NCBI RefSeq assembly: GCF_014466955.1
Contig: NZ_AP023396.1
Location: 7,378,001 to 7,442,000 of the forward strand
Length of the DNA: 64,000 nt
Direction: 5' to 3'
Origin: Nocardia wallacei
Lineage (GTDB): Bacteria; Actinomycetota; Actinomycetes; Mycobacteriales; Mycobacteriaceae
Shown here: positions 1 to 64,000 of the stretch, in pieces
How the letters are laid out: each line of letters starts with the position of its first letter
Numbering within the stretch: position 1 is the first letter of the stretch
The notes under the pieces: model-generated
What the model was told of the DNA's origin: nothing
Seen by the model: only the letters and a program-made list of their open reading frames with translations
Databases searched by the model: none
Translations under genes and position numbers: made by a program

Positions 1-452
1 ACGCCGATCAGACCGCGCCAATCCTCCGCCGACGACAGCGTCAGGTGCGCACCGGCGTCCGAACCACTGATGACCTTGGCGATCCCGAACGCCAGCAGCG
101 CCAGCACCGCGGTGAGCACCGCACCGAACACGGCGACCAGACCGGCCTTGGTGGCGATCACCCGCATGCGGTTCGGGGTGGCCTGGAAGGTGGTCCGGAT
201 GATGCCGAACCGGTATTCACTGGTCACGGTCAGGGCCGACATGATCATCAGGATCATCACGCCCAGCCCGGTGAGGCCCGAAACCGCCTCCGACACAGTG
301 AGTTCGAGGCTGCCCTCCTTGTTGTAGGAGGCCTTGGCCACCAGGCCGAACACGGCGGCCAGACCCAGCCCGATCACCACGACCGAGGCCGAGCACCACC
401 ACGGCGACCGGGTGGAGGTCAGTTTGATGCGTTCCGCTGCCAACACGCCCAT
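1..452 (-). CDS. ABC-2 type transporter permease (partial, 3' end outside window)
   Basis: Reading the minus strand from the ATG at 452 gives MGVLAAERIKLTSTRSPWW followed by three hydrophobic segments at about residues 18-38, 52-72 and 95-125. It also has the motif TSEYRFGIIRTTF, which is usual just after the second helix of actinobacterial ABC-2 permeases. The ATG overlaps the stop of the ATPase gene (TGATG), so the two are translationally coupled and should form one exporter: dimeric permease in the membrane, ATPase in the cytoplasm. About 150 residues are visible and the rest lies outside the window. The substrate cannot be told from sequence; drug or antibiotic export is the usual guess. 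Confidence 0.85.
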   Translation of the reverse strand, partial: MGVLAAERIKLTSTRSPWWCSASVVVIGLGLAAVFGLVAKASYNKEGSLELTVSEAVSGLTGLGVMILMIMSALTVTSEYRFGIIRTTFQATPNRMRVIATKAGLVAVFGAVLTAVLALLAFGIAKVISGSDAGAHLTLSSAEDWRGLIG

Positions 453-1387
453 CAGAGCGCACCTCCCATCACCTGTTCGATGCCTTCACCGTGGTACTGC
501 ACCGCGCCGCCGGTCAGCCGCATGAACGCGTCCTCGAGCGAGGCCCGCTGCGGTGCCAGCTCGTAGAGCGTGATGCCGTTCGCGCCGGCCAGCTTGCCGA
601 CCGCGTCGCTGGTCTCCCCGACCACCAGCAGCGCCGCGGACTCGTCGTCCTCGCGCACCGTCAGGCCGTTGGAGGTGAGCAGGCTGCGCAGCTGGTCCAA
701 CTGCGGACTACGCACGCGCACAGTGGCTTCCGAGGCGTGCTCGATGAAATCCTTGGTGCTGGTGTCGGCGATCAGCTTGCCGCGGCCGATCACGACGAGA
801 TGGTCGGCCGTCTGCGCCATCTCCGAGAGCAGGTGGCTCGAGACCAATACCGTGCGGCCCTCGGCGGCCAGCCGCTGCATGAACCGGCGGATCCACAGGA
901 TGCCCTCCGGGTCCAGGCCGTTGACCGGCTCGTCGAACAGCAGCACCGGCGGATCGCCGAGCAGTGCGCCCGCCAGCCCCAGCCGCTGCGACATGCCCAG
1001 GGAGAAGCCGCCGGCGTTCTTGTTGGCCACCTCGGTGAGGCCGACCAACCGCAGCACCTCCTCGACCCGGGACTCGGGAATGCCGCTCGAGGCCGCCATC
1101 CAGCGCAGATGCGACCGCGCCGAGCGATTGGGGTGCACCCACTTGGCGTCCAGCAGGGCGCCGACGGTGCGCAGCGGATCGTCGAGTTCACGGTACGGCT
1201 TGCCCTGCACCAGCGCGGTGCCCGCGGTGGGCCGGTCCAGGCCCAGGATCATTCGCATCGTCGTCGACTTGCCGGCGCCGTTGGGTCCGAGAAACCCGGT
1301 GACCTGCCCGGGTTTCACCGAGAACGACAGATCGTCGACAGCGACGGTGTTGCCGAACCGTTTGGTCAGGCCGGTCACTTCGATCAT
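452..1387 (-). CDS. ABC transporter ATP-binding protein
   Basis: A 311-residue ATPase with all nucleotide-binding motifs in order: Walker A GPNGAGKST near residue 37, signature SLGMSQRLG near 130, and Walker B LLFDEPVNGLDP near 150. A C-terminal domain of about 90 residues is typical of the DrrA/BcrA-like exporter ATPases. The frame is open upstream to 1423, but the ATG at 1387 puts the first beta strand (MIEVTGLTKRFG) where the family has it. It powers the permease encoded directly downstream. Nothing in the sequence points to a specific substrate. About 190 bp separate it from thiG, so it probably has its own promoter. Confidence 0.88.
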   Translation of the reverse strand: MIEVTGLTKRFGNTVAVDDLSFSVKPGQVTGFLGPNGAGKSTTMRMILGLDRPTAGTALVQGKPYRELDDPLRTVGALLDAKWVHPNRSARSHLRWMAASSGIPESRVEEVLRLVGLTEVANKNAGGFSLGMSQRLGLAGALLGDPPVLLFDEPVNGLDPEGILWIRRFMQRLAAEGRTVLVSSHLLSEMAQTADHLVVIGRGKLIADTSTKDFIEHASEATVRVRSPQLDQLRSLLTSNGLTVREDDESAALLVVGETSDAVGKLAGANGITLYELAPQRASLEDAFMRLTGGAVQYHGEGIEQVMGGAL

Positions 1388-1577
1388 GTCCACAGTCTTG
1401 CCGAGAATCCGCCCGCTAACCATCGCTCACAGGTCGCGAGTCGGGTAGTCCTTCCGGATGACCGCGTCCCCTACCTTCGCCCGAGGAATCCCCGACCCGC
1501 GTCAGCGATTCCCGGCTCCCTGCCACCGAGTCCGGTCTCCCGCCGTGCGATTCGGCCGCGGTTCCGGGACGAGCCTT

Positions 1578-2559
<982 letters not shown>

Positions 2560-2562
2560 CGA

Positions 2563-3627
2563 TTACCTCCTCGAAACGGAAAAGCGGTGCGGATCGGCGG
2601 CTTTCGCCTCCGGCAGCACCTCGCCGTCGAGCAGCGCCGCGACCGCGTCGGCGGTCAGGGGCGCGCCCAGGATGCCGTTGCGGCCGTGTCCGGCGGCGAC
2701 GATCACACGGTCGGAGAGGCGGCCGATCAGCGGCAGGTTGTCGGGGGTCCCCGGGCGCGAACCGGCGGTGGTCTCCCGCAGTTCGTATTCGCCGAGCGCG
2801 GGTAGTACCGCCTCGGCGTCGGCGATCAGGTCGCGCACGCCCGCGACGGTCACCGCCGTGTCGAAGCCCGCCTCGTATTGTGTTGCGCCGACGACGATTC
2901 CGTCCGCCCGCGGCACCAGATACAGCGGACGGCCGTGCACCCGGGCGCGGATCACCCGCTGCGGCGGCGGTGGTGCGCCCGGGCGGTGCCGCAGCCGCAG
3001 GATTTCCCCCTTCACCGGATGCACCGGCAGGCCGGGCCACAGCCGTGCGGTAGCGGCTCCGGCGGCGAGCACGACCTGGTCCTGTGCGCAGTCGTCCAGG
3101 TCGGCGACGGACTCGGCGCGGATGTGCACACCGGCCTGTTCACAACAGCGGCGCAGGGCGTCCAGCAGCAGCCGGTTGTCCACAGCCGGTTCGGTGGGTG
3201 CGAGCAGGCCCGCGCGGACGGTCCGGGCCAGATCCGGTTCCGCGGCCCGCACGGCCCGCCGGTCGAGCAGCCGCATCTCGTGCCCGCGCGCGGTCACGAA
3301 ATCGGCGATGGTGCGCAGGTCCGCGGCGTCGGCGGCATCCAGGGCCACGGTCAGGGTCGCGTCGGCGACGAAGACGGGGGTACCGGCCGACGCCTCGAGC
3401 CGGGCGGCGAAACCAGGCCAGCGGGCCAGTGTGGCCGCGCCGAATTCCAGCGGCTCGTCCTCCCCCGGCCAGCCCTCCGACAGCGGGGCCAGCATGCCGC
3501 CCGCCACCCAGGAGGCGCCCGTTCCGGCGGCCGGATCGAAGACCGTGACCGACCACCCCGACTCGGCGGCGCGCCACGCCACCGACAGCCCGATCACACC
3601 CCCACCCACGACGGCCAGAGTTCGCAT
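2563..3627 (-). CDS. thiO: Glycine oxidase ThiO
   Basis: A 354-residue FAD-dependent DAAO-family amine oxidase that converts glycine to dehydroglycine (iminoglycine) for ThiG. The start [18 protein letters not shown] carries the Rossmann GxGxxG right at the N terminus, so the ATG at 3627 is preferred over the longer open frame reaching 3789. The C-terminal motif [20 protein letters not shown] binds FAD and substrate. It is the first gene of thiO-thiS-thiG and is divergent from thiE across about 147 bp, where shared control would be expected. No convincing TPP aptamer was found there. Confidence 0.95.
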
Positions 3628-3774
3628 ACCTTCCACCTCACTAGGTCCCGGGATGACCGGGATCCGCCGGCTGCGGAGCGCCCCGCGCGGAACGGCCTCC
3701 CCGCGCGGCCGCCTTCGCTGCGGGGATGTCCAGATGTTTCGACTACCCAAGGTACCGCGACTACGGTCGGTGAC

Positions 3775-4479
3775 GTGCAACCGTCCCACCCGAACCGACC
3801 CGCCTCCCCGCGCGAACGCCTGGCCTCGGCACGGCTCTACCTGTGCACCGACGCCCGCCGCGACAAGGGCGACCTGGCCGCGTTCGCCGAGGCCGCCCTC
3901 GCCGGTGGCGTCGACATCATCCAGCTACGCGACAAGGGCTCGGCCGGAGAGGCCGCGTTCGGCCCGCTGGAGGCGCGCGCGGAACTGGGCGCGCTGGCCG
4001 AACTGCGAGCCGCCACCCGCCGTCACGGCGCGCTGCTCGCGGTGAACGACCGCGCCGACATCGCGCACGCCGCGGGCGCCGACGTACTGCACCTGGGCCA
4101 GGACGACCTGCCGCCTTGGTACGCCCGCAAGATCGTCGGCCCGGATGTGGTCATCGGCCGTTCCACACACGATCGCGAACAGGCGGGCCTGGCCGCCATC
4201 GAAGAGCACATCGACTACTTCTGCACCGGCCCGGTCTGGACCACCCCCACCAAACCCGGCCGCCCCGCCGCGGGCCTGGACCTGGTCCGCTCGACCGCCG
4301 CAGCCCGCCCCACCCGCCCCTGGTTCGCCATCGGCGGCATCGACAACGCCCGCCTCCCCGAGGTACTCGCCGCCGGAGCCACCCGCATAGTCGTGGTCCG
4401 AGCCATCACCGCCGCCGCCGACCCCGAATCCGCCGCCCGCACCCTCAAACACCGCCTGCTGGACAACGCCGAGGCATAA
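3775..4479 (+). CDS. thiE: Thiamine-phosphate synthase ThiE
   Basis: A 234-residue TIM-barrel enzyme that joins thiazole phosphate and hydroxymethylpyrimidine diphosphate to form thiamine phosphate. Visible signatures are IIQLRDKG (pyrophosphate site), [41 protein letters not shown] and [18 protein letters not shown], in the usual order. The GTG at 3775 is chosen because the family normally has 10-20 residues before [10 protein letters not shown]; the frame is open further upstream but overlaps thiO. It is divergently transcribed from thiO, as in M. tuberculosis Rv0414c/Rv0415. Confidence 0.95.
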
Positions 4480-4659
4480 CCTCGCCACCACCGAGTCGAA
4501 TCCCCGACCTCGCCCACTCGATCCGACCACCGGACACCTCCACCGACGCCCCCTGACGCCTCCAGCGAGGAAGTGCCGGGGTCGGGAGGCGGGGTTGTTC
4601 GGTTTGCGGCGTGGTTGGGGATTCGGGCGGCGTGGGAACGGGAGGCGTGCTGTCATATC

Positions 4660-5313
4660 TCAGGACAGCACCTGATCCAACGTGAGGAACAACACATTTC
4701 CCGCCACATTCGCGGCGGATCCGATCCGGGCCGCTCGTCCGCCCCCGCCGTTCGAGTGCAGCCAGACGAATCCGTGCTCGGCCAGATCGACGGTGCGCGG
4801 CAACACCGCCGCCACCGCCGCGGGATCGGCCACATCGTCCAGGCTGACGCGGGCGGGCTGGGCGCGCAGCGAGGGCCACGCCGCCGCGAAGCCGGGATGC
4901 AGCGGCCGCGCGTCCACCTCTTCCTCTGGGACCCAAGCCAATTCGGCGCTCTCCCGATTCGCGGTGGTGGCCAGTGGCTCGGGCACATCGGCGACGACGG
5001 TGGTGTAGGTCCAGCCGCTCGGCGCGGTCGCGGTCACCCGCTCGCCGCGCACCCGCACCGCCGCCGGCACGATCCCGGCCTCCTCGTGCGCTTCCCGCAC
5101 CGCGGCGTGCACATTGCTCTCGTGACTGTCGCGGGCACCGCCGGGCAGCGCCCAGGTGCCACCCTGATGACTCCACGGCGCCCGATGCTGCAACAGCACC
5201 ATCGCGCCCCCGCCTGCCTGCGGCGCCCGCAGCAACAATCCCGCAGCCCCGAACAGGCCCCACTGCCGCGTCCCGTCGGGGGAATGCACAAAGCCGTCTC
5301 CGTCACCACGCAT
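4660..5313 (-). CDS. mutT3: NUDIX hydrolase (MutT3-like)
   Basis: A 217-residue protein with a complete NUDIX box: G, five residues, E, seven residues, RE, two residues, EE, one residue, G-hydrophobic, beginning at GARDSHE and ending REAHEEAGI. Such enzymes cleave nucleoside diphosphates linked to another group, often oxidised dNTPs. The start at 5313 (MRGDGDGFVH) matches MutT family N termini; the frame is open to 5421. Its place between thiE and the glnX-glnH-pknG operon is the same as Rv0413 (mutT3), which is the basis for the symbol. The actual substrate is inferred, not shown. Confidence 0.88.
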   Translation of the reverse strand: MRGDGDGFVHSPDGTRQWGLFGAAGLLLRAPQAGGGAMVLLQHRAPWSHQGGTWALPGGARDSHESNVHAAVREAHEEAGIVPAAVRVRGERVTATAPSGWTYTTVVADVPEPLATTANRESAELAWVPEEEVDARPLHPGFAAAWPSLRAQPARVSLDDVADPAAVAAVLPRTVDLAEHGFVWLHSNGGGGRAARIGSAANVAGNVLFLTLDQVLS

Positions 5314-5447
5314 ATTCGCCTCGTCCCACTCTCGCCGGCACGGCCGTTCGGCTGCCACGGCGGGGCGACACACCCCCGACGGCGCCGGTACGACCACAAT
5401 AAGCTCAGTCCAACGCCGCATGGGCCGGACCGCGATCGGAGGTGGGT

Positions 5448-6794
5448 ATGACGCGCAGCACGCAACCGCGGCTGGACGAGCTGTCCCCCCGCGCCGCGGC
5501 CGCCGCCGTCCGCCGCCGCCTCGACGCCTCCGATCTGCGGGCTTTCCTGCACTCCTCGCCGGCGAAATTGATCGCCGTCGGGTTACTGCTGTTGATCATG
5601 TGCCTGCTCGCCGGAGTGGTGACGGCGGCCGCGGTCAGCAGCCGGCAGCACGCCCTGGACCATCTGCTGGACGAATCCGAACCGGACGCGTATTCCGCTC
5701 AGCGCCTGTACGCCTCGCTGTCGGTGGCCGACGCGGCCGCGGGCACCGCGTTCATCTCCGGCGGCCTGGAACCCGAGCCGGTCCGCGACCGCTACAGCCA
5801 GGCCGTGGGCCAGGCCTCGGCGGAACTGGTGGCCCAATCCGACGCCGGCACCGGCGTTTCCGGCGACAGCGACCCCGACAGCCGCCTGCGCACCGGCATC
5901 GCCACCGAACTACCGGTCTATACCGGACTGATCGAAACCGCGCGCGCGAACAATCGCGAGGGGCATCCGGTGGGCGCGGCCTACCTCAGCGAGGCATCGA
6001 ACCTGATGCAGACCACCATGCTGCCGATGGCACGCGAGCTCCAGGAACACCGGTCCGACGCCATCACCGAGACCCAGCACCGCCACGTGCAACCGCCCTG
6101 GGCCGCGATCGTGCTGCCGATCCTGAGCCTGGCCGCACTGATCGCCGCGCAGGTGTACCTCGCTCGCCGCTGGCAACGGCTGTTGAATCCGGGTCTGCTG
6201 CTGACCTCGGGCACTCTGCTGATCCTGTTGGCATGGACCGTGATCGCCGGATCGGTGTCGGCCGTGGCCACCCTGCACGGCCGCGACGACGGCGCGGTGC
6301 CGACCTCGGAGCTGACCGAGAGCCGCATCCTCACCCAGCAGGCCCGCGCCGCCGAGACCCTGAAGCTGGTACGCCGCGACGCCAGCGGCGACTACGACCA
6401 CATCTACGACGACGCCATCACCAAACTGACCGCGCTGCTCACCCGTTATCCGCAGGACGCACCGGGTTCCGGTGATGTCGGTACCGCGCGCGGGGCGCTG
6501 GACCGCTGGCGCGAGGCGCACCAGCGCATGAACGACGCGCTGGGCCGCGGCGATTTCCCCGGCGCGAGCGTCGTCGCGATCGGGCCCGGGGCCGACGGCG
6601 CCGCCGCCGATGTGGAGGCGTTGGACAACGCGCTCGGCGAGGGCATCTCGGATGCCCGCAACAGGTTGCGCGGTGAGGTTTCCGACGCCGCCCGTGCGCT
6701 GGATCTGCTTTCGCCGGGTGCGCTGCTGTTGTCGGTGCTCGCCGCGTGCTTCGTGGTGGCGGGGCTGTGGCCGCGGCTGCGGGAGTACCGATGA
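5448..6794 (+). CDS. glnX: GlnX-type membrane sensor/partner of GlnH-PknG
   Basis: A 448-residue membrane protein. One helix lies at residues 41-63, then an extracytoplasmic helical region to about 210, then helices near 214-232 and 243-265, a second outside domain, and a last helix near 420-442. GGAGG five bases before the ATG at 5448 fixes the start, six bases inside the GTG-opened frame. The stop overlaps the glnH start (ATGA), and pknG follows, the same order as Rv0412c-Rv0411c-Rv0410c. In M. tuberculosis this set senses amino-acid availability outside the cytoplasm and relays it to PknG. That role is assigned here by synteny. Confidence 0.88.
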   Translation: MTRSTQPRLDELSPRAAAAAVRRRLDASDLRAFLHSSPAKLIAVGLLLLIMCLLAGVVTAAAVSSRQHALDHLLDESEPDAYSAQRLYASLSVADAAAGTAFISGGLEPEPVRDRYSQAVGQASAELVAQSDAGTGVSGDSDPDSRLRTGIATELPVYTGLIETARANNREGHPVGAAYLSEASNLMQTTMLPMARELQEHRSDAITETQHRHVQPPWAAIVLPILSLAALIAAQVYLARRWQRLLNPGLLLTSGTLLILLAWTVIAGSVSAVATLHGRDDGAVPTSELTESRILTQQARAAETLKLVRRDASGDYDHIYDDAITKLTALLTRYPQDAPGSGDVGTARGALDRWREAHQRMNDALGRGDFPGASVVAIGPGADGAAADVEALDNALGEGISDARNRLRGEVSDAARALDLLSPGALLLSVLAACFVVAGLWPRLREYR

Positions 6795-7759
6795 GGGCGC
6801 GCGCGCTCGCTCTGCTGCTGGCCGTGGTGGCGCTGGCCGCGGGCGGTTGCGACGGTGACCCGGCCGCGCCGCCGCCCGATCACACCGTCAGCTATACCGA
6901 GCCGCCGCTGCCCGCGAAAGCCGCTCCGGCGCAGACACACTCGCCATTGCCGCCGGAGACCGACCAGAATTGCGACGCGACGGCCAGTCTGCGGCCCGAC
7001 GGGGCGGCAGGCGGCCCCACGGTGGATGCCATCCGGGCGCGGGGGCGATTGCTGGTCGGACTCGATCCGGGCACCAACCTGTTCAGCTTCCGTGATCCGA
7101 TCACGGGCACGCTGGCCGGTTTCGACGTCGACATCGCCAAGGAGATCGCCCGCGACCTGTTCGGCGACCCGGAGCGGGTCGAGTACCGCATCCTCGGCTC
7201 CGCCGATCGCGAACGGGCCCTGCAGGAACACACCGTCGACGTGGTGGTCAAGACGATGACGATCACCTGTGCGCGGCGGGAGCGGGTGGCCTTCTCCAGC
7301 ACGTATCTGATGTCGCATCAGCGGGTGCTGGCGGTGAAGAACTCCGGCATCAACGGCCTCGCCGACCTGGCCGGGAAGCGTGTGTGCGTGGTGAGCGGCA
7401 CGACGTCGCTGGACCTGATCCGCCGCAGACAACCCGCCGCCTCGATCATGACCGTGCCCGCCTGGGCCGACTGCCTGGTGGTGCTGCAGCAGCGCCAGGT
7501 CGACGCGATCAGTACCGACGACGCGGTGCTGGCCGGTCTGGTGGCGCAGGACCGCTCCTACACGGAGGTAGTCGGCGAGAATCTCAGCGACGAGCCGTAC
7601 GGCGTCGGCGTGCCGAAGGGCAACGACGACATGGTGCGCTTCGTCAACCGCACCCTGGACCGCCTGCGCACCGACGGCACCTGGAACCGCTTCTACCAGA
7701 AGTGGTTGACGGTACTGGGCCCCTCCCCGGGCCCCCCGCAACCGAAATACCAGGACTGA
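6791..7759 (+). CDS. glnH: GlnH glutamate/aspartate-sensing solute-binding lipoprotein
   Basis: A 322-residue periplasmic binding protein of the SBP_bac_3 (polar amino acid) fold. The N terminus is a lipoprotein signal with lipobox ALAAGGC, acylated cysteine at residue 20, followed by a Pro-rich spacer. The binding domain begins at GRLLVGLDPGTNLFSFRD and contains the family motif GFDVDIAKEIARDLFG. The start overlaps the glnX stop and the gene ends 3 bp before pknG. No transport permease or ATPase lies beside it, which fits a sensor role with GlnX rather than uptake. Confidence 0.92.
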   Translation: MRARALALLLAVVALAAGGCDGDPAAPPPDHTVSYTEPPLPAKAAPAQTHSPLPPETDQNCDATASLRPDGAAGGPTVDAIRARGRLLVGLDPGTNLFSFRDPITGTLAGFDVDIAKEIARDLFGDPERVEYRILGSADRERALQEHTVDVVVKTMTITCARRERVAFSSTYLMSHQRVLAVKNSGINGLADLAGKRVCVVSGTTSLDLIRRRQPAASIMTVPAWADCLVVLQQRQVDAISTDDAVLAGLVAQDRSYTEVVGENLSDEPYGVGVPKGNDDMVRFVNRTLDRLRTDGTWNRFYQKWLTVLGPSPGPPQPKYQD

Positions 7760-10555
<2,796 letters not shown>

Positions 10556-10573
10556 GACGGCGGCGGGTGGCCG

Positions 10574-11770
10574 CTATGTCACCAGCCGGGCCGCGGCACG
10601 GGCAATCGCCAGTTCCTCGTTGGTAGGGACCACCAGCACCGCGACCTCTGCGCCGTCCGGTGAGATGTACCGCGCCGCACGGTCTTTCGCGGCATTACGG
10701 TTCGGATCGACGGAGATGCCGAATCGTTCCAGCCCGGCCAGCGCGTCAGCCCGCACCCGGACATTGTTCTCCCCGACCCCGGCGGTGAACGTGATCGCGT
10801 CCACCCGGCCCAATTCCACCAGATAAGCGCCCAGGTAGCGGCGCAGCCGGTGCACGTAGACCTGGTAGGCGAGCCGCGCCGCCCGGTCCCCGGAGTCGAT
10901 GAGCCGGAACAACTCCCGGAAGTCGTTCACCCCGGACAGGCCCTTGATCCCCGAGTCGCGATTGAGCAGGTCATCGATGCCGTCGATGTCGAGTCCGGCC
11001 GTCCGCGCGAGGTGCGGGATGATCCCCGGATCGATATCGCCGGAGCGGGTGCCCATCACCAGCCCCTCCAGCGGCGTGAGCCCCATGCTGGTGTCCACCG
11101 CCCGGCCGCCCCGGATCGCCGACGCCGAGGCGCCGTTGCCGAGATGGAACACGATCTGGTTCAGATCCTCCGGGTCGCGGCCCAGCAGCCGTGCCGCCTG
11201 CTCCGAGACGTACTCGTGGGAGGTTCCGTGAAACCCGTATCGGCGAATTCCGTGCGCGGCAGCAACTTTCGCGTCTATCGCATAGGTCTTGGCGGCGTCC
11301 GGCAGGCCGTGGAAGAACGCCGTATCGAACACGGCGACCTGCGGGACATCGGGCAACAGCGCACGCGCCGACTCGATCCCGGTCACATTCGCCGGATTGT
11401 GCAGCGGCGCCAGCGAAGACAGCTCATCGATCGAACGCACCACCGCGTCGTCGATCAGCGTGGGCCGGTAGAAGACCTCACCGCCGTGCACGACGCGATG
11501 CCCGACCGCCGTCAGTCCCGCGGCGGCCAGATCCTGGCCGGAGCGGGCGAACAGGTCGAACACGATCCGCAGCCCGGCCGCGTGGTCGGGCACGGCGCCG
11601 TGGTGCTCGAGGGTGCGCCCGGCACTGTGATGTTCGACCGTGGGCGCGTCCGAGGCGACCTGCTCGCCGATCCGGGACACCAGCCCCGACGCCGCCACCG
11701 CTGCCGAATCCGGGTCCAGCAGTTGATATTTGATCGACGAGGAACCCGAGTTGAGCACCAGGACCTGCAT
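10574..11770 (-). CDS. ackA: Acetate kinase
   Basis: A 398-residue ASKHA-fold kinase interconverting acetyl phosphate/ADP and acetate/ATP. Signatures: [16 protein letters not shown] at the start, [26 protein letters not shown] and [14 protein letters not shown] near the end. The ATG at 11770 is used because the motif begins at residue 2. It lies about 100 bp downstream of pta on the same strand, forming the usual acetate overflow/assimilation pair, and converges tail to tail with pknG with an 18-bp gap. Same arrangement as Rv0409. Confidence 0.97.
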
Positions 11771-11871
11771 CGCACGCCTCCTGTCCGCCACGGAACTCCG
11801 TTCCGGGCAACGCCGGGAATCTGCCGCTCATTCCTGCCGGGTCGTTCCGGGCAACGCCGCTAATCCGCCGC

Positions 11872-13956
11872 TCATTCCTGCCGGGTCCGGGCTTGCGCCT
11901 GGATGGCGGTGATCGCCACGGTATTGACGATGTCGGCGACCAGGGCGCCGCGCGACAGGTCGTTGACCGGCTTGCGCAGGCCCTGCAGCACCGGCCCGAT
12001 CGCCACCGCGCCCGCGCTGCGCTGCACCGCCTTGTAGGTGTTGTTGCCGGTATTGAGATCGGGGAAGATGAAAACCGTTGCCCGCCCAGCCACTTCGGAG
12101 TTCGGCAGCTTGGCGTCGGCCACCGTGGGCTCGATCGCGGCGTCGTACTGGATCGGCCCCTCCACCAGCAGCTGCGGCGCTCGCTCGTGCACCAGCTTGG
12201 TGGCGGTGCGCACCTTGTCGACATCGGCCCCGGTGCCGGACTCGCCCGTCGAATAGGACAGCATCGCGATCCGCGGTTCGATGCCGAACTGGGCCGCGGT
12301 GCGCGCGGAGGAGATCGCGATGTCGGCCAGTTGCTCGGCCGTCGGGTCCGGCACCACGGCACAGTCGCCGTAGGCCAGCACCCGGTCGGCCAGGCACATC
12401 AGGAACACGCTGGACACGGTGGACACACCCGGCTCGGTCTTGATGATTTCGAACGACGGCCGGATGGTGTGGGCGGTGGTGTGCGCGGCGCCGGACACCA
12501 TGCCGTCGGCGATGCCCTTGTACACCATCATGGTGCCGAAATACGAGATGTCGGTGATCAATTCGCGGGCGCGCTCCACAGTCATGCCCTTGTGCGCGCG
12601 CAGCGCGGCGTACTCCTCGGCGAACTCGCCGCACAGGTCGCTGGTGCGCGGGTCGAGGACCTGCGCGGCGTCGATGTCGACATTGAGTTCGGCCGCGCGC
12701 CCGCGCACCACGGCCTCGTCACCGAGGATGGTCAGGTCGGCGATCTTGCGCTGCAGCACCCGGCCGGCGGCGCGCAGGATGCGGTCGTCGTCGCCCTCGG
12801 GCAGCACGATCCGGCGGCGGTCCGCGCGGGCCCGCTCCACCAGCTGGTACTCGAACATCTGCGGGGTCACCACGACCGACGCCCGCGGCACCGCGACCAA
12901 TTCCAGCAGCCGGGGACCGTCCACCCGCTGCTCCATCAGCGCCAGCGCCGTGTCGACCTTGCGGATGCTCGACAGCGACACCCGGCCGCGGGTGCGGGCG
13001 GCGGCGTTGGCGGTGTCGAAGGTGCCCAGTGTGGTGGTGAGGATCGGCAACTTCGGCTTCAAGCCCTGGATCAGCCGCGCGATCGCCGGGTCGGGCAGCA
13101 TGTCGCCGTTCATGATGATGCCCGACAGCGACGGAAAGCCTTCCGCCTCATGGGCGTTCACCAAAGCCAGCAGCGCGTCCGAGCGGTCGCCGGGCACGAT
13201 GACGGCCACGCCGTCGGTCAGCCGCTCCAGGATGTGCTCGGCCGTCATGCCGCCGACCATGACCGACAGCGCCTCGCGCTGCATCAGTTCCGGGTCGCCG
13301 GAGTACAGCTTGCCGTCGATGGCCGTGCGCAGCTCGGTCATGGTGGGCGCGGTCAGCAGCGGCACCTCCGGCAGCGTCCACACCGGCGGGCCGACGGCCG
13401 CCACCGCGGCGGCGATCTCGTCGAGCCGGTCCGGGTCGCAGCGGTTGACCACGATGGCCGTCAACTGGGCGTGCTCCTGCGCCAGTTCGTCCTCGCACAG
13501 CTCGGCGACCTGAACGATCTGCTCGGGAGTGCGGCCGGAGCCGCGCAGCACCAGCAGCACCGGCGCGCCCAGGTTGACCGCGATCCGCCCGTTGTAGCGC
13601 AGCTCGCTGGGGCTGGCCACGTCGGTGTAGTCGCTGCCGACCACCACCACCGCGTCGCAGACCCTGGCGACCTCGTGGAACCGCATCACGATCTCGCTGA
13701 TCGCCGCGTCCGGATCGGCGTGCACCTGCTCGTAGGTGACGCCGCAGGCCTGCTCGTAATCGATGTCGGCGGTGCAGTGCTCGAGCAGCAGCTCCAGGAT
13801 GTAGTCGGGTTCCGTCGCCGAGCGCATGATCGGCCGGAACACCCCCACCCGCGGTGTGGTCGCGGACAGCAGCTGCAGCGCCCCCAGCGCCACCGTCGAC
13901 TTGCCGGTGTCGCCCTCGAGCGAGGCGATGTACACGGTGGACGGAGTATCGGCCAT
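11872..13956 (-). CDS. pta: Phosphate acetyltransferase
   Basis: A 694-residue long-form Pta, which makes acetyl phosphate from acetyl-CoA and phosphate. The N-terminal part is a P-loop/BioD-like region (VYIASLEGDTGKSTVALG), followed by a DRTGG regulatory domain. From about residue 365 comes the catalytic PTA_PTB domain with motifs RIVLPEGDDDRILRA and PDLNTGNNTYKAVQ. The start at 13956 is the ATG giving MADTPSTVYIASLE; the frame runs open to 14100 but into the divergent gene's region. In M. tuberculosis fgd1 lies directly upstream on the same strand; here fgd1 is about 8.9 kb away. Confidence 0.97.
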   Translation of the reverse strand: MADTPSTVYIASLEGDTGKSTVALGALQLLSATTPRVGVFRPIMRSATEPDYILELLLEHCTADIDYEQACGVTYEQVHADPDAAISEIVMRFHEVARVCDAVVVVGSDYTDVASPSELRYNGRIAVNLGAPVLLVLRGSGRTPEQIVQVAELCEDELAQEHAQLTAIVVNRCDPDRLDEIAAAVAAVGPPVWTLPEVPLLTAPTMTELRTAIDGKLYSGDPELMQREALSVMVGGMTAEHILERLTDGVAVIVPGDRSDALLALVNAHEAEGFPSLSGIIMNGDMLPDPAIARLIQGLKPKLPILTTTLGTFDTANAAARTRGRVSLSSIRKVDTALALMEQRVDGPRLLELVAVPRASVVVTPQMFEYQLVERARADRRRIVLPEGDDDRILRAAGRVLQRKIADLTILGDEAVVRGRAAELNVDIDAAQVLDPRTSDLCGEFAEEYAALRAHKGMTVERARELITDISYFGTMMVYKGIADGMVSGAAHTTAHTIRPSFEIIKTEPGVSTVSSVFLMCLADRVLAYGDCAVVPDPTAEQLADIAISSARTAAQFGIEPRIAMLSYSTGESGTGADVDKVRTATKLVHERAPQLLVEGPIQYDAAIEPTVADAKLPNSEVAGRATVFIFPDLNTGNNTYKAVQRSAGAVAIGPVLQGLRKPVNDLSRGALVADIVNTVAITAIQAQARTRQE

Positions 13957-14093
13957 GATCGAGAGCCTAGTAACCGAGCCGCCGCCTGGGTGACCGTGAA
14001 GTAGCAAATTTCCGGAAATCACAATCCGGCGGCCGGTGCGTCGTGTCGTCGCGGCGCCGGAATCGAATGCGGCGCCGCATGGTTGCACGCCGC

Positions 14094-14897
14094 ATGACAC
14101 TCGAGATCGGCACCATCCTCCCCACGTCGACCCCCGACCCGGGCCGTCCGATCCTCGGCGACGTGCGGGCCGCGGCCAGGTTCGCCGAGGAGGTGGGGCT
14201 GGATTCGGTGTGGTCCACCGACCACCTGATCGCGAGCGCGCCGATGCTGGAGAGCACCGCGGTGGTGGCCACCGCGGCCGCGGTCACCGAACGGATACAG
14301 GTCGGATTCGGGGTGCTGCTGCTGGCGCTGCGCCCACCGGCCTGGGTGGCCAAGCAGGTGGCCACGCTGCAGTACCTGTCCGGCGACCGGATCGTACTCG
14401 GCGTCGGCACCGGCAACCCCGCGCACGGCGACATCGGCTGGCGGGCGGCGGGCCAATCCTTCGCCGGCCGCGGCCGCCGCACCGACGAGGCACTCGCGAT
14501 ACTGCCGGACCTGATCGCCGGACGGACCGCCACCCTGCCCGACGGCACCGAGGCAGCGCTGTCGCCCGGCGCCACCGTGCCGCCGATCCTGGTGGCGGGC
14601 AACGGCACCGCCGCGCTGCGCCGCGCCGCGACCTACGCCGACGGCTGGATCGGGCTCAACCCCGATATCGACGAATTGGCCGGTCTCACAGCCGAATTGG
14701 CCGAGCTGGCGGCCGAGCGGAGCCGCCCCGTGCCGGCGGTCACCATCGTCGCGGCTCCGCCGGACGACCTGGCGCAGGCCGTCGACAAGCTGTCCGCGTA
14801 CGCCGCGGCAGGCGTCACGCGCGTGATCGTGCCGCCGCGCGACGCCGACTGGAAGGCCGGATACGAATTCGCGGCGAAGGTGAAGTCGGCCTTGTGA
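14094..14897 (+). CDS. LLM-class (luciferase-like) F420/flavin-dependent oxidoreductase
   Basis: A 267-residue bacterial-luciferase-fold protein. It starts MTLEIGTILPTSTP, then DSVWSTDHLI, VGFGVLLLALRPPAWVAKQ, DRIVLGVGTGNPAHGDIG and PPILVAGNGTAALRRAA, the usual order of the family. The ATG at 14094 is preferred to the upstream one at 14043, which adds an Arg-rich tail. These enzymes oxidise or reduce small substrates with F420 or FMN; with fgd1 and a Ddn-type protein nearby, F420 is the likelier cofactor, but this is inference. It is divergent from pta over about 137 bp. Confidence 0.85.
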   Translation: MTLEIGTILPTSTPDPGRPILGDVRAAARFAEEVGLDSVWSTDHLIASAPMLESTAVVATAAAVTERIQVGFGVLLLALRPPAWVAKQVATLQYLSGDRIVLGVGTGNPAHGDIGWRAAGQSFAGRGRRTDEALAILPDLIAGRTATLPDGTEAALSPGATVPPILVAGNGTAALRRAATYADGWIGLNPDIDELAGLTAELAELAAERSRPVPAVTIVAAPPDDLAQAVDKLSAYAAAGVTRVIVPPRDADWKAGYEFAAKVKSAL

Positions 14898-14964
14898 ATC
14901 GGGTTGGGGACCCGTCCCGGCATCCGAACCCGACACTCGGGCGCTTCGCCGTAGGATGCCACGC

Positions 14965-15474
14965 ATGGCGGCACAGTTCCCGGACAGGCAGTGGGGGTCG
15001 CGAACGAGCCCACTCGGCCGCATGGCCGGTCCCTTCGCGGCGTCGAAACTCGGTTCCCTGATCGTCCGCAAACTCACGCCCCTAGACCGCAAGGTGCTCG
15101 AACGCACCCGGGGCCGGTACACCGTACTCGGCCCCATCGGCGCCCCGGTCATCCTGCTGACCACCACCGGCCGCAAAACCGGCCGCCCCCGCACCTCCCC
15201 GCTCCTCTACGTACACGACGGCGACACCCTGTACGTCATCGGCAGCAATTTCGGCCGACCCCACCACCCGGCATGGACGGCCAACCTACTCGCCACCCCC
15301 ACCGCCACCGTCACCATCGCAGGCGAACGAATCCCCGTCCACGCCGCCCCGATCGAAGACCCCGCCCAAAAAGAAGAAATCTTCACCCGCTTCGTACAAA
15401 CCACCCGCGCCTACGCCACCTACCGCACCCGAACCACCCGCAACCTCCGAATCTTCGCCCTCACCCACGCTTGA
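14965..15474 (+). CDS. Deazaflavin (F420)-dependent nitroreductase family protein, Ddn-like
   Basis: A 169-residue split-beta-barrel protein. The core motif TTGRKTGRPRTSPLLYV, followed by YVIGSNFGRPHHPAWTANL, is the F420 phosphate-binding signature of the Ddn/Rv3547 family. The ATG at 14965 has a TAGGA eight bases upstream; another ATG at 14956 is possible. Members reduce quinones, nitroimidazoles or other activated double bonds with F420H2, which Fgd1, encoded 7 kb away, regenerates. The physiological substrate is not evident. The last third uses mainly C-ending codons, in contrast to the low-GC gene that follows. Confidence 0.88.
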   Translation: MAAQFPDRQWGSRTSPLGRMAGPFAASKLGSLIVRKLTPLDRKVLERTRGRYTVLGPIGAPVILLTTTGRKTGRPRTSPLLYVHDGDTLYVIGSNFGRPHHPAWTANLLATPTATVTIAGERIPVHAAPIEDPAQKEEIFTRFVQTTRAYATYRTRTTRNLRIFALTHA

Positions 15475-15557
15475 CCGGTGACCCAACCCCTGACAGGTCT
15501 CGCTCGCTAAATCTTCGGCTGGTAATCTGAGTCAGCAGGGACTCCGTGGAGGGGACG

Positions 15558-15956
15558 ATGAATAATCCCGGCATAGACTTCGGCCAAGCCGAGATAGAAG
15601 CGTTCAACAACGCCGCAGCTACAGGCAGCGTTCACTACGATGAAAATGCCGTTCGGCAGGCAGCACAGTTGTACCAGAATGCAATCGACACCTTGGTGGA
15701 AACCCGAACCAAGCTGTCCTCCATTCAAGACAACAGCGGATTCGGCGGATTTCGAACCGGTCAGGAACTACAGCAGGGTTTCTCAAACAAAGCCCGTAAC
15801 GGTGTAGCGGTTATCAATCAGCTTATCGACGGCGCCATGCGCTTACAGGAAGCGTACCTGCGAGCAGGTGGGCTGATCGATGAGGCAGACAGGGTAAATT
15901 CGGACAGGTTGAAGATTGCATCGAAGTCTGCAGGAATGGGGAGTGGGCTCGCGTGA
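15558..15956 (+). CDS. Small helical ESX-associated-like protein
   Basis: A 132-residue protein predicted to be all-helical, with no signal peptide. The pattern around residues 68-106 (GFRTGQELQQGF, then helical sequence to LIDEADR) resembles the second helix of WXG100/EspC-type proteins, but there is no W-x-G and no clear YxxxD/E secretion motif. GGAGGGG lies just before the ATG at 15558. Its stop overlaps the GTG start of the DUF3558 lipoprotein, so the two form one unit. Lower GC than the genome average suggests recent acquisition. Function unknown; secretion by an ESX system is only a suggestion. Confidence 0.65.
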   Translation: MNNPGIDFGQAEIEAFNNAAATGSVHYDENAVRQAAQLYQNAIDTLVETRTKLSSIQDNSGFGGFRTGQELQQGFSNKARNGVAVINQLIDGAMRLQEAYLRAGGLIDEADRVNSDRLKIASKSAGMGSGLA

Positions 15957-16561
15957 AGAAACTGAAAGCAGTAGCCCTTTCGATTCCCGTCATCGTCATT
16001 TTGTGTGGTTGTCACCATGACACGCACGACGCGGAGTCGCCGAGTTCTCCCAGCAGTCAGCAGCCGAGCATCAGCGTTTCGGTCGAATCCGCACCCGAAC
16101 AGGATCCCGCCGGCAGACCACCGGTAGGCTTCGACCCGTGCTTCAGGATCGGTGACGCGCCAGTCAGCAGAGCCGGGTTCGACCCCAGCACACGAGAGCG
16201 CAGCGACCAGCTGCATACTGGCTACGCCTTCATCGGGTGCACTTTCGAACGCAAAGAGCAAGTTCGTGGCACAATGCACAGAGTAGGCTCCTTAACGATA
16301 TCCTCGACTGACATAACTTTAGACCAATTCCGAGAACGCGAGCGTCGCGAAGGAACCGTAGCCACCGAAATAAATGTAAACGGTCGCGAGGCGATCTTAT
16401 ACAAACGGCCGGAAGGAGAGGCCTGCTTCGTGGTGATGAAAGGCCCAGATGCTGCTATCGACCTGCAGATCGATAGCAGCGCTGCCCTCACCCAATGGAG
16501 TGCGTGCGATCATGCGCAAGAAATCGCAGCGATTATCGAACCTGAGCTCCTCGGCCATTAA
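15953..16561 (+). CDS. DUF3558-family lipoprotein
   Basis: A 202-residue lipoprotein. The signal peptide ends in lipobox VILCGC; after it comes a Ser/Pro-rich spacer, then GFDPCFRIGD, AGFDPSTRERSDQ and GCTFER, the cysteine-bearing pattern of DUF3558 proteins found only in mycolic-acid actinobacteria. The GTG start overlaps the previous stop (GTGA). The gene holds at least three TTA leucine codons, which are rare in such genomes and agree with its low GC. Family function is unknown; the protein should sit on the outer face of the cytoplasmic membrane. Confidence 0.8.
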   Translation: MKKLKAVALSIPVIVILCGCHHDTHDAESPSSPSSQQPSISVSVESAPEQDPAGRPPVGFDPCFRIGDAPVSRAGFDPSTRERSDQLHTGYAFIGCTFERKEQVRGTMHRVGSLTISSTDITLDQFRERERREGTVATEINVNGREAILYKRPEGEACFVVMKGPDAAIDLQIDSSAALTQWSACDHAQEIAAIIEPELLGH

Positions 16562-16614
16562 TACTCTGCACGACGGTACACCAGTATCGTTGCAATGGCG
16601 CCGAAAGCCTGAGC

Positions 16615-17364
16615 TCAGTCTGTCCAGCCCGGTGTGAACGGCTCAATTCTCGGCGGCTCGGTTTCAGGGCGTTCGAGCGTAGCCGATGGCTGATCACCGC
16701 CCCAGCGTGATCTCGCCCAAGGCATGCAGGAGTCGCGATAGTTGTTCAAATCATACTGATAGTTGACATAAATCGAGCGGTTGAATACGTCGCGCTTCGG
16801 CCGGGAGCTTCTGCCAGTTGGTCCAGGAAGTTGCGGGCCACTCGGCACCTTGACCACTCGCGGTGCGTCAGCCTTCTCCAACGGAGTATCGGACAACTGG
16901 ATCGCTATCGCCTCCAGCGTTTCTTTACGGTTCTGAGGATTGGGCACCGGATACTTTCCATCAACCTTCGTAGCGGTCATGCTCATATCCTTGCAAACGA
17001 TCATCCCGTCCTCTATCGGCGTTCGGTACGGCACAATATGTAGATACGCCGTGCCGACACCTTCCGACTCGGGATGCGGTCTCAACACGTCGGGCTCTAC
17101 CGCAGTTCCAGGATTATCGAACCACCCCGGATATCCATACTCGAAATTCAGAAACTCCGCGATAGTGTTGCTCTCGACGGCCGCCCGCACCATCTGCACT
17201 GTGCTGGACTCCAGATCGATATCTCCTTCAGCTGACCATCGGAAAGATATCGACCATGGAGTTGATCCGGGATCCTCGACACCAAAACCACATGAGGGCA
17301 TGACAAAGACTGAGCATGTCGCTAGGACGAGGCGGAAAATAGTGTTGCGTCGATACAATTTCAA
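16615..17364 (-). CDS. Putative lipoprotein of unknown function
   Basis: A 249-residue protein with a basic N terminus, one hydrophobic segment (residues 10-23) and a cysteine in VMPSCG that could be a weak lipobox; the -3 residue is Met, not Leu, so simple secretion is also possible. The mature part contains KYPVPNPQNRKETLEAIAIQ and two later cysteines, and matches no domain I know. The start overlaps the stop of the 840-residue gene by 4 bp, so it is the third gene of a minus-strand operon. Its 3' end converges with the DUF3558 gene. It is AT-rich for this genome. Confidence 0.65.
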   Translation of the reverse strand: MKLYRRNTIFRLVLATCSVFVMPSCGFGVEDPGSTPWSISFRWSAEGDIDLESSTVQMVRAAVESNTIAEFLNFEYGYPGWFDNPGTAVEPDVLRPHPESEGVGTAYLHIVPYRTPIEDGMIVCKDMSMTATKVDGKYPVPNPQNRKETLEAIAIQLSDTPLEKADAPRVVKVPSGPQLPGPTGRSSRPKRDVFNRSIYVNYQYDLNNYRDSCMPWARSRWGGDQPSATLERPETEPPRIEPFTPGWTD

Positions 17365-19883
17365 TGCCCCCTCAGTACCGCACTCTTGTATTCGTCCAAA
17401 GAACTTGTATAATCCCCAATATTATGGCGATTTTCCAGAGTTGACTCCCGGAATGCAGACAGATTGATATCAAGTCCATCCATCCACGCGTCCGCGGTCG
17501 ATTGAAAGGCCTTCGTGGCGTGAAAGTTCTGTTCAGTGCCGGCCGTACCGACAATATCGGTATAACTTTTCAATCGTCCGTTCTCGAGCCAGTCCGAAGG
17601 AAATGCTCCCGCGCGAGCGGGTATTTTCTCGAAGAAATTTGGATCTTGTGTCGACAATGCTTGGAGCATTGAATAGTGACGTTGAGCCAGGAGGTCGGTC
17701 TGCGACAGCTTCTGCTGAGCTTCCGGAATTCCCGCATACTCCGGCTTGACTTGTTCCGAAATTATCTTCCCTGCCGAATCCACAGCTATATCGGCTATCG
17801 GGTTGAACTTATCTCCTGCTGCTGTCGACAGGGCACCGGCAGCGAGATCAATATACAGTTTCTTGCGACCCGCCGCGTCCTCTGCCACCTCCTTGGCATC
17901 CAATCCGCGGTCGAATGCTTCGGCCCGTAGTCCTTGTTCTTGGTAGGCCATCAATCGTCCAGCAGCTTCCGCGTACTGGTTACGATCGTTCGAAGGTTGA
18001 CCGGATAGTAACGCGTATTGTGCCGCGTATTCGTTCGTCTTGGCGATCATGGCGGTATTCCAGGCGCCAGACGAAACCTGGTCAGTATTGAAGAGGGTCG
18101 ACAGACGAACGGCTTGCAGATCGCGGGCTTCGATATTGCCATCGCGCAGATGAAAATCAGGAGTATGGTTCGCGGGGGCACCGGCAATGTTGTCGAGATA
18201 CGGAACCATGGCACCAGTCAACTGCTGGGTGAGGCCGGGATTGACCTGCCCGAGAGACTGGTTGTCGTGGCCCGGCATGTTCATCAAGGCCGCAAAAGAC
18301 CCGAGCTGCCCCTGTTTCCCCCCTGCATCCGAAGTCAGGATAGCCGCGAGCCCCGAGGCCGCATGTCCGGCGAGCCGCGATTGCTCCTGCGTGACCGCCG
18401 GGTGTCCGTCGGTGGCCGGATGGGGCACGGCGTCTTCGCCGATCCAGTCGAACAGTTGTGGGGGCTGCTTGCCGTTCGAGTCTTCCCAGTCGAACTGGAG
18501 CAAAGGCTGGATGACCTTTTTCGGATCGTAGCCGTCCTCGACGGGCGGGCATCCTGGGACATCCTCGCCGGTGAGCAGCTGGGTCATGGCTGCATGGTTT
18601 CGACCGGATACCTCCAAGTAGTCCCGCATGATGCTCTCGGTGTCGGACTTGTCGGGCATACCCGGAACACCCGGACCACCCAGTCCGCTCGCCCAGCCGA
18701 GGTGGGCGGCTTGCCGGGTGAGCTCACGGGAAAATTCGGTACCGGGCTCATAGCCGGGGTCGGCCTCACCGAGCAAGTCGCTCAGACGGCGGCTGTCATC
18801 GAAGAACCGATGCTGCGCTGCCAGCTCATTTTCCGGAGGCGACGACGGATAGAACTGTGAATTGCCGTCGGGTCCACCGACGCGGGTCGATATGACTTTG
18901 CGGAGGTCTTCGGGAAGCTGCTGATAGCTGCCCGGAGACTGCAGGGTGCCGTCCGGATTACGCCCGGTGCCGACGCGTTCGTTGGATACGAGCATGAGTC
19001 CGTTGGCGAGAGCGTCTCTGCGCCCAGCCGCCAACGGGTTCCCGGCTTGCTCCTGGCCCTCGAGATGCTCACTGAGCGTGAGAAGCCCTTCCTTCCCGGC
19101 GCCTTGATAGAACGCTCGGTAGTACTGCTGAGTGGAAGCCGGCACAGTCGAGACTTCTTTGCCGTCCGCGAGATCCCGGAGATCCTGCTCACTGAGCATT
19201 CCCTGCGGCAGGTGGCCGGCAATCTCGTCCAGCTTGGCTGTGTCGATAGTTCCGTCCGGGTGCACCGCATCACGAACGGCTTTGCCGTCCTCATAGCCGA
19301 GCTTGCCGGTGTCGGCAGGCACGACAGCAGCGTCGATACCGTTGCCGATCAGATCACCGCGCGTCCGGACCTGTTCCGCCGCCGCGGTGACAGCTGTCGA
19401 CACATCGCTGATGGCACCGGCGAAACTGTAGTAGGCGGCGTTGATCAGTCCTTGGTGATGATCGACTCGATCCTTGACTTTCTGCAAGTCCGCGCGGGTG
19501 ATGTTGCCGCGCAGGACCGCCTGCCTCGTCTGAACTTCCCACCGGTCGGTTACCTGAAGGGGAAGGGGCGATTCCGTGTCGTTCTCGGCATCGGTGACCT
19601 TGCCGAGCACGATCCGCCGCTCGTCGGCGAGGCGGGACGCCGCTCCGCGTAGCGCCGCGGCAACGGCACGGACCTCCTCCGACAACTTGCGGCCCTCGGT
19701 GTACTCCGCGCTGAGCCGGTTGTAGGCGGCGTCACGAGCTGTGCCCGACCACGGCGTTCCCTGGAATTGGCCGACCATGCGTCCGAGCTGGGTCTCATAC
19801 GCGCCGATGGCAACCTCGATCTCGGTGGCCCAGGCGGAAAGCCTTCCGGTATCCCACTTTTCGGCTTCACCACGTGTCGGCAT
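17361..19883 (-). CDS. Large WxG-domain protein (TPR repeat region family-like)
   Basis: An 840-residue, mainly helical protein without signal peptide or membrane helices. The first 100 residues look like an ESX substrate helical hairpin: WDTGRLSAWATEIE, a turn with W-S-G at residues 45-47, then a second helix through ADERRIVLGKV. The rest is rich in Gln, Ala and Asp, with a YxxxY/tetratricopeptide-like feel around TQQYYRAFYQGAGKEG, and resembles the large mycobacterial hypothetical proteins annotated as TPR repeat region. No enzymatic motif was recognised. It starts on the stop of the 102-residue EspC-like gene (TGATG). The 5' half has normal GC and the 3' end is AT-rich. Probably an ESX substrate or its partner. 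Confidence 0.7.
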   Translation of the reverse strand: MPTRGEAEKWDTGRLSAWATEIEVAIGAYETQLGRMVGQFQGTPWSGTARDAAYNRLSAEYTEGRKLSEEVRAVAAALRGAASRLADERRIVLGKVTDAENDTESPLPLQVTDRWEVQTRQAVLRGNITRADLQKVKDRVDHHQGLINAAYYSFAGAISDVSTAVTAAAEQVRTRGDLIGNGIDAAVVPADTGKLGYEDGKAVRDAVHPDGTIDTAKLDEIAGHLPQGMLSEQDLRDLADGKEVSTVPASTQQYYRAFYQGAGKEGLLTLSEHLEGQEQAGNPLAAGRRDALANGLMLVSNERVGTGRNPDGTLQSPGSYQQLPEDLRKVISTRVGGPDGNSQFYPSSPPENELAAQHRFFDDSRRLSDLLGEADPGYEPGTEFSRELTRQAAHLGWASGLGGPGVPGMPDKSDTESIMRDYLEVSGRNHAAMTQLLTGEDVPGCPPVEDGYDPKKVIQPLLQFDWEDSNGKQPPQLFDWIGEDAVPHPATDGHPAVTQEQSRLAGHAASGLAAILTSDAGGKQGQLGSFAALMNMPGHDNQSLGQVNPGLTQQLTGAMVPYLDNIAGAPANHTPDFHLRDGNIEARDLQAVRLSTLFNTDQVSSGAWNTAMIAKTNEYAAQYALLSGQPSNDRNQYAEAAGRLMAYQEQGLRAEAFDRGLDAKEVAEDAAGRKKLYIDLAAGALSTAAGDKFNPIADIAVDSAGKIISEQVKPEYAGIPEAQQKLSQTDLLAQRHYSMLQALSTQDPNFFEKIPARAGAFPSDWLENGRLKSYTDIVGTAGTEQNFHATKAFQSTADAWMDGLDINLSAFRESTLENRHNIGDYTSSLDEYKSAVLRGH

Positions 19884-20191
19884 CAGTGCTGGCCTCGTCC
19901 GTGGAAGTTCATCGAATCGAGGATCTGCCCGAACTGTTCATCAGTGGTCGAGAAGACGTGGGTCGACATGTTCACCAGGCCGGACAGCGTGCGGATGCGC
20001 TCGGCGACCCGGAGCCATGCACCTTCGGTGAACTCGCCGACCTGGGCGCACACCGCGCCCAGCGCGCAGCCGGGCAGAGCGGCACCCAACTGGTCGCCAG
20101 TCGCCCGGACGTTGATGTTGTCGATCTGAGCGGCTATGTCGTCGAGTGTGGTGACTAGCTTGTTCAGTTGGTCGACGTCTGCCCTGAGCAT
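19883..20191 (-). CDS. EspC-like (DUF2580-type) small ESX protein
   Basis: A 102-residue helical protein starting MLRADVDQLNKL. It has the pattern LPGCALGAVCAQVGEF, AWLRVAERIRTLSG and a C-terminal TDEQFGQIL, which resembles the small ESX secretion-associated EspC/DUF2580 proteins of nocardiae and mycobacteria. Two cysteines in the middle could form a disulfide after export. The ATG at 20191 follows a stretch of purines; the longer open frame to 20269 is less likely. First gene of a three-gene operon with the 840-residue WxG protein, a pairing that suggests they fold or are exported together. Confidence 0.7.
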   Translation of the reverse strand: MLRADVDQLNKLVTTLDDIAAQIDNINVRATGDQLGAALPGCALGAVCAQVGEFTEGAWLRVAERIRTLSGLVNMSTHVFSTTDEQFGQILDSMNFHGRGQH

Positions 20192-20385
20192 GGTGTGTCG
20201 TCCCCCTTCTGGTAGCGCAGGCTGCCCGACCGGGCGAGCCGCGCTCGTACCGATCGCCGAACTCGGCAAGATTCTGCCAGCTCGGGTGGCGGCATCGACA
20301 TCGAATCCGTATGTGGCACTGTGTTAATCTCGTCTGGACGCTGTGATCAGCGAGTAGCGCACGGGATCGCTCAGGGGGGCGGCGA

Positions 20386-22017
20386 ATGGGTTCGACGGGC
20401 GGTCCACAACCTTCGCCGGATGCAGCAGCCCCGGCACCGGCCCCCTCGAAGGATTTCCTCACCGAAATCCACGATGCGGCAATCCAAGCCAGGATCCAGC
20501 CTTTCGCGCAGAAACTGGGTGCCTCCGAGCAGCGTGTCGGCCAGATCGACAGCAAGCTGGGCGATCTGGGCGCAGGCACCGATCCCGCCTACACCAGTAG
20601 CGACGACCACTTCCAGGGTATGTCGCACGAAGCTCTGTACGAGGCGGTGAACGGTTTCGGCGGACTGGACCCGAAGGGTCTGCAAACAATGCGGCAGGCC
20701 TGGTTCGACTGCTCGAACGAACTGGAGAACCTGTCGACGTTCACGCTCATGCTCGGTATGAACAACATCTTCGGGCACGGCCTGTGGAAGGGCACCGCGG
20801 CCGACACCGCCCAGGTAGCCTCGGAGCGATATGCGCGCGTAGCCAACCAGATCGGCCAGGTCTTCGAGTCGGTCGCGATGCGCTTGGACGGTCTGGCCTG
20901 GGCCGCGGAAGCGGTGCGCACAGCGGTGCAGCCACCGCCCGACGCGGTACCGCTCACCCCCACGTCGGACAACCCCGGCCAAGCGGTACTCCCATTGTTG
21001 CCCAATCCGCAGGCCATCGATCAGGCCGAAACACAGCGGGAGAAGGCTCGCCAAGACGCCATCCGCGCACTCGAGAGCATCTATACCCCGACGTTTCCGC
21101 CGGCAGGCACGAATGTCCCTGCCTACCTTGATGTTCCGAAAGCCACCGGCGGTGACGACGGCACCTCGACGAACGCGGGCTGGAACAACGGTGGCACAGG
21201 CCCCGGCGAGGGTCGGTCGAACCCGACCTCGGCGAGTCCTGAATCACCCGAAGCGCAAGACTCGCAGCCGCCTTCGCCGTCGGCGACGAATCCCACTGGT
21301 CTGGGACTGCCCGGGGGATTGCTGCCCAATGGAGCCGGACCCGACCCCGCACCGACAACCGCGGCGGGTGTGCACGCCGCCGCAGGCGCCCCGGGCAACA
21401 TCGCTCCAGCCGGTGATTTCGGCGGCCGGACGGCCGGCCCGTCGGTGTCCCAGCTCGGCAGCCCTGGAGACCAGCGGCCGGGTATGCCCGGAGTCGGAGT
21501 TCCCGGGGTACCCGGCGGCGATACCGGCGCAGGCTTGGCGCGCAGCACGGCTGGGGCCAGACCCGGCACCGTTCCTGGCTCCGTGCCGCACGGGGCGCAG
21601 GGCCGCAGAAACGACAGGGACGAGGAGGATCAGGAGCACCGCACTCCCGACTACCTCAAGCGCGTTCAACCGGACTGGACAGCAGGGCTTCCGGCACCGG
21701 CCGGGGTTATCGGCGCAGATGCCGTATCCGAAGGCGTCCCGGCCGACGACTCGTTCGCCACGCAGCCGGATCATGCAGCCGTACAGTTCTCGGATCGCGA
21801 TGTTGCCCGGGCATCGGCTCCGGAACCTCCGGTTCCGCCCGTCGAAGGCGTGGAGGCCACGTCATACTCGCCGGAACCCGTTGCGCGCGACGGCGGTTCC
21901 CCAGCCGCCGAGGATGCCGACGAGCCCGTCGCCACTGACGAGACACCGCGATATATCACCATCTCGGGTACGGGCCCGATGATGGAGGATGTTTCCAGCG
22001 AGAGACCCGTCAAATGA
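20386..22017 (+). CDS. PPE/WXG-like ESX substrate with long Pro/Gly-rich tail
   Basis: A 543-residue protein. Residues 20-190 are helical and contain a hairpin with GLWKGTAADTA (W134-K-G136), like the WxG turn of PPE and WXG100 proteins. From about 190 to the end it is Pro/Gly/Ser-rich and probably disordered, with a short charged patch (RNDRDEEDQEHR). GGGGGCGG precedes the ATG at 20386. The stop overlaps the start of an EspG-like gene (ATGA), and PPE proteins depend on a cognate EspG chaperone, so the pair supports the call. No canonical YxxxD/E was found. It is divergent from the EspC-like operon over about 195 bp. Confidence 0.72.
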   Translation: MGSTGGPQPSPDAAAPAPAPSKDFLTEIHDAAIQARIQPFAQKLGASEQRVGQIDSKLGDLGAGTDPAYTSSDDHFQGMSHEALYEAVNGFGGLDPKGLQTMRQAWFDCSNELENLSTFTLMLGMNNIFGHGLWKGTAADTAQVASERYARVANQIGQVFESVAMRLDGLAWAAEAVRTAVQPPPDAVPLTPTSDNPGQAVLPLLPNPQAIDQAETQREKARQDAIRALESIYTPTFPPAGTNVPAYLDVPKATGGDDGTSTNAGWNNGGTGPGEGRSNPTSASPESPEAQDSQPPSPSATNPTGLGLPGGLLPNGAGPDPAPTTAAGVHAAAGAPGNIAPAGDFGGRTAGPSVSQLGSPGDQRPGMPGVGVPGVPGGDTGAGLARSTAGARPGTVPGSVPHGAQGRRNDRDEEDQEHRTPDYLKRVQPDWTAGLPAPAGVIGADAVSEGVPADDSFATQPDHAAVQFSDRDVARASAPEPPVPPVEGVEATSYSPEPVARDGGSPAAEDADEPVATDETPRYITISGTGPMMEDVSSERPVK

Positions 22018-22781
22018 AGACCCAGACCGCCTGGATCTTCACCCCGGACGAATTCGCGTATGTATGGTCGACGGAAACCGGCCTGGACGGTGATTATCCA
22101 CATCCCATCAGCATCATCGAAACTCCTACCACTGCAACAGAATACGAGCAACTGCGCGCCGAGATCAGTACGCGCTACCCGCGCCGCGGCGATCCCGACC
22201 TCGCGGGACCGCTGCGATTGTTGACCAATCCCGACCTGCGCATCATCTGTAACGGGTGGTTTCACAACGATGACCGCCGCGTGCGCTCACAAGCCGCTGC
22301 GGTCGGTGATCTCGGGGTGATCCTCTACCAGAAGCCGGGCCGCACAGCTGATTTCGGTGGTGACATCAAACTTGTTGTCACCAGCCGACACCTGCTCGGC
22401 AGGCATATCGCTGCCACAATGCCCGCGGTACCCGCCGGCGCGCTCGGAGGGCTGGCCGGTTACACCCCACGCGTGCGCGGCGAGGAACCACCGAGTTCGT
22501 GGCTGCGCAACGATGCCGACCAGCGCCCTGTCGAGGAACGCATACGTCTCTTGCTCCGGGTGCCGCGTACGGCCCAAGGCTACCTACGCATCGACCGGTG
22601 TCTACACGACCGGCGACCGCACCCCTCCACCTACGTCAGCTGGATCGACGTCAGCGAGAACACCAGAGCAGGCGGCCGATACCTCATCGAAGTCACGGAC
22701 AACGACACCATCGTGACCGCCGCGTCTGCCGAGGACATAGCCCGCGAGATACAACGCCGAACAGAGCCTGACCCGATGTGA
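22014..22781 (+). CDS. EspG-family ESX secretion chaperone
   Basis: A 255-residue protein whose opening, AWIFTPDEFAYVWS, has the W-x-F-x-x-x-E-F pattern of EspG proteins. EspG binds the tip of PPE proteins in the cytoplasm and keeps them soluble for ESX export. Further along are VTSRHLLGRHIAATMPAVPAGALGG and a C-terminal YLIEVTDNDTIVTAASAEDIAREI, matching the beta-rich end of the family. It is translationally coupled to the PPE-like gene upstream. No ESX core genes (EccB, C, D or E, mycosin) are in the window, so it must serve a system encoded elsewhere. Confidence 0.75.
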   Translation: MKTQTAWIFTPDEFAYVWSTETGLDGDYPHPISIIETPTTATEYEQLRAEISTRYPRRGDPDLAGPLRLLTNPDLRIICNGWFHNDDRRVRSQAAAVGDLGVILYQKPGRTADFGGDIKLVVTSRHLLGRHIAATMPAVPAGALGGLAGYTPRVRGEEPPSSWLRNDADQRPVEERIRLLLRVPRTAQGYLRIDRCLHDRRPHPSTYVSWIDVSENTRAGGRYLIEVTDNDTIVTAASAEDIAREIQRRTEPDPM

Positions 22782-22812
22782 CGAATGCCCTCTGGTCGCC
22801 GGGGACGGTGGT

Positions 22813-23820
22813 TTACAGTGCCCGCAGGCGGGGGGCCAGGTCGCGTTGGAAGAGGTCGAGGAAGCGGCGTTGGTCGTGGCCGGGGGCGTGGAAGACCAGG
22901 TGGTTGAGGCCGGCGTCCACGTAGGGCTTGATGAGGGAGACGGCCTCGTCGGGGTCGCTGGCGACGATCCAGCGCTTGGCGATCTGTTCGATGGGGAGGG
23001 CGTCGGCGGCGGCCTCCATTTCGATCGGGTCGGTGATGGAGTGCTTCTGTTCGGCGGTCAGGGAGAGGGGGGCCCAGAAGCGGGTGTTCTCCAGTGCGAG
23101 TTCGGGATCGGTGTCGTAGGAGATCTTGATTTCGATCATGCGGTCGATGTCGTCGACCGTGCGGCCCGCCTTGGCCGCTCCTTCGGTGACCGCGGGCATC
23201 AGCTTCTCGGTGTAGAGGTCCATGCCCTTGCCCGAGGTACAGATGAAACCGTCTCCGGCGCGGCCCGCGTACTTGGCCACGAGGGGGCCGCCCGCGGCGA
23301 CGTAGATCGGGATACCGCCCTTGGGCACGTCGTAGATGGAGGCGCCGACGGTGTTGTAGTACTGGCCTTCGAAGCTCACTCGGTCGCCGGTCCACAGGGC
23401 GCGCATCAGGTCGACGGACTCGCGCAGCCGCCCGAACCGCTCCTTGAACTCCGGCCACTCGCCCTTGTATCCGGTGGCGATCTCGTTGAGCGCCTCGCCG
23501 GTCCCGACGCCCAGCATGATGCGGTCGGGATACAGACAGCCCATGGTCGCGAAGGCCTGCGCGATCACGGCCGGGTTGTAGCGGAAGGTGGGAGTCAGCA
23601 CCGAGGTGCCGAGCTGGATCCGCGTGGTGCGCTCGCCGACCGCGGTCATCCACGCCAGCGAGAACGGCGCGTGCCCGCCCTCGTGCCGCCACGGCTGGAA
23701 ATGGTCGCTCACCGTGGCGCTGTCGAGCCCGTGCTCCTCGACCAGCACCCCGAGCTCCACCAGCTCCCGGGGGCCGAACTGTTCCGCCGACGCCTTGTAC
23801 CCGAGCTTGAGTCCACTCAC
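22813..23820 (-). CDS. fgd1: F420-dependent glucose-6-phosphate dehydrogenase
   Basis: A 335-residue LLM-fold enzyme that oxidises glucose 6-phosphate to 6-phosphogluconolactone and reduces F420. Very close to M. tuberculosis Fgd1 along the whole length: [65 protein letters not shown] and [16 protein letters not shown]. The GTG at 23820 has AGGAG nine bases upstream and starts at the family N terminus; the frame is open to 23901. In mycobacteria it leads fgd1-pta-ackA; here pta is about 8.9 kb downstream. It supplies F420H2 for Ddn-type and LLM enzymes such as those at 14.1-15.5 kb. Confidence 0.97.
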
Positions 23821-24047
23821 TGCGCCACTCCTGTTCGTCGCTTGCCTGCTGTGGGGCGGGGCCCCGTCGACCGAGTGCAGCGCGGGGCTGCCACCGACCA
23901 TTCCCCGGCGCGTCTCGCGCGGCCTTCCTCGACACTAGTCAGCGGTTCCGGCACATGTGCGGACGACCGAGACGACGAGGGTTGCGAACGAGTTGCCCCA
24001 CCGAGAGCCCGCAGGAAGCGCGGGTGGCGGGCCGCTGTCAGAATTGA

Positions 24048-24860
24048 GTGGTGACTGCCGACGATGAGCCTATTCTGTCCTACCTGACCGATATGGACGG
24101 CGTGCTGGTGCACGAGGACCATCTGGTGCCGGGCGCCGACAAGTTCCTGACGGAGCTGCAGGCGGCCGAGGTCCCGTTTCTCGTGCTGACCAACAACTCC
24201 ATCCGCACCCCCCGCGATCTGCAGGCACGGCTGCGGCACACCGGCCTGGACATTCCCGCCGAGGCGATCTGGACCTCGGCCCTGGCCACCGCGACCTTCC
24301 TGGACGAGCAGCGCCCCGGCGGCACCGCCTACGTGGTCGGGGAGTCGGGCCTCACCACGGCGCTGCACGAGATCGGCTACGTCCTGACCGACAGCGACCC
24401 CGACTACGTGGTTCTCGGCGAGACCCGCACCTACTCCTTCGAGGCGATCACCACCGCCATCCGGCTGGTCGAGCGTGGCGCTCGCTTCATCGCGACGAAT
24501 CCGGACGCGACCGGCCCGTCCCGCGAGGGCGTGCTGCCCGCCACGGGTTCGGTCGCCGCCCTGATCACCCGTGCCACCGGCCGCGACCCGTACTACATCG
24601 GCAAGCCCAACCCGCTGATGATGCGTTCCGCCCTGCGCCGCATCGGCGCTCACTCCCAGTCCTCGGTCATGATCGGCGACCGGATGGACACCGATGTCAT
24701 CGCGGGTTTGGAGGCCGGTATGCGCACCATCCTCGTCACCTCCGGCATCTCCACCCGGGCATCTGTCGAGCACTATCCCTACCGCCCGACCGCGGTCGTG
24801 GACTCCGTCGCCGACCTGGTGGGCCGCACCTCCGACCCGTTTTCCGTAGCGGACGCCTGA
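24048..24860 (+). CDS. HAD-IIA (NagD-like) phosphatase
   Basis: A 270-residue HAD-superfamily hydrolase. Motif I is TDMDGVLVHED (nucleophile Asp and acid Asp), motif II FLVLTNNSIRTP, the lysine motif YYIGKPNPLMM, and motif IV MIGDRMDTDVIAG. The C2-type cap between motifs II and III places it in the NagD/glycerol-3-phosphate phosphatase subfamily, which dephosphorylates nucleotides or small sugar phosphates. Two adjacent GTG codons (24048 and 24051) can start it, and the ribosome site is weak. It is divergent from fgd1 with about 230 bp between. Confidence 0.88.
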   Translation: MVTADDEPILSYLTDMDGVLVHEDHLVPGADKFLTELQAAEVPFLVLTNNSIRTPRDLQARLRHTGLDIPAEAIWTSALATATFLDEQRPGGTAYVVGESGLTTALHEIGYVLTDSDPDYVVLGETRTYSFEAITTAIRLVERGARFIATNPDATGPSREGVLPATGSVAALITRATGRDPYYIGKPNPLMMRSALRRIGAHSQSSVMIGDRMDTDVIAGLEAGMRTILVTSGISTRASVEHYPYRPTAVVDSVADLVGRTSDPFSVADA

Positions 24861-24880
24861 ACCACTCCTGTCCGCGTGCC

Positions 24881-25339
24881 TCACCCCGCCTCGAGGCGGT
24901 CCAGGGCCGCGGACAGGTCCGTCAGGGCGTCGGCGATCTCGGCCAGGCGAGCCGGGCCCAGTTCGGCGGCAAGGCGTTTCGCCATGTCGGCGTGCTGGGG
25001 GTTGATGCGGCGGACGGCGTTGTGGCCGGTCTCGGTGACGGCGACGAGTTTGGCGCGGCGGTGGGCGGGGTTGGGGCGGTATTCGGCGAAACCCTTGGCT
25101 ACCAACAGGTCCGCGATGCGCTGCACGCTCTGGCGGGCCAGACCCATCTCGCGAGCGATTCCGGCGACCGGCAGGGGCTCGCGCAGGATGGCGCCCAGCA
25201 CCTGCCACCACGCCACGGTGATACCCGCCGGGCGAGCCAATTCCTCCGCGACGGCGAGGAATTGGCCGTTCAGTTTGAACGTGGTGACCGCCGCGGTAGC
25301 GAACAGGTCCTGTTCGGTGCGGATCGTCTGCTCGGCCAT
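24881..25339 (-). CDS. MarR-family transcriptional regulator
   Basis: A 152-residue winged-helix regulator. The core runs from ITVAWWQVLGAIL through VAGIAREMGLARQSVQRIADLLVAKGFAEY, with the wing NPAHRRAKLVAVTETG, the classic MarR layout. The ATG lies 3 bp after the stop of the upstream DJ-1/PfpI gene, so the two form one operon. The pair of perfect palindromes at the operon's start is the natural operator, making this an autorepressed unit that should open when a ligand binds or a cysteine is oxidised. The inducing signal is unknown; DJ-1-type partners suggest reactive electrophile or oxidative stress. Confidence 0.88.
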   Translation of the reverse strand: MAEQTIRTEQDLFATAAVTTFKLNGQFLAVAEELARPAGITVAWWQVLGAILREPLPVAGIAREMGLARQSVQRIADLLVAKGFAEYRPNPAHRRAKLVAVTETGHNAVRRINPQHADMAKRLAAELGPARLAEIADALTDLSAALDRLEAG

Positions 25340-25342
25340 CGC

Positions 25343-25990
25343 TCAGTGCGCCGCGGGCTCGGGCGCCGAGCGCCGCTGCTCGTACTCGGCCAGCGCGTAG
25401 AAGCCCTGCGGATCGTTGTTGCCGTAGAGGGCGTACCAGGCATCGAGCACGTGCGGCTCGTAGACACCCAGCCGCGCCAGCACGGCCCGCGCGAACTCGA
25501 CGGGCCGGGTGCCGGTGGCCGTGATGAGATCGCCGGCCGTCACCGCCGGTTCGGCGACGTAGTGCGCTCCGCCCGAATATTCGCTCATGGCAAGGAAACT
25601 CGCGTCGTTGCTGGTGTGCGGGCGGTCGTCGAGCAGTCCCGCCAGCGCCAGGCCGAAGGTGGCCCCGCAGATGCCCGCCACGGGCACGCCCGCCGCCAGG
25701 AACTCCCCCGCCTTGCAGCCGAAGGCGGCCAGCTCGCCGGTGACCCACGTGTCGGCGCCCGGCAGGAGCAGCATCGCGCTGTCGGCCGGTGACAGCGCCG
25801 CCAGCGTGATGTCCGGAACCACTCGCATCCCGCCCGCCGACACGACCGGATCCGCCGTCGCGCCGACCGTCCGGACCTGCCACGTGCCAGGTTCGCGCTG
25901 CCACAGCGGCCGGTTGAGGTGGGCGGTGGCGTGTCCCACCTCCCAATCGGCGAACGTGTCGTAAACGGCCATGTGCACTGTTTTCATCAT
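25343..25990 (-). CDS. DJ-1/PfpI-family (class I glutamine amidotransferase-like) protein
   Basis: A 215-residue alpha/beta protein. The nucleophile-elbow motif GICGATFGLA places the reactive cysteine at residue 108, and MLLLPGADTW supplies the preceding strand, as in the DJ-1/PfpI/YajL families. Relatives act as glyoxalases, deglycases, isocyanide hydratases or cysteine proteases, and sequence alone does not decide between them. Two ATG codons stand side by side (25990 and 25987). The first is part of a palindromic operator, and no Shine-Dalgarno precedes it, so the mRNA may be leaderless. First gene of a two-gene operon with the MarR regulator. Confidence 0.82.
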   Translation of the reverse strand: MMKTVHMAVYDTFADWEVGHATAHLNRPLWQREPGTWQVRTVGATADPVVSAGGMRVVPDITLAALSPADSAMLLLPGADTWVTGELAAFGCKAGEFLAAGVPVAGICGATFGLALAGLLDDRPHTSNDASFLAMSEYSGGAHYVAEPAVTAGDLITATGTRPVEFARAVLARLGVYEPHVLDAWYALYGNNDPQGFYALAEYEQRRSAPEPAAH

Positions 25991-26025
25991 GACAGCATGC
26001 TGTCATATTTGACAGCATGCTGTCA
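25990..26025. promoter_or_regulatory. Two perfect 16-bp palindromes: probable MarR operators
   Basis: TGACAGCATGCTGTCA occurs at 25990-26005 and again at 26010-26025, identical and each a perfect palindrome. The centres are 20 bp apart, about two helical turns, so two dimers would bind the same face. The first copy shares its last base with the start codon of the DJ-1-like gene, so binding would block the promoter or start of the operon that encodes the MarR protein. Confidence 0.85.
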
Positions 26026-26124
26026 ACAGATCGCCTGGCGAACACGACACGCCCCGCCGCGCGTGTGCATGGACCGCGGATCGCGCGCAGGCTGGAAGCA
26101 AAGGGATGCGACACGGCCATTCAC

Positions 26125-27171
<1,047 letters not shown>

Positions 27172-28392
27172 TCAGCTCAGCGCCTGTTCCAGATCGCCGA
27201 GCAGATCCTCGACGTCCTCCAGGCCGATCGAGATCCGCACCACGCCGTCGGTAATGCCCACGGCCGCACGCCCTTCCGGTCCCATCGCCCGGTGGGTGGT
27301 GGTGGCCGGATGCGTGATCAGGGTCTTGGCGTCGCCGAGGTTGTTGGAGATGTCGACGATGCGCAACCGGTTGAGCACCTCGAACGCGCGTTTCTTCGCC
27401 GCACCGTCGCCGCTGCCGGACGCGAGCTCGAAGGTGACGACGGTACCGCCCGCCGACATCTGCTCCCGCGCCAGCGCGTACTGCGGATGTGATGGCAGGA
27501 AGGGGTATTTCGTCCAGGAGACGGCGGGGTGGCGCTCCAGGAATTCCGCCACCCGCAGCGCCGACTCCGCGGACTGGCGCACCCGCAGCGGCATGGTCTC
27601 CAATCCTTTGAGCAGGGTCCAGGCGTTGAACGCGCTCAGCGCCGGGCCGGTGTGGCGCATGAGGTGCTTCACCGGACCGTCGATGTAGTCGTTCGGGCCC
27701 AGGATGGCGCCGCCGAGCACCCGGCCCTGACCGTCGATGTGCTTGGTGCCCGAATACACCACGATGTCGGCGCCCAGATCCAGGCTGCGCTGCAGCAGCG
27801 GAGTGGCGAAGACGTTGTCCAGCACCACTTTCGCGCCCGCGGCATGCGCCAGCTCGGACACCCGGCGGACATCGACGAGGGTCTGCATCGGGTTCGAGGG
27901 CGTCTCGAAGAACACCGCCTGGGTGGGCTGTGACAGCGCCGCCGCCCACTGATCGAGATCCTCCCCGTCGACGAAGACGGTCTCCACGCCCCAGCGCGGC
28001 AGGATCTCGTTGCAGACCACGAAACACGATCCGAACAGGCTGCGCGCGGCCACCAGCCGATCACCCTCGCCCAGCAGCGCCGCGAGCGCGGTGAATACGG
28101 CCGACATGCCACTGGCGGTGGCGAAGCACGCCTCGGCGCCCTCGATCAGGCGCATCCGCTCCTCGAACATGGCGACCGTCGGGTTGCCGTAGCGCGAGTA
28201 CACGAAATGTTCGACGTCGCCGGTGAACGCGGCCTCGGCCGCCTCGGCGCTCTCGTACACGAAACCGGAGGACAGATACAGCGCCTCGGCGGTCTCCTCG
28301 AACCCGGATCGCCGCAGCCCGCCGCGCACGCCCAGGGTCGCCGGACCCACGCCCTCGGGCAGCGGCTTGTCGAACGCGCCGCCGGTGATCAC
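27172..28392 (-). CDS. metZ: O-succinylhomoserine sulfhydrylase MetZ
   Basis: A 406-residue PLP enzyme of the Cys/Met metabolism family that makes homocysteine from O-succinyl (or acetyl) homoserine and sulfide. Motifs: SRYGNPTVAMFEERM, FATASGMSAVFTAL, KVVLDNVFATPLLQ, the PLP lysine in VVYSGTKHIDGQGR, and ISNNLGDAKTLITHPATTTH. The GTG at 28392 overlaps the stop of the rhodanese gene (GTGA) and gives an N terminus like that of Rv0391; the longer open frame to 28857 reads through the rhodanese gene out of frame. The rhodanese-metZ pair matches Rv0390-Rv0391. Confidence 0.95.
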   Translation of the reverse strand: MITGGAFDKPLPEGVGPATLGVRGGLRRSGFEETAEALYLSSGFVYESAEAAEAAFTGDVEHFVYSRYGNPTVAMFEERMRLIEGAEACFATASGMSAVFTALAALLGEGDRLVAARSLFGSCFVVCNEILPRWGVETVFVDGEDLDQWAAALSQPTQAVFFETPSNPMQTLVDVRRVSELAHAAGAKVVLDNVFATPLLQRSLDLGADIVVYSGTKHIDGQGRVLGGAILGPNDYIDGPVKHLMRHTGPALSAFNAWTLLKGLETMPLRVRQSAESALRVAEFLERHPAVSWTKYPFLPSHPQYALAREQMSAGGTVVTFELASGSGDGAAKKRAFEVLNRLRIVDISNNLGDAKTLITHPATTTHRAMGPEGRAAVGITDGVVRISIGLEDVEDLLGDLEQALS

Positions 28393-28811
28393 GACTGCCG
28401 CCACGGGAGTCCGTGGGCGCGCCAGCCGGCGCCGCCGCGATGCCCCTGCGGATCCAGCGGGCCCTCGAAGCCCTCGAGCACGTTGTAGGACGGCGCGAAA
28501 CCGGCCGCCGTCGCCGCGGTCGCGGCACCGATGGAGCGCTGCCCGGACCGGCAGAGGAAGATCACCGGGGCGTCGCCGTCCGGATTCCGCTCGGCCAGTA
28601 CCTGCTTCAGCTGATCGACGAACTGCGCGTTGGGCGCGCCCGTCCCGTCGACCCATTCGATCAGTGCCGTCGGCCGATCGATCGAGCTGGTGTCCGGCAC
28701 CCCGACGAACCGCCACTCGGCCTCGGTCCGCACGTCGACCAGAACCGCATCGGGATTGTCGCGCAACAGGTCCCACGCCTGCTTCGGGGTGATGTCGCCC
28801 GCATAACTCAC
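28389..28811 (-). CDS. Rhodanese-like sulfurtransferase
   Basis: A 140-residue single-domain rhodanese. VLVDVRTEAEW is the CH2A motif and the active loop is FLCRSGQRS, with the persulfide cysteine in CRSGxRS form. The GTG at 28811 has AGGAGG eight bases upstream; the GTG at 28820 overlaps that site and is unlikely. Coupled to metZ by a 4-bp overlap, it probably provides or detoxifies sulfane sulfur or sulfide for homocysteine synthesis. Confidence 0.9.
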   Translation of the reverse strand: MSYAGDITPKQAWDLLRDNPDAVLVDVRTEAEWRFVGVPDTSSIDRPTALIEWVDGTGAPNAQFVDQLKQVLAERNPDGDAPVIFLCRSGQRSIGAATAATAAGFAPSYNVLEGFEGPLDPQGHRGGAGWRAHGLPWRQS

Positions 28812-28994
28812 TTCTCGCACCTCCTGAGAATCCGCACTTGCCGCACCGCGAGGACACCGATGCGTGGCCAGGTCGTCACCCGGAGCACCCCACCGCGGAG
28901 GAGGGTTGCCGACCAGCGAGCCGGGGCTTGGCGCTGGCGCTCATGACCTGGAATTGAGAGTGCCCGGTCACGAGGTCGCCTGTCAAACCTCCGC

Positions 28995-29432
28995 TCATGG
29001 GCGGTCGCAGACCAGCCAGGCGCCGTCGGCACGGGTCAAAGTCCAGGTCGAGGTCGTTTCGCGGCCGTCGATGCGGCTGGTCACCGCGGCCCGCGCGTGG
29101 TCGCCGTCGACGACGGTGTCGGTGACCTTCACGATCTCGACGTCCTTGCCGACCGCCTCCGGCCCCAGCGGCGAGCGAGCGGCGTCGAAGTCGCGGCAGG
29201 CGGTGGTGGCGCGGCGGTCGGCGTTCGAATCCGCCTGCGCGGTGGCGAAATTCCGCGCGGCGATCGCGACCCGGTCCGCGTCTGTGAGATTCTTCTCAGC
29301 CGGCCGGGCCAGCGCGAGCGCGACGATGCCCGCCAGCACCAGCACCGCCACCACCGCGGCCGCGATGAACGGAACCGGTGACTTGATGCTGTCGCGCTGG
29401 TCGATGGGGGTCGGCTCGTCGGCGTCGGTCAT
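28995..29432 (-). CDS. Single-pass membrane protein with small exported domain
   Basis: A 145-residue protein with a short acidic cytoplasmic tail, one membrane helix (about residues 22-44, FIAAAVVAVLVLAGIVALAL) and an outside domain of about 100 residues. Two cysteines (TACRDF and VCDRP) could pair as a disulfide, and the pattern resembles the DUF4878/NTF2-like lipid-facing domains common in nocardiae, as also seen at the C terminus of the protein ending at 49076. The ATG at 29432 is preferred over 29447. No function is known. Confidence 0.7.
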   Translation of the reverse strand: MTDADEPTPIDQRDSIKSPVPFIAAAVVAVLVLAGIVALALARPAEKNLTDADRVAIAARNFATAQADSNADRRATTACRDFDAARSPLGPEAVGKDVEIVKVTDTVVDGDHARAAVTSRIDGRETTSTWTLTRADGAWLVCDRP

Positions 29433-29631
29433 GCGTCGATCATCCATGGTGAGCCGGAGTGCCAGGGATCACATCGGCATTTCCCGGCGGATCCCGGGAA
29501 TAACGATCACGGCGAGCACCGATAGACTCAACAGAATGCCCGGCCCAGGCCGGGTCCGAACCACATCTCGGACAGCAACGAAGCAGCATCGAGCGGATGT
29601 CGGATCGGCGGGGTGCAGCCCGGCCCGCACG

Positions 29632-29650
29632 TCAACTTAGCCTAAGCTAA
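29632..29650 (+). promoter_or_regulatory. DtxR/IdeR-like iron box upstream of fprA
   Basis: The 19 bases here match the consensus TTAGGTTAGCCTAACCTAA at 15 positions, with the core TTAGCCTAA exact, and contain the inverted arms CTTAGC and GCTAAG. The box ends about 70 bp before the fprA start, a position suited to repression when iron is plentiful. Confidence 0.6.
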
Positions 29651-29719
29651 GAAAAGACGGCTGAACAACACGGCTGAGTACATGACGACAGAGTTCTCTA
29701 CCAGAGGGTGCGCGTAAGA

Positions 29720-31108
29720 ATGACGGAATACAGTGCGACCAACCCACTGCGCATTGCGATCGTGGGCGCCGGACCGGCCGGAATCTACGCCGCCGACGCC
29801 CTGATGAAGTCCGATGCCGAGGTGAGCATCGACCTCTACGAGCGGATGCCCGCACCGTTCGGGCTCATTCGCTACGGAGTCGCTCCCGACCATCCCCGCA
29901 TCAAGGGCATCGTCACCGCACTGCACAAGGTCCTCGACAAGCCGCAGGTGCGTCTGCTCGGCAACATCGACTACGGCACCGACATCACGCTGTCGGACAT
30001 GCGGCGGTTCTACGACGCGGTGATCTTCTCCACCGGCGCCAACGCCGACCGCGCGCTGCCCGTGCCCGGCATCGACCTGGACGGCTCCTACGGCGCCGCC
30101 GACTTCGTCTCCTGGTACGACGGCCACCCCGACGTGCCGCGTTCCTGGCCGCTGGACGCCGAGAAGGTGGCCGTGCTCGGCGTCGGCAACGTCGCGCTCG
30201 ACGTGGCCCGCGTGCTCGCCAAGACCGGCGACGAACTGCTGCCGACCGAGATCCCGCCGAACGTCTACGAGGGCCTCAAGCACAACAAGGCGATCGAGGT
30301 GCACGTGTTCGGCCGCCGCGGTCCCGCGCAGGCCAAGTTCACCCCGCTGGAACTGCGCGAGCTGGACCACTCGCCGACCATCGAGGTCATCGTCGACCCC
30401 GAGGACATCGACTACGACGAGGGCTCCGAGGCCGCGCGCCGTCACTCCAAGCAGGTCGACATGGTCTGCAACACCTTGGAGCAGTGGGCGATCCGCGATG
30501 TGGGCAACCGTCCGCACAAGCTGTTCCTGCACTTCTTCGAGTCTCCGCACGAGATCCTCGGCGAGGACGGCAAGGTCGTCGGGTTGCGCACCGAGCGCAC
30601 CCAGCTCGACGGCACCGGCAACGTCAAGGGCACCGGCGACTACAACGAGTGGGACGTGCAAGCGGTGTATCGGGCCGTCGGCTACCTGTCGCAGAACATC
30701 CCGCAGCTCCCCTTCGACGAGCAGGCCGGCACCGTCCCGAACGAGGCGGGCCGCGTGCTCGCCGACGACAGCGCCGACGACCCGGCGCGGCGATTCGTGC
30801 CCGCCACCTACGTCACCGGCTGGATCAAGCGCGGCCCGGTCGGCCTGATCGGCCACACCAAGGGCGACGCGAACGAGACCATCGCCTGCCTGCTCGACGA
30901 CGCCGCGAAGTTCACCCCCGCCGCCGAGCGCGACCCGGAAGCGGTGACGACGTGGCTGGAAGACAAGGGCATCCCGTTCACCACCTGGGCGGGCTGGTAC
31001 CGGCTGGATGCGCACGAACGGTCCCTCGGCGAGCCGCAGGGCCGCGAGCGCGTCAAGGTGGTCGAGCGGCACGAGATGCTCGCCGCCAGCGAACCGCACA
31101 AAGCCTGA
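29720..31108 (+). CDS. fprA: NADPH-ferredoxin/adrenodoxin-type reductase FprA
   Basis: A 462-residue flavoprotein that moves electrons from NADPH through FAD to ferredoxins. The FAD Rossmann motif is IAIVGAGPAGIYAADAL, the NADP motif VAVLGVGNVALDVARVL, and conserved family blocks include APFGLIRYGVAPDHP, FGRRGPAQAKFTP and TGWIKRGPVGLIGHTKGDA. The ATG at 29720 (MTEYSATNPLRIAIV) fits the family; a GTG at 29708 is possible. The iron-box-like site upstream suggests higher expression under iron starvation. It may feed P450s or iron mobilisation. Related to Rv3106. Confidence 0.96.
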   Translation: MTEYSATNPLRIAIVGAGPAGIYAADALMKSDAEVSIDLYERMPAPFGLIRYGVAPDHPRIKGIVTALHKVLDKPQVRLLGNIDYGTDITLSDMRRFYDAVIFSTGANADRALPVPGIDLDGSYGAADFVSWYDGHPDVPRSWPLDAEKVAVLGVGNVALDVARVLAKTGDELLPTEIPPNVYEGLKHNKAIEVHVFGRRGPAQAKFTPLELRELDHSPTIEVIVDPEDIDYDEGSEAARRHSKQVDMVCNTLEQWAIRDVGNRPHKLFLHFFESPHEILGEDGKVVGLRTERTQLDGTGNVKGTGDYNEWDVQAVYRAVGYLSQNIPQLPFDEQAGTVPNEAGRVLADDSADDPARRFVPATYVTGWIKRGPVGLIGHTKGDANETIACLLDDAAKFTPAAERDPEAVTTWLEDKGIPFTTWAGWYRLDAHERSLGEPQGRERVKVVERHEMLAASEPHKA

Positions 31109-31153
31109 GGCAAACGCACGGCCGTTACCACGGCTTACGCATTCGTCACCGTT

Positions 31154-32044
31154 GTGAGGCATGCTGATCACGTGTTCGATGCCCATGTCCACCTCATCGA
31201 TCCGCGGTTCCCGCTGAGCGAGAACGAGGGCTACCTGCCGCGGCCCTACACCATCGGTGACTATCGAAAGCGCATGTCGCGCTTCGACATCGACGGTGGC
31301 GCCGTGGTCAGCGCGTCGTTCCAGGGCACCGACACCGGCTTCATGCGGGCCGCGCTGGCCGAACTCGGGCCGAACTGGGTGGGGGTGCTGAACCCGGATC
31401 CCGACGCCTCCGACGCGGAGATCGCCGAACTGGACCGGGCGGGCGTGCGCGCGCTGCGGTTCAACCTCAAGCGGGCGGCCGGTGACATCGTGACGCTGAC
31501 GATGGCGGCGTTGCGGGCGCACGACATCGCCGGGTGGCACGTCGAGCTGTACATCGACGGGTCGATGCTGGGATCGCTGGAGCCGGTGATCTCCAAGCTG
31601 CCGGCGCTGTCGATCGACCACATGGGCATGTCCGACGACTGCCTGCCCTACCTGCTCAACCTGGTGGATCGCGGCGCTCGGGTGAAGGCGTCCGGATTCG
31701 GCCGGGTGTCGATGAACGTGGTGTCGGCGATGCGGCGGATCCACACGGTCAATCCCGATGCGCTGATGTTCGGCTCGGATCTGCCCGGCACCCGCGCGGG
31801 GCGGCCGTTCCGGGATTCGGATATCGAGCTGATCGCCGATGCCGTCGGCACCGACATGTACAAGGTGCTCGAGGACAACGCCCGCGCGTTCTACCGCCTG
31901 CCGGTGAAGGTGCGCGCCGCGCACGAAGACCCCGTGCCCACCTTGCCGATTCGGAGCGGGGAGCCGCCGACGCTGCGGCTGGACCGGCGTGACCTGCCGA
32001 AACCCGCGCCCGCCGATACGGTGCCGCTGCCGGTGATCGAGTAG
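31154..32044 (+). CDS. Amidohydrolase-family (TIM-barrel) hydrolase
   Basis: A 296-residue protein of the amidohydrolase_2 superfamily. The metal motif HVH appears in [21 protein letters not shown] supplies the later histidine, and [10 protein letters not shown] the final aspartate. Relatives hydrolyse lactones such as 2-pyrone-dicarboxylate or decarboxylate aromatic acids. The C-terminal 45 residues are Pro-rich and lie beyond the barrel. Two GTG starts are possible (31154 and 31172); neither has a strong ribosome site. It lies downstream of fprA but about 45 bp away, with no clear functional link. Substrate unknown. Confidence 0.78.
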
Positions 32045-32171
32045 CTGGTCTCCGGGCCGCGCGGAAATCCGTCAGGGGAGCCCTGCCGCCGCGGTCGTCG
32101 CCGTTATTGTCATACTGACAATACCGGGCTGTGCTCCGGTAGAACGGGATCGACGAGGAACCGAGGTAGGC

Positions 32172-33269
32172 GTGACCACTCCATCCGCAGCCACGAAGCA
32201 GGGCCCGCTGGCGGGCATCCGAGTTGTCGAACTGGCCGGTATCGGCCCCGGTCCGCACGCGGCGCTGCTGCTCGCGGACCTGGGCGCCGATGTGGTGCGG
32301 GTGCAGCGGCCGGGCATGCTGCCGGGGTTCATGGAGCGCCCGCAGTGGCGTGGTCGCACCATCGTCGAGGCCAATCTGAAAGACGCCGCGGACATCGAGA
32401 AGGTGCTCGGCCTGATCGACAAGGCCGACGTGCTCATCGAGGGCTTCCGGCCCGGCGTCACCGAGCGCATGGGCCTGGGTCCAGACGCTGCCCTGGAACG
32501 CAATCCGCGCCTGGTCTACGGCCGCATGACCGGCTGGGGCCAGCACGGCCCGCTCGCCGACCGCGCCGGCCACGACATCAACTACATCTCGCTGACCGGC
32601 GTGCTCAACGCCATCGGCCGCAAGGGTGAGCGGCCGGTGCCACCGCTGAACATGGTCGGCGACTTCGGCGGCGGGTCGATGTTCCTGGTGTTCGGCATCC
32701 TCGCGGCACTGGTGGAGCGGCAGAGCTCGGGCAAGGGGCAGGTCATCGATGCCGCGATGGTCGACGGCGCGCTCGCGCTGTCGCACATGATCTGGGGCAT
32801 GCGCGGAGTGGGCCTGTGGTCCGACGAGCGCGGCACCAACCTGCTCGACACCGGCATGGCCTTCTACGACACCTATGAGACCTCCGATGGCAAGTACATG
32901 GCGGTGGGCTGCATCGAGCCGCAGTTCTACGCCGAGTTCCTGAAGGGCCTCGAGATCGACCCCGAGGGGCTGCCCGCGCAGATCGACCCGAACGGCCAGG
33001 ATCAGCTGCGCAAGCTGTTCACCGAGAAGTTCAAGACGAAGACCCGCGACGAATGGGCGGCGGTCTTCCACGGCACCGACGCCTGCGTCACCCCGGTCCT
33101 CACGCTCACCGAGGCGACGGCGAACGAGCACATCGCCGCCCGCGAATCGCTGGTGGAGATCGACGGCGTCGTGCAGCACTCCCCCGCCCCGCGCTTCTCC
33201 CGCACGCCGGGCGGCATTCCCACGCCGCCGCCGTCGGAGGCCACGCCGATCGAGCGCGTCTGGACATAG
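32172..33269 (+). CDS. mcr: Alpha-methylacyl-CoA racemase (CaiB/BaiF family III CoA-transferase)
   Basis: A 365-residue family III CoA-transferase fold protein, close to M. tuberculosis MCR. Blocks seen: [29 protein letters not shown], given here by its first part [10 protein letters not shown], then [40 protein letters not shown] and DACVTPVL. The histidine and aspartate of the racemase (in GHDINY and the later VGCIEPQ region) are present. It epimerises 2-methyl acyl-CoA esters so that branched-chain fatty acids and sterol side chains can be beta-oxidised. The GTG at 32172 follows GAGG. Confidence 0.9.
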
Positions 33270-33381
33270 CCGACCGATCTTCCAGTTCCTCTGCGGCCGA
33301 GGGACTTCGGGCCGCTCGCCTGCGGGAACGTTCCCGGCCCCGCTACGCTGGGAGAGTCGCCGATCCAGAGGGGAGCCGCGA

Positions 33382-34077
33382 ATGGTCGATCCGTATCCGG
33401 CCGGACGGCCGGGACCGCCCTCACATCCCTTCCACCCGGTGCCGCCGCAGATGCCTTGGGCGCCGCCCCCGCCGACTCGTCCGGCAGCCCCCCGGACGAG
33501 TCGGCGATCCGTTGCCGCCGGGCTGGCACTTGTCGCGTTGGCCCTGACAGTCGTCGCGGACATCGCAGAGCCGTTCGTGGTGTCGGATCGTCACTGGCCC
33601 TACGATTCCGCGCTTTACCTGATAGCCCCCTGCGCACTGGCTGTCGCGGCCCTGATGGCCGTGACGGGTACGGTCATGCTGCTGGCGAACAACCGGCCGT
33701 CACTGACAGCGCGAATACTCGCGGGGCTCGGCACCGGCGGATTGCTCCTGCATGCCGTCATCCTGTTGGTCAGCGGATCGCGTGGGTGGTCACCCGACGG
33801 GGGGCTCGAGGAAATTATCGAGGGCGGCCGATGGCTCATCGCCCTGGCGTTCCTGACGACTGTGGCTGCCGTTGTCGCACTACTGCTACCAGTCACCTCG
33901 GCGTCGCTGCGGCCGACGAACCCACCGCCCGGTGCGCCGCCGTGGCCGCAGGGCGGACCGGGAACACAACCCTTCCCCGGAACCGCGCAATTCCCGCCGC
34001 CGAACACCCTGCCGCCCGACGCCGCAGGCTCACCACCGATCCCGTCGAGCTGGTCAGCAGACGGCATGGTCGACTGA
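33382..34077 (+). CDS. Pro-rich four-helix membrane protein, function unknown
   Basis: A 231-residue protein. Its Pro-rich cytoplasmic N terminus (residues 1-40) precedes four hydrophobic helices at about 43-63, 80-102, 110-130 and 148-171, and it ends in another Pro/Gly-rich tail of about 55 residues. GGGGAGCCGCGA precedes the ATG. The general plan (Pro-rich ends flanking a small helix bundle) is common in nocardial hypothetical proteins. No catalytic motif or known domain was recognised. Confidence 0.7.
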   Translation: MVDPYPAGRPGPPSHPFHPVPPQMPWAPPPPTRPAAPRTSRRSVAAGLALVALALTVVADIAEPFVVSDRHWPYDSALYLIAPCALAVAALMAVTGTVMLLANNRPSLTARILAGLGTGGLLLHAVILLVSGSRGWSPDGGLEEIIEGGRWLIALAFLTTVAAVVALLLPVTSASLRPTNPPPGAPPWPQGGPGTQPFPGTAQFPPPNTLPPDAAGSPPIPSSWSADGMVD

Positions 34078-34201
34078 CCAATTGCGAATCTGTCGTCGAC
34101 CGGCCCGTTGATAGCAGGTGAACATTCGCCCTGGATCTGGCGTGGTCTGTTCGGTCTCGGTTCGCTCCGCCGATGATCACTGAGGCACTAAAGTAATTCG
34201 C

Positions 34202-36817
34202 ATGGCTCGGAATTGGCCGATGATCGAACGCGGGAACGAACTCGAGTCGATCCGCGCGGCACTCACCGGCAGCGAATTCGTCGGTGCCGTGCTGACCGGT
34301 GACGCCGGCGTCGGGAAGACGACGCTGGCGCGCCAGGCGACGGCCGCGGTGGGCGGGAACATCAGATGGGTGGCGGGGACCGAGTCCGCCCGCAGCATTC
34401 CGCTCGGCGTGTTCGCCCACATGGTCGGCGTCTACACCGCGCACGACCCGGTGACATTCATGGCGGCGGCGCGCGAGGCGCTGCTGGCCGACGGGCACAC
34501 CATCATCGGCGTGGACGACGCCCACCTGCTGGACCAGTTGTCGGCGACGCTGCTGCTGCAGCTGGCCATCGACAAGGCGGCCCGCATCGTGTGCACCGTG
34601 CGCAGCGGAGTCCAGGTGCCCGACGCGGTGACCTCGCTGTGGAAAGACGGTCATCTGCTGCGAATCGACCTGTCCCCCTTCACCGAACGGCAGAGCGTCG
34701 AACTGGTCGAGTCGATGCTGGGCGGGCAGCTGGAGGGCTTCACCGCCAACCTGATGTGGGAGTCGTCGGGCGGAAATGCCCTGTTCCTCAGGCATTTGGT
34801 GGAAGGCGCGCTCGAGGTCGGCACGCTGAAGCAGGTCAACGGCGTGTGGCAGCTGCGCGGGCGGGCGGCGGTCACCTCGGAATTGGCCGCGCTGCTGGAG
34901 GATCGGGTCGAGCAGCTGCCCGAGGACGTGCTGCGGGTGCTGGAGCTGCTCACCTTCTGCGAGCCGATCGACTTGGACGTGCTCGCCGAGCTGGCCGGTG
35001 AGGAAGCCGTCGAGGCGGCCGAAACCCGTGGGCTGGTAAGGATTGTCGAGAACTCGCATCAGCTGCTGGTGCGGTACAACCATCCGCTGTTCGGTGAGGT
35101 GATCCGGCGGCGGCTGGGCATCGCGTCGGCGCGGCGGCTGCGCGGCCGGTTGTACTCGTCGCTGCGCGAGCGGCCGATCAAGTCCGCCTCCGACCGTATC
35201 CGGCTCGCCGAATTGGCTTTGGACAGCGACAAATCCGCGGATCTGGAGCTGTTCGAGGCGGCGGCCGCGGACGCCATCGGACTGGCCAACATCCCCCTCG
35301 GCGAGCGGTTCGCCCGCGCGGCCGTGGAGCGGCGCGGCGGGGTCGAGTCCGCCGACCTGCTCGCCCGCGCGCTGCTCTACCAGGGGCACCGCATCGAGGC
35401 CGAACGCACCCTGGCCAGCTTCGACCCGGACCAGCTGAACGAACTGCAACTGGTGCGGTGGGGCAGCACCCGGGTGTCCAACCTGCTGTGGTCGATGGGC
35501 GACGCCGACCGCGCCGACGAGGTGCTGGCGCTGGTGCGCGGCAAGGTCGCCCACCCGAAGCTGGCGCTGACGTTGCGCGGGCTGTCGTCGGCGTGCGCGG
35601 TCAACGAGAACCGTTTGGAGGACGCGTTCGTCGACGCCGACACGGTGATGTCGGATGCCGAGTCGCCACCGTGGGCGGTGTGGTGGGCGTCGTTCGGCGG
35701 GGGCCTGGCGCTGGCACTGATGGGTCGCGGCGAGGCCGCCCGCAAGTACGCGGCCCGCGGGCACGAGGTCGAATCGCATATCGACGGCCTCAACCGGTTC
35801 ATGTCCACGCACGCCGAGGTGCTGGCGCTGACCTTCACCGGCGATCTGGATGCCGCCCAGCGGTGCGCCTCGTCGCACATCGGGTACTCGGCGCCCGGTC
35901 AGTACCTGGCCTGGGGATTGTCGAAGATCTTGCAGGGCACCGTCGATGTCGCCCGGGGACGGTTCCCCGACGGGGTCGAGAATCTGGAGCAGGCGCTGGC
36001 GGCGCTGACCGCCGAGGGCGCCGCGGCGTGGATGTTCCCCGCGAGAGTTCGTCTGGCGGAAGCGTATTCGGCGCTCGGGCGGGCCGCCGAGGCCAAGGAG
36101 GTCATCACCGAGGCCGATCGCCGCGGCGGGCGGCACTCGGCGGTGTACGGGCCGCAACTCGACATCGCCCGCGCCTGGCAGGCCGCCGCCGAGGGCACGG
36201 TAACCCCTGCCGTCCGGCTGGCCATCGCGGCCGCCGACGCCGCCGCCCGCTCCAACCAGCACGCCATCGAGGCCATGGCGCTGCACACCGCGGCCCGGTT
36301 CGGCGACCACAGTGTGGCCGGGCGGCTGGCCGATATCGCGGCTCGCATCGACGGGCGGCTGGTCCAGGCGCAGTCGCGGCACGCGGTCGCGGTGGCATCC
36401 AACGACGGCCCCGGATTGGACGCCGCCGCAGCGGAATTCGAGGCGATCGGGTCGCTGCTGTCCGCGGCGGACGCGGCGGCGCAGGCGGCCTCGGCGCACG
36501 AACGATCCGGCGACCGCCGTCGCCTGCTGGAGTCGGCGGCGACCGCGAACCGGTTGGCGGCGGCGTGCGGTGGGGCCGGCACCCCGGCGCTGCGCCAGTC
36601 CGCCCAGCCGTTGCCGCTCACCGCCCGCGAACGCGAGATCGCCAACCTGGTCGCGGCCGGTCTGTCCAACCGCCAGATCGCCGACCGCCTCACCGTCTCC
36701 GTCCGCACCGTCGAGGGCCACCTCTACCGCGCCTGCATCAAACTCGACGTCACCGACCGCGAGGCTCTGGCCGACCTCATGCGCGGCGAACCGCCCACCG
36801 GCAGACAACGCGGCTGA
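34202..36817 (+). CDS. Large LuxR-family (LAL-type) ATP-binding transcriptional regulator
   Basis: An 871-residue regulator. An N-terminal AAA ATPase has Walker A GDAGVGKTT near residue 34 and Walker B HTIIGVDDAH near 103. A long helical TPR-like middle follows, then a C-terminal LuxR/NarL HTH: LTAREREIANLVAAGLSNRQIADRLTVSVRTVEGHLYRACIKL spans about residues 804-846. It is shorter than MalT-type members, but all parts are present. Such proteins switch on when ligand and ATP are bound. Neighbours do not reveal its target; the small secreted protein gene downstream is a possibility. Confidence 0.9.
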   Translation: MARNWPMIERGNELESIRAALTGSEFVGAVLTGDAGVGKTTLARQATAAVGGNIRWVAGTESARSIPLGVFAHMVGVYTAHDPVTFMAAAREALLADGHTIIGVDDAHLLDQLSATLLLQLAIDKAARIVCTVRSGVQVPDAVTSLWKDGHLLRIDLSPFTERQSVELVESMLGGQLEGFTANLMWESSGGNALFLRHLVEGALEVGTLKQVNGVWQLRGRAAVTSELAALLEDRVEQLPEDVLRVLELLTFCEPIDLDVLAELAGEEAVEAAETRGLVRIVENSHQLLVRYNHPLFGEVIRRRLGIASARRLRGRLYSSLRERPIKSASDRIRLAELALDSDKSADLELFEAAAADAIGLANIPLGERFARAAVERRGGVESADLLARALLYQGHRIEAERTLASFDPDQLNELQLVRWGSTRVSNLLWSMGDADRADEVLALVRGKVAHPKLALTLRGLSSACAVNENRLEDAFVDADTVMSDAESPPWAVWWASFGGGLALALMGRGEAARKYAARGHEVESHIDGLNRFMSTHAEVLALTFTGDLDAAQRCASSHIGYSAPGQYLAWGLSKILQGTVDVARGRFPDGVENLEQALAALTAEGAAAWMFPARVRLAEAYSALGRAAEAKEVITEADRRGGRHSAVYGPQLDIARAWQAAAEGTVTPAVRLAIAAADAAARSNQHAIEAMALHTAARFGDHSVAGRLADIAARIDGRLVQAQSRHAVAVASNDGPGLDAAAAEFEAIGSLLSAADAAAQAASAHERSGDRRRLLESAATANRLAAACGGAGTPALRQSAQPLPLTAREREIANLVAAGLSNRQIADRLTVSVRTVEGHLYRACIKLDVTDREALADLMRGEPPTGRQRG

Positions 36818-36959
36818 GACCGCGCATGCCCGCGACCGCTCGACACTCGAGGTTTGGCACGGCGGATCGGTGGGCATGAGCCGTTGCGCCCGCTACGATC
36901 TGGGCGGGCGGCAGAGGTCGCCGCTCGCAGCAGCGGATCGGTAAGGGTGGTGCATCGAC

Positions 36960-37370
36960 GTGGTACGTCGTAACCGCAAGGTGAAGGCGGCAATTCGGGT
37001 CGGACTGGCGGCGGTGCCGGTGGCCGTCGCGCTGGCCTGCGCGGGCGTGCCCACCGCCGTGGCGGGACCGGTGCAGCCGGGCGTGACGACGCCGAAGGAG
37101 CCCGCCGAGCAGAGCACCGACGAGCCGGCCGACTTCCGTTCGGCCGCACCGCAGAACACCGCCCCCGCACCCCGAACCAAGCCACGCCCGGAGAAGAAGC
37201 CGGACCAGTCCCCGGCCCCCGAGCCTCCCGCCCCCCGCAGCGTCCGAATCGGCGAATTCAGCGCCCCGGTCCCCGACGCCGTCCCCAGCGAACTCGTCGA
37301 CGGCGTCAACCGCACCACCGAGGGCATCCAAAACGCCCTCATCCCAGGCACTCCCCAACCCGCGAAGTAG
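36960..37370 (+). CDS. Small exported Pro-rich protein
   Basis: A 136-residue protein with a basic start and hydrophobic signal (AAIRVGLAAVPVAVALACAG) and a likely Ala-x-Ala cleavage in PTAVAG near residue 35. The mature part is Pro/Lys/Glu-rich with the conserved-looking end SVRIGEFSAPVPDAVPSELVDGVN. The GTG at 36960 lies next to GTA CGT and lacks a strong ribosome site. Its stop codon falls in the first copy of a 25-bp direct repeat. Function unknown. Confidence 0.65.
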   Translation: MVRRNRKVKAAIRVGLAAVPVAVALACAGVPTAVAGPVQPGVTTPKEPAEQSTDEPADFRSAAPQNTAPAPRTKPRPEKKPDQSPAPEPPAPRSVRIGEFSAPVPDAVPSELVDGVNRTTEGIQNALIPGTPQPAK

Positions 37371-37455
37371 TCCGCAGCGCGCGGCGCGAAGTAGTCCGCA
37401 GCGCGCGGCACATCTCCCAAGCACTCAACCCGCGAAGTAGTCGGCAGGGCGCGGC
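37361..37455. repeat. Three copies of a 25-bp direct repeat at a gene's 3' end
   Basis: CGCGAAGTAGTCCGCAGCGC, extended by GCGGC, occurs at 37361-37385, overlaps into a second copy at 37385-37409, and returns at 37431-37455 with two changes. The third copy is also preceded by the same CACTC/CAACC stretch as the first, so the end of the upstream coding region, including its TAG, has been copied into the intergenic space. Confidence 0.8.
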
Positions 37456-37498
37456 ACACCCAGCTACTCGCGCTGTCCATCTCCCCGGGGCGGGCGGG

Positions 37499-38050
37499 TC
37501 AGAAGAGCATGGGTTCGCCGAAGCCGGGGGTGCGTTCTATTTCGAGTAGGCGTTGTTTGGTGGTGAGGCCGCCGGGGGCGGAGAAACCGTGCAGGGCGTG
37601 GTCGGCGGCCAGGACTCGGTGGCAGGGGACGATGAGGGGGATGGGGTTGCGGCCCAGGGCTTGTCCGACGGCCTGGGCGGCGCCGGGGGCGCCGATTCGT
37701 TCGGCGACCTGGCCGTAGCTCAGGGTGCGGCCGGGGTCGATGGCGCGGGTGATGTCGTAGACCGAGCGATGGAATTCCGGGCTTCCGGTCTGGTCCAACG
37801 GGATCCAGCGCAGATCGTCGAGCGTGCCGCGCAGGTGGGCGCGGACACCGGCGACCGCCTCGGCCATCGGGCCCGTGGGCTCCTCCTCTCGCACGCCGGA
37901 ACCGCGGCCCAGCAGCCGGGATCGTGTCGCGGCGGCGGTGGCCTCGGGGAGCAGGAACCGCACCACACCGATATCGGTCCAAGCGATCGCGCAGGTGCCG
38001 ATCACGGTATCGAAGAGCGCCCCGGCAACGGCCCGGTCCGAACGCAGCAT
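37499..38050 (-). CDS. ogt: Methylated-DNA--protein-cysteine methyltransferase (Ogt-like)
   Basis: A 183-residue suicide repair protein that takes alkyl groups from O6-alkylguanine and O4-alkylthymine. The acceptor cysteine is in LIVPCHRVLAADHALHGF, preceded by the DNA-binding segment GRTLSYGQVAERIGAPGAAQAVG. The ATG at 38050 gives an N-terminal methyltransferase domain of normal size; the open frame reaches 38203. It stands alone, with no ada or alkA neighbour. Confidence 0.93.
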   Translation of the reverse strand: MLRSDRAVAGALFDTVIGTCAIAWTDIGVVRFLLPEATAAATRSRLLGRGSGVREEEPTGPMAEAVAGVRAHLRGTLDDLRWIPLDQTGSPEFHRSVYDITRAIDPGRTLSYGQVAERIGAPGAAQAVGQALGRNPIPLIVPCHRVLAADHALHGFSAPGGLTTKQRLLEIERTPGFGEPMLF

Positions 38051-38093
38051 GTGCCCAGTGTGCACCGCGGCACCGACAGCCCGAACCAGTGGC

Positions 38094-38288
38094 TCAGAAC
38101 TGGACCTCTCGGCGCTCGGCGAACTGTCGCCGTTCGTCGCCGTACTCCATGGACCAGTCGGCCATCGGCGCGTGCGGCCGATACCGCTCGAACAGTTCGG
38201 CAACGCGCTCGGCGCGCCTGGGCGCGTACCGATACACCGCCACCGCGAAGATCACGACGATAGCCAGTGAAGCGAGGAAGGACAGCAT
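38094..38288 (-). CDS. Short single-pass membrane protein (paralogue A)
   Basis: A 64-residue protein: one membrane helix (MLSFLASLAIVVIFAVAVY) followed by a basic/acidic amphipathic tail with YAPRRAER and MADWSMEYGDERR. It shares the helix-YAPR-ER-DW layout with the next gene upstream on the same strand, so the two look like tandem duplicates. Too short for wide family assignment; function unknown. Confidence 0.5.
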   Translation of the reverse strand: MLSFLASLAIVVIFAVAVYRYAPRRAERVAELFERYRPHAPMADWSMEYGDERRQFAERREVQF

Positions 38289-38319
38289 ACGACCCAGCGT
38301 GCGCCGGACTGGTCCGGGA

Positions 38320-38595
38320 TCAAATATCCACTCGCTGGATACTGGCTCCATTTCCGCGGCGATCAGAGAGCCGCCGGGAGACCGGCACCGGACGGCACCG
38401 CCCACGCAGTCCAGTGCGATCCACTGGACCTCCAGCACAGGGCTCGGCGTGCGCCGCGCCCCAATCGGTGAGCGAATGCCGAGCCCGCAGCGCCGCCTGC
38501 CGGAAGCCTTCGCGCTCACCCGGCCGCGGCGCGTAATCGCGCAACGCCGCGACCAGCACCACGACAACGATTCCGATCAGCAGAAGTGCGGTCAT
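38320..38595 (-). CDS. Short single-pass membrane protein (paralogue B)
   Basis: A 91-residue protein with one helix (MTALLLIGIVVVVLVAAL), then RDYAPRPGEREGF and HSLTDWGAAH, which parallels the gene at 38094-38288. The last 40 residues are less ordered. Its start faces a MocR regulator 62 bp away across a shared promoter region with an inverted repeat; genes divergent from such MocR (YczR-type) regulators are often their targets and often encode membrane proteins. Confidence 0.5.
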   Translation of the reverse strand: MTALLLIGIVVVVLVAALRDYAPRPGEREGFRQAALRARHSLTDWGAAHAEPCAGGPVDRTGLRGRCRPVPVSRRLSDRRGNGASIQRVDI

Positions 38596-38633
38596 GGCCT
38601 CCACCGTGCACCGTGCTGGACTTGAAATACATA

Positions 38634-38653
38634 GCCAATATCGCAATACTGGC
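38634..38653. promoter_or_regulatory. Inverted repeat in the MocR promoter region
   Basis: GCCAATAT and ATACTGGC flank a four-base spacer (CGCA), an 8-bp inverted repeat with one mismatch, only 5 bp before the start codon of the MocR-type gene. The placement suits an autoregulatory operator for the MocR protein that might also affect the divergent membrane gene at 38595. Confidence 0.45.
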
Positions 38654-38657
38654 CTGC

Positions 38658-40157
38658 ATGGCACTCCGTGTGATCAGCGCGGCCACCCTGACCCGCGATC
38701 TGGGCCGTTGGCGGCACGAGAATTCCGAGCCCGGTTCCACCGCCCGGCGCACCTCTCGCCCCGCGTATCTCGCACTGGCGGAGAGCATTCGGCTGCTGAT
38801 CCACGACGGCCGCGCACCCTTGGGCGTCGCCCTGCCCAGCGAGCGCGACCTGGCCACCGCCCTCGGCGTCAGCCGCACCACCGTCACCTCGGCGTACGCG
38901 CTGCTGCGGGAGAACGGCTACCTGATCAGCCGCCAGGGTTCGCGGAGCACGGTCGCGCTGCCCGCCGGTGTCACCCACGACGGCACCAAGCCGGCACGCA
39001 GCATTCTCGCGATGATGTCCCCGGACGAGCTGCCCGCCATCGACCTGACCTATGCGGCGATGTCCGCGCCGCCGGAGATGAGCGAGGCGTATTCCGCGGC
39101 GCTGCAAGGGCTTCCGATCTACCTCGGCACGCACGGCATGGATCCGGTCGGCGTGCTGCCGCTGCGCGAGGCGATCGCGCGCCGCTACACCGAGCGCGGC
39201 CTGCCCACCGACCCGGACCAGATCCTGGTCACCCTCGGTGCGCAGCACGGCCTGCGGCTGCTGCTGAACGTGCTCACCGCGCCGGCCGAGCGGGTGCTCA
39301 TCGACCATCCCACCTATCCCAATGCGATCGAGGCGATCCGGGACGTCGGCGCCCGGCCGGTGCCGGTGCCACTGCGCCCGGAGCGTCCGGGCGCGGCCTG
39401 GGATCTCGACGGAATCCGCAGTGCCGCACGGCAAACCGCGGCCAGCACCGCCTATCTGGTGCCCGATTTCAACAACCCGACCGGGCTGCTGATGAACGCC
39501 GAGAGCCGGGCCGAACTGGCTGCCATCGCCCGCGAGACCCGCATGACGGTGATCGTCGACGAGTCCATGGTGGACCAGCAGCTGGAGGGTGAGAACCCGC
39601 CGCCCGCAGCGGCTTTCGCGCGCGGGCCGGAGATGGTCACGATCGGTTCGGCGTCGAAGTCGTTCTGGGGCGGCCTGCGCGTGGGCTGGGTGCGCGCCAA
39701 TCAGACGCTGATCACGAAGCTGCTCGGCACCCGTTCGACGGTCGACCTCGGTACGCCGGTGATGGACCAGCTGGCCACCGTGTACCTGCTCGAGCACGCC
39801 GAGACCATCCTGGCCCGCCGCCGCGACCAGCTGCGCAGCCGCCGCGAGACGCTGCTGTCCACACTGGGCGAGGAGTTGCCCGAGTGGCGTGCGGTGCCCG
39901 GTGTCGGTGGCATGTCGCTGTGGGTCCAGTTGCCCGCCCCAGTCTCGACGGCACTCGCCGCCACCGCGCCCAATCACGGCGTATTGCTCGCGGCCGGACC
40001 ACGTTTCGGCGTCCAGGGCGCCTTCGAGCGCTTCCTGCGCCTGCCCTTCACCCGAGAGGAGTCGGATCTACGCCTGGGCGTGAAGGCCGTCGCCGCCGCC
40101 TACGCCGCCCTCACCCCGCACGCCGCCGACCCGCTGGCCCCGCTGACCTGCTACTGA
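38658..40157 (+). CDS. MocR-type (GntR/aminotransferase) transcriptional regulator
   Basis: A 499-residue fusion. A GntR winged helix (PSERDLATALGVSRTTVTSAYALLRENGYL, about residues 60-92) is followed by a fold-type I aminotransferase-like domain from about 140. The PLP lysine is in IGSASKSFWGGLRVGW, with FNNPTGL upstream. The N terminus MALRVISAATLTRDLGRW resembles YczR-type MocR proteins. Such regulators sense PLP or an amine rather than catalyse transamination. The ATG at 38658 is used; the frame is open to 38586. Confidence 0.9.
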   Translation: MALRVISAATLTRDLGRWRHENSEPGSTARRTSRPAYLALAESIRLLIHDGRAPLGVALPSERDLATALGVSRTTVTSAYALLRENGYLISRQGSRSTVALPAGVTHDGTKPARSILAMMSPDELPAIDLTYAAMSAPPEMSEAYSAALQGLPIYLGTHGMDPVGVLPLREAIARRYTERGLPTDPDQILVTLGAQHGLRLLLNVLTAPAERVLIDHPTYPNAIEAIRDVGARPVPVPLRPERPGAAWDLDGIRSAARQTAASTAYLVPDFNNPTGLLMNAESRAELAAIARETRMTVIVDESMVDQQLEGENPPPAAAFARGPEMVTIGSASKSFWGGLRVGWVRANQTLITKLLGTRSTVDLGTPVMDQLATVYLLEHAETILARRRDQLRSRRETLLSTLGEELPEWRAVPGVGGMSLWVQLPAPVSTALAATAPNHGVLLAAGPRFGVQGAFERFLRLPFTREESDLRLGVKAVAAAYAALTPHAADPLAPLTCY

Positions 40158-40483
40158 CTCGTCAGCTCGCCTCCGGCGGCGCGCCAGTCGACCAGCCCGC
40201 CGGACATGTTCTTGGCCTCGAAGCCGTACTCGATGAGCAGGTTCGCCGCGCCGTAGGACCGCAGGCCGCCGGTACAGAACGTGATCAGCAGCCGATCCTC
40301 CGGCAGGTCCGCGCATCCCGCGGCCAGCTGTTCCAGGGGTAGGTGGAGCGCGCCGGGAATGTGGGTGCGGTTCCATTCGAATTGCCTGCGCACGTCCACG
40401 ATCAACGCTCCACCTCGGACGGCATCGATCGCCTCCGCGGCCGAGACGGACGGTGCGCGATACAGGTAGTGCCGGATGCCCAC
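40151..40483 (-). CDS. Rhodanese-like sulfurtransferase
   Basis: A 110-residue single-domain rhodanese. ALIVDVRRQFEWNRTHIPGALHLP gives the conserved first half (quoted region begins at residue about 28), and ITFCTGGLRSYGAANLL holds the active cysteine in a CTGGLRS loop. The GTG at 40483 matches the family start, as the frame upstream runs without motifs into purA's end. It overlaps the end of the MocR gene by 7 bp, tail to tail. Role probably sulfane-sulfur handling; partner unknown. Confidence 0.82.
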   Translation of the reverse strand: MGIRHYLYRAPSVSAAEAIDAVRGGALIVDVRRQFEWNRTHIPGALHLPLEQLAAGCADLPEDRLLITFCTGGLRSYGAANLLIEYGFEAKNMSGGLVDWRAAGGELTSQ

Positions 40484-40569
40484 GGATCTGTCCTCACTTC
40501 GTCGGTCGACCTTCAGCCTAGCTGAAGGCTGACTGCGAAGGCGTTGTGAGCCTTGTCCCTTCCGCTGAA

Positions 40570-42392
<1,823 letters not shown>

Positions 42393-43052
42393 TTGAGTAC
42401 CCATGTTCTCCGCTGCAACGGCGCCCCGATGCCGATCGCGCTCGCGTCGCTGCCGACCACGCAGACGGCGGCCATTCCGGAGGGTTCGGAGCTGGACGAG
42501 CTGCTGCCGGTGCTGGCGGCCGACAGCCTGCCGCGGCTGATCGTGCTGGGTGAGGACGCCGGGCTGGCGGCGGTGCTCACCCATCTGCTGCGGACGGAGC
42601 GGCTGGGCGTGGAGATCGGTTATGTACCGGTGGACCGCACCTACGGTTCGCGCGCCTATCAGACCGGCACCGGCTCCGCGGCCGCCAAGCGCGCCCTGGA
42701 GGGTAAGCCGGTCGAGACCCCGCTGATCCGCGACGACACCGGCAAGGTGCTGGTGGGCCGGGCCACGATCTGCGGCCCGAACGGGGGAAAGCTGGAGGGC
42801 GAAGCGTACGTCGACGACGTCCGCCTGTTCACCGGAAAGGTTGGGGCGCTGCACATCTCGCCGACACTGGAGCGGCCGGGGGTGCGTGCCACGGTGGTGC
42901 GCGGCCTGCGCAAGCGCCGCTGGGTGGCGGGCCGCGCGGTGCAGCTGGGTGCGCCGGGCGCGCTGGTGACGCGCGACGGGATCAGCAGCGATCGGACGGT
43001 GCCGCGGTCGAGTTTCTACCGGCACAGCGAGCCCTGGCTGCTGGTCCGATGA
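42393..43052 (+). CDS. Conserved protein, Rv0358-like
   Basis: A 219-residue cytoplasmic protein found between purA and an M50 protease, as Rv0358 (215 residues) is. It starts at a TTG (LSTHVLRCNGAPMP) with GAGGAGG upstream; an ATG at the Met of APMPIA is another option, but would be short. Conserved-looking parts are PRLIVLGEDAGLAAVLTHLL, YGSRAYQTGTGSAAAKRAL and PGVRATVVRGLRKRRWVAGRA. The first resembles a diacylglycerol-kinase-like nucleotide-binding region, but this is uncertain. The stop overlaps the start of the protease gene (ATGA). Function unknown. Confidence 0.78.
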   Translation: MSTHVLRCNGAPMPIALASLPTTQTAAIPEGSELDELLPVLAADSLPRLIVLGEDAGLAAVLTHLLRTERLGVEIGYVPVDRTYGSRAYQTGTGSAAAKRALEGKPVETPLIRDDTGKVLVGRATICGPNGGKLEGEAYVDDVRLFTGKVGALHISPTLERPGVRATVVRGLRKRRWVAGRAVQLGAPGALVTRDGISSDRTVPRSSFYRHSEPWLLVR

Positions 43053-43834
43053 GCCGTCCGTTCGGCGCCCGCCGCATGTCGGGGGCGGTGCGCCCGAGTC
43101 CGGTGTTCCTGTTGATCATCGTGGTCGCGGTGCTGGGTGGCGCGCTGGCCTGGGACGCCGACGTGTCCTCGACGCGGGCGAAGCTCGGTGTGTTCGTGAT
43201 GGTGGTGTTCGGCTGGATCGTCAGCCTGTGCCTGCACGAGTTCGGACATGCGTTCACGGCGTGGCGGGCGGGCGACCGCGAGGTCGAGTTGCGCGGTTAT
43301 CTGACGTTGAATCCGCTGAAGTACAGCCATCCGGTGCTGTCGATCGTGCTGCCGATCATCTTCATCGCGCTGGGCGGGATCGCCCTGCCCGGCGGGGCGG
43401 TCTACCTGCGATCGGGCGGTTTCTCGACGCGCACGCAGCGGATGATCAGCGGCGCGGGCCCGGCGGTGAATGCCGCGTGCGCGGTGGTGCTGCTGGTCGT
43501 GGTGCGGCTGTTCGGCTCGGCCACGTCGCATCCGGCGTTCTGGTTCGGCCTGAGTTTCCTCGCCTATCTGCAGATCATCGCCACCGTGCTGAATCTGATC
43601 CCGGTACCGGGTACCGACGGGTACGGGATCGTGGAGCCGTCGCTGAGTTATCAGACGCGGCGGTCGCTGGAGCAGGTGAAGCCGTGGGGCTTTCTGCTGC
43701 TGTTCGCGCTGCTGTGGGGCGTGCCGCCGCTGCGGGACGCCTTCTATCAGCTCGTCGACACGCTCTTCGACCTGTCCGGAGTTCCGTGGCGATGGTGGCG
43801 GTACGGCAGCAGCCTGACCTGGTTCTGGATGTGA
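43049..43834 (+). CDS. M50-family intramembrane-type metalloprotease homologue
   Basis: A 261-residue membrane protein with six or so helices. The zinc motif HEFGH is in SLCLHEFGHAFTAW and the third ligand region is LNLIPVPGTDGYG, a variant of the N-x-x-P-x-x-x-x-D-G motif of site-2 proteases. No PDZ domain is present, unlike Rip1/RseP. It is co-translated with the Rv0358-like gene and corresponds to Rv0359 in position. Substrate unknown; cleavage of a small membrane protein or structural duty are both possible. Confidence 0.88.
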   Translation: MSRPFGARRMSGAVRPSPVFLLIIVVAVLGGALAWDADVSSTRAKLGVFVMVVFGWIVSLCLHEFGHAFTAWRAGDREVELRGYLTLNPLKYSHPVLSIVLPIIFIALGGIALPGGAVYLRSGGFSTRTQRMISGAGPAVNAACAVVLLVVVRLFGSATSHPAFWFGLSFLAYLQIIATVLNLIPVPGTDGYGIVEPSLSYQTRRSLEQVKPWGFLLLFALLWGVPPLRDAFYQLVDTLFDLSGVPWRWWRYGSSLTWFWM

Positions 43835-44202
43835 GCCAGGGCGGCCATCGCACCGCACACCATCGCCCGGATCTCCCCCTACTTTCCCCTCCCGGTAGGG
43901 CCGCCCGATCCGACCTCGGAGGATCGAGCGGCCCGCTTCGCTCGAGGATGGGCCGGGCCACCACACCAATGGCCGCTGTGCCCACCGCTGTCGCGAAGTT
44001 CCGACCGCGCCGACCCCTCGCCGACGCGGTCGAGAACGACGTTACGAGCGAGCCGGGGCGAGTACACGAGTAGTCCACTACCCGAAGATCAAAGTCGGTG
44101 TCGCACAAGCCGAATCGGACGCTCGCAGGTCGGCCCGGATGCACGTGCACGCCTGCGTAGTCGAGATCGCCTGTGGGCGCGGGCGATTCGACGGCTAACC
44201 GC
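43835..44202. other. 368-bp intergenic region between convergent genes
   Basis: No open frame with coding character was found. The only clear structure is the hairpin at 43899-43933. A short C-rich stretch precedes it. Nothing else of note. Confidence 0.6.
43899..43933. terminator. Hairpin between convergent genes, probable bidirectional terminator
   Basis: A 13-bp stem with one mismatch (GGCCGCCCGATCC paired with GGATCGAGCGGCC) and a 9-base loop, 65 bp after the M50 protease gene and 270 bp after the end of the facing FUSC gene. There is no U-tract, as is common for hairpin terminators in high-GC actinobacteria. Confidence 0.5.
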
Positions 44203-45336
44203 TCAGTCCTCCGGGGTGACGTAGGGGTTGTCGACCGTCGGCGGCAGCAGCGCGATCGCCGACAGCCGCTTCACCCCGCAGACCTGCATCAGATCCACCA
44301 CGATGGAGCGCAGCTGCGCGAACACCACGTGCGCCGACAGCCCGGCGCCGCCGACCAGATCCTTGGTGGCGGCCTTGGCGACGCGGCGCAGCACCCGCGT
44401 GGCCTCGGCGGCGTCGGGCTGCTCGCCCGGGTCGGCGAGCATATAGCGGCGCACCACGTCGATCGCCTTGCCGAGGTCTTCCACCTCGTCGATCAGGCGC
44501 GGGTCGAGGATCTCGTCGTCGCGCACCAGTGTCAGCGCGCGGCGCAGCAGCACGCGGGTGTTGCGGACGGCGTTGTCGAGCGGGTCGGCGGCGGTGCGGA
44601 TGGTTTCCAGGCGCCGTCGCGAATTCCAGTACAGGGGTGAGATGCGGCTGACCTCGCGGCCGCCTTCCAGCGCGTTGCGCAACCCGTCGATCTGCGGCTG
44701 GGTGCCGCGGACGGAGTCCAGGGCCAGACGCACCTTGTCGGCGTTCTGTTCGTGCAGGCCGTCGGCGCATTCGGTGAGCGACTTGCCGACGACGGCGAGG
44801 ATGTCGGCGGCCTGCTGGCGGGCGCGCCGCACCGGGTGCAGCGGGATGACGGCCACCACCAGGACGCCCACCAGCCCGCCGACGAGGGCGTCGATCATCC
44901 GGTTGGCGCCGCCACCGGTGTGCGGCGGCATCAGCGTCGCCACCAGCACCGCGGAGCTGGCGGCCTGCATCGGGATGATCGCGCCGCCGTCGAGGAACAC
45001 GGCCGTCGCCATCGCGAACGCCACCACGAGGGCGATCTGCCACGGCCCGGTGCCGACCCGGGCGATGAAGAAGTCGCCGATGCCGATACCGACCGCGACC
45101 CCCGCCACCAGTTCCACCGAGCGCCGCAGCCGCGCCCCGAAGGAGACGCCGATCGAGATGACGGCGGCCATCGGAGCGAAGAACGGCTGCGGGTGGCCGA
45201 TCACACGGTGCGCGAGGAACCAGGCCAGCGCGGCGGCGACGGCGCACTGCACGATGGGCAGCGCGGATTTGCGCAACCGCTGGGAGCCGTTGCGCAGACG
45301 CTGCTTACCGCTGTCGCGGACGGCCCCGATCCGCAT
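44203..45336 (-). CDS. FUSC-family (aromatic acid exporter-like) membrane protein
   Basis: A 377-residue protein. Hydrophobic helices cover about residues 25-170 (for example VQCAVAAALAWFLAHRVIG and QIALVVAFAMATAVFL), with RRSVELVAGVAVGIGIGD, the hallmark block of FUSC/ArAE proteins. A cytoplasmic helical half follows, with long charged helices. Family members export aromatic acids or act in envelope stress. The ATG at 45336 is used; a TTG at 45357 would add seven residues. Absent from this place in M. tuberculosis, so probably a lineage-specific insertion. Confidence 0.83.
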   Translation of the reverse strand: MRIGAVRDSGKQRLRNGSQRLRKSALPIVQCAVAAALAWFLAHRVIGHPQPFFAPMAAVISIGVSFGARLRRSVELVAGVAVGIGIGDFFIARVGTGPWQIALVVAFAMATAVFLDGGAIIPMQAASSAVLVATLMPPHTGGGANRMIDALVGGLVGVLVVAVIPLHPVRRARQQAADILAVVGKSLTECADGLHEQNADKVRLALDSVRGTQPQIDGLRNALEGGREVSRISPLYWNSRRRLETIRTAADPLDNAVRNTRVLLRRALTLVRDDEILDPRLIDEVEDLGKAIDVVRRYMLADPGEQPDAAEATRVLRRVAKAATKDLVGGAGLSAHVVFAQLRSIVVDLMQVCGVKRLSAIALLPPTVDNPYVTPED

Positions 45337-45376
45337 CGATGACGACAGGTTGGTCAATGCGATGGACGGGTCTCGC

Positions 45377-45838
45377 TCAGTCCAGGCCGAGTTCGCTCGC
45401 GGCCCGCGGATCGCAGTCCTCGAGCAGGTCCAGGCAGCGGGCGTACTCGTCGGTCTCGCCGATGGCGCGGGCGGCCCGCGCCAGCGCGCCGACGCTGCGC
45501 AGGAAGCCGCGGTTGGGCTCGTGGCTCCACGGCACCGGACCGAAGCCCTTCCAGCCGTTGCGGCGCAGCAGGTCCAGGCCGCGGTGGTAGCCCGTGCGAG
45601 CGAAGGCGTAGGCGGCGATGACGTCGGGCTGGACCGGGCTCGCGCCGTCGATGTCGGCCCCCGCGGCCTCGGCGCGGGTCAGCGCGTCCTCGGCGAGGCA
45701 GGCCCAGGCGATCGACGCCGTCGGGTGCGCGGCGGCCACCTGCACCGGGTCCTGACCGTCGAGTATTGCCTCCTCCGCGTCGGAGAGTTCGGGGAGCAAT
45801 ACCGGTTGCGGTCCGAGCAGATCGCCGAAGGAGGTCAT
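45377..45838 (-). CDS. DUF3151 protein, Rv0360c-like
   Basis: A 153-residue cytoplasmic helical protein. The string ELSDAEEAILDGQDPVQVAA, then AHPTASIAWACLAEDAL, YAFARTGYHRGLDLLRRNGW and CLDLLEDCDPRAASELGL, is diagnostic of DUF3151 in Mycobacteriales. The ATG at 45838 follows GGAG-like purines on its strand; the upstream frame (open past 48,500) is an artefact of GC bias. Divergent from the large repeat protein, as Rv0360c is from Rv0361. Function unknown. Confidence 0.88.
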   Translation of the reverse strand: MTSFGDLLGPQPVLLPELSDAEEAILDGQDPVQVAAAHPTASIAWACLAEDALTRAEAAGADIDGASPVQPDVIAAYAFARTGYHRGLDLLRRNGWKGFGPVPWSHEPNRGFLRSVGALARAARAIGETDEYARCLDLLEDCDPRAASELGLD

Positions 45839-45962
45839 GGGGACATTATTCACACGCCGCGCGCCCGGGCGCCGACTGTCGTGCCGCAATGTGCACCGGC
45901 GCTCCAAATGCTGGTTAGGCTGACCGTCGAGTTCACTGTTGACGTTGAGCGAGGGGTAGCGC

Positions 45963-48900
45963 GTGTCCGACCCGAACGACCAGAAGCCCGAACGGCAGGC
46001 ACACCCGGGTGCTCCGGGCGCCGAACGTTCTTCGCCTGCCGTGCCGCCCCCCGGCCCGGCCGGGTCCGCCGGACAGACCCAGCGCATCCCCCGCGACCGA
46101 GTAGCGGGCCGCTCCCCCTCCGACACGCCCGACCCCTCCGCCGCGGAAACCGAAGCCATCCGAAAGGACCCCGGCGCCCCGTCCCCCGGCCGCCCAGGCG
46201 TATCCCCCTCCCCCACGCCACCGCGCCCGGGTGGACAGTCGAGCCGAGTCGGGCACGACGACCGCGGACCGGCGGGACGGGAGCAGCCGCCCGCTTCGGA
46301 CGGGAGCGCAGCACCGACCCGGCCCGTACCCGCCCAGCAGCGGCCGGGCGGCAGAGCCATAACAGGCTTGCCACAGCGGATCGCAGCCGCCCGTGCCGGA
46401 CAAGGCGTTTCGCGCGCCCCCTCCTCCAGCCCCGGCACCGGGCAGGCCCACCCACCCGCCACCAACCGCGATACCGATGCGGCCCAGCCCGTCCCGCCGA
46501 GCTCCGGTACCCCACAGGCCGCTACACCGGGCCCGGCACCGAGCGCTGCCGGACAGAGCGGTCCGACCACCTCCGGAAGGCTCGCCGACACCACGCAAGG
46601 CAGCACGCCGGGCCCCCGATCGAATAGCGCTGGCGGCCAAGGCGATTCGCCCGGCGCAGGATCCCGTTCCGGCGCCGGACAGGGCGGTACATCCGGCCCG
46701 GGATCGAGTACTGGTGCACCGGGTGGTCTGCCCGGCCCGGAAGAGAACCCCGATGCCGAGCGTGGCGGTGCGTCCGGTTCAGAGTCGAGCAGCACGGCAG
46801 GACAGGGTGGTTTGCCCGGTACGGGCGAGAGTCCCGACCCCAGGCGTGGCGGTGCGGCCAGCTCGGGGGAGAGTGCCGATGCCGGGCCGGGCGGTACGCC
46901 GGGCCGAGGAGCGAGTAGCCGAGCCGGACAGAGTGGTTTGCCTGGTTCGAGGTCGAGTGGTAGTGCAGGGCAAGGTGTTTCACGGGCGGTGTCGAACCTC
47001 GGTGGTGGGCAAGGAGGGTCGCTAGGAGCGAAGTCCGGTGCGCCTTCGCCGAGGCTCGGTGGGGCGGCTGAACGGCCCGCGCCGAGTGCTGCTGGGGCAG
47101 GGCGGGGCGAGTCGGTGCCCGCGCAGGAGAAGGCGGCGCAGCCGAACCAGGGGGCGGGCCGACCCGGTGCCGCTGCCGCGCAGGGTGGTTCGCCGTCCGG
47201 CACCTCCGATGCCGGTGCGCTCGGCTCGGTAGGGGCGAAGTCCGGTGTGCCTTCGTTCGGATCGGGCGGGTTGGCTGACCGGCCCGCATCGGGTGCGGCG
47301 GGGCGGGGGGAGTCGGTGCCCGCGCAGGAGAAGGCGGCGCTGCCGAACCAGGGGGCGGGCGGTCGCGGTACTACCGCCGCGCAAGGTGGTTCGCCGTCCG
47401 GCACCTCCGATTCCGATGCGTCGAGTTCGGGTGATTCGGGCCCCGGTGCCCGCGCATCCGTACCGGCGGCCCCGGGATCCAGCACGTCCAGGTCCGGCGC
47501 ATCGGGTTCGAGCAGCTCTGGTCCGAGCGGGTCAGGCGCGAGGGAATCCGGCATCTCGGACCGCCGTGCAACGGAATCCGGCACATCCGGGCGGGGCGTG
47601 GCGGGGCCCGACACATCCGGGCGGGGCACGGGCGGAACCGGCACATCCGGGCGGGGGACGGCAGGGGACGGAACCGGCAGCGCTGGCGATCCGCGCGGGT
47701 CGGCTCGTGGGGTTGGGTTCAGCGCGTCCGGGTCGGGTTCGGGCGGGGCGGGGGACGAGGGCAGTGCATCCGGTTCGGGTGGGCGTGGAAGCTCTTCTCC
47801 CACAGCGGAATCGATCAAGCGGTCGGCGGCTGCGGCCGGGGTGGGGGCGGAGGCCGAGACCGAGGCTATTGCCAAGAGTGGGGGCAAGGCGGAGGCTTCG
47901 GGCGAGGAGCCGAGCGGGGACGAGGCGGAGACTACTGCCATTCCGGCGATTTCGAATCCTTCGGATGCCAAGACGATGGTGTTGCCGGTGCAGCAGCCGG
48001 GTGACCAGGCGACCGAGAAGATTCGTACCGAGCGTGCCGGGCAGTCGGGGGATCGGGTGGTGTCGTCCGGGGCCGGCCCGGCTCCGGTTACCCGGCCACC
48101 CGCTACTCCCCGGCCGGGGGCGGGGCCGAAGAACCCGGTGCCCCAAGGGCCTTCGGGGCCGGGGCAGCCGCCTGCCGCCGAGCCTGGCCGCCCTGGTGGC
48201 GCTCGCCCCCCGAAGCCGAGGCAGGCCAGTGCTCCGTCGCCCGCCGACATCCAGCCGACCATGCCCGCCCAGCCGCTGCCACCGCGCACACCACAGCAGG
48301 GCCAGCAGCAACGCCCAGCCGTCCCACTGCAGGGCCAGCAGCACACGGCCAACTCGCCACAGCAAGGCCAGCAGCACACGGCCGCCTCGCCACAGCAGGG
48401 CCAGCAACACGCGCCCGCCCCGCCGCAGCAAGGCCAGCAACACGCAGCCAACTCGCCACAGCAGGGCCAGCAACACGCGCCCGCCTCGCCACAGCAAGGC
48501 CAGCAACACGCAGCCAACTCGCCACAGCAAGTCCGGCAACGCGGGGCCGCCTCGCCACAGCAAGGTCAGCAACCGCGCGCGATCGCGCCGCCGCAGCATG
48601 TGCCGCCCGCTGCTGCCCCCGGCGCCCCGGGTGGCAATCGCAAGCGCTGGCTGGTCTTCGCCGGTGCGGCGGCGGTCGTTCTCGTGGTCGCGCTGGTCGC
48701 CGCCATCGTGGGACTGTCCGGCGGCGGCGCCGACAACTCACCGGAGGGCCGGGTGAAGGCCGCCGTGTCGGACTACGCCGACGCGCTCGACAGCGGCGAT
48801 CTGACCGAGTTGCGCGCGGCCACCTGCGGCCCGCTGCACGACTTCTATCAGAACATCGCCCCGGACCAGTTCGCCGGCGTGCACAAGCTGTCGGTGGACC

Positions 48901-49076
48901 AGAAGAAGGTCCCCCGGGTGGACAGCGTCGACTCCGTGGAGATCACCGGCGACAAGGCGGTCGCGCAGGCCAGCGTCTACACCGACGCCGACCCGAACAG
49001 CCGCACCGCCCGCACCTTCGATCTCCAGCAGACCCCCGACGGCTGGAAGGTGTGCGATCCTCCGAACGCCGGCTGA
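45963..49076 (+). CDS. Giant low-complexity Rv0361-like membrane protein
   Basis: A 1037-residue protein. Residues 1-885 are Pro/Gly/Ser/Gln-rich and surely disordered. One membrane helix (WLVFAGAAAVVLVVALVAAIVGL, about 896-918) follows, then a C-terminal outside domain of about 115 residues resembling DUF4878/NTF2-like domains, with cysteines in ATCGPLHD and KVCDPP. The GTG at 45963 has GAGGGG upstream. The position next to DUF3151 matches Rv0361 (275 residues), so the cytoplasmic tail has expanded some four-fold by repeats: a 69-residue tandem duplication and nine copies of an 11-residue PQQGQQ unit. Role unknown. Confidence 0.82.
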   Translation: MSDPNDQKPERQAHPGAPGAERSSPAVPPPGPAGSAGQTQRIPRDRVAGRSPSDTPDPSAAETEAIRKDPGAPSPGRPGVSPSPTPPRPGGQSSRVGHDDRGPAGREQPPASDGSAAPTRPVPAQQRPGGRAITGLPQRIAAARAGQGVSRAPSSSPGTGQAHPPATNRDTDAAQPVPPSSGTPQAATPGPAPSAAGQSGPTTSGRLADTTQGSTPGPRSNSAGGQGDSPGAGSRSGAGQGGTSGPGSSTGAPGGLPGPEENPDAERGGASGSESSSTAGQGGLPGTGESPDPRRGGAASSGESADAGPGGTPGRGASSRAGQSGLPGSRSSGSAGQGVSRAVSNLGGGQGGSLGAKSGAPSPRLGGAAERPAPSAAGAGRGESVPAQEKAAQPNQGAGRPGAAAAQGGSPSGTSDAGALGSVGAKSGVPSFGSGGLADRPASGAAGRGESVPAQEKAALPNQGAGGRGTTAAQGGSPSGTSDSDASSSGDSGPGARASVPAAPGSSTSRSGASGSSSSGPSGSGARESGISDRRATESGTSGRGVAGPDTSGRGTGGTGTSGRGTAGDGTGSAGDPRGSARGVGFSASGSGSGGAGDEGSASGSGGRGSSSPTAESIKRSAAAAGVGAEAETEAIAKSGGKAEASGEEPSGDEAETTAIPAISNPSDAKTMVLPVQQPGDQATEKIRTERAGQSGDRVVSSGAGPAPVTRPPATPRPGAGPKNPVPQGPSGPGQPPAAEPGRPGGARPPKPRQASAPSPADIQPTMPAQPLPPRTPQQGQQQRPAVPLQGQQHTANSPQQGQQHTAASPQQGQQHAPAPPQQGQQHAANSPQQGQQHAPASPQQGQQHAANSPQQVRQRGAASPQQGQQPRAIAPPQHVPPAAAPGAPGGNRKRWLVFAGAAAVVLVVALVAAIVGLSGGGADNSPEGRVKAAVSDYADALDSGDLTELRAATCGPLHDFYQNIAPDQFAGVHKLSVDQKKVPRVDSVDSVEITGDKAVAQASVYTDADPNSRTARTFDLQQTPDGWKVCDPPNAG
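47028..47441 (+). repeat. Two 207-bp tandem copies in the giant repeat protein gene
   Basis: Copies begin at 47028 and 47235, 207 bp (69 codons) apart. Shared protein strings include GRGESVPAQEKAA, PNQGAG and AAQGGSPSGTSD. The second copy has drifted and carries small indels, yet the frame is kept. Confidence 0.75.
48291..48587 (+). repeat. Nine 33-bp tandem repeats (PQQGQQ units)
   Basis: Nine consecutive in-frame 33-bp units encode PQQGQQHAANS and close variants (first PQQGQQQRPAV, last PQQGQQPRAIA). Alternate units end in AANS or APAS/AAS, suggesting expansion by a 66-bp dimer. Such units change number easily between strains. Confidence 0.92.
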
Positions 49077-49095
49077 CCCGTGCACCGACGAGCTG

Positions 49096-49153
49096 CTGTG
49101 ACGTTCACCGCCGCCTGTGACATTTCGGCACGGCCGCGCGATGAACGTCACAG
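49096..49153. promoter_or_regulatory. 12-bp perfect inverted repeat before the dehydratase gene
   Basis: CTGTGACGTTCA at 49096-49107 pairs exactly with TGAACGTCACAG at 49142-49153, with 34 bases between. A further TGTGACATTTC at 49116 repeats the half site. It lies 20 bp after the repeat-protein gene and about 120 bp before the next ATG, so it may be a terminator for the former or an operator for the latter. Confidence 0.45.
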
Positions 49154-49275
49154 AGACCTGGTCGCCGGTCCGAAACCCGGTAGCATGGCCCGGTTGCCCG
49201 GCCGCCCCGCACAGCCCAATTCCGGGGTTTCGGCCGGTCCGAGTATTTACGCAGTAAGAGCAGGGAGCAAGGGAT

Positions 49276-50316
49276 ATGCCGCAGCTGGCACCCGACGCGC
49301 CGGCACCCACGGCCTTGGCCGGTCGGCATTTCCGGATTCGGGACCACTACGACGTCGGGCGGGAGAAGATCCGCGAATTCGCCCGCGCGGTGCAGAACGC
49401 CCATCCGGCGCACTGGTACGACGCCGACGCCGGGAAGCTCGGCTGGGACGGCATCGTCGCGCCACCGACCTTCGGTTCGGTGATCGGCATGACCATCACC
49501 CAGGCTCTGCTCGACACGGTGCTGTCCGACTACGACCTGTCCCAGGTGCTGCAGACCGATCAGGTCTTCGAGGCGCACCGCCCCATCGTGGCGGGCGACC
49601 GGCTGCGCAGCGAGGCGATCATCGAGTCGGTCCGCCGGGTGCGCGGCAACGACTTCATCGTCGTCAAGGCCATCCTCACCGACGCGTCCGGCGCCGTCGT
49701 GCTGGTGGCGACCACCAGCATCGTGGCGCGGCTGGGCGAGGGCGACCCCGACATCGTGCGACTGGTCGAGGGTCTGGTCATGCGGCGTCGCGAGGAGGAC
49801 CGCATCGACCCGGACGTGCTCGCGCCGATCACGGCCGAGGAGGCCACCCCGGTGCCGACGCTCGCCGAATCATGGCGCGGCGCACCGGTTCACAGCGAGC
49901 CGAGCTTCGACGACCTGAGCGTCGGATACCAGCTGCCCGCCCGCACCATGCAGCTCAGCCGCGGCGACCTGGTGAACTACGCCGGGGTCTCCGGCGACCC
50001 CAACCCGATCCATTTCAGCGACCGCGCCGCCGAGCTGGCGGGCCTGCCGACCGTCGTCGCCCACGGTCTGCTGACGATGGGCCTGGGCGGGGAGTTCCTG
50101 AGTTCCTGGCTGGGCGATCCGACCGCGATCGAGAGCTACAGCGTGCGCCTTTCGGGTTTCGTCCCGGTGGAACCGCTGTCGCCCGCCCGGATCGAATTCA
50201 CCGGCAAGGTCAAATCCTTGGACCCGGAACGCCGCACCGCCACGATCCTGCTGAGCGGCACCTCCGCGGGCAAGAAGCTGTTCGGCCGGGCCATCGCCCA
50301 GGTTCGATTGAGCTAG
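49276..50316 (+). CDS. Fused HadA/HadB-type (3R)-hydroxyacyl-ACP dehydratase
   Basis: A 346-residue double hot-dog protein. Residues 1-165 resemble the HadA/HadC (FAS1_DH/MaoC N) half: FRIRDHYDVGREKIREFARAV, WDGIVAPPTFGSV. Residues 205-346 are the MaoC half, with the hydratase 2 motif NYAGVSGDPNPIHFSD carrying the catalytic Asp and His and then VVAHGLLTMGL. In M. tuberculosis HadA, B and C are separate subunits of the mycolic-acid FAS-II dehydratase; here A-like and B-like halves are joined. It may act in mycolate elongation or on another 3-hydroxyacyl thioester. Confidence 0.88.
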   Translation: MPQLAPDAPAPTALAGRHFRIRDHYDVGREKIREFARAVQNAHPAHWYDADAGKLGWDGIVAPPTFGSVIGMTITQALLDTVLSDYDLSQVLQTDQVFEAHRPIVAGDRLRSEAIIESVRRVRGNDFIVVKAILTDASGAVVLVATTSIVARLGEGDPDIVRLVEGLVMRRREEDRIDPDVLAPITAEEATPVPTLAESWRGAPVHSEPSFDDLSVGYQLPARTMQLSRGDLVNYAGVSGDPNPIHFSDRAAELAGLPTVVAHGLLTMGLGGEFLSSWLGDPTAIESYSVRLSGFVPVEPLSPARIEFTGKVKSLDPERRTATILLSGTSAGKKLFGRAIAQVRLS

Positions 50317-50318
50317 GC

Positions 50319-51809
50319 TCATCCGCCGAGTTCGGCGCGCATCAGGTAGACGTTGTAGTCGCTCCAGGTGCTGATGGTGAAATACAGGTCCGAGCCGGTG
50401 GACCAGGGATGGATGAATCCGCCGTAGAGCTCGGGGTAGGCGCTCACCGAGACCGTCGGTGTGCTCTCCGACCACCCACCCTGGGGTGAATTCGCTTCGC
50501 GCACAACGATGGCGGTCTTCGCGGTGTCCAGGTAGCTCATCTGCCACACACCGCGGCCGGGGTCGTAGCGGACCGACAGCTCACCGGCGGGACCGTCGAC
50601 GATCGACGTCGCCGAGGCGGCGCCGCCGGCCGGGGTCCAGTGTCCGTCCCGCCAGTACTGGTAGGCGGTCGTGTTGAGCACCTGGTCGACCGGTACCCGG
50701 GCGAGCCCCACCGAGCCGAGCCGGGTATTGGGGGTGCCGAACATGTACACGTAACCGTCGTGCGGAACCATCGCGGACACTTGGAAATTCGACAGTCCGA
50801 AGATGTTGTCCCACCGCGCGTGCGGATCCTTGGTCCAGGTCTGACCGTGGTCGTCGGAGTAGGCGATGCCGCCGTAGTTGGTGTAGAAGGTGCCGGGTAC
50901 CCCGTTCCAGGTGCGAATCGACATGTAGCTCAGGTACTGCCGATATCCGGTCGGCGAATCCGGTTGCGGCAGCGCGAATCCGGAGGTCGGGATGGTGGTG
51001 ATCTCGATATTGTCCTTCTTGCGGCTCGGCAGCACCTCCGCCGCGTGACAGCGGCCGTCGGTGACCATGCGGTCCAGCACCACGCCCTGGCTCAGATCCC
51101 GGTTGCTGCTGAAACCGAGCAGATTGCTGCGCCAGTCCCCGCCCATCCCGCCGGGCGGATGGAAGCCGACGCCGACCGTGTCGCCGAAGGCCATCGCGAT
51201 CTCGTCCGGTCCGCTCTCCCACATGATGCCGAGATCGGTGCCGTACACCTGCCACCGCTTGTCGGTGCGGTTCACCGACCGCGCGCCGGTCAGCTTGGCG
51301 ACCTCACGTACGCCCCGCACTCCCGGCGCGGGCGGCGGCGCGGTCCGCGGCGCCGGCTCCACCGGCGGATCGGCGCGCGGCGGGGGCGGCGGTACCGGGT
51401 CCGGCGAGGGGCCGGGCGGGAGCGCGAAATAGAACGGCTGCGGATTCACCAGCAACTCGGGGATGCCGAGACGGCCGAGCGGCCCCGGCGGCGGCTCCGG
51501 CGCGTCGGTGAGATCGGGGCACGGGTTGACGCACGGATCCGGCGGCAGCTCCTGCCGCGTCCGGGTGGGCGGCACCGCGGGCCCCGGCCCGGGATCCACC
51601 GTGACCACCGGGTACGGCACCGGCACCTCGAGGGTCTTCGGCACCAGCCCGGCATGGGTGGGCGCGGGATCGCTCGCGCACGGCCCGGCGCCGGGAACCG
51701 GTGCGGCCGAACCACTCTCGGCATCGGCCAGCGCCGGGGGCGGCGTACCCAGCAGCGCCCCGGCACCCACGACGATCGTTCCAACGGCAGCCAGCAGCCG
51801 CACGGCCAT
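50319..51809 (-). CDS. Secreted DUF4185-domain protein
   Basis: A 496-residue exported protein: signal peptide with LLAAVGTIVVGAGALLG and cleavage near ALA-DAE (about residue 29), a Pro-rich stretch to about 180, then a beta-propeller-like DUF4185 domain. Repeated elements such as AMAFGDTVGVGF, SDDHGQTWTKDP and VYMFGTPNTRLGSVGLARVP support the latter. AGGGG six bases before the ATG at 51809 decides the start over GTG at 51827. The fold resembles sialidase/glycosidase propellers, and some members are linked to arabinan or sugar binding, but activity here is unproven. Confidence 0.85.
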   Translation of the reverse strand: MAVRLLAAVGTIVVGAGALLGTPPPALADAESGSAAPVPGAGPCASDPAPTHAGLVPKTLEVPVPYPVVTVDPGPGPAVPPTRTRQELPPDPCVNPCPDLTDAPEPPPGPLGRLGIPELLVNPQPFYFALPPGPSPDPVPPPPPRADPPVEPAPRTAPPPAPGVRGVREVAKLTGARSVNRTDKRWQVYGTDLGIMWESGPDEIAMAFGDTVGVGFHPPGGMGGDWRSNLLGFSSNRDLSQGVVLDRMVTDGRCHAAEVLPSRKKDNIEITTIPTSGFALPQPDSPTGYRQYLSYMSIRTWNGVPGTFYTNYGGIAYSDDHGQTWTKDPHARWDNIFGLSNFQVSAMVPHDGYVYMFGTPNTRLGSVGLARVPVDQVLNTTAYQYWRDGHWTPAGGAASATSIVDGPAGELSVRYDPGRGVWQMSYLDTAKTAIVVREANSPQGGWSESTPTVSVSAYPELYGGFIHPWSTGSDLYFTISTWSDYNVYLMRAELGG

Positions 51810-51948
51810 GGTCCAACCCCTCGACACCGTGTCTTGCGCGAATTCGGACGCCGCGAACGCGAGCCGCGCCGCGGCCTTCTCACCGGGCCAGACCCTACCG
51901 GGCCGACCGCCCCGATTCGTGGCATTTCACAGCCGCGCCGCCGGCCGG

Positions 51949-53070
51949 CTACTCGGCGTCGGCGCGGAAGACCAGCACCGTGGCGCCGATCCGCACCACG
52001 TCGCCGTCGGTGAGCATGGCGCCGCTGTCGACCGCCTGCTCGTTGATGAAAATGCCGTTGGCCGAATGCAGATCCTTGATCAACAGTCCGGCCCGGCTCG
52101 GCTGGATGTGTGCGTGGTACCGGCTCACCTTGGGGTCGTCGAGCACCAGATCGTTGTCGGTCATCCGGCCGATCTTCAAGCCCGACTTGCCGATCGGGAC
52201 CGTGCGCCCGTCGGGCAGCCGCAGCTTTCCGCCGCGGGCGCTGCGCGGCACCTCGGTCACGGTCTCGGTCATGGCCTTGGCCATTCGCTCGGCCTGGGCG
52301 ATGGCGAGGGTGTTGAGCGGCTCCTGGCGCAGCACCCGCTGCTCCAGTTCCACCAGCGCCGGGCCGGGGTCGATGCCGAGTTCGTCGGCGAGCACGGTGC
52401 GCACGCGGCGGCAGGCGTCCAGCGCGTCGGCCTGGCGGCCGGACAGGTACAGCGCGGTGATCAGCTGCGCCCACAGCGGTTCCCGCAGCGGGTGCGCGTT
52501 CGTCATCGACACCAGCTCGCCGACCACCGAAGACGCTCGGCCGCAGGCGATCTCGGCGTCGATACGCGCCGAGGCGACCAGCAGGCGCTCCTCGTCCATG
52601 GCGGTGGCGAAGCTCTCGGCGAACGACAACCCGGACAGGTCGTCGAGCGCCTTGCCGCTCCACTCGGCCAGCGCCGTCGCGAACCGCCGCGCCGCGGCCT
52701 CGTGGTTGCCCGCGTCGGCCATCTCGGCGCCCGCCCGCCGGGCCAGTTCGAAACGGCCCAGATCGCAACCGCTGTCGGGAACCTCGAGGCGGTAGCCCGA
52801 GGATTCGGTGCGCAGCACCGACGCGGGCTCCACTCCCGAATTGCGCAGCGCCTTGCGGATATTCGAAACGAACACCTGCAGGCTGGCCTGATACGAATCC
52901 GGCGGCTGCTCGTTCCACACCATGTCGGCCAGCGCCTGCGACGACACCGCCCGGCGGCGATTCACCGTGAGCGCCGCCAGCAAGGCGCGCGGCTTCGGCC
53001 CGCCCACGGGCACCGGCACACCGTCGACCAGCAACTGCACCGGCCCCAGGACGCGCACATCCAAGCTCAT
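51949..53070 (-). CDS. embR: SARP-family regulator with C-terminal FHA domain (EmbR-like)
   Basis: A 373-residue regulator. An OmpR-type winged helix (residues 1-95) is followed by a BTAD helical domain to about 250 (LWAQLITALYLSGRQADALDACRRVR is within it). The C-terminal FHA domain has KIGRMTDNDLVLDDPKVSRYHAHI, with the Arg, Ser and His that bind phosphothreonine. This domain order is that of M. tuberculosis EmbR, which is switched on by Ser/Thr kinases and controls arabinosyltransferase genes. The symbol rests on domain order, not proven orthology. It lies about 140 bp downstream of fba on the same strand. Confidence 0.8.
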   Translation of the reverse strand: MSLDVRVLGPVQLLVDGVPVPVGGPKPRALLAALTVNRRRAVSSQALADMVWNEQPPDSYQASLQVFVSNIRKALRNSGVEPASVLRTESSGYRLEVPDSGCDLGRFELARRAGAEMADAGNHEAAARRFATALAEWSGKALDDLSGLSFAESFATAMDEERLLVASARIDAEIACGRASSVVGELVSMTNAHPLREPLWAQLITALYLSGRQADALDACRRVRTVLADELGIDPGPALVELEQRVLRQEPLNTLAIAQAERMAKAMTETVTEVPRSARGGKLRLPDGRTVPIGKSGLKIGRMTDNDLVLDDPKVSRYHAHIQPSRAGLLIKDLHSANGIFINEQAVDSGAMLTDGDVVRIGATVLVFRADAE

Positions 53071-53211
53071 GGACCCCTACCTAACACGCAGCGTGCCCAC
53101 CCGTCGACCCTGGGTATGGCACAGACCCGAAACCCTTGCCGCCCCGGCGCACCGGAACCTTCCATCCTCTCAGCACCGGGGCAACGGGAACGAGCGGGGC
53201 CCGGAGTCCGC

Positions 53212-54249
53212 CTACTCGGCGCTGACGGACTTGCCCGCGGACTTCAGGTCGTTGCAGGCCTCCACGACGCGCTCGGCCATCGAGGTCTCGGCCTTCTTCA
53301 GGTAGCTGCGCGGGTCGTAGGTCTTCTTGTTGCCGACCTCGCCGTCGATCTTGAGCACACCGTCGTAGTTGGCGAACATGTGCCCGGCGATCGGGCGGGT
53401 GAAGGCGTACTGGGTGTCGGTGTCGACGTTCATCTTCACCACGCCGTATTCGAGGGCGTCGGCGATCTCGGACTTCAGCGAGCCCGAGCCGCCGTGGAAG
53501 ACGAAGTCGAACGGCTTGGCGCCCTCGCCCAGACCCAGCTTGGCCGCGGCGACCTTCTGGCCTTCGGCCAGCACCTCCGGGCGCAGCTTCACGTTGCCCG
53601 GCTTGTACACGCCGTGCACGTTGCCGAAGGTCGCGGCCAGCAGGTACTTGCCGTTCTCGCCCGCGCCCAGCGCCGCGATGGTCTTCTCGAAATCCTCGGG
53701 CGAGGTGTAGAGCTTCTCGTTGATGGCGTTCTCGACGCCGTCCTCTTCACCGCCGACGACGCCGATCTCCACCTCGAGGATGATGTTCGCGGCCGCGGTC
53801 TGCTTCAGCAGTTCCTTGGCGATCTCGAGGTTCTCGTCGATCGGGATGGCCGAGCCGTCCCACATGTGCGACTGGAACAGCGGGTGCTGCCCGGCCTTGA
53901 CCCGCTCCTGCGAGATGGCGAGCAGCGGGCGCACGAAGGTGTCGAGCTTGTCCTTCGGGCAGTGGTCGGTGTGCAGCGCGATGGTCACGTCGTAGCGCGC
54001 GGCCACCACGTGCGCGAACTCGGCGAGTGCGGTGGCACCCACCACCATGTCCTTCACACCCTGGCCGGAGCCGAATTCGGCGCCGCCGGTGGAGAACTGG
54101 ATGATGCCGTCACTGCCGGCCTCGGCGAAGCCGCGGATCGCCGCGTTGATCGTCTCCGACGATGTGCAGTTGATCGCGGGGAATGCGAAGGAGTTCTCTT
54201 TGGCCCGACCGAGCATCTCGGCGTAGACCTCCGGAGTCGCGATGGGCAC
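53212..54249 (-). CDS. fba: Class II fructose-bisphosphate aldolase
   Basis: A 345-residue zinc-dependent aldolase of glycolysis and gluconeogenesis. Zinc ligands appear in TIALHTDHCPKDKL and later histidines in ATFGNVHGVYKPG and FVFHGGSGSLKSE, the last also carrying the substrate loop. VKMNVDTDTQYAFTRPIAGHM is the final conserved block. ATG at 54249 with AGGTCC-type purines upstream. Same place as Rv0363c, divergent from DedA. Confidence 0.97.
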   Translation of the reverse strand: MPIATPEVYAEMLGRAKENSFAFPAINCTSSETINAAIRGFAEAGSDGIIQFSTGGAEFGSGQGVKDMVVGATALAEFAHVVAARYDVTIALHTDHCPKDKLDTFVRPLLAISQERVKAGQHPLFQSHMWDGSAIPIDENLEIAKELLKQTAAANIILEVEIGVVGGEEDGVENAINEKLYTSPEDFEKTIAALGAGENGKYLLAATFGNVHGVYKPGNVKLRPEVLAEGQKVAAAKLGLGEGAKPFDFVFHGGSGSLKSEIADALEYGVVKMNVDTDTQYAFTRPIAGHMFANYDGVLKIDGEVGNKKTYDPRSYLKKAETSMAERVVEACNDLKSAGKSVSAE

Positions 54250-54457
54250 TGCAGGACCTCCGTGTGTGGTGCGAACGACAACTCTGTTCCCACTACCCTA
54301 AGTTCCGCCGCCGCCCGGGTGTAAGCCGGGCTGCGATCCGGCGGCCCCGGCCGAAATCCGCCGATGCCGCCGCGGCCGCGAGGCGACGACCAGCAACCTT
54401 CTGTGAGGTTCCCGTGAGGTTCGGTGCGATAGCGATAGTGCCGGTACTGTGGGGGCC

Positions 54458-55186
54458 GTGACCTTGCTGGCCATATCTGACGCTGTCGCGAGCAACTTCT
54501 CCATCAAAGAGTTGCTGGACCCGATGTACCTGCTCACGGAGTCGGCGCTGCGGCATGCTGTGCTACCGGCCATCCTGGTCATCGTCTTCATCGAGACCGG
54601 CCTGCTGTTCCCCATCCTCCCGGGCGACTCGCTGCTGTTCACCGGCGGACTGCTCGCCGCGCAGCCGCATCCCCCGGTGAACATCTGGGTGCTGGTCCCG
54701 GCCACCGCCCTGGTCGCGATCGCCGGAGATCAGAGCGCGTACTGGATCGGCCGCGCCATCGGCCCGGCGCTGTTCCAGAAGCAGGACGGGCGCTTCTTCA
54801 AGCAGCGCTACGTCACCGAGACCCACGAGTTCTTCGAGAAGCACGGCCCGAAGACCATCATCCTGGGCCGGTTCGTGCCGATCGTGCGCACCTTCATGCC
54901 GGTGCTGGCGGGCGTGTCGAAGATGACCTACAGCAAGTTCCTGACCTTCGACATCATCGGCGGCATCGCCTGGGGTGGCGGGGTCACCGTGCTGGGCTAC
55001 TTCCTCGGCAACGTCGCCTTCATCCGCGACCATGTCGAGGCCATTTTCCTGCTGATCGTCCTGGTATCGATCCTGCCGGCCATCATCTCCATCGGCCGCA
55101 AGCTGCTCAACCGCGAACCCGTCCTCGCCGAGTGCGTCGACAGCACCACCGAGATCCCTGTTCCGACGAACGAACCCACGCGCTGA
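54458..55186 (+). CDS. DedA-family membrane protein (copy 1)
   Basis: A 242-residue membrane protein with the DedA/VTT topology. Motifs: FIETGLLFPILPGDSLLF near residue 45 and GRFVPIVRTFMPVLAGVSKM near 145, containing the conserved Arg pair needed for activity in E. coli YqjA/YghB. DedA proteins flip undecaprenyl phosphate or other lipids and support envelope integrity. GTG at 54458 (MTLLAISD) is chosen; GTG at 54449 is possible. Corresponds to Rv0364. Confidence 0.9.
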   Translation: MTLLAISDAVASNFSIKELLDPMYLLTESALRHAVLPAILVIVFIETGLLFPILPGDSLLFTGGLLAAQPHPPVNIWVLVPATALVAIAGDQSAYWIGRAIGPALFQKQDGRFFKQRYVTETHEFFEKHGPKTIILGRFVPIVRTFMPVLAGVSKMTYSKFLTFDIIGGIAWGGGVTVLGYFLGNVAFIRDHVEAIFLLIVLVSILPAIISIGRKLLNREPVLAECVDSTTEIPVPTNEPTR

Positions 55187-55189
55187 CCC

Positions 55190-55960
55190 TTGCCGACCAC
55201 GCCGCTACCCCTCGCACTGGGCGGATTCGATCCGCTGCAGTCCGCCGGACCGGCACTCGTCTGGACCGTTGTCCTCGTCTTCGTGTTCCTCGAGTGCGCA
55301 CTCATCATCGGCCTGTTCCTGCCGGGCGACTCGATGCTGCTCACCGCCGGGATCGTGCTGGCCTCTCATGCCGGTGGGCACGCCCAGGTCTGGGGCCTGG
55401 CGGTGGGCACCATGGTCGCCGCGATCGCCGGTAATCAGGTCGGTTACGTCATCGGTAATCGCACGGGGCATCATCTGGTCGCGCGCAAGAACGGGCGCTA
55501 TATCAATGCCCGGAATCTGGCCCGGGTGACCGATCTGCTGCACAAGCACGGTTTCACCGCGGTACTGGTGGCCCGCTGGATTCCGTGGGTGCGCACGCTG
55601 TGCCCGCTGGTCGCCGGGGCCGCGGGCATGGACCATCGCCGCTACACGCTGGCCAGTTCGATCGGCGCGGTGATCTGGGCGCCGATATTGCTGTTGGTCG
55701 GCTTCTACGCCGGTGGTTTCCTCGACCACGTGTCGTGGCTGATGCCGACGGTGATCGGGACGCTGGTCGCCGGACTGATCGTGGGCACGGCCCTCGGCAT
55801 CCGGCAGTACCGGATCGAAATGGCGCGCCCCGCCGAGGATTTCGATCTCGACGCGGTGGCGGAGTGCGACTCCGCCGTCGTCAGGCACGGCTCGCGTGAC
55901 CCCGAGACCACGCTGCTGTGGTCGGGGCGGTACGCGAACGGCGAGGACGACCGGGCCTAG
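55190..55960 (+). CDS. DedA-family membrane protein (copy 2)
   Basis: A 256-residue protein with the same plan as the gene just upstream: FLECALIIGLFLPGDSMLL near residue 33 and ARWIPWVRTLCPLVAGAAGM near 128. It starts at a TTG 3 bp after the stop of copy 1, so the two are surely co-translated. An acidic tail after the last helix is unique to this copy. M. tuberculosis has one DedA at this place, so this is a tandem duplication that has diverged well. Its 3' end overlaps the GH76 gene by 4 bp, tail to tail. Confidence 0.88.
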   Translation: MPTTPLPLALGGFDPLQSAGPALVWTVVLVFVFLECALIIGLFLPGDSMLLTAGIVLASHAGGHAQVWGLAVGTMVAAIAGNQVGYVIGNRTGHHLVARKNGRYINARNLARVTDLLHKHGFTAVLVARWIPWVRTLCPLVAGAAGMDHRRYTLASSIGAVIWAPILLLVGFYAGGFLDHVSWLMPTVIGTLVAGLIVGTALGIRQYRIEMARPAEDFDLDAVAECDSAVVRHGSRDPETTLLWSGRYANGEDDRA

Positions 55961-57132
55961 AACCCCGCGGCCGTCACCAGGTGGGCGGATTCCATCAACA
56001 GCCAGCCCGACAGTTGCACGGACAGGTCGCGCTCCGGCGTCGCGGACGAGGTGACCGAACCGCCCACGGTGAAGTAGGAGGCGCCCGAGGTGCCGGTGGG
56101 CAGGGTGGCGGGCACGGTCCAGTCGTGACCGAACAGCGGATCGCCCTCGACGTCGAGCCGATGCTCCCAGGCCGCACGGGCCGAAGCGGTGACGATCGCG
56201 GCGGCCTGACGCCGCGCCGACCGCGGCGCGGTGTCCTCGCCCGGCAGCATCAGCGCGACGTGCGTCAGATAGCGAATCAGTATGCCGTTGAACAGGCCAC
56301 CGTCGCCCCCGCCGCCGCCGGTGACGACGCCGCCGCTGGTCAGGTGTTCCTCGACCGCGTTCAGCAGCCGCCGCACGCGGTCGAGGTGCACGGCTTCGTC
56401 GGAATGCACGGCGAGTTCGGTTTCCAGGCCCAGCACCACGCCCTGGCAGTAGCTGTACACCACGCGTTCGAGGTCGTCGGACGGTAGATGGACGCCGTCG
56501 AAGACGAGCCCGGTGTCGGGGTCGCGCAGCCGCTCATCGATGAAGTCGGCGATGCGGATGGCCAGGTCGTAATCGCCGAGGCGGGCCAGGGCGATGCCGG
56601 CCGGGCCGTTGGCGGGCGCGTTGTAGAAGTCGGAATCCTTGCGCCACGGCACGGCGCCGATCTCCCGCCGGAAGCCGTCCCGCAGTTGTTTGTGCAGCGC
56701 GGCCAGCCCGCCGCGTACCTCGGTGATGCCCTGGGTGCGCTCGGCCCGCTCCAATGCGATTGCCAGCCAAGCCATGTCGTCGTAGTAGTTGTTGGTCCAG
56801 CCGGTGAGGTTGCGGATCCGGTGGGCGCGGGCGATGGCGGCGATGCGGTCGGTGCGGGCCGGTGTCTGCTCGCGATTGGCGGCGTCGACCGCGACGTCGA
56901 TGAGGTGCGCCTGCCACCAGTAGTGCCAGGTGAGGAAGGCCCGCTCCGCGGCGGTGGCCGGCCAGCCGACAACGCCCAGTTCCGTGCCCGGCACCACCCA
57001 CAGCATGCGCAGATGCCGGGCCAGAATGGCGGACTCGGCCTTGTCGGCGCGCTCGGACCACACCGCGGCATCGGGTTCGGCGCCGGGTGGCCGGGGTCGC
57101 GGCATGGGCGCGTCGTCACTGCGCGGAGTCAT
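55957..57132 (-). CDS. Glycoside hydrolase family 76 protein, Rv0365c-like
   Basis: A 391-residue (alpha/alpha)6-barrel protein of GH76, whose members cut alpha-1,6-mannan. The catalytic Asp pair is in TGWTNNYYDDMAWLAIAL; other blocks are KDSDFYNAPANGPAGIALARL, VYSYCQGVVLGLETEL and GGVVTGGGGGDGGLFNGILI. No signal peptide is seen, so it should be cytoplasmic, which is odd for a mannan-cutting enzyme and suggests a precursor or recycling role, or loss of activity. It fills the same slot as Rv0365c. Confidence 0.88.
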   Translation of the reverse strand: MTPRSDDAPMPRPRPPGAEPDAAVWSERADKAESAILARHLRMLWVVPGTELGVVGWPATAAERAFLTWHYWWQAHLIDVAVDAANREQTPARTDRIAAIARAHRIRNLTGWTNNYYDDMAWLAIALERAERTQGITEVRGGLAALHKQLRDGFRREIGAVPWRKDSDFYNAPANGPAGIALARLGDYDLAIRIADFIDERLRDPDTGLVFDGVHLPSDDLERVVYSYCQGVVLGLETELAVHSDEAVHLDRVRRLLNAVEEHLTSGGVVTGGGGGDGGLFNGILIRYLTHVALMLPGEDTAPRSARRQAAAIVTASARAAWEHRLDVEGDPLFGHDWTVPATLPTGTSGASYFTVGGSVTSSATPERDLSVQLSGWLLMESAHLVTAAGF

Positions 57133-57255
57133 GGCTCAATGGTGCCAGTCCACCACCGAATTTCGCGCCCGATTTGTTACGTAATCGACTCTCGAGCGCG
57201 ATGTGCCGGTCCATTGCTGTGCCGCGGTCACGACGGGTGCTGGGGAAATGCCGGG

Positions 57256-58221
57256 CTACGGTCGGCTCGCGCGGGACAGGCGCTCGGCGAGAGCGCTGCA
57301 GCGGTCGCGGAATTCGGTGGGACGCTCGATGACGAAGTCGGCGTCGAGGAACGCGAGGTTCAGAATCAGCCACTCGAACGAGTCGACCCAGGTGGTGACG
57401 CGACAGCGGTCAGCGGTCAGCGTCTCGATGTCGCAGTCCTGGAAGCGCAGGATGTCGGCCAGGCGGGCCGCCGGGGCGGCGACGGTGACCACGGCGCGGT
57501 GGCGTCCGGCGGTGAGGGTGCCACGCAGGTAGTCGGCGGCGGATTCGGAAGGCAGCGGACGCGGAGTGAAACGTTTTCCGCCCGAGGTGATCTCGTCGAT
57601 GCGATCGATCCGGAAGGTGCGCCAGTCGGCGCGGTCGAGATCCCAGGCCAGCAGGTACCAGCGCAGGAGCCGATGCACCTGGCGATACGGCTCGACACGG
57701 CGGCGGGCGGTCGTTCCGGCGCGAGTGGTGTAGGTGAAGGTGATCTGTTCATGGCGGGCGGCCGCGGTGGCGAGGGTGGCCAGCGCCTCAGCGTCGATCG
57801 CCGGAGCGAACTGGGTGGCGGCCTCGACCGTGCCGCGCAGCGCGGTAGCCGGTGCCCGCAGGCGCTTCGGGAGGAGCTGGTCGATCTTGCCGAAGGCGCG
57901 GTCGGCGGCCGCGGCCATGCCGGTGGCGCCGTCCTCGTCGGCCGTGGTCGCGGCGAGCAGGCCCAGGCCGACGACGGTCGCCACCGCCTCCTCGTCGTCG
58001 AAGACCATGGGCGGCAGCGCGTTTCCGGCGGACAGGCGGTAGAAGCCGCCCGGGCCGGGCTGGGTGACGACCGGGTAGCCGTAGGAGCGCAGCCGTTCCA
58101 TGTCGCGGCGGACGGTGCGTAGGCTGGTCTCGAGGCGGTCGGCGAGTTCGGTACCGCTGAAGCGGCGGCCGGTCTGTAGGTAGGCCAGCAGGTCGAGGAG
58201 TCGGCGGGTGTTGTCAGCCAT
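57256..58221 (-). CDS. WYL-domain transcriptional regulator (YafY/PafB-like)
   Basis: A 321-residue regulator: N-terminal DeoR-type winged helix (ADNTRRLLDLLAYLQ to RTVRRDMERLRSYGYPV), then a WYL domain (ITFTYTTRAGTTARRRVEPYRQVHRLLRWYLLAWD region, WYL-like residues WYL itself in RWYLLAWD) and a WCX C-terminal extension. WYL proteins sense nucleic acids or small ligands, and PafBC controls DNA-damage response in mycobacteria. The ATG at 58221 is used. It is divergent from a short UvrA-like gene with 58 bp between, which is the likely target. Confidence 0.9.
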   Translation of the reverse strand: MADNTRRLLDLLAYLQTGRRFSGTELADRLETSLRTVRRDMERLRSYGYPVVTQPGPGGFYRLSAGNALPPMVFDDEEAVATVVGLGLLAATTADEDGATGMAAAADRAFGKIDQLLPKRLRAPATALRGTVEAATQFAPAIDAEALATLATAAARHEQITFTYTTRAGTTARRRVEPYRQVHRLLRWYLLAWDLDRADWRTFRIDRIDEITSGGKRFTPRPLPSESAADYLRGTLTAGRHRAVVTVAAPAARLADILRFQDCDIETLTADRCRVTTWVDSFEWLILNLAFLDADFVIERPTEFRDRCSALAERLSRASRP

Positions 58222-58231
58222 GATGTATGGT

Positions 58232-58241
58232 CGCAATTGCG
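58232..58241. promoter_or_regulatory. Small palindrome between WYL regulator and UvrA-like gene
   Basis: CGCAATTGCG is a perfect 10-bp palindrome in the 58-bp divergent space, flanked by GGT and GTC (one side GGT-CGCAATTGCG-GTC). It is the only symmetric element there, so it may be the regulator's binding site. Confidence 0.3.
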
Positions 58242-58279
58242 GTCGGGAACTGTCCACATCTGCGCATACGGTCGGCGTC

Positions 58280-60517
58280 ATGGCCGATATTCGTATTCGC
58301 GGGGCACGAACCAACAATCTGCGGCGGGTCGATCTCGACGTGCCGCGCGGGCGCCTGGTGGTATTCGCGGGCGTATCCGGGTCGGGGAAGTCGTCGCTGG
58401 TCTTCGACACCATCGCGGCGGAGGCCGGGTATCAGGTGAACGAGACCTACCCGCCGTTCGTCCGCAATCGGCTGCCGCGCTGGAGTCGACCGGAGGTGGA
58501 TCTGATCGAGGGGCTGTCGCCGGTGGTGGTGATCGATCAGAAGCGGTTGGGCGGCAACGCGCGCTCCACCGTGGGGACCATCACCGACGCGTACACCTAT
58601 CTGCGGCTGTTGTTCTCGCGGGTGAGCGAGCCGTATGTCGGTGAGTCCAATCACTTCTCGTTCAACGACCCCGCCGGGATGTGCCCGACGTGCGCCGGGC
58701 TGGGCGAGACGCTGACGACCGCGGTGGATCGGCTGCTGGATACGGACAAGTCGCTGGCCGACGGCGCGATTCTGCTGCCGGGTTTCGGCAATGGGCAGTA
58801 CTGGTACCGGCAGTACGCCGACATCGGGTCGTTCGATCCGGCCACGCCGCTGCGCGATTGGTCCGAACAGGAGCGGCAGGCGCTGCTGTTCGGGGGCGCG
58901 GCCGCGGCGGCGCTCGGCACCCGGCCGCCGCAGGACTACGAGGGTGTGGTCGAGCGGTTCGAGCGCATCTATCTGCACACGTCCGACACGCTGTCGGAGC
59001 AGAAAAAGGCCGTGGTGGAACGGTTTACGCACTCGGCGCCGTGCCCGGACTGCCACGGCGAGCGCCTGAACGCCGCCGCGCGGGCGGCTCGGGTGCTGGG
59101 CCACACGATCGTGGAGATGAGCCGGATGGAGATCGAGGAACTGGCCGACCTCGTCACGAAGGTGTCCGAACCCGCGGTCGCGCCGGTGGTTTCGGCGCTG
59201 CACGAGAAGCTCGGGGCGCTGACCTCGATCGGCCTCGGCTACCTGGCGCTGGCCCGGCCCACCGCCACGCTGTCGGGCGGGGAGTCGCAGCGCATCAAGA
59301 CGGTCCGGCATCTGGGCAACAGCCTGATCGAGATGCTGTACGTCTTCGACGAACCGACCGTCGGGCTGCACCCGCACGACGTGCGATCCATGACCGGGCT
59401 GCTGAAAAGGCTTCGGGACAAAGGGAATTCGGTGCTGGTGGTGGAGCACGATCCGGACGTGCTGCGGGTGGCGGACCACATCGTCGAGATCGGGCCGGGC
59501 GCGGGCGACGGCGGCGGGCGGGTCGTGTTCGAGGGCGATTTCCAGGCGCTGCGAGCCGCCGACACCCCGACCGGTCACGGCCTGCGGACCCGGCTCGCCG
59601 GGCGGACGCCGCGCGTCCCCACGGGCAAGCTCCGCATCGACGACGCCACCCGTAACAATCTGCGCGATGTGTCGGTGGACCTGCCGACCGGCGTGCTGAC
59701 CGTGCTCACCGGCGTGGCCGGGTCGGGGAAGTCGAGTCTGGTCACCGAGTTGGTGGCGCGGCATCCGGCCACCGTGGTGGACCAGCGGCCGGTCACCACG
59801 AACCGGCGTTCGACTCCGCTCACCTACGCCGGTCTCGCGCCCGCCGTGCGCAAACTGTTCGCGCAGCGCAACGGGGTGTCCGCGGCGCTGTTCAGCGCGA
59901 ATTCGGCGGGCGCCTGCCCGGCGTGCCAGGGCGCGGGCGTGATCTACACCGACCTGGCGTTCCTGGACGGGCAGGAGGTGGTCTGCGAGACCTGCGGCGG
60001 CCGCCGCTTCACCGACGAGGTCCTCCGCTACACCGTCGACGGCCTGACCATCGCCGACGTCGACGACCTCACCGTCACCGAGACGCTCGACCGCCTCCCC
60101 GCCCCCGCCATCGCCCGCGCGCTCCACCACCTCCACGAGGTCGGCCTCGGCTACCTGCGCCTGGGCCAATCCCTCACCACCCTCTCCGGCGGCGAATGCC
60201 AACGCCTGAAAATCGCCAAGGAACTGTCCCGCCCCGCCGCCCACACCCTCTACATCCTCGACGAACCCACCACCGGCCTGCACCTCACCGATATCGAGAC
60301 CTTGTTGTCGGTCCTGAATCGCTTGGTAGACAAGGGCAACACCCTCGTCGTCATCGAACACAACCTCGACATCATCCGCTCAGCGGATTGGATCATCGAC
60401 CTCGGCCCGGGTGCGGGCAAGTACGGGGGCCGAGTGTTGTGCGAGGGGACACCGAAGCAGATCATGCACTGTCCGAACTCGAAAACCGCCGCGGCGCTGC
60501 GGGACGCCTCGAGCTAG
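58280..60517 (+). CDS. Short (class II-like) UvrA-family ABC ATPase
   Basis: A 746-residue UvrA paralogue with two ABC modules: Walker A GVSGSGKSSL near residue 34 and GVAGSGKSSL near 478; signatures TLSGGESQRIK and TLSGGECQRLK; zinc-type CxxC pairs in MCPTCAGLG, PCPDCHGERL and ACPACQGAG/CETCGG. UvrA proper has about 950 residues; the missing part is the UvrB-binding and insertion region, as in UvrA2 and DrrC-type proteins. It probably binds damaged or drug-loaded DNA without the full excision system. ATG at 58280. Likely controlled by the divergent WYL regulator. Confidence 0.88.
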   Translation: MADIRIRGARTNNLRRVDLDVPRGRLVVFAGVSGSGKSSLVFDTIAAEAGYQVNETYPPFVRNRLPRWSRPEVDLIEGLSPVVVIDQKRLGGNARSTVGTITDAYTYLRLLFSRVSEPYVGESNHFSFNDPAGMCPTCAGLGETLTTAVDRLLDTDKSLADGAILLPGFGNGQYWYRQYADIGSFDPATPLRDWSEQERQALLFGGAAAAALGTRPPQDYEGVVERFERIYLHTSDTLSEQKKAVVERFTHSAPCPDCHGERLNAAARAARVLGHTIVEMSRMEIEELADLVTKVSEPAVAPVVSALHEKLGALTSIGLGYLALARPTATLSGGESQRIKTVRHLGNSLIEMLYVFDEPTVGLHPHDVRSMTGLLKRLRDKGNSVLVVEHDPDVLRVADHIVEIGPGAGDGGGRVVFEGDFQALRAADTPTGHGLRTRLAGRTPRVPTGKLRIDDATRNNLRDVSVDLPTGVLTVLTGVAGSGKSSLVTELVARHPATVVDQRPVTTNRRSTPLTYAGLAPAVRKLFAQRNGVSAALFSANSAGACPACQGAGVIYTDLAFLDGQEVVCETCGGRRFTDEVLRYTVDGLTIADVDDLTVTETLDRLPAPAIARALHHLHEVGLGYLRLGQSLTTLSGGECQRLKIAKELSRPAAHTLYILDEPTTGLHLTDIETLLSVLNRLVDKGNTLVVIEHNLDIIRSADWIIDLGPGAGKYGGRVLCEGTPKQIMHCPNSKTAAALRDASS

Positions 60518-60972
60518 CTCGTTCGAGTCCCGCCGATCAGCACGGCCGCGAAGCACGCCGTACCCACGGCCGAGAACGCGATCACCGGTTCGGGGAAGTA
60601 GAGCACCGCGATCCAGCACACCAGCGCCGCCGTCGCGGTGCAGGCCCAATTGAACGGTGACCAGCGGGTTATCAGGTGCGGGGCCGCGCGCACGGCGAGC
60701 AGGACGAGAATCGCGAACATGGCGCCCATCGCGCCCATTCCGACGCTGTAGCCGGTGTTGAGATCGAATACCGTGGTCTGCCTTCCGCTTTCGAACATGG
60801 GTGCCGGAGTCCGCGCCGCCAATTCGTCGACGAGTTTCTCGCCCGCACCGTCTTCGCCGAGGACGTGGATGAACAGCAGATGAGACAGGCCGATCGCGCC
60901 GATCAGCGCGGCGCCGGTGGCGTGCGCGACCGTGGGCCAGCGCGAAGTGGTGAGCGATGTCGCGGTGGTCAT
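60514..60972 (-). CDS. Small four-helix membrane protein
   Basis: A 152-residue protein with helices near residues 18-38, 78-98, 105-125 and 128-146; a conserved-looking loop is TVFDLNTGYSVGMGAMGAMF. The pattern is like DUF4345-type or LIC_13387-like membrane proteins. It is divergent from a TetR regulator with a 73-bp gap containing an AT-rich inverted repeat, so it is probably the regulator's target. Its 3' end overlaps the end of the UvrA-like gene by 4 bp. Function unknown. Confidence 0.72.
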   Translation of the reverse strand: MTTATSLTTSRWPTVAHATGAALIGAIGLSHLLFIHVLGEDGAGEKLVDELAARTPAPMFESGRQTTVFDLNTGYSVGMGAMGAMFAILVLLAVRAAPHLITRWSPFNWACTATAALVCWIAVLYFPEPVIAFSAVGTACFAAVLIGGTRTS

Positions 60973-61016
60973 CGCGGCCTCCGGGATGTGAGAGGAGTTT
61001 CGAGGCTCCACAACAG

Positions 61017-61031
61017 AACAAAATTTATGTT
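61017..61031. promoter_or_regulatory. AT-rich imperfect palindrome, candidate TetR operator
   Basis: AACAAAATTTATGTT has inverted ends (AACA/TGTT) round an AT-rich core and sits in the divergent space, 15 bp before the TetR gene. It stands out as the most AT-rich segment nearby. Confidence 0.4.
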
Positions 61032-61045
61032 ATAGGCTGGCCGGC

Positions 61046-61573
61046 GTGACGGGCAAGACCTCTTGGCTGGATTCGGGCCTGGTGATCCTCGGGACAGCCG
61101 GGCCGACGGCGCTGACCATCGACCGCCTGGTGGCGGCCACCGGACTGAGCACCGGCTCCTTCTATCACCATTTCCGGGGTATGCAGGCATACAGGGTGGC
61201 ACTGCTCGAGCACTTCGAGGCGGTGCACACCACGCACTACATCCGGCAGGTAGCCGACGCCGCCGGGCTCGATGCCCGCGCCCGGCTCGAACTGTTGCTG
61301 GATCTGGTGCTCGGCAGCGACGAACCCGCCAATATCGAACTCGCGATCAGCGCCTGGGCCTTGAACGAACCGCTCGCCGCGGCCGCCAAGGAGCGAGTGG
61401 ACAAGGCACGCTTGGATTTCCTGCGCACATTGCTGCTGGAGGACGGCCACCGCGAACACGACGCGCAGGCGATGGCGCGGATGCTGTACCTGTTCGTGCT
61501 CGGCGCGGCGAGCATGCGACCCACCGTACCGCCGGAGGAGCTACGGGACCTGTGCCGCCGGGTACTGAGCTGA
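61046..61573 (+). CDS. TetR-family transcriptional regulator
   Basis: A 175-residue regulator. The HTH spans residues 20-45 (ALTIDRLVAATGLSTGSFYHHFRGM), with the FYHHF motif typical of TetR recognition helices; the C-terminal ligand domain is helical and short. GTG at 61046 has no strong ribosome site. It is divergent from the small four-helix membrane protein, with the probable operator between them, so it likely represses both. Ligand unknown. Confidence 0.9.
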   Translation: MTGKTSWLDSGLVILGTAGPTALTIDRLVAATGLSTGSFYHHFRGMQAYRVALLEHFEAVHTTHYIRQVADAAGLDARARLELLLDLVLGSDEPANIELAISAWALNEPLAAAAKERVDKARLDFLRTLLLEDGHREHDAQAMARMLYLFVLGAASMRPTVPPEELRDLCRRVLS

Positions 61574-61645
61574 CCCACTCGGATCGGCGATGTCGACCGG
61601 ATTGCCGTGTCTGCGAGGCGTTCTCGTGTATCGCCGGGTGTGTTT

Positions 61646-62365
61646 CTACCAGGCCCGGGTGAGGTCGGCGTGCTGGCTGATCCAGGAGTGCATGGCTATG
61701 CCTGCGGCTACGCCGGCGTTGATGCTGCGAGTGGAGCCGAATTGGGCTATGGAGACTGTCATTACGGCGGCTTGTCTGGCCTGGTCGGTGACGCCGGGGC
61801 CCTCCTGGCCGAACAGGAGCAGGCAGTTGCGGGGGAGGCGGGCGGTTTCCAAGGGGGTCGAGCCGGGGACGTTGTCCACGGCTACGACGGTGAGTTCCTC
61901 GCGGTCGGCGAAATCGAGCAGGGCCGCTACGTCGGCGTGATGGACGATGCGCTGGTAGCGGTCGGTGACCATGGCACCGCGGCGGTTCCAGCGGCGGCGG
62001 CCGACGATGTGCACGGCGGCCGCGGCGAAGGCGTTGGCGGTGCGCACCACGGTGCCGATGTTGGCGTCGTGCCCGAAGTTCTCGATGGCGACGTGGAAGG
62101 GGTGGCGGCGGCGGTCGATGTCGGCGACGATCGCCTCGCGGGTCCAATAGCGGTAGGCGTCCACGACATTGCGGCGGTCGCCGTGCGCGAGCAGTTCGGG
62201 GTCCAGGCGCGAATCGTCGGGTGGCTCGGTGCCGAACTCTTCCCACCAGGAGCCGACGCCGTGCGGATGCTCGCCCCATTCGGTGGGGCCCGCCGCGGCC
62301 TCGCTCCCGGGCTGCGCCGTCTCGTTCTCCGCCCGCTGCACATCGTCATCGTGCCGTATCACCAT
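61646..62365 (-). CDS. TrmH/SpoU-family RNA 2'-O-methyltransferase
   Basis: A 239-residue SPOUT methyltransferase. The three trefoil-knot motifs are present: NIGTVVRTANAFAAAAVHIV (motif 1), LLLFGQEGPGVTD (motif 2) and GSTRSINAGVAAGIAMHSW (motif 3), forming the AdoMet site. An acidic, less conserved N terminus of about 90 residues precedes them. Substrate (tRNA or rRNA ribose) cannot be told; Rv0380c-like proteins are the nearest I know. It lies about 70 bp from the end of the TetR gene, tail to tail. Confidence 0.88.
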   Translation of the reverse strand: MVIRHDDDVQRAENETAQPGSEAAAGPTEWGEHPHGVGSWWEEFGTEPPDDSRLDPELLAHGDRRNVVDAYRYWTREAIVADIDRRRHPFHVAIENFGHDANIGTVVRTANAFAAAAVHIVGRRRWNRRGAMVTDRYQRIVHHADVAALLDFADREELTVVAVDNVPGSTPLETARLPRNCLLLFGQEGPGVTDQARQAAVMTVSIAQFGSTRSINAGVAAGIAMHSWISQHADLTRAW

Positions 62366-62383
62366 GTCGTCACCGCAGGCCGA

Positions 62384-62707
62384 TCACGCCGCCGAGGCGC
62401 CGATCGCGATCGCGATGATCACGAAGTAGGCCAGCAGCATGAGCAGGCTGAAGCCGACCAGCACGGTCGACACGATGCCCAGCACGTAGCCGACCTGCGC
62501 ATTGGTGCGTCCGCCGTACATACCGCCGGAACCGTCGATCTCGTTGAGCACCCGCCGCCCCATCACCCACGCGAACGGTCCCACCACACCGCAGAGCAGG
62601 CTGACGATTCCCAGGATCAGTATCGTGGTGGCCTGCGGATGCTCGGGAGGCTGATACGGCAGGTAGCCGTAACCGCCGTACTGCGGCGGCGGAGGAGGAT
62701 AACTCAC
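62384..62707 (-). CDS. DUF4190-type small membrane protein
   Basis: A 107-residue protein: a Pro/Tyr/Gly-rich cytoplasmic start (YPPPPPQYGGYGYLPYQPP), then two membrane helices with TTILILGIVSLLCGVVGP before a short RRVLNEID loop and NAQVGYVLGIVSTVLVGFSL after it, the DUF4190 pattern. Two helices joined by a polar loop; function unknown. Ends about 18 bp before the TrmH gene start, so the two may be co-transcribed. Confidence 0.82.
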   Translation of the reverse strand: MSYPPPPPQYGGYGYLPYQPPEHPQATTILILGIVSLLCGVVGPFAWVMGRRVLNEIDGSGGMYGGRTNAQVGYVLGIVSTVLVGFSLLMLLAYFVIIAIAIGASAA

Positions 62708-62835
62708 CGCGTCATCGTAGTCGCGGCGGCGCTCCGCGACGACCGGACCGCAGGGCCTACGGTGGGGCTACCCACACCGGACATTCGGTGGGTCGCTCCC
62801 TCGATTCCCGCCACGCCCGCGACCAGCATGGAGAC

Positions 62836-64000
62836 ATGACCGAGACCTTCGCCGAACCGACCCTCGTGCTCGAGCGCCCCGAGCGGCTGCCGATGACCGC
62901 CGGCCGGGTGTTCCGCACGCTGCTTCGCGCCCCGTTCGAGGCCCGGACCTGGAAGGACCTGGTCTACCTGGTGGTGGCCTGCGTGCTCGGCGGCGTCGCC
63001 GCGGTCTGGCTGTTCGCCGGATTCGGCGCCGGGCTGTACACCTCGATCTTCCTGCTCGGGATCCCGCTGCTGGCCCTGGTACTGCTGGCCGGGCGACTCT
63101 GGGGCCGGGTGTACCGCGCCGTCGGCGCCACGCTGCTGGACACGCCGATGCCCGCGCCGCCCGACTTCGCGCCGCGGCCCGGCCCGCTCGGGTGGCTGCG
63201 CAGCGCCTTCACCGACCGCACGTCGTGGCGGGCGCTGGTGTTCCTGATCGCCGAGGTGGCCCTCGGTTTGTTCGCCGGATACGTCGTGCTCGTGGTCGTC
63301 GCGATGACGGTGTTCACCGCCATCTCCCCCATCCCGTGGGCCGTCTTCCACCCGGTGAACGTGGACGAGCAAGGGCGCGAACATCATTCGCTGGCCCAGT
63401 TCGGCGACTTCTACGTCGACACCTGGCCGCGCGTACTGGCCATGGCCGCCGTCGGCGTGATCGGCTGCTTCCTGCTGCCGTGGCTGGTGCGCGGCGTGGC
63501 GTGGCTGCACAAGCAGCTGTCGCTGGCCCTGCTCACCCCGACCGCCCGCGACCGCCGGATGGTCGAATTGCAGGAGAGCCGCCGGGTCGCGGTGGCGGAT
63601 TCGGCCGCGACGCTGCGGCGGCTGGAACGCGATCTGCACGACGGCACCCAGGCGCGGCTGGTCACCATCGCCATGGCGCTCGGCCGCGCCGAGGAGCGCC
63701 TCGCCGCCGGTGGCGACCCAGCCGACCTGATCGCCGACGCCCACGCCGGCTCCAAGGAGGCCCTCGCCGAACTGCGGGAACTGGTGCGCGGTATCCATCC
63801 GCCCGCGCTGGAGCTGGGCTTGGAACCGGCTTTGGAGACGCTGACGGCCCGCTGCGCCGTGCCGGTCGAGTTGCGAATGCAGTTGCCCCAGCGGCCCAAC
63901 CCGGCGATCGAGGCGATCGCCTACTTCTCCGTCGCCGAATTGCTCACCAACGTGGTGAAACACTCGGGTGCCACCCGCGCCTGGGTGTCGGTCCGGCCGA
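62836..64000 (+). CDS. NarL-type sensor histidine kinase (partial, 3' end outside window)
   Basis: At least 388 codons read plus strand from the ATG at 62836 (MTETFAEPTLVLERPERL), which is preceded by GGAG. Four membrane helices lie in the first 245 residues, in two hairpins. The HisKA_3 box is LERDLHDGTQARLVTIAMAL with phospho-His in RDLHDG, and the start of the ATPase domain, FSVAELLTNVVKHSGATRAW, is reached at the window's end. This is the class paired with LuxR-type response regulators, which should be encoded just beyond. The signal is unknown. Confidence 0.92.
   Translation, partial: MTETFAEPTLVLERPERLPMTAGRVFRTLLRAPFEARTWKDLVYLVVACVLGGVAAVWLFAGFGAGLYTSIFLLGIPLLALVLLAGRLWGRVYRAVGATLLDTPMPAPPDFAPRPGPLGWLRSAFTDRTSWRALVFLIAEVALGLFAGYVVLVVVAMTVFTAISPIPWAVFHPVNVDEQGREHHSLAQFGDFYVDTWPRVLAMAAVGVIGCFLLPWLVRGVAWLHKQLSLALLTPTARDRRMVELQESRRVAVADSAATLRRLERDLHDGTQARLVTIAMALGRAEERLAAGGDPADLIADAHAGSKEALAELRELVRGIHPPALELGLEPALETLTARCAVPVELRMQLPQRPNPAIEAIAYFSVAELLTNVVKHSGATRAWVSVRP

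Follow-up and report, generated by a model that had tools for sequence, protein, structure and literature searches.

A recently acquired ESX accessory module in Nocardia wallacei carries a candidate polymorphic effector and a putative lipoprotein immunity partner

How fgd1 and pta-ackA came to be separated by a set of ESX-linked genes, and what these genes might do, is the question raised by this locus of Nocardia wallacei. ackA, pta, and fgd1 all lie on the minus strand of the window, i.e. the whole 64,000-nucleotide stretch of DNA that was analyzed, and the gap between pta and fgd1 measures 8,859 bp, in agreement with the same-strand arrangement and the distance of about 8.9 kb given in a first-pass annotation. 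The two F420-type oxidoreductases described there are both recognized by Pfam, one as an LLM-class enzyme and one as a DDN-type protein, and they are followed by seven genes, C to I, at 15546-22781 (Table 1). The seven genes are arranged in three operons, C-D, G-F-E, and H-I. They had been described as ESX-linked and as containing no ESX core component. All seven are present and none of them is a core component, but D and E are both lipoprotein-like and therefore carry the label by linkage.

Judged from genome comparison, the segment from 15475 to 22812 is a recently acquired ESX accessory module in the gap between the converging DDN and fgd1 genes. A sister genome (G111, 92-93% nucleotide identity) has the same flanks with about 100 bp between the ends of DDN and fgd1, and the insert is missing. 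Homology between the window and this genome ends at 15474 and restarts at 22814, which is more than chance, with an uncertainty of 15-30 bases at the right edge of the insert. The pta-fgd1 interval was read for 39 of 147 relatives (in one case, L030, without its pta end), and none of the 39 contains F, G, or E, a 98-99% identical sister included. The empty site and these intervals support the earlier proposal that a self-contained ESX substrate/chaperone cassette was inserted here. That the module is instead ancestral at this site and was lost from the relatives is extremely improbable. Module homologues occur widely in the genus at other sites, which would fit such a history, but the 39 intervals speak against it, as do the 10 of 30 other genera that have a genome with an fgd1-pta gap of less than 200 bp and a relative (G022) whose interval contains a different insert.

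The cassette had also been suggested to put pta-ackA under a new promoter, and this part finds no support in the layout. The insert is flanked by the 3' ends of DDN and fgd1, and G111 and further relatives without the cassette have LLM and DDN in the pta-fgd1 interval as well. The two oxidoreductases are older than the insert, and the upstream region of pta is thus unaltered by the cassette. Since the insertion site lies between converging genes, no operon was cut; the chromosome accepted the module at a gap of this kind. No exact direct repeats of at least 9 bases are shared between 15400-15560 and 22740-22860, no such repeats of at least 18 bases occur within 15300-23000, and no direct or inverted repeat was found flanking the insert. 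The window contains no tRNA gene that could have served as a target, and Pfam detected no integrase, transposase, or relaxase among the seven inserted genes.

Close linkage of fgd1 and pta is probably old, because in 102 of the 148 genus genomes searched pta follows fgd1 on the same strand within 2.5 kb, and outside the genus the gap is below 200 bp in 20 of 54 same-strand cases, found in the ten genera mentioned above. The picture is not a simple one, as separation of the two genes has also happened often: gaps exceed 2.5 kb in 21 of these 54 cases, the genes are on opposite strands in 24 of the 148 genus genomes, and they are far apart in all three genomes that match both genes and belong to the order's other families. 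The genus survey comprised 116 genomes for gaps, the 24 with opposite strands, 2 with the genes on different contigs, and 6 without fgd1 among the matches listed.

Table 1. Coordinates of the pta-fgd1 region and of the inserted module in the window
Feature	Position	Strand	Basis
ackA, acetate kinase, left flank	10574..11791	-	PF00871, TIGR00016
pta, phosphate acetyltransferase, left flank	about 11872..13956	-	PF01515/DRTGG, NF004167
LLM-class F420-dependent oxidoreductase	14097..14897	+	PF00296, 143 bits; G111 counterpart 92% identical
DDN-type F420H2-dependent quinone reductase family (F420H2_quin_red)	14956..15474	+	PF04075, 102 bits; stop is left insert edge
Inserted segment, about 7.3 kb	about 15475..22812		missing in G111; G035 DNA shared from 22799
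Gene C, 136-aa WXG100-like, F-G-G-F turn, probable small partner	15546..15956	+	adjoins D in module homologues
Gene D, DUF3558 lipoprotein	15953..16561	+	PF12079, 67.4 bits; lipobox-like LCGC; 4-base overlap with C
Gene E, 249-aa lipoprotein-like, proposed immunity protein of F	16615..17364	-	signal-like N-terminus with MPSC; varies with F C-terminus; 4-base overlap with F stop
Gene F, 840-aa TPR_23 protein, proposed polymorphic ESX effector	17361..19883	-	PF23275, 213 bits
F residues 518-840, variable C-terminal part, G+C 0.54	17361..18332	-	divergence from P0010; G+C step
F residues 1-517, conserved N-terminal part, WXG-like hairpin and TPR_23, G+C 0.64	18333..19883	-	identical to P0010
W45-S46-G47 of F, WXG motif in turn between two long helices	19743..19751	-	alignment and model
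Gene G, EspC-like small partner	19883..20191	-	weak PF10824; stop shares one base with F start
Gene H, 543-aa PPE/EspB-like, W-x-G motif	20386..22017	+	weak PF00823
Gene I, EspG family chaperone	22014..22781	+	PF14011, 62.3 bits (cut-off 27); overlaps H stop by 4 bases
fgd1, right flank	22813..23820	-	Bac_luciferase; 99% identical in G111; stop adjoins right insert edge

An EspG chaperone, a WXG-type hairpin in F, and a resident ESX core machine relate the segment to ESX secretion. F belongs to a Pfam family (TPR_23, PF23275) that is named 'EspA-like'. Its residues W45 and G47 are invariant across 22 aligned sequences (alignment A1, the window F and 21 of 24 matches, with P0009, P0025, and P0032 omitted), the predicted structure has a turn at 42-47, and the WXG100 profile matches 6 of 22 F homologues at E ≤0.01 (best 0.0012). 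A second alignment, A2, held 14 sequences with P0033 omitted, and homologues were scored among the 7995 candidates with most words in common. The structure model of F is mostly helical with a long repeat-like middle (pLDDT 81.5), and that of E shows an alpha/beta fold (pLDDT 82.7). G and H stay below the Pfam cut-offs for EspC (PF10824, 13.8 bits, cut-off 23.5) and PPE (PF00823, 14.1 bits, cut-off 26), and no Pfam family reaches its cut-off in C or E. A G-like gene is present at 18 of 21 and 15 of 27 loci with an F match in two locus sets, and the W.G motif is found in 17 of 19 H sequences. The export motif YxxxD/E is absent from the window C, and in the window G its place is taken by FSTTD; a canonical motif occurs in the last 45% of 9 of 33 G sequences. 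With MPSC, E has a lipobox that departs from the canonical form. Lipoprotein calls follow a permissive lipobox pattern, not a signal predictor, and the E gene of L020 has no lipobox.

The window F (P0002) and another F of N. wallacei (P0010) are identical over residues 1-517 and first differ at residue 518. For this pair, identity is 100% in the N-terminal part (residues 1-480), 59% in the C-terminal part (520-840), and 53% in E. A second pair behaves similarly (P0011 and P0012: 98, 64, and 53%), and the values for P0010 and P0012 (85, 85, and 79%) and for the window F and P0011 (85, 78, and 76%) are closer together. In the 15 pairs formed by the six closest F-E sets, E follows the C-terminal part of F with a rho of 0.50 (p 0.059) and the N-terminal part with 0.17, while over all eight sets (28 pairs) both correlate (0.62 and 0.50). 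The F and E of the database proteins were paired by the equal lengths of their contigs. The C-terminal part is lower in G+C than the rest in all 35 F genes examined. One recombination tract would carry the F C-terminus together with E whatever the role of E, because the two are adjacent, and part of the covariation could stem from linkage and shared descent.

A structural role has to be considered here: F, E, H, and D might build a cassette-specific channel or scaffold in the envelope or export path and co-vary through contact, with no toxin involved. The helical, repeat-like F, the two lipoprotein-like genes beside a PPE-like gene in one module, and the small number of C-terminal types would fit such an assembly. 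Nevertheless, we consider it quite improbable, since the sharp joint between an identical N-terminus and a divergent tail, the low G+C of the variable part, and the uneven occurrence of the family (26 of 36 genus genomes have TPR_23 matches, with 0-6 per genome) better suit conflict genes.

Among F proteins with related N-termini, only two broad C-terminal types were seen, with no similarity detected between the tails. An E-family gene directly follows F in 15 of 21 loci of type II, the type of the window, and in 0 of 21 loci of type I (Fisher p 1.1e-6, with loci treated as independent despite shared descent and several coming from one genome). In type I loci another lipoprotein-like gene follows in 16 of 21, and among the 21 loci of each type, 5 of type I and 4 of type II lack an adjacent lipoprotein call; L057, where a lipoprotein-like gene begins 188 bases further along, and L051, where a weak E match lies at 131 bases, were scored as having none. 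This count uses 42 of 46 rows: L067 and L071 (contigs of L004 and L011) and the typeless L054 and L055 were dropped, L054 having an E match of 32 bits, and L017, L056, and L063 have F but stood outside the 46 rows typed. The type of the partner tracks the type of the F tail across species, Rhodococcus and Prescottella included, and L064 and L069 have two E-like genes in tandem.

These data lead us to propose, with a probability of about 0.5, that F and E are an ESX-secreted effector and its lipoprotein immunity protein, where secretion and toxicity are inferred. The G-F-E operon would encode an EspC-like partner, a large effector, and a protective lipoprotein. The WXG-like hairpin and the TPR_23 region of F may serve as the export part, and the C-terminal approximately 320 residues as the exchangeable active part. 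H-I and C-D would provide a PPE-like carrier, the EspG chaperone, a WXG-like partner, and the DUF3558 lipoprotein, and the exporter would be the EspG-bearing ESX machine that the chromosome encodes 1.8 Mb away. E would shield the producer by binding the F C-terminus outside the membrane; since the partner is lipoprotein-like, the target would be the cell envelope or membrane. Strain differences may arise by recombination that swaps the F C-terminus and E together. The number of C-terminal types counts against this reading, as it is lower than in classic polymorphic toxins, and for the tail of F there was no Pfam match to a toxin family and no clear or usable fold match.

Within an inserted ESX substrate cassette, F might instead target grazing protists or eukaryotic hosts, or be a surface antigen, with its tail and E varying under selection by host recognition and E acting as a surface partner or anchor. 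Human infections by N. wallacei, the reference of the TPR_23 family name to EspA-like ESX-1 proteins, and the EspG and PPE-like genes of the cassette would be in line with this. We regard it as rather unlikely, however, because the partner type follows the tail type across species, E lies directly after the variable part of F, and the doubled E-like genes resemble extra immunity genes.

An effector and immunity pair of this kind would have known counterparts. In the Bacillota T7SSb, LXG polymorphic toxins (TelC/TipC, EsaD/EsaG, TspA/TsaI, with Lap partners) are alike in the helical export part and the upstream small-partner gene. They also share the variable C-terminus, a partner gene at the variable end, and extra partner copies, and TipC carries a predicted lipoprotein signal (PMC9484751, PMC10730906). 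In contrast, F has no LXG match in Pfam at E values up to 1, has a TPR_23 middle, and is a candidate toxin with only two C-terminal types, and its cassette belongs to an actinobacterial ESX context that includes EspG and PPE-like genes. TslA/TilA of Staphylococcus aureus, a lipase toxin and its immunity lipoprotein, resembles F-E as a T7-linked effector adjoining a variable, often multi-copy lipoprotein partner (PMC10730906). TslA, however, is a phospholipase with reverse domain order, whereas F varies at its C-terminus and has no recognized fold; E is not DUF576 by the Pfam test, because it matches no Pfam family. The mycobacterial EspG-PE/PPE and EspA/EspC/EspB substrates share the EspG chaperone, the PPE-like and EspC-like genes, and the EspA-like family of F, but the cassette differs from them in its low EspC and PPE scores, its position away from the ESX core, its pairing with the DUF3558 and E lipoproteins, and its strain-variable C-terminus. 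Polymorphic toxin systems, including WXG/PPE-led actinobacterial ones, are alike in a modular N-terminal trafficking part, an exchangeable C-terminus, and a partner gene (PMC3482391). F has such a conserved N-terminal part (517 of 517 residues identical) and an exchangeable C-terminal one, with a directly downstream partner gene varying with the latter. No Pfam toxin or immunity model matched the F tails or E, and an earlier listing of the family in that collection is possible; Imm65 is described as the sole apparent lipoprotein among its immunity proteins (PMC3482391).

The ESX core machinery of this chromosome lies outside the window. The genome search suggested by the first-pass annotation revealed two EccB genes, one at about 4.96 Mb and one at about 5.64 Mb, the second of which adjoins EccA, an FtsK/SpoIIIE ATPase, PE, PPE, EspG, and EccD. 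ESX systems of the mycobacterial group have been studied mainly for host interaction, and the Bacillota T7SSb has well-documented antibacterial toxins. An EspG-linked effector with a tail that varies jointly with the adjoining lipoprotein would offer a concrete, testable case of ESX-borne bacterial competition outside Bacillota. More tentatively, and at somewhat less than even odds, Nocardia and related mycolic-acid bacteria might use EspG-bearing ESX systems for bacterial competition, with TPR_23 polymorphic toxins, immunity by surface lipoproteins, and dispersed EspG/PPE/WXG modules that move between sites and swap tail and immunity gene as a unit. The mycobacterial relatives of the gene trio would then be antibacterial too and not solely host-directed. 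In open-licence literature we found nothing joining DUF3558 with type VII secretion, neither the phrase 'TPR repeat region-containing protein' nor the combination of EspG, PPE, Nocardia, and orphan, and for Nocardia with WXG100 and polymorphic toxin matches that were off topic by their titles and the start of their abstracts. The module itself recurs. F, EspG, and C or D occur together in 15 of 77 loci (L001-L077), in L052 by weak matches, and the same chromosome holds a paralogue (L021) of about 70% nucleotide identity that aligns between 15539 and 22753.

The gene order proposed in the first-pass annotation (ackA, pta, an LLM-class F420 oxidoreductase gene, a DDN-type quinone reductase gene, seven further genes termed C to I, and fgd1) is correct, with 8,859 bp between pta and fgd1. 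Overlapping stop and start codons divide the seven genes into the three sets C-D, G-F-E and H-I. The chromosome bearing the window has 7,832,428 bp and the whole assembly 7,892,862 bp; a passage of PMC7679093 gives 60,434 bp for the plasmid of N. wallacei FMUON74.

Features of the interval (window positions) and of comparison loci (positions within each locus)
Feature	Position	Strand	Description
ackA, pta	left of LLM and DDN	-	
LLM	right of pta	+	LLM-class F420 oxidoreductase
DDN	after LLM	+	DDN-type F420H2 quinone reductase family
Inserted segment	about 15475-22812		genes C to I
C		+	no Pfam match reaching cut-off
D		+	DUF3558 lipoprotein, 67.4 bits (Pfam)
E		-	no Pfam match reaching cut-off
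F		-	TPR_23 'EspA-like', 213 bits, clear Pfam match
G		-	EspC, 13.8 bits, below Pfam cut-off
H		+	PPE, 14.1 bits, below Pfam cut-off
I		+	EspG, 62.3 bits, clear Pfam match
fgd1	beyond the seven inserted genes	-	
L012	11415-12506		lipoprotein-like gene after F
L018	10296-11390		lipoprotein-like gene after F
L064	12400-13928		tandem E-like genes, Prescottella subtropica
L069	12514-13973		tandem E-like genes, Rhodococcus spelaei
L017	11795-13596		module copy in genome G006
L041	G000:C1:5625001-5645000		ESX locus of N. wallacei
L078	5622-5723		empty site in sister genome G111
L022	2107-10499		different fgd1-DDN insert in genome G022

F combines a conserved N-terminus with a variable tail. Pairwise comparison of 24 F proteins, the window's own and 23 from fetched loci, shows relatedness in 264 of 276 pairs for the part ending near residue 485 and in only 114 for the C-terminal part; the tails fall into one group of 13 and another of 9 proteins, neither matching the other, and two short proteins stand outside both. 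The N. wallacei database protein P0010 equals the window F across residues 1-517 and diverges from 518 (59% identity over 520-840). Likewise P0011, also from N. wallacei, and P0012 from Nocardia sp. N2S4-5 are 98% identical in the N-terminus and then 64% in the tail, while the tails match crosswise (P0010/P0012 85%, window/P0011 78%). At the 517/518 boundary the G+C content of the window F gene falls from 0.64 to 0.54, and all 35 F genes examined show a lower value in their C-terminal part. AlphaFold2 models F as almost entirely helical (mean pLDDT 81.5), with no usable match among solved structures. Residues 42-47, including the invariant W45 and G47, form a turn joining two long helices. WXG100 proteins have such a turn between two long helices, a shape resembling the F N-terminus, and the WXG100 profile picks up 6 of 22 F homologues.

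The identity of the neighbouring lipoprotein-like E tracks the F tail, not the N-terminus, in these four contrasts (window/P0010 53%, P0011/P0012 53%, P0010/P0012 79%, window/P0011 76%), the F and E database proteins being paired by inference from contigs of equal length. The pairwise statistics alone are modest, because across all 28 pairs E correlates with the N-terminus (rho 0.50) as well as with the tail (rho 0.62), and because the tail correlation in the 15 close pairs reaches rho 0.50 with p 0.059. Comparison across species gives a stronger signal. When profiles were used to type the tails, 15 of 21 loci of the window's type (type II) had an E-family gene right after F, versus 0 of 21 of the other (type I; Fisher p 1.1e-6, shared descent ignored). 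A different lipoprotein-like gene follows F in 16 of the 21 type I loci; five type I and four type II loci were counted as having no partner. Pfam searches with six type I partners identified DUF3558 in three (L013, L014, L016) and gave no match for the other three (L003, L004, L007). Tandem E-like genes follow F in two loci (L064, L069). The E model shows a confident alpha/beta domain behind a disordered leader and has no usable match among solved structures. In L012 and L018 the post-F gene, of about 363 aa, matches roughly the last quarter of the TPR_23 domain, as if a portion of the putative effector's repeat had been recruited into the partner.

We therefore consider, at a probability of about one half, that F is a polymorphic effector predicted to be exported by an ESX system and to be toxic, with E as its lipoprotein immunity protein. 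Gene order, co-divergence of tail and lipoprotein, extra partner copies and low tail G+C fit toxin-immunity pairs; G would be the small helical partner, followed by the effector and by a partner at its variable end. Passages of PMC9484751 and PMC10730906 describe T7SSb toxin systems with the same gene order, a toxin part that varies and immunity genes in several copies; in the latter paper the immunity protein, TilA, is a lipoprotein. The chief weakness of the effector-immunity reading is adjacency: since E lies next to the tail, one exchange event would carry both along whatever their function. Two other readings are a host-directed effector, which we regard as rather unlikely, and a structural role, which appears improbable. 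Systems related to the F-E pair are already known; in the open-licence literature searched we found no description of a TPR_23 effector that is linked to EspG and PPE and has a lipoprotein matched to its tail.

The module recurs. This chromosome has a second copy (near 1.064-1.071 Mb) that keeps all seven genes in order (F 73%, EspG 75% identical), and its DNA aligns with 15539 to 22753 of the window in three blocks of 68-75%. F, EspG and C or D occur together in 15 of 77 loci (L001-L077), L052 being counted by weak matches and some loci perhaps coming from one species present in two collections; other loci, including Rhodococcus and Prescottella, have F with E and mostly with G, lacking an EspG match. 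Of 60 relatives searched, 27 have TPR_23 matches, and 26 of these belong to the genus, which contributed 36 genomes. In L017 the EspG end of the module faces a gene for an LLM-type oxidoreductase (33% to fgd1), an arrangement resembling that of the window. The whole-genome search for ESX core loci that the first-pass annotation had suggested yielded two EccB genes, versus 11 EspG genes; several of the other EspG genes adjoin WXG-like, DUF3558 or PPE-like matches. The EccB gene at 5.64 Mb (L041) adjoins genes for EccA, an FtsK/SpoIIIE ATPase, PE, PPE, EspG and EccD, and because these cluster there the locus is likely the export machine for the module. Its content contrasts with a statement in PMC11217815 that non-mycobacterial members, Nocardia and Gordonia among them, have ESX-4 as their sole T7SS.

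That the segment was inserted, as first proposed, is supported by the closest genome searched, G111 (fgd1 99%, pta 98% identical), in which about 100 bp separate the ends of DDN and fgd1. Its DNA is 92-93% identical up to 15474, the DDN stop, and again from 22814, the fgd1 end. LLM (92%) and DDN (94%) are retained, hence both oxidoreductases predate the insert. In seven more aligned relatives (G022, G012, G002, G035, G010, G005, G023) homology ends at 15462-15478 and restarts at 22799-22817; no LLM gene was found in four of them (G022, G012, G005, G023). The insert sits where DDN and fgd1 converge and leaves the region upstream of pta unchanged, so the suggested new promoter for pta-ackA does not hold. 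As a genomic island event, the insertion is of an ordinary kind. The empty site of G111 contains a hairpin with a 14-bp perfect stem, and stems of at least 10 occur in four of eight relatives' DDN-fgd1 gaps examined (G111, G010, G115, G090); terminators of converging genes may be preferred sites for insertion.

Comparison across relatives agrees with an insertion. None of the 39 intervals fetched (from 147 relatives) carries F, G or E. In 116 of the 148 genus genomes searched, fgd1 and pta share a contig and a strand, pta always lying downstream; the median gap is 821 bp, and 102 gaps are below 2.5 kb and five above 6 kb (G030, G000, G156, G022, G157). The genes lie on opposite strands in 24 and on different contigs in two, and fgd1 is not among the matches listed in six. 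G156 has extra DNA among pta, LLM and DDN, away from fgd1; insertions are thus not confined to the DDN-fgd1 gap. Outside the genus, 71 family genomes were searched, 67 of them from 30 other genera; in 54, pta lies downstream of fgd1 on the same strand, less than 200 bp away in 20 (10 of 30 genera) and more than 2.5 kb away in 21. In other families of the order three genomes matched both genes, none as a close pair. From these gaps, tight linkage is likely the older state within the family, separated repeatedly. In L024, L025, L084 and L087-L090 the DDN-fgd1 gap contains a match to a kinase domain, at about 30% to that of pknG; Pfam confirmed a protein kinase in L084 only. The G022 insert encodes a secretory lipase, regulators of the TetR and HTH-DUF5753 types, and a distant WXG-like/DUF3558/PPE-like/EspG set that lacks F, G and E; the same interval is occupied by two different ESX-type cassettes in two species.
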